5,306 nt of DNA from Deltaproteobacteria bacterium (GTDB lineage: Bacteria > JAUYMQ01): positions 1-5,306 of the forward strand of contig JAUYMQ010000243.1 of the NCBI GenBank assembly GCA_030698575.1, written 5' to 3'. The notes under the pieces are model-generated. The model made no database searches and was not told the DNA's origin. It saw only the letters and a program-made list of their open reading frames with translations. Below, piece by piece: positions 1 through 5,306 of this stretch. The position numbers and the translations under genes are program-made. Position 1 is the first letter of the stretch, and each line of letters begins with the position of its first letter.

Positions 1-280
1 GCAGCGTGGTGGTCGCCTGTCCGTTGCGACTCACCGACCGCAGCTCCACGAGGCCGGGCGTCGCGGCGATGGCAGCTTCGAGCGGTTCCGCGACGAACCG
101 CGACACCTCGGGCGCTGCGGCGCCGGGGTAGTTGGTGCGGATCGTGAGGATGGGGAGGGTGACGTCGGGGAGCAGGGAGACGGGGAGGCGGCCGAGGCTC
201 ACCGCGCCGAGGAGGACCAAGGCGAGCGTGGCGGCCACGGTGGTGACCGGGCGGCGGAGGGCGTGAGCGGGGAGGGACAT
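1..280 (-). CDS. RND-family efflux permease, N-terminal fragment (runs off left edge)
   Basis: The product is the inner-membrane, proton-driven pump subunit of a tripartite efflux system; such proteins are about 1,000 residues and only 93 codons lie in the window. The ATG is at 278-280. The N-terminus shows the RND signature: a short cytoplasmic stretch ending in RRPVTT, a first transmembrane helix at about residues 13-30, then GRLPVSLLPDVTLPILTI, the family's L-P-x-x-x-x-P-x-[VIL] start of the periplasmic porter domain. NYPGAAAPEVSRFVAEPLEAAI (shown as NYPGA and PEVSRFVAEPLE) follows, and then the conserved S-x-S-x-x-G-like element VSRNGQATT. No strong Shine-Dalgarno sequence precedes the ATG. 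A permease normally follows its membrane-fusion protein directly. Here the fusion-protein remnant on the same strand is more than 3 kb upstream, with a foreign-looking cassette between them. The substrate cannot be told from this fragment. Confidence 0.93.
   Translation of the reverse strand, partial: MSLPAHALRRPVTTVAATLALVLLGAVSLGRLPVSLLPDVTLPILTIRTNYPGAAAPEVSRFVAEPLEAAIAATPGLVELRSVSRNGQATTTL
135..250. repeat. Long direct repeat, left copy (RND permease 5' end)
   Basis: These 116 bases match 5193-5306 in the same orientation with seven substitutions and one 2-base gap, about 92% identity. Both copies encode the first transmembrane helix and the start of the porter domain of an RND permease on the minus strand. 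Six of the seven substitutions fall at synonymous positions and one changes Ile to Val. The copies therefore diverged as working protein-coding genes before the right one was broken. Confidence 0.9.
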
Positions 281-597
281 GCGTACTGCCCGCTAGGGTA
301 CACCCGGCCGATGAAAAGGGGAACCTGGAGGCCTACAGCCCATCGGGCAGCGGCACCGCCACCAGAACCGCCACCGCGGGAACGGTGAGATACAGGTTAC
401 CACGCGAGCGATCCAGCGCGAACCTAGCGCCGCGCACGTGGGGCAGGATGACCCGCGCGCGGATCTCACCACCGCGCCCAACACGACGAGTACCGACGAA
501 TCGCTCCCATTACAAACGCCGAGCGGCGGGGCTGGTTCCTCGCCCCCGCCGCTCCGCGTGGCTGACGTCAAGAGTGAGCGCGCTGTGCACTACCGCC
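281..597. other. Intergenic stretch between RND permease and cysteine-rich peptide gene
   Basis: I see no convincing gene here. The one clear structure is the hairpin at 521-554. On the minus strand a stop-free frame of about 58 codons (333-509) has no start codon and no family I recognise. It could be the 3' remnant of a lost gene such as the missing end of the membrane-fusion protein, but nothing in it shows that. No convincing promoter for the permease is visible. Confidence 0.5.
521..554 (-). terminator. Candidate rho-independent terminator of the propeller/thioredoxin/peptide operon
   Basis: Two perfectly complementary 11-base arms, GAGCGGCGGGG and CCCCGCCGCTC (521-531 and 544-554), enclose a 12-base loop. 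The hairpin starts 44 bases after the peptide stop codon. On the minus strand it is followed by GGCGTTTGTAATG, so the T run is short, which is common in very GC-rich genomes. It would end the operon and insulate the downstream RND permease gene. Confidence 0.65.
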
Positions 598-801
598 CTA
601 TGGGAATGTGCAAAGGTAGCAGCAACCGGAGCCGCCTTGGCACTCGAATCCACACCAATCGTAGTGCGGTTCGCAGGCTACCTTCGCGGCCTGCGCCACG
701 CTTGGAGTGAAAGCAACGAGCGAGAATCCCAGAATGGCGCCGGCGCCGCCGACCAGCAGGCAGGTCACCAGCGAACGGACTTGCGTTTTGATGGCATTCA
801 T
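598..801 (-). CDS. Small secreted cysteine-rich peptide (six Cys in mature part)
   Basis: This 67-aa product matches no named family I recognise. It has a classic Sec-type leader: a basic start (MNAIKTQVR), a hydrophobic stretch at residues 11-31, and an AQA signal-peptidase site at 36-38. The predicted mature part is only 29 residues, AKVACEPHYDW then CGFECQGGSGCCYLCTFP. It holds cysteines 43, 50, 54, 60, 61 and 64 in the pattern C-x6-C-x3-C-x5-CC-x2-C, enough for three disulfides. I chose the ATG at 801 over the in-frame GTG at 810 because GGGAGGTGA lies 5 bases before it. The gene is last in an operon behind the thioredoxin-fold gene (95-base gap containing hairpins) and the propeller gene. 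A disulfide-stabilised bacteriocin-like, signalling or surface-displayed peptide are all possible. The reading frame is well supported; the function is unknown. Confidence 0.8.
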   Translation of the reverse strand: MNAIKTQVRSLVTCLLVGGAGAILGFSLVAFTPSVAQAAKVACEPHYDWCGFECQGGSGCCYLCTFP

Positions 802-806
802 AGCAC

Positions 807-815
807 TCACCTCCC
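807..815 (-). promoter_or_regulatory. Strong Shine-Dalgarno deciding the peptide start
   Basis: GGGAGGTGA sits 5 bases before the ATG at 801. It overlaps the alternative GTG at 808-810, so it rules that start out. The two upstream genes have much weaker sites, which suggests the peptide is made in excess over them. Confidence 0.75.
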
Positions 816-821
816 TTCAAG

Positions 822-862
822 GCACGGACACCCCGTGCTGGATAGCACGTCACATGCACGGC
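822..862 (-). promoter_or_regulatory. Mutually exclusive hairpins in the leader of the peptide gene
   Basis: Read on the minus strand, the segments are GCCGTGC (862-856), CGTGCT (849-844), AGCACGG (839-833, sharing bases with the next stem) and CCGTGC (827-822). The single AGCACGG element can pair with CGTGCT across a 4-base loop, with CCGTGC across a 5-base loop, or with the distal GCCGTGC. Only one pairing can exist at a time, and the last stem ends 6 bases before the Shine-Dalgarno sequence. This could be an mRNA-stability or processing element, or a simple switch of translation. The complementarity is plain; the regulatory role is inferred. Confidence 0.4.
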
Positions 863-896
863 ATACAGCGCGCTCTCTCACCGCCGCGACGCGTCG

Positions 897-1484
897 TTAG
901 TGGGCACTTTGGATGGTTTGCCGACAGCCACCCAAGACGTCGGACAAAACCAGTAGCTGCTGCGGGGATGGATTACTGGCTTCCACAGCGCCCGTCACGA
1001 GCACTACCCTAGACGCCGAGTCCACCAGTACCACCAGCGGGGTGGTGGCGCCCGCCAGGCCAACGTCCTCCAGCGCACTGATCGCGTGAACCGATCCAGG
1101 GAATCGATACCGCCCTGCGAAGCTGCTAACGGTGGCTGTATCCTTCCCGACGCCGAACACGGCAAGAGCGAGCGCACCAGGTCCGCCGCACTCCTCCGCC
1201 AGGCGCCGCCAGTACCCGAGTTGCTGGGCGGCACAGGCGGTGCAATCCACGCCCGAGAGAATCCACGCGGCGGCGCCGCGGCGCGGCGAGGTGCCGCCAA
1301 GGAGCGACCCCTTCCCACAGCACAGCTTCCCGCCGTCAGGAGTCGAGAGGATGCGACCCACGAGCCACCTTGCGCCGGACGGGCTAGTAGATCCGCCCCC
1401 ACGGTTGTGGCCCACGTACGCACCGGCGGCCCCCCCGGTCACCAAGATTATTCCCAACGCGACAGCATAGCTGCGTGCGTTCAT
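897..1484 (-). CDS. Membrane-anchored thioredoxin-fold protein (TlpA/ResA-like)
   Basis: This 195-aa protein is predicted to be anchored in the inner membrane with its catalytic domain in the periplasm. Residues 5-24 form an uncleaved-looking hydrophobic segment. The thioredoxin fold begins near residue 72 with beta strand AAAWILSGVD, then the CTAC motif (C81, C84) opening helix QQLGYWRRLAEEC. After the strand ALALAVFGVGKD comes the cis-proline loop TTP (P149) and strand LVVLVD, as expected for TlpA/ResA-type thiol-disulfide proteins. Additional cysteines are 55-56 (CC), 99 and 187. The start is the ATG at 1484, which overlaps the propeller stop as ATGA and has GGGGGTGGG upstream, so the two proteins are translationally coupled; an in-frame GTG at 1496 is a weaker choice. 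Next to a six-cysteine peptide, a role in making, breaking or reshuffling its disulfides is a reasonable inference, but the redox direction cannot be read from sequence. Confidence 0.82.
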   Translation of the reverse strand: MNARSYAVALGIILVTGGAAGAYVGHNRGGGSTSPSGARWLVGRILSTPDGGKLCCGKGSLLGGTSPRRGAAAWILSGVDCTACAAQQLGYWRRLAEECGGPGALALAVFGVGKDTATVSSFAGRYRFPGSVHAISALEDVGLAGATTPLVVLVDSASRVVLVTGAVEASNPSPQQLLVLSDVLGGCRQTIQSAH

Positions 1485-2584
1485 TGGCGAGCCCACCCCC
1501 GACAGACGATGACTGTATTAGCCGGCTCGTCCGCGGAGTTCAGAAAGACCACAGTGTCACCGCGAGAACGGACCGGCCGAAACGGGATTTCCTCGACGGA
1601 CACCAATCGCTTGCTCTCCCGGGAATAGAGGCCTAGGTAATAGTGGCGAGTGTCATCCACGAAGGTCTCCCAGCCCAGCAGCGCCGCTGACGAGTCGGGC
1701 ACCCCGACGAAGAACAAGTGGCTAAAGGATCTCGCCCACTGGTAGAAACTCCCCTGACCTGCGAATCGCGCGGGCGGCAAGACGGGTCGGCGATACGCCG
1801 CCGCTTGACCCTCCCAGGAGTCCACGAGTCTCCCATCGGGAGCATAGAACTGCACGCCGAGCGCGTACGGGACCACGACGGCGATGAATGAGCCTGTTGG
1901 ATCCGCCGCCAGGCTGACGTCGCGAACAAAGCGGATGCGAAACGTGGCTCTGCGGTCCTCGGGCGCGAAGCCCAGCGGCTGCTCGCCGGACTCAATGTTC
2001 ACCATCCGCGCCATGTGCGGGAACGCCGGCGCAACAGAGGACGCGGTGTGATCCAAGACGCCGAGGAGCACGGAAGCGTCGTCGAGTCTGCTCAAACGAG
2101 TTCCGCCGGAGAATCGTGGGCCATGGGGATCGCGAATCACCGTGCCGCTGGCCCCAAAAAGCACGATTCCCTTGTACCGATCGAGAACGAGCAACTGCCC
2201 CTCGCTCACCCACACGGCATCGATTGGATCTCGAAACTCACCCGGACCGCTGCCGGGTGCGCCGAATACACGCGTCGGCCGACCGAGGGTGTCGAACTGA
2301 AAAACCCGCTTTTCGATCGGATCGGCGATCGCGACGCCCCACCGGACGTCAAAGTCGATCGAGCGAATCGTTCCCACGACTGGAGAGTCCGACGGCAACC
2401 GGATCACGAGCGGCACGCGGCACTGCGCCCAGAAGCGGTCCAGGCCTCCAAGTGCCTCCTCTACCGGCGGCGGTACATACGCCGCGCCATCAGCACGTGC
2501 TTCACACGAGGCGCACGCTGCGGTCACCGCGAGCGCGAACAGACTGGCCGGCATGCGACGCCACGGGCAAGAGTTGGACGGCAC
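1481..2584 (-). CDS. Six-bladed beta-propeller protein, exported or lipid-anchored
   Basis: This 367-aa protein has an export signal: basic RRM at 9-11, hydrophobic residues 13-23 and cysteines 24 and 27 in an imperfect lipobox context (TAAC), so lipid anchoring is possible but not certain. The body reads as repeated four-stranded blades with NHL/6-bladed-propeller hallmarks. Examples are IADPIEKRVFQFDTLGRPTRVFG (quoted in part: RVFQFDTLGRPTRVFG, residues 93-108), the typical inter-blade turn GSGPGEFRDPIDAVWV (111-126), then LLVLDRYKGIVLF and VQFYAPDGRLVDSW (244-257). The length fits BF3164-like and related six-bladed propellers, which bind ligands rather than catalyse. The start is probably the GTG at 2584, which keeps the basic n-region; an ATG at 2554 would lose it. 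No good Shine-Dalgarno sequence precedes either. It is first in the operon and coupled to the thioredoxin-fold gene. A peptide- or partner-binding role is inferred from context. Confidence 0.82.
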   Translation of the reverse strand: MPSNSCPWRRMPASLFALAVTAACASCEARADGAAYVPPPVEEALGGLDRFWAQCRVPLVIRLPSDSPVVGTIRSIDFDVRWGVAIADPIEKRVFQFDTLGRPTRVFGAPGSGPGEFRDPIDAVWVSEGQLLVLDRYKGIVLFGASGTVIRDPHGPRFSGGTRLSRLDDASVLLGVLDHTASSVAPAFPHMARMVNIESGEQPLGFAPEDRRATFRIRFVRDVSLAADPTGSFIAVVVPYALGVQFYAPDGRLVDSWEGQAAAYRRPVLPPARFAGQGSFYQWARSFSHLFFVGVPDSSAALLGWETFVDDTRHYYLGLYSRESKRLVSVEEIPFRPVRSRGDTVVFLNSADEPANTVIVCRGWARQ

Positions 2585-3037
2585 AAGCCAATATGTAGAG
2601 CGCCCCGGTGCAAGTGGATAGAGTACGAACAGGGATTCCGTGGTACGAAACCGAGGCAGGGGGACCCTACTTCACGTCACGCCGTGTTCTGCCTACCTAC
2701 CGTCGCGAGGGTACTCAATGTGCGCGAGTTCCCGTTGCGCGATAGGCTCGCGTCCTCCCTCCGTGCGCCGCTTGAGCAGTTTCCCGCCGGGTCCCGGGCC
2801 TGAGTGGCGCTTGATCCGGTGGCGGGTCTACGGCACGGGGGGCAGCGCTCGCCTATGATAGATGAGCTCGGAGTTCGTTGGCGGTCCGCGCTCCAGGCGG
2901 GGTCTCCCTTCGACGCCATCGGCACCGAAGCCGTGGAATTCGACTCGACGGCAGTTTCGGCAAGTTCCCTCAGCCGACCAGGAGTCACACGCGGCACGGT
3001 CGCTGTTACGTCACCTGTTAACCCCACGGGAGGTCCT
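2585..3037. other. Divergent intergenic region between the propeller operon and the plus-strand peptides
   Basis: These 453 bases hold no gene I can support. Open frames on both strands have no ribosome-binding site or recognisable protein character. The region must contain the promoters of both the leftward operon and the rightward peptide genes. TATGAT at 2854-2859 is a fair -10 element for the plus strand, but no matching -35 lies 16-18 bases upstream and it would leave a leader of roughly 170 bases. A small inverted repeat CGCGAG/CTCGCG lies near 2723-2756. No clear promoter is seen for the minus-strand operon. Confidence 0.45.
3028..3033 (+). promoter_or_regulatory. Shine-Dalgarno for the plus-strand peptide gene
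   Basis: GGGAGG stands 4 bases before the ATG at 3038. It fixes the start of the peptide gene and rules out the far-upstream in-frame ATG at 2804, which has no such site and would place the signal peptide in the middle of a protein. Confidence 0.7.
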
Positions 3038-3622
3038 ATGCATACGGTTCTTGACAAGGCTTCAAGTCTTGGGTTACTCGCCAGCGCTTTGCTGTCTGTC
3101 GCCGTGGTGGTGGTGACCCCGACCGTCGGCCTCGCTGCCACGTGCTCTATCACGTGCGAGAGGTGCACATTGGACCTGAACACGAGCATCACGACCTGCA
3201 CGAACTGTACGATCACTGCAGGTCCTGAGGGGCGGGACAACCGAAAGGAGGAGTTGTATGCGCAGCATCCGTTTGGCGCTGCCCGGTTTGCAGCACTAGT
3301 GCGGCAGCCGCGATCGCCTTCTCACCGTCACCTGCGCGGGCCGCGCGGCAGTGCTGGTGACAGTGTGACGAGTGGACGTGCAATTTATAAGCCGGCACTT
3401 GCACGTGCAAGAACTGCACTATTTTCCTGCCCCGCGGGGCCGGGGCAGACACGAGCTGCGAGTTTGCTTCCCGCACCGCCAGATCGAAGGGACGCGGGTC
3501 GAATCGCACGAGTACCGCGCCGCTGTCCACCCGATCGCCGGGCCGTACGATCACCGCATCGACCGTTCCCTGCGCCTCGCCCTTCAAACTCACTTGGCGC
3601 TCCGCCCGTACCTGGCCGGTAG
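3038..3622 (+). CDS. Secreted cysteine-rich peptide with read-through 3' extension
   Basis: The meaningful part is the first 60 residues (to about 3217). It has a leader with a hydrophobic core at residues 11-29 and a GLAA cleavage region at 31-34. The short mature part, TCSITCERC followed by TTCTNCTIT, has cysteines 36, 40, 43, 54 and 57 (C-x3-C-x2-C-x10-C-x2-C). No family name is known to me, but the C-terminal CxxCT motif is shared with the minus-strand peptide (598-801) and with the broken gene just downstream. The frame does not stop there. It continues through the next peptide's ribosome-binding site and coding region and then antisense to the membrane-fusion fragment, ending only at 3622, and that Arg/Pro/Ala-rich extension looks like non-coding translation. 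Either a stop was lost by a small indel shortly after 3217 or the true 3' end is hidden by a sequencing error. The start and leader are well supported; the 3' end is not. Confidence 0.62.
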   Translation: MHTVLDKASSLGLLASALLSVAVVVVTPTVGLAATCSITCERCTLDLNTSITTCTNCTITAGPEGRDNRKEELYAQHPFGAARFAALVRQPRSPSHRHLRGPRGSAGDSVTSGRAIYKPALARARTALFSCPAGPGQTRAASLLPAPPDRRDAGRIARVPRRCPPDRRAVRSPHRPFPAPRPSNSLGAPPVPGR

Positions 3623-4535
3623 TGCGAATAGTCAGCACCAGATCGCCCCGCCGCACCACGGCACCCACGACGGGGAGAGCGATGGCGCTGTCCGTCCCGG
3701 CGGTAGCCGCGACCGCCACCGACCCAGCACCCTGCCCCGCAGCTTTGTCACGGCATGCCGCCCCGGCGAGCGGGACCAGCAGAATCGCGAGCGACGCACC
3801 GAGCGCCTTCAGCCGCCGCAGCGCGCGCGCCGACCCGCGCTGTGCCCGCTCCATCTGGCGGCGCAGATTCGACGGATCGCCAATCCCGGCGAGCCGCCGG
3901 GCCAGCGGAACGCGCAGCCGGTGGACTCTGACGAGCTGCTCGAAGACCACCCAGCGCACGTACGTGATGAAATGCTCGACGCGGCCGAACCCGAGCGCCT
4001 CGAGCGTCCGCTTGACCGTCGCGAGCGAGATTGCGGCGGCGGCGGCGAGCTGAGCGGGATGCCGGACCTCCCACGACCCTTCGCACACAGCTCGCACCAG
4101 CGGCTCCACCTCTTCGAGGCCAGGCTCCCGCGCCAACACCAGCGCCGCGATTTCCGCTGAGCTCGGTCCCGCGACGCGCTGCAGCAGTGATGCCGTCAGC
4201 GACTGCAAGCCCGCCGCGCGCTCCTTTTCGCCGCAGTAAACGAAGTGCACGTTGGGCCAGCGCGCGGCGTCGAGCCAGTGGGCCGACACTGTGCAGTCCC
4301 CGTACACGAGCCAGACTTCGAGACGAGCGAGGACGGGAAGCAGCTGACGGGGGTCGCGGGAGTGAGGCCCGTCGTCGAGGTCGACCACCAACAGATCTGC
4401 AGAGCCCAGCGTGCGGACAGGGGGCGGTCTGGCGTGGTGCCGCACCCGCGTGTGCCGACCCAAGCGCTCCTCCAGCACGGCAACCAGCGCGGAGCGATCG
4501 GGCGCGACGACGTGGAGCGACGGCTCAAGGCCCAC
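3213..4535 (-). CDS. AraC-type HTH regulator reading into a truncated RND membrane-fusion protein
   Basis: From a GTG at 4535 the frame gives 440 residues. Residues 6-97 resemble a degenerate receiver domain (SLHVVAPDRSALVAVL; LLVVDLDD at 48-55). Residues 158-237 form an AraC-type helix-turn-helix: PAQLAAAAAISLATVKRTLE is the first helix pair, and VPLARRLAGIGDPSNLRRQM, with the family's D-P-S-x-[LF]-x-R-x-[FM], is the second. Without any stop, RRLKALGASLAILLVPLAGAAC (244-261 is the hydrophobic part) then resembles a lipoprotein or membrane signal and leads into membrane-fusion-protein sequence to residue 361. The last 79 residues (to 3213) are antisense to the peptide genes and are surely not native. 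The regulator probably controls the efflux genes. Either it ends near 3809 in an intact relative and the fusion protein had its own start, or this is a real membrane-tethered fusion. A TTG at 4613 is an alternative start; neither start has a clear Shine-Dalgarno sequence. Confidence 0.68.
   Translation of the reverse strand: MGLEPSLHVVAPDRSALVAVLEERLGRHTRVRHHARPPPVRTLGSADLLVVDLDDGPHSRDPRQLLPVLARLEVWLVYGDCTVSAHWLDAARWPNVHFVYCGEKERAAGLQSLTASLLQRVAGPSSAEIAALVLAREPGLEEVEPLVRAVCEGSWEVRHPAQLAAAAAISLATVKRTLEALGFGRVEHFITYVRWVVFEQLVRVHRLRVPLARRLAGIGDPSNLRRQMERAQRGSARALRRLKALGASLAILLVPLAGAACRDKAAGQGAGSVAVAATAGTDSAIALPVVGAVVRRGDLVLTIRTTGQVRAERQVSLKGEAQGTVDAVIVRPGDRVDSGAVLVRFDPRPFDLAVREANSQLVSAPAPRGRKIVQFLHVQVPAYKLHVHSSHCHQHCRAARAGDGEKAIAAAALVLQTGQRQTDAAHTTPPFGCPAPQDLQ
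3244..3252 (+). promoter_or_regulatory. Shine-Dalgarno for the second plus-strand peptide gene
   Basis: AAAGGAGGA lies 5 bases before the ATG at 3258, the same spacing as at the minus-strand peptide gene. A near-consensus site in front of a decayed reading frame shows that a real gene once started here, and that the upstream peptide should end before this point. Confidence 0.65.
3258..3425 (+). pseudogene. Broken tandem copy of the cysteine-rich peptide gene
   Basis: From the ATG the frame reads MRSIRLALPG and stops at a TAG (3297-3299). Removing one T from the TTT at 3287-3289 restores a normal leader: basic MRSIR, a hydrophobic stretch with AAAAIAF, and an ARA cleavage site. The mature part then reads ARQCW, stop (TGA 3358), QCDEWTCNL, stop (TAA 3388), AGTCTCKNCTIF. 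Aligned without gaps to the upstream peptide, four cysteines coincide (C36, C40, C54, C57) and the ends TCKNCTIF and TCTNCTIT match. The DEW-T-C segment also recalls YDWC in the minus-strand peptide. Three separate lesions argue for a decayed gene rather than one sequencing error. The homology ends at about 3425, where the rearrangement junction begins, so the 3' end may also be missing. Confidence 0.65.
3427..3448. repeat. Inverted repeat at the peptide/membrane-fusion-protein junction
   Basis: Seven-base arms CTGCCCC and GGGGCAG enclose an 8-base GC-only loop. The element fills almost exactly the gap between the end of recognisable peptide coding (plus strand, 3425) and the end of recognisable membrane-fusion protein (minus strand, 3453). 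There is no T run on either side, so terminator function is doubtful. It may be a recombination scar or a structure that favoured breakage. Confidence 0.55.
3453..3818 (-). pseudogene. RND membrane-fusion protein (periplasmic adaptor), N-terminal fragment
   Basis: This adaptor normally links an inner-membrane RND pump to its outer-membrane channel and is about 350-400 residues; about 120 remain. After a signal-like stretch ending at LAGAAC comes a low-complexity linker. It is followed by the family's first beta-barrel/lipoyl portion, DLVLTIRTTGQVRAERQVSL, then the half-lipoyl motif VIVRPGDRVDSGAVLVRFD and the start of the alpha-hairpin at PFDLAVREANSQL. Homology stops there (3453), and the frame continues into DNA that on the other strand belongs to the peptide gene. 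The hairpin, second lipoyl half, barrel and membrane-proximal domains are missing, so it cannot work as an adaptor. No ATG, GTG or TTG with a ribosome-binding site is evident for an independent start. The RND permease start at 280 is its natural downstream partner. Confidence 0.72.
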
Positions 4536-4660
4536 AGCGATACCCGCGTGGCGGGAGAGGGCAACCTGGAGCCTGAAGAGTATGAGTGCCCGCGAGACGG
4601 GGCAAGATTCCAACGGAGGGGCCAGGGAGCACAAAAGGTTTGGGTGAAGTGTGAACGCCC

Positions 4661-5190
4661 TCACATCCGCTTGTACCTGGGACCGCTCCCACCCTCGCGC
4701 GGCGTCCAGCGGGGTCCGAGCACGTCGGTCGCCTTGCAATCCACGCAGTTCGGCGCATTGACCCGCAGGCCGCCTTCCACCGCTTCATAAACCCCCGCCG
4801 GGCACATGTGCGCGTAGAATCGCGCGACATCGGCCGAAACACCCTGGCCCACGACGAGATGGCTGGGAATCGTGTCCCGCGTCGCGTTCCCGGACTTGAA
4901 GGCCGCATCCACCTTGCTGAACGTTAGCCTACCATCCGGGGTGAATGGCGGTCCCGGGCAAGACGGGCGCGGGGCCTCGGCGTCGGCAGCATCCGATACT
5001 TCCCATTGGGAAACCGGCCGCCGGTGAGCGTCATCAGCGCCGCCTGCAGCCCGCCGAGGTAGAATCCGTCGCGGAACGCAAGCCGCATGTTGCGTGTCCG
5101 GTAGAGATCCGCAGCGATGTAGGATTCGTTCACCATGCGGTCATACTCGCCAAGCGCCGTCCCCGCCCCTTCCCCACCCTTCAGCGCCCG
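4661..5190 (-). pseudogene. Electron transfer flavoprotein-ubiquinone oxidoreductase, C-terminal remnant with frameshift
   Basis: ETF-QO passes electrons from ETF to the quinone pool using FAD and a 4Fe-4S cluster. The intact protein is about 550 residues; about 175 from the C-terminus remain. Upstream of 4984 the frame reads EYDRMVNESYIAADLYRTRN and DGFYLGGLQAALMTLTGG. One base is missing near 4984, after which the next frame continues DAEAPRP and TPDGRLTFSKVDAAFKSGNA, then MCPAGVYEAVEG, NAPNCVDCKATD and the terminal PREGGSGP, all characteristic of this family's ferredoxin-like end. The cluster cysteines CP, NC and DC are present. The fourth position of the mitochondrial pattern (C-x2-C-x2-C) is Thr, as I recall also being the case in some bacterial subfamilies. 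The 5' part is replaced at about 5190 by RND sequence in another frame, so no complete product is possible. Confidence 0.83.
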
Positions 5191-5192
5191 GC

Positions 5193-5306
5193 GTGCGGAT
5201 CGTGAGGACGGGGAGCGTGACGTCGGGCAGCAGGGAGACCGGGAGGCGGCCTAGGCTCACCGCGCCGAGGAGGACCAGGGCGAGTGGCGGCCACGGTCGT
5301 GACCGG
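5193..5306 (-). pseudogene. Second RND permease 5' fragment, broken
   Basis: Read on the minus strand from the right edge, the sequence gives RPVTTVAAT. After a 2-base deletion (between 5284 and 5285) the next frame gives LVLLGAVSLGRLPVSLLPDV and TLPVLTIRT, the same first helix and porter start as the permease at 1-280. Homology ends at about 5193, where ETF-QO sequence begins in a different frame. The start codon lies beyond the window. Because it is shifted and truncated it encodes no working pump. It also forms the right copy of the 114-116-base direct repeat. Confidence 0.83.

Follow-up and report, generated by a model that had tools for sequence, protein, structure and literature searches.

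Thioredoxin-like proteins of the TlpA/ResA type are mostly reductants, and TlpA keeps the cysteines of ScoI and CoxB reduced ahead of metal loading. In the MauD/MauE system a thioredoxin-like protein and MauE mature a small disulfide-rich exported subunit, the partner subunit of which is a propeller. According to the first-pass annotation, small exported peptides of the NVEALA family (PF14055) lie in Bacteroidota near six-bladed propellers of the BF3164/DUF5128 type. In one report, MauE is proposed to act in disulfide formation of the methylamine dehydrogenase small subunit, and MauE or MauD genes are described in Streptomyces beside precursors with at least eight cysteines (PMC7794033). Here we compared with these systems an operon from a stretch of 5,306 bp (the window), which is a complete contig (C601) of a metagenome-assembled genome.

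On the minus strand of the window the gene order is propeller, TlpA/ResA-like thioredoxin (Trx) and secreted peptide. The first-pass annotation had described three same-strand genes, an ATGA overlap between the propeller and Trx genes and a far stronger ribosome-binding site in front of the peptide, and the features below confirmed all of this.

1481..2584, minus strand: NHL/DUF5128-type beta-propeller, 367 aa from GTG 2584
2554, minus strand: alternative propeller start (ATG), 357 aa, giving a better leader, MPASLFALAVTAACASC
1481..1484, minus strand: ATGA shared by the propeller stop and the Trx start (direct reading)
897..1484, minus strand: TlpA/ResA-like Trx, 195 aa, with an N-terminal hydrophobic anchor
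807..815, minus strand: ribosome-binding site of the peptide, GGGAGGTGA (direct sequence reading)
598..801, minus strand: secreted peptide, 67 aa, ATG at 801, stop at 598-600
500..580, minus strand: hairpin GAGCGGCGGGG / CCCCGCCGCTC, 3' of the peptide; -42.9 kcal/mol, z -3.1

The peptide starts 95 nt past the Trx stop (897-899) and its start is preceded by GGGAGGTGAgtgctATG; no comparable site was seen at the Trx start or at either propeller start (GTG 2584 or ATG 2554). The hairpin at 500-580 possibly represents the end of the operon; it was absent from the list of the terminator scan and its T run is weak.

The leader of the peptide is signal-like and ends in SVAQA. The mature part, AKVACEPHYDWCGFECQGGSGCCYLCTFP, has 29 residues and six cysteines, in agreement with the earlier reading of a 67-aa peptide with an AQA site and six cysteines in a 29-residue mature part. 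When ORFs of this kind were sought (SD, signal-like leader and at least four cysteines within the last 32 residues), one was found in the window, whereas 300 dinucleotide-shuffled versions of it and 108 kb of sequence from the bin's other contigs yielded none. Since neither the shuffles nor the control contigs contained such an ORF, the peptide ORF is beyond chance expectation. The peptide gave no match in Pfam, NCBIfam, PHROGs or PADLOC, so that the suggestion of a distinct and possibly undescribed peptide family stands. No homolog of the exact peptide other than itself was detected in its own genome, its phylum (one genome), the genome contig collection or plasmids. Membership in the NVEALA family was not supported: PF14055 gave no match (none at E ≤ 1 in the Pfam scan), and the NVEALA motif is absent from the leader. 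At E ≤ 0.01, PF14055 was detected neither in the genome of the window nor in 385 others (386 sampled), with a positive Bacteroides ihuae control. A motif, C-[QWH]-[GI]-x-[GS]-x2-C, is common to the window peptide and five peptides of G009, G136, G493 and G297 (shuffle p 0.0023, post hoc), and this sharing is only suggestive.

The active site of the window Trx was located in alignments A1, A4 and A6 at D80-C81-T-A-C84 (CTAC), together with W92 and a putative cis-proline, P149. The DCxxC motif, the tryptophan and the proline are invariant across an 11-row family alignment that includes the window Trx, and the profile of these 11 rows matched structures of ResA-type and related periplasmic oxidoreductases. 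The window Trx by itself gave no match in the Pfam scan, and its homolog from G009 matched Redoxin. Judged from these profiles, the window protein is a thioredoxin-fold, TlpA/ResA-like protein whose CxxC and cis-proline align with the family. It forms a long branch and its place on the tree is uncertain, which counts against the maturation reading presented below. A search of viral contigs and plasmids with the window Trx found none, and AlphaFold run on single window sequences gave pLDDT values of 33-34 (33 for Trx). The window propeller matched solved NHL structures (E=2.8e-9 to 6d69), and the family profile did so with E-values down to 4e-28. Against PF17170 (DUF5128) it reached E=0.0021 and 17.7 bits, the cut-off being 22.9, and relatives from the G284 module exceeded this cut-off with 28.5 and 35.8 bits. 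It also aligned with the propellers of equivalent modules in other genomes, and the similarity to NHL and DUF5128 proteins suggests that it is six-bladed. A search of the genome contig collection with the window propeller found none. The bin encodes one other propeller (C561), which has cytochrome c as its gene neighbour and no relation to the module.

The relatives of the operon were found via profile searches with Trx only, and some profile seeds were picked once their neighbourhoods were known. A 16-row Trx profile (A4) matched 300 of 386 genomes at E ≤ 1e-6; because it was too broad, we relied on tighter Trx alignments. Ordinary cytochrome-c-biogenesis or other TlpA proteins among the Trx matches (G005, G153 and others) were used as controls. 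A secreted cysteine peptide was present in 10 of 12 propeller-linked Trx loci, compared with none of the 24 loci of generic TlpA proteins (Fisher p=2.6e-7), where a peptide was scored if it lay on the same strand within 2.2 kb and had a signal-like stretch with at least two cysteines behind it. This count omits the window, whose peptide was not flagged by the script, probably from overlapping spurious GC-rich ORFs; one doubtful ORF of L126 was excluded, and contig ends truncate both L084 and L126. The propeller-linked modules with a peptide span three phyla, and the co-occurrence across lineages that the first-pass annotation had named as support for its reading was therefore found. The refuting condition it had given, a peptide with no homologs beside such genes, does hold in the literal sense for the exact peptide: the class of peptide recurs there, with no detectable ortholog of the window peptide. 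Of the proposed comparable peptide system outside Bacteroidota, the recurring set of peptide, Trx and propeller in three phyla was upheld, and NVEALA membership was not supported.

The set of peptide, propeller and Trx was observed twice in G009 (L008 and L028). In G136 (L029) two paralogous peptides, one of them containing VVICHGWGFTCY, are followed by propeller and Trx, and in G493 (L077) a peptide containing VICHGNGFDC precedes the same pair. The peptides of G449, G430, G453, G512 and G514 have a GCxCP....CxC-like tail and are likewise followed by propeller and Trx. In L090 the next gene encodes a DUF5916-type protein, and in L080, L083 and L092 this position is taken by proteins of similar length. 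The set also occurs in G284, which belongs to another phylum. The loci of this genome are L126 and L127: one contig carries a propeller-Trx pair, and a second contig carries a MauE-Trx fusion (MauE part, PF07291, E=5e-15), a six-cysteine secreted peptide and two large genes, the first of which encodes a DUF5128 propeller. A 4-nt overlap of the propeller and Trx genes (ATGA or GTGA) was seen in nine loci, namely the window, L008, L029, L077, L083, L084, L090, L092 and L126. Both the number of cysteines (2 to 9) and their spacing vary widely among the peptides of the relatives, and none of the peptides scanned reached a Pfam or NCBIfam cut-off. Some modules have long regulators nearby, as judged from sequence (TPR-plus-sigma54-type in L029 and L033, response-regulator type in L028), and L082 (G460:C15) contains a tandem of three thioredoxin-family paralogs.

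The pairing of Trx with peptides was not restricted to propeller-linked loci. In the phylum of G009 and G297 (132 genomes) a second Trx lineage lies directly 5' of one to three peptides of 51-68 aa (L085, L087, L091, L095, L140, L142, L143 and L148), and the Trx and peptide genes overlap by 4 nt in L140 and L142. Most of these peptides share a conserved mature part, for example CCWVMVCTVNPPIICWEECRPCPP ('CCWVMVC..CWEEC', about 60 aa). The window peptide was not detectably a member of this family, with a profile score of -1.6 bits and 363 of 1000 shuffles scoring equally well. No propeller was found near the genes of the second lineage, and the Trx-peptide pairing can therefore do without one. 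The tree separates this lineage, with modest support, from the Trx of propeller-linked loci, and the pairing of TlpA-like proteins with cysteine-rich peptides thus seems to occur in at least two Trx lineages. In L148 (2-3945) one strand carries, in succession, Trx, a cysteine-rich peptide, an RND adaptor and an RND pump; the start of an acrB gene also follows the window operon, and the RND adjacency is possibly due to chance. The second active-site cysteine was lost in a Trx sub-branch (L033:4936-5565, SSCPSR; L080:3860-4474, TTCPVS; L081:3192-3800, ECPSLT; L079:1-636, SSCPYR). This loss in related Trx proteins argues against a strict redox role. Because the cysteine-lacking Trx of L033 and L081 still adjoin secreted peptides, binding without redox chemistry is possible.

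We propose, at about even odds, that the operon is one case of a recurring periplasmic module for peptide maturation, in which Trx would act on the disulfides of the peptide and the propeller would bind it. Gene set, coupling, recurrence and the active-site residues of the window Trx are direct findings, and the steps that follow are our interpretation of them. The peptide would leave the cytoplasm through the Sec pathway and lose its leader. The membrane-anchored Trx would then form, shuffle or selectively reduce the peptide disulfides via its DCxxC motif, a step to which the gene coupling and the MauE-Trx fusion point. The exported NHL propeller may bind the peptide as a scaffold, partner subunit or receptor, and this is the least certain step. 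The peptide would be made in excess of its maturase, which fits its strong ribosome-binding site. A putative redox link between Trx and peptide finds support in the MauE fusion and in the 4-nt overlaps of Trx and peptide genes. The recurrence of the set, the invariant DCxxC, tryptophan and proline, and the MauE or MauD genes reported next to cysteine-rich precursors in Streptomyces (PMC7794033) also speak for the module. The fusion in G284 is the strongest pointer to disulfide formation, because of the role proposed for MauE in the disulfides of the methylamine dehydrogenase small subunit. If this mechanism is true, a TlpA-type Trx with a gene-linked substrate of 29 residues would provide a minimal model of disulfide setting in small exported peptides, and the neighbouring Trx could serve as a handle on a reservoir of short secreted cysteine-rich peptides (precursors of about 50-100 aa). 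More tentatively, we consider a wider proposal, which we hold to be possible although somewhat doubtful: the peptides would be a new class of secreted cysteine-rich peptides across phyla, into which a dedicated DCxxC Trx, sometimes fused to MauE, installs disulfides, with a cognate NHL propeller that binds or displays them, as a disulfide-based counterpart of RiPP pathways.

The surroundings of the operon bear on how the peptide is to be regarded.

135-250 and 5193-5306: acrB-like 5' end as a direct repeat, 93% identical, near both contig ends
3213-4739, minus strand: truncated membrane-fusion protein joined to a helix-turn-helix regulator
4661-4912, minus strand: fragment of an ETF-ubiquinone oxidoreductase 4Fe-4S domain (PF05187, E=2.9e-10)
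3038..3440, plus strand: divergent second cluster of cysteine-rich secreted peptide frames with good SD sites (three-frame translation)

The acrB repeat and the joint between the truncated membrane-fusion protein and the regulator apparently reflect a rearranged or chimeric region. The contig was the strongest tetranucleotide outlier of the 22 bin contigs compared (r 0.59 against 0.73-0.95), and therefore it may be misbinned or foreign, which makes the Gemmatimonadota origin implied in the first-pass annotation uncertain. The divergent cluster is apparently decayed and would be related to the operon. Its frame at 3038 on the plus strand contains GLAATCSITCERCTLDLNTSITTCTNCTI with no stop soon after, and a second plus-strand frame, which follows the SD-like GAAAGGAGGAG, is a decayed copy with a frameshift and two stops (ARAARQCW*QCDEWTCNL*AGTCTCKNCTI). 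The truncated RND genes, the repeat at both contig ends and the decayed peptide frames, along with a composition unlike that of the bin and an exact peptide with no ortholog found, would fit a spurious or unrelated small ORF that came to lie beside a propeller-TlpA pair in a rearranged contig. We regard this explanation as very improbable, considering the strong SD, the complete signal-like leader, the six cysteines in 29 residues, the 0 of 300 shuffles and the recurrence of this gene association in 10 of 12 relatives.

Two further explanations accept the peptide as genuine and assign it another role. It could serve in metal binding or delivery, with Trx holding the cysteines in reduced form until the metal is loaded, in the manner of TlpA with ScoI and CoxB, and with the propeller as acceptor or partner. 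The mostly reductant nature of TlpA/ResA-type proteins and the presence of CxC and CC pairs in the peptides speak for this role. We nevertheless judge it rather unlikely: between 2 and 9 cysteines at variable spacing among the relatives would be unusual in a fixed metal site, no gene for metal handling was seen adjoining the module, and the MauE fusion indicates disulfide formation. The peptides could also be secreted toxins, bacteriocins or signals of a RiPP-like or defensin-like kind, with Trx maturing their disulfides and the propeller conferring immunity or acting as a receptor. They are small, paralogous, cysteine-rich and secreted, with up to three per locus, and cysteine-rich precursors linked to MauE/MauD are listed as RiPP candidates in PMC7794033. 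In L148 Trx and peptide are succeeded by an RND adaptor and pump, and the window operon has RND fragments on both sides; however, RND operons are common and this adjacency may be chance. The module has no exporter, leader peptidase or modifying enzyme of its own (window scans: none), and the mature part of the CCWVMVC branch is strongly conserved, not variable. A toxin or signal is clearly improbable in our estimation.

Trx and propeller are of known kinds, and their combination with short cysteine-rich peptides across phyla would be a variant not described in the open-access literature searched, where no description of the module was found. Like TlpA, ResA and CcmG, the window Trx has the fold by profile, CxxC, the cis-proline and an N-terminal anchor; it differs from them in having DCxxC where they have WCxxC and in being linked to a propeller and a peptide instead of lying in a locus for cytochrome or copper-site assembly. 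The NVEALA peptides differ from the window peptide, which has neither a PF14055 match nor their motif. NHLRC2 likewise combines a Trx-like domain and an NHL propeller, which is six-bladed and fused to it (PMC6107167). In contrast to the module, NHLRC2 is a single polypeptide with a CCINC motif, showed no oxidoreductase activity in an insulin assay, and has no small peptide and no conserved operon (PMC6107167). In the predicted decRiPPter clusters of Streptomyces, redox genes (MauE/MauD) adjoin a precursor with at least eight cysteines; these clusters, compared here by description, are predictions only, belong to another phylum, and are presented in the available excerpt with no mention of a propeller (PMC7794033). 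MauE was absent from the Pfam scans of the window proteins and was seen in G284 only, with no other mau genes noticed. The window propeller is NHL-type and the mature peptide has 29 residues and is unrelated in sequence as far as tested, which sets the operon apart from MauD/MauE, and the likeness to that system lies in the Trx of the module being fused to MauE in G284.
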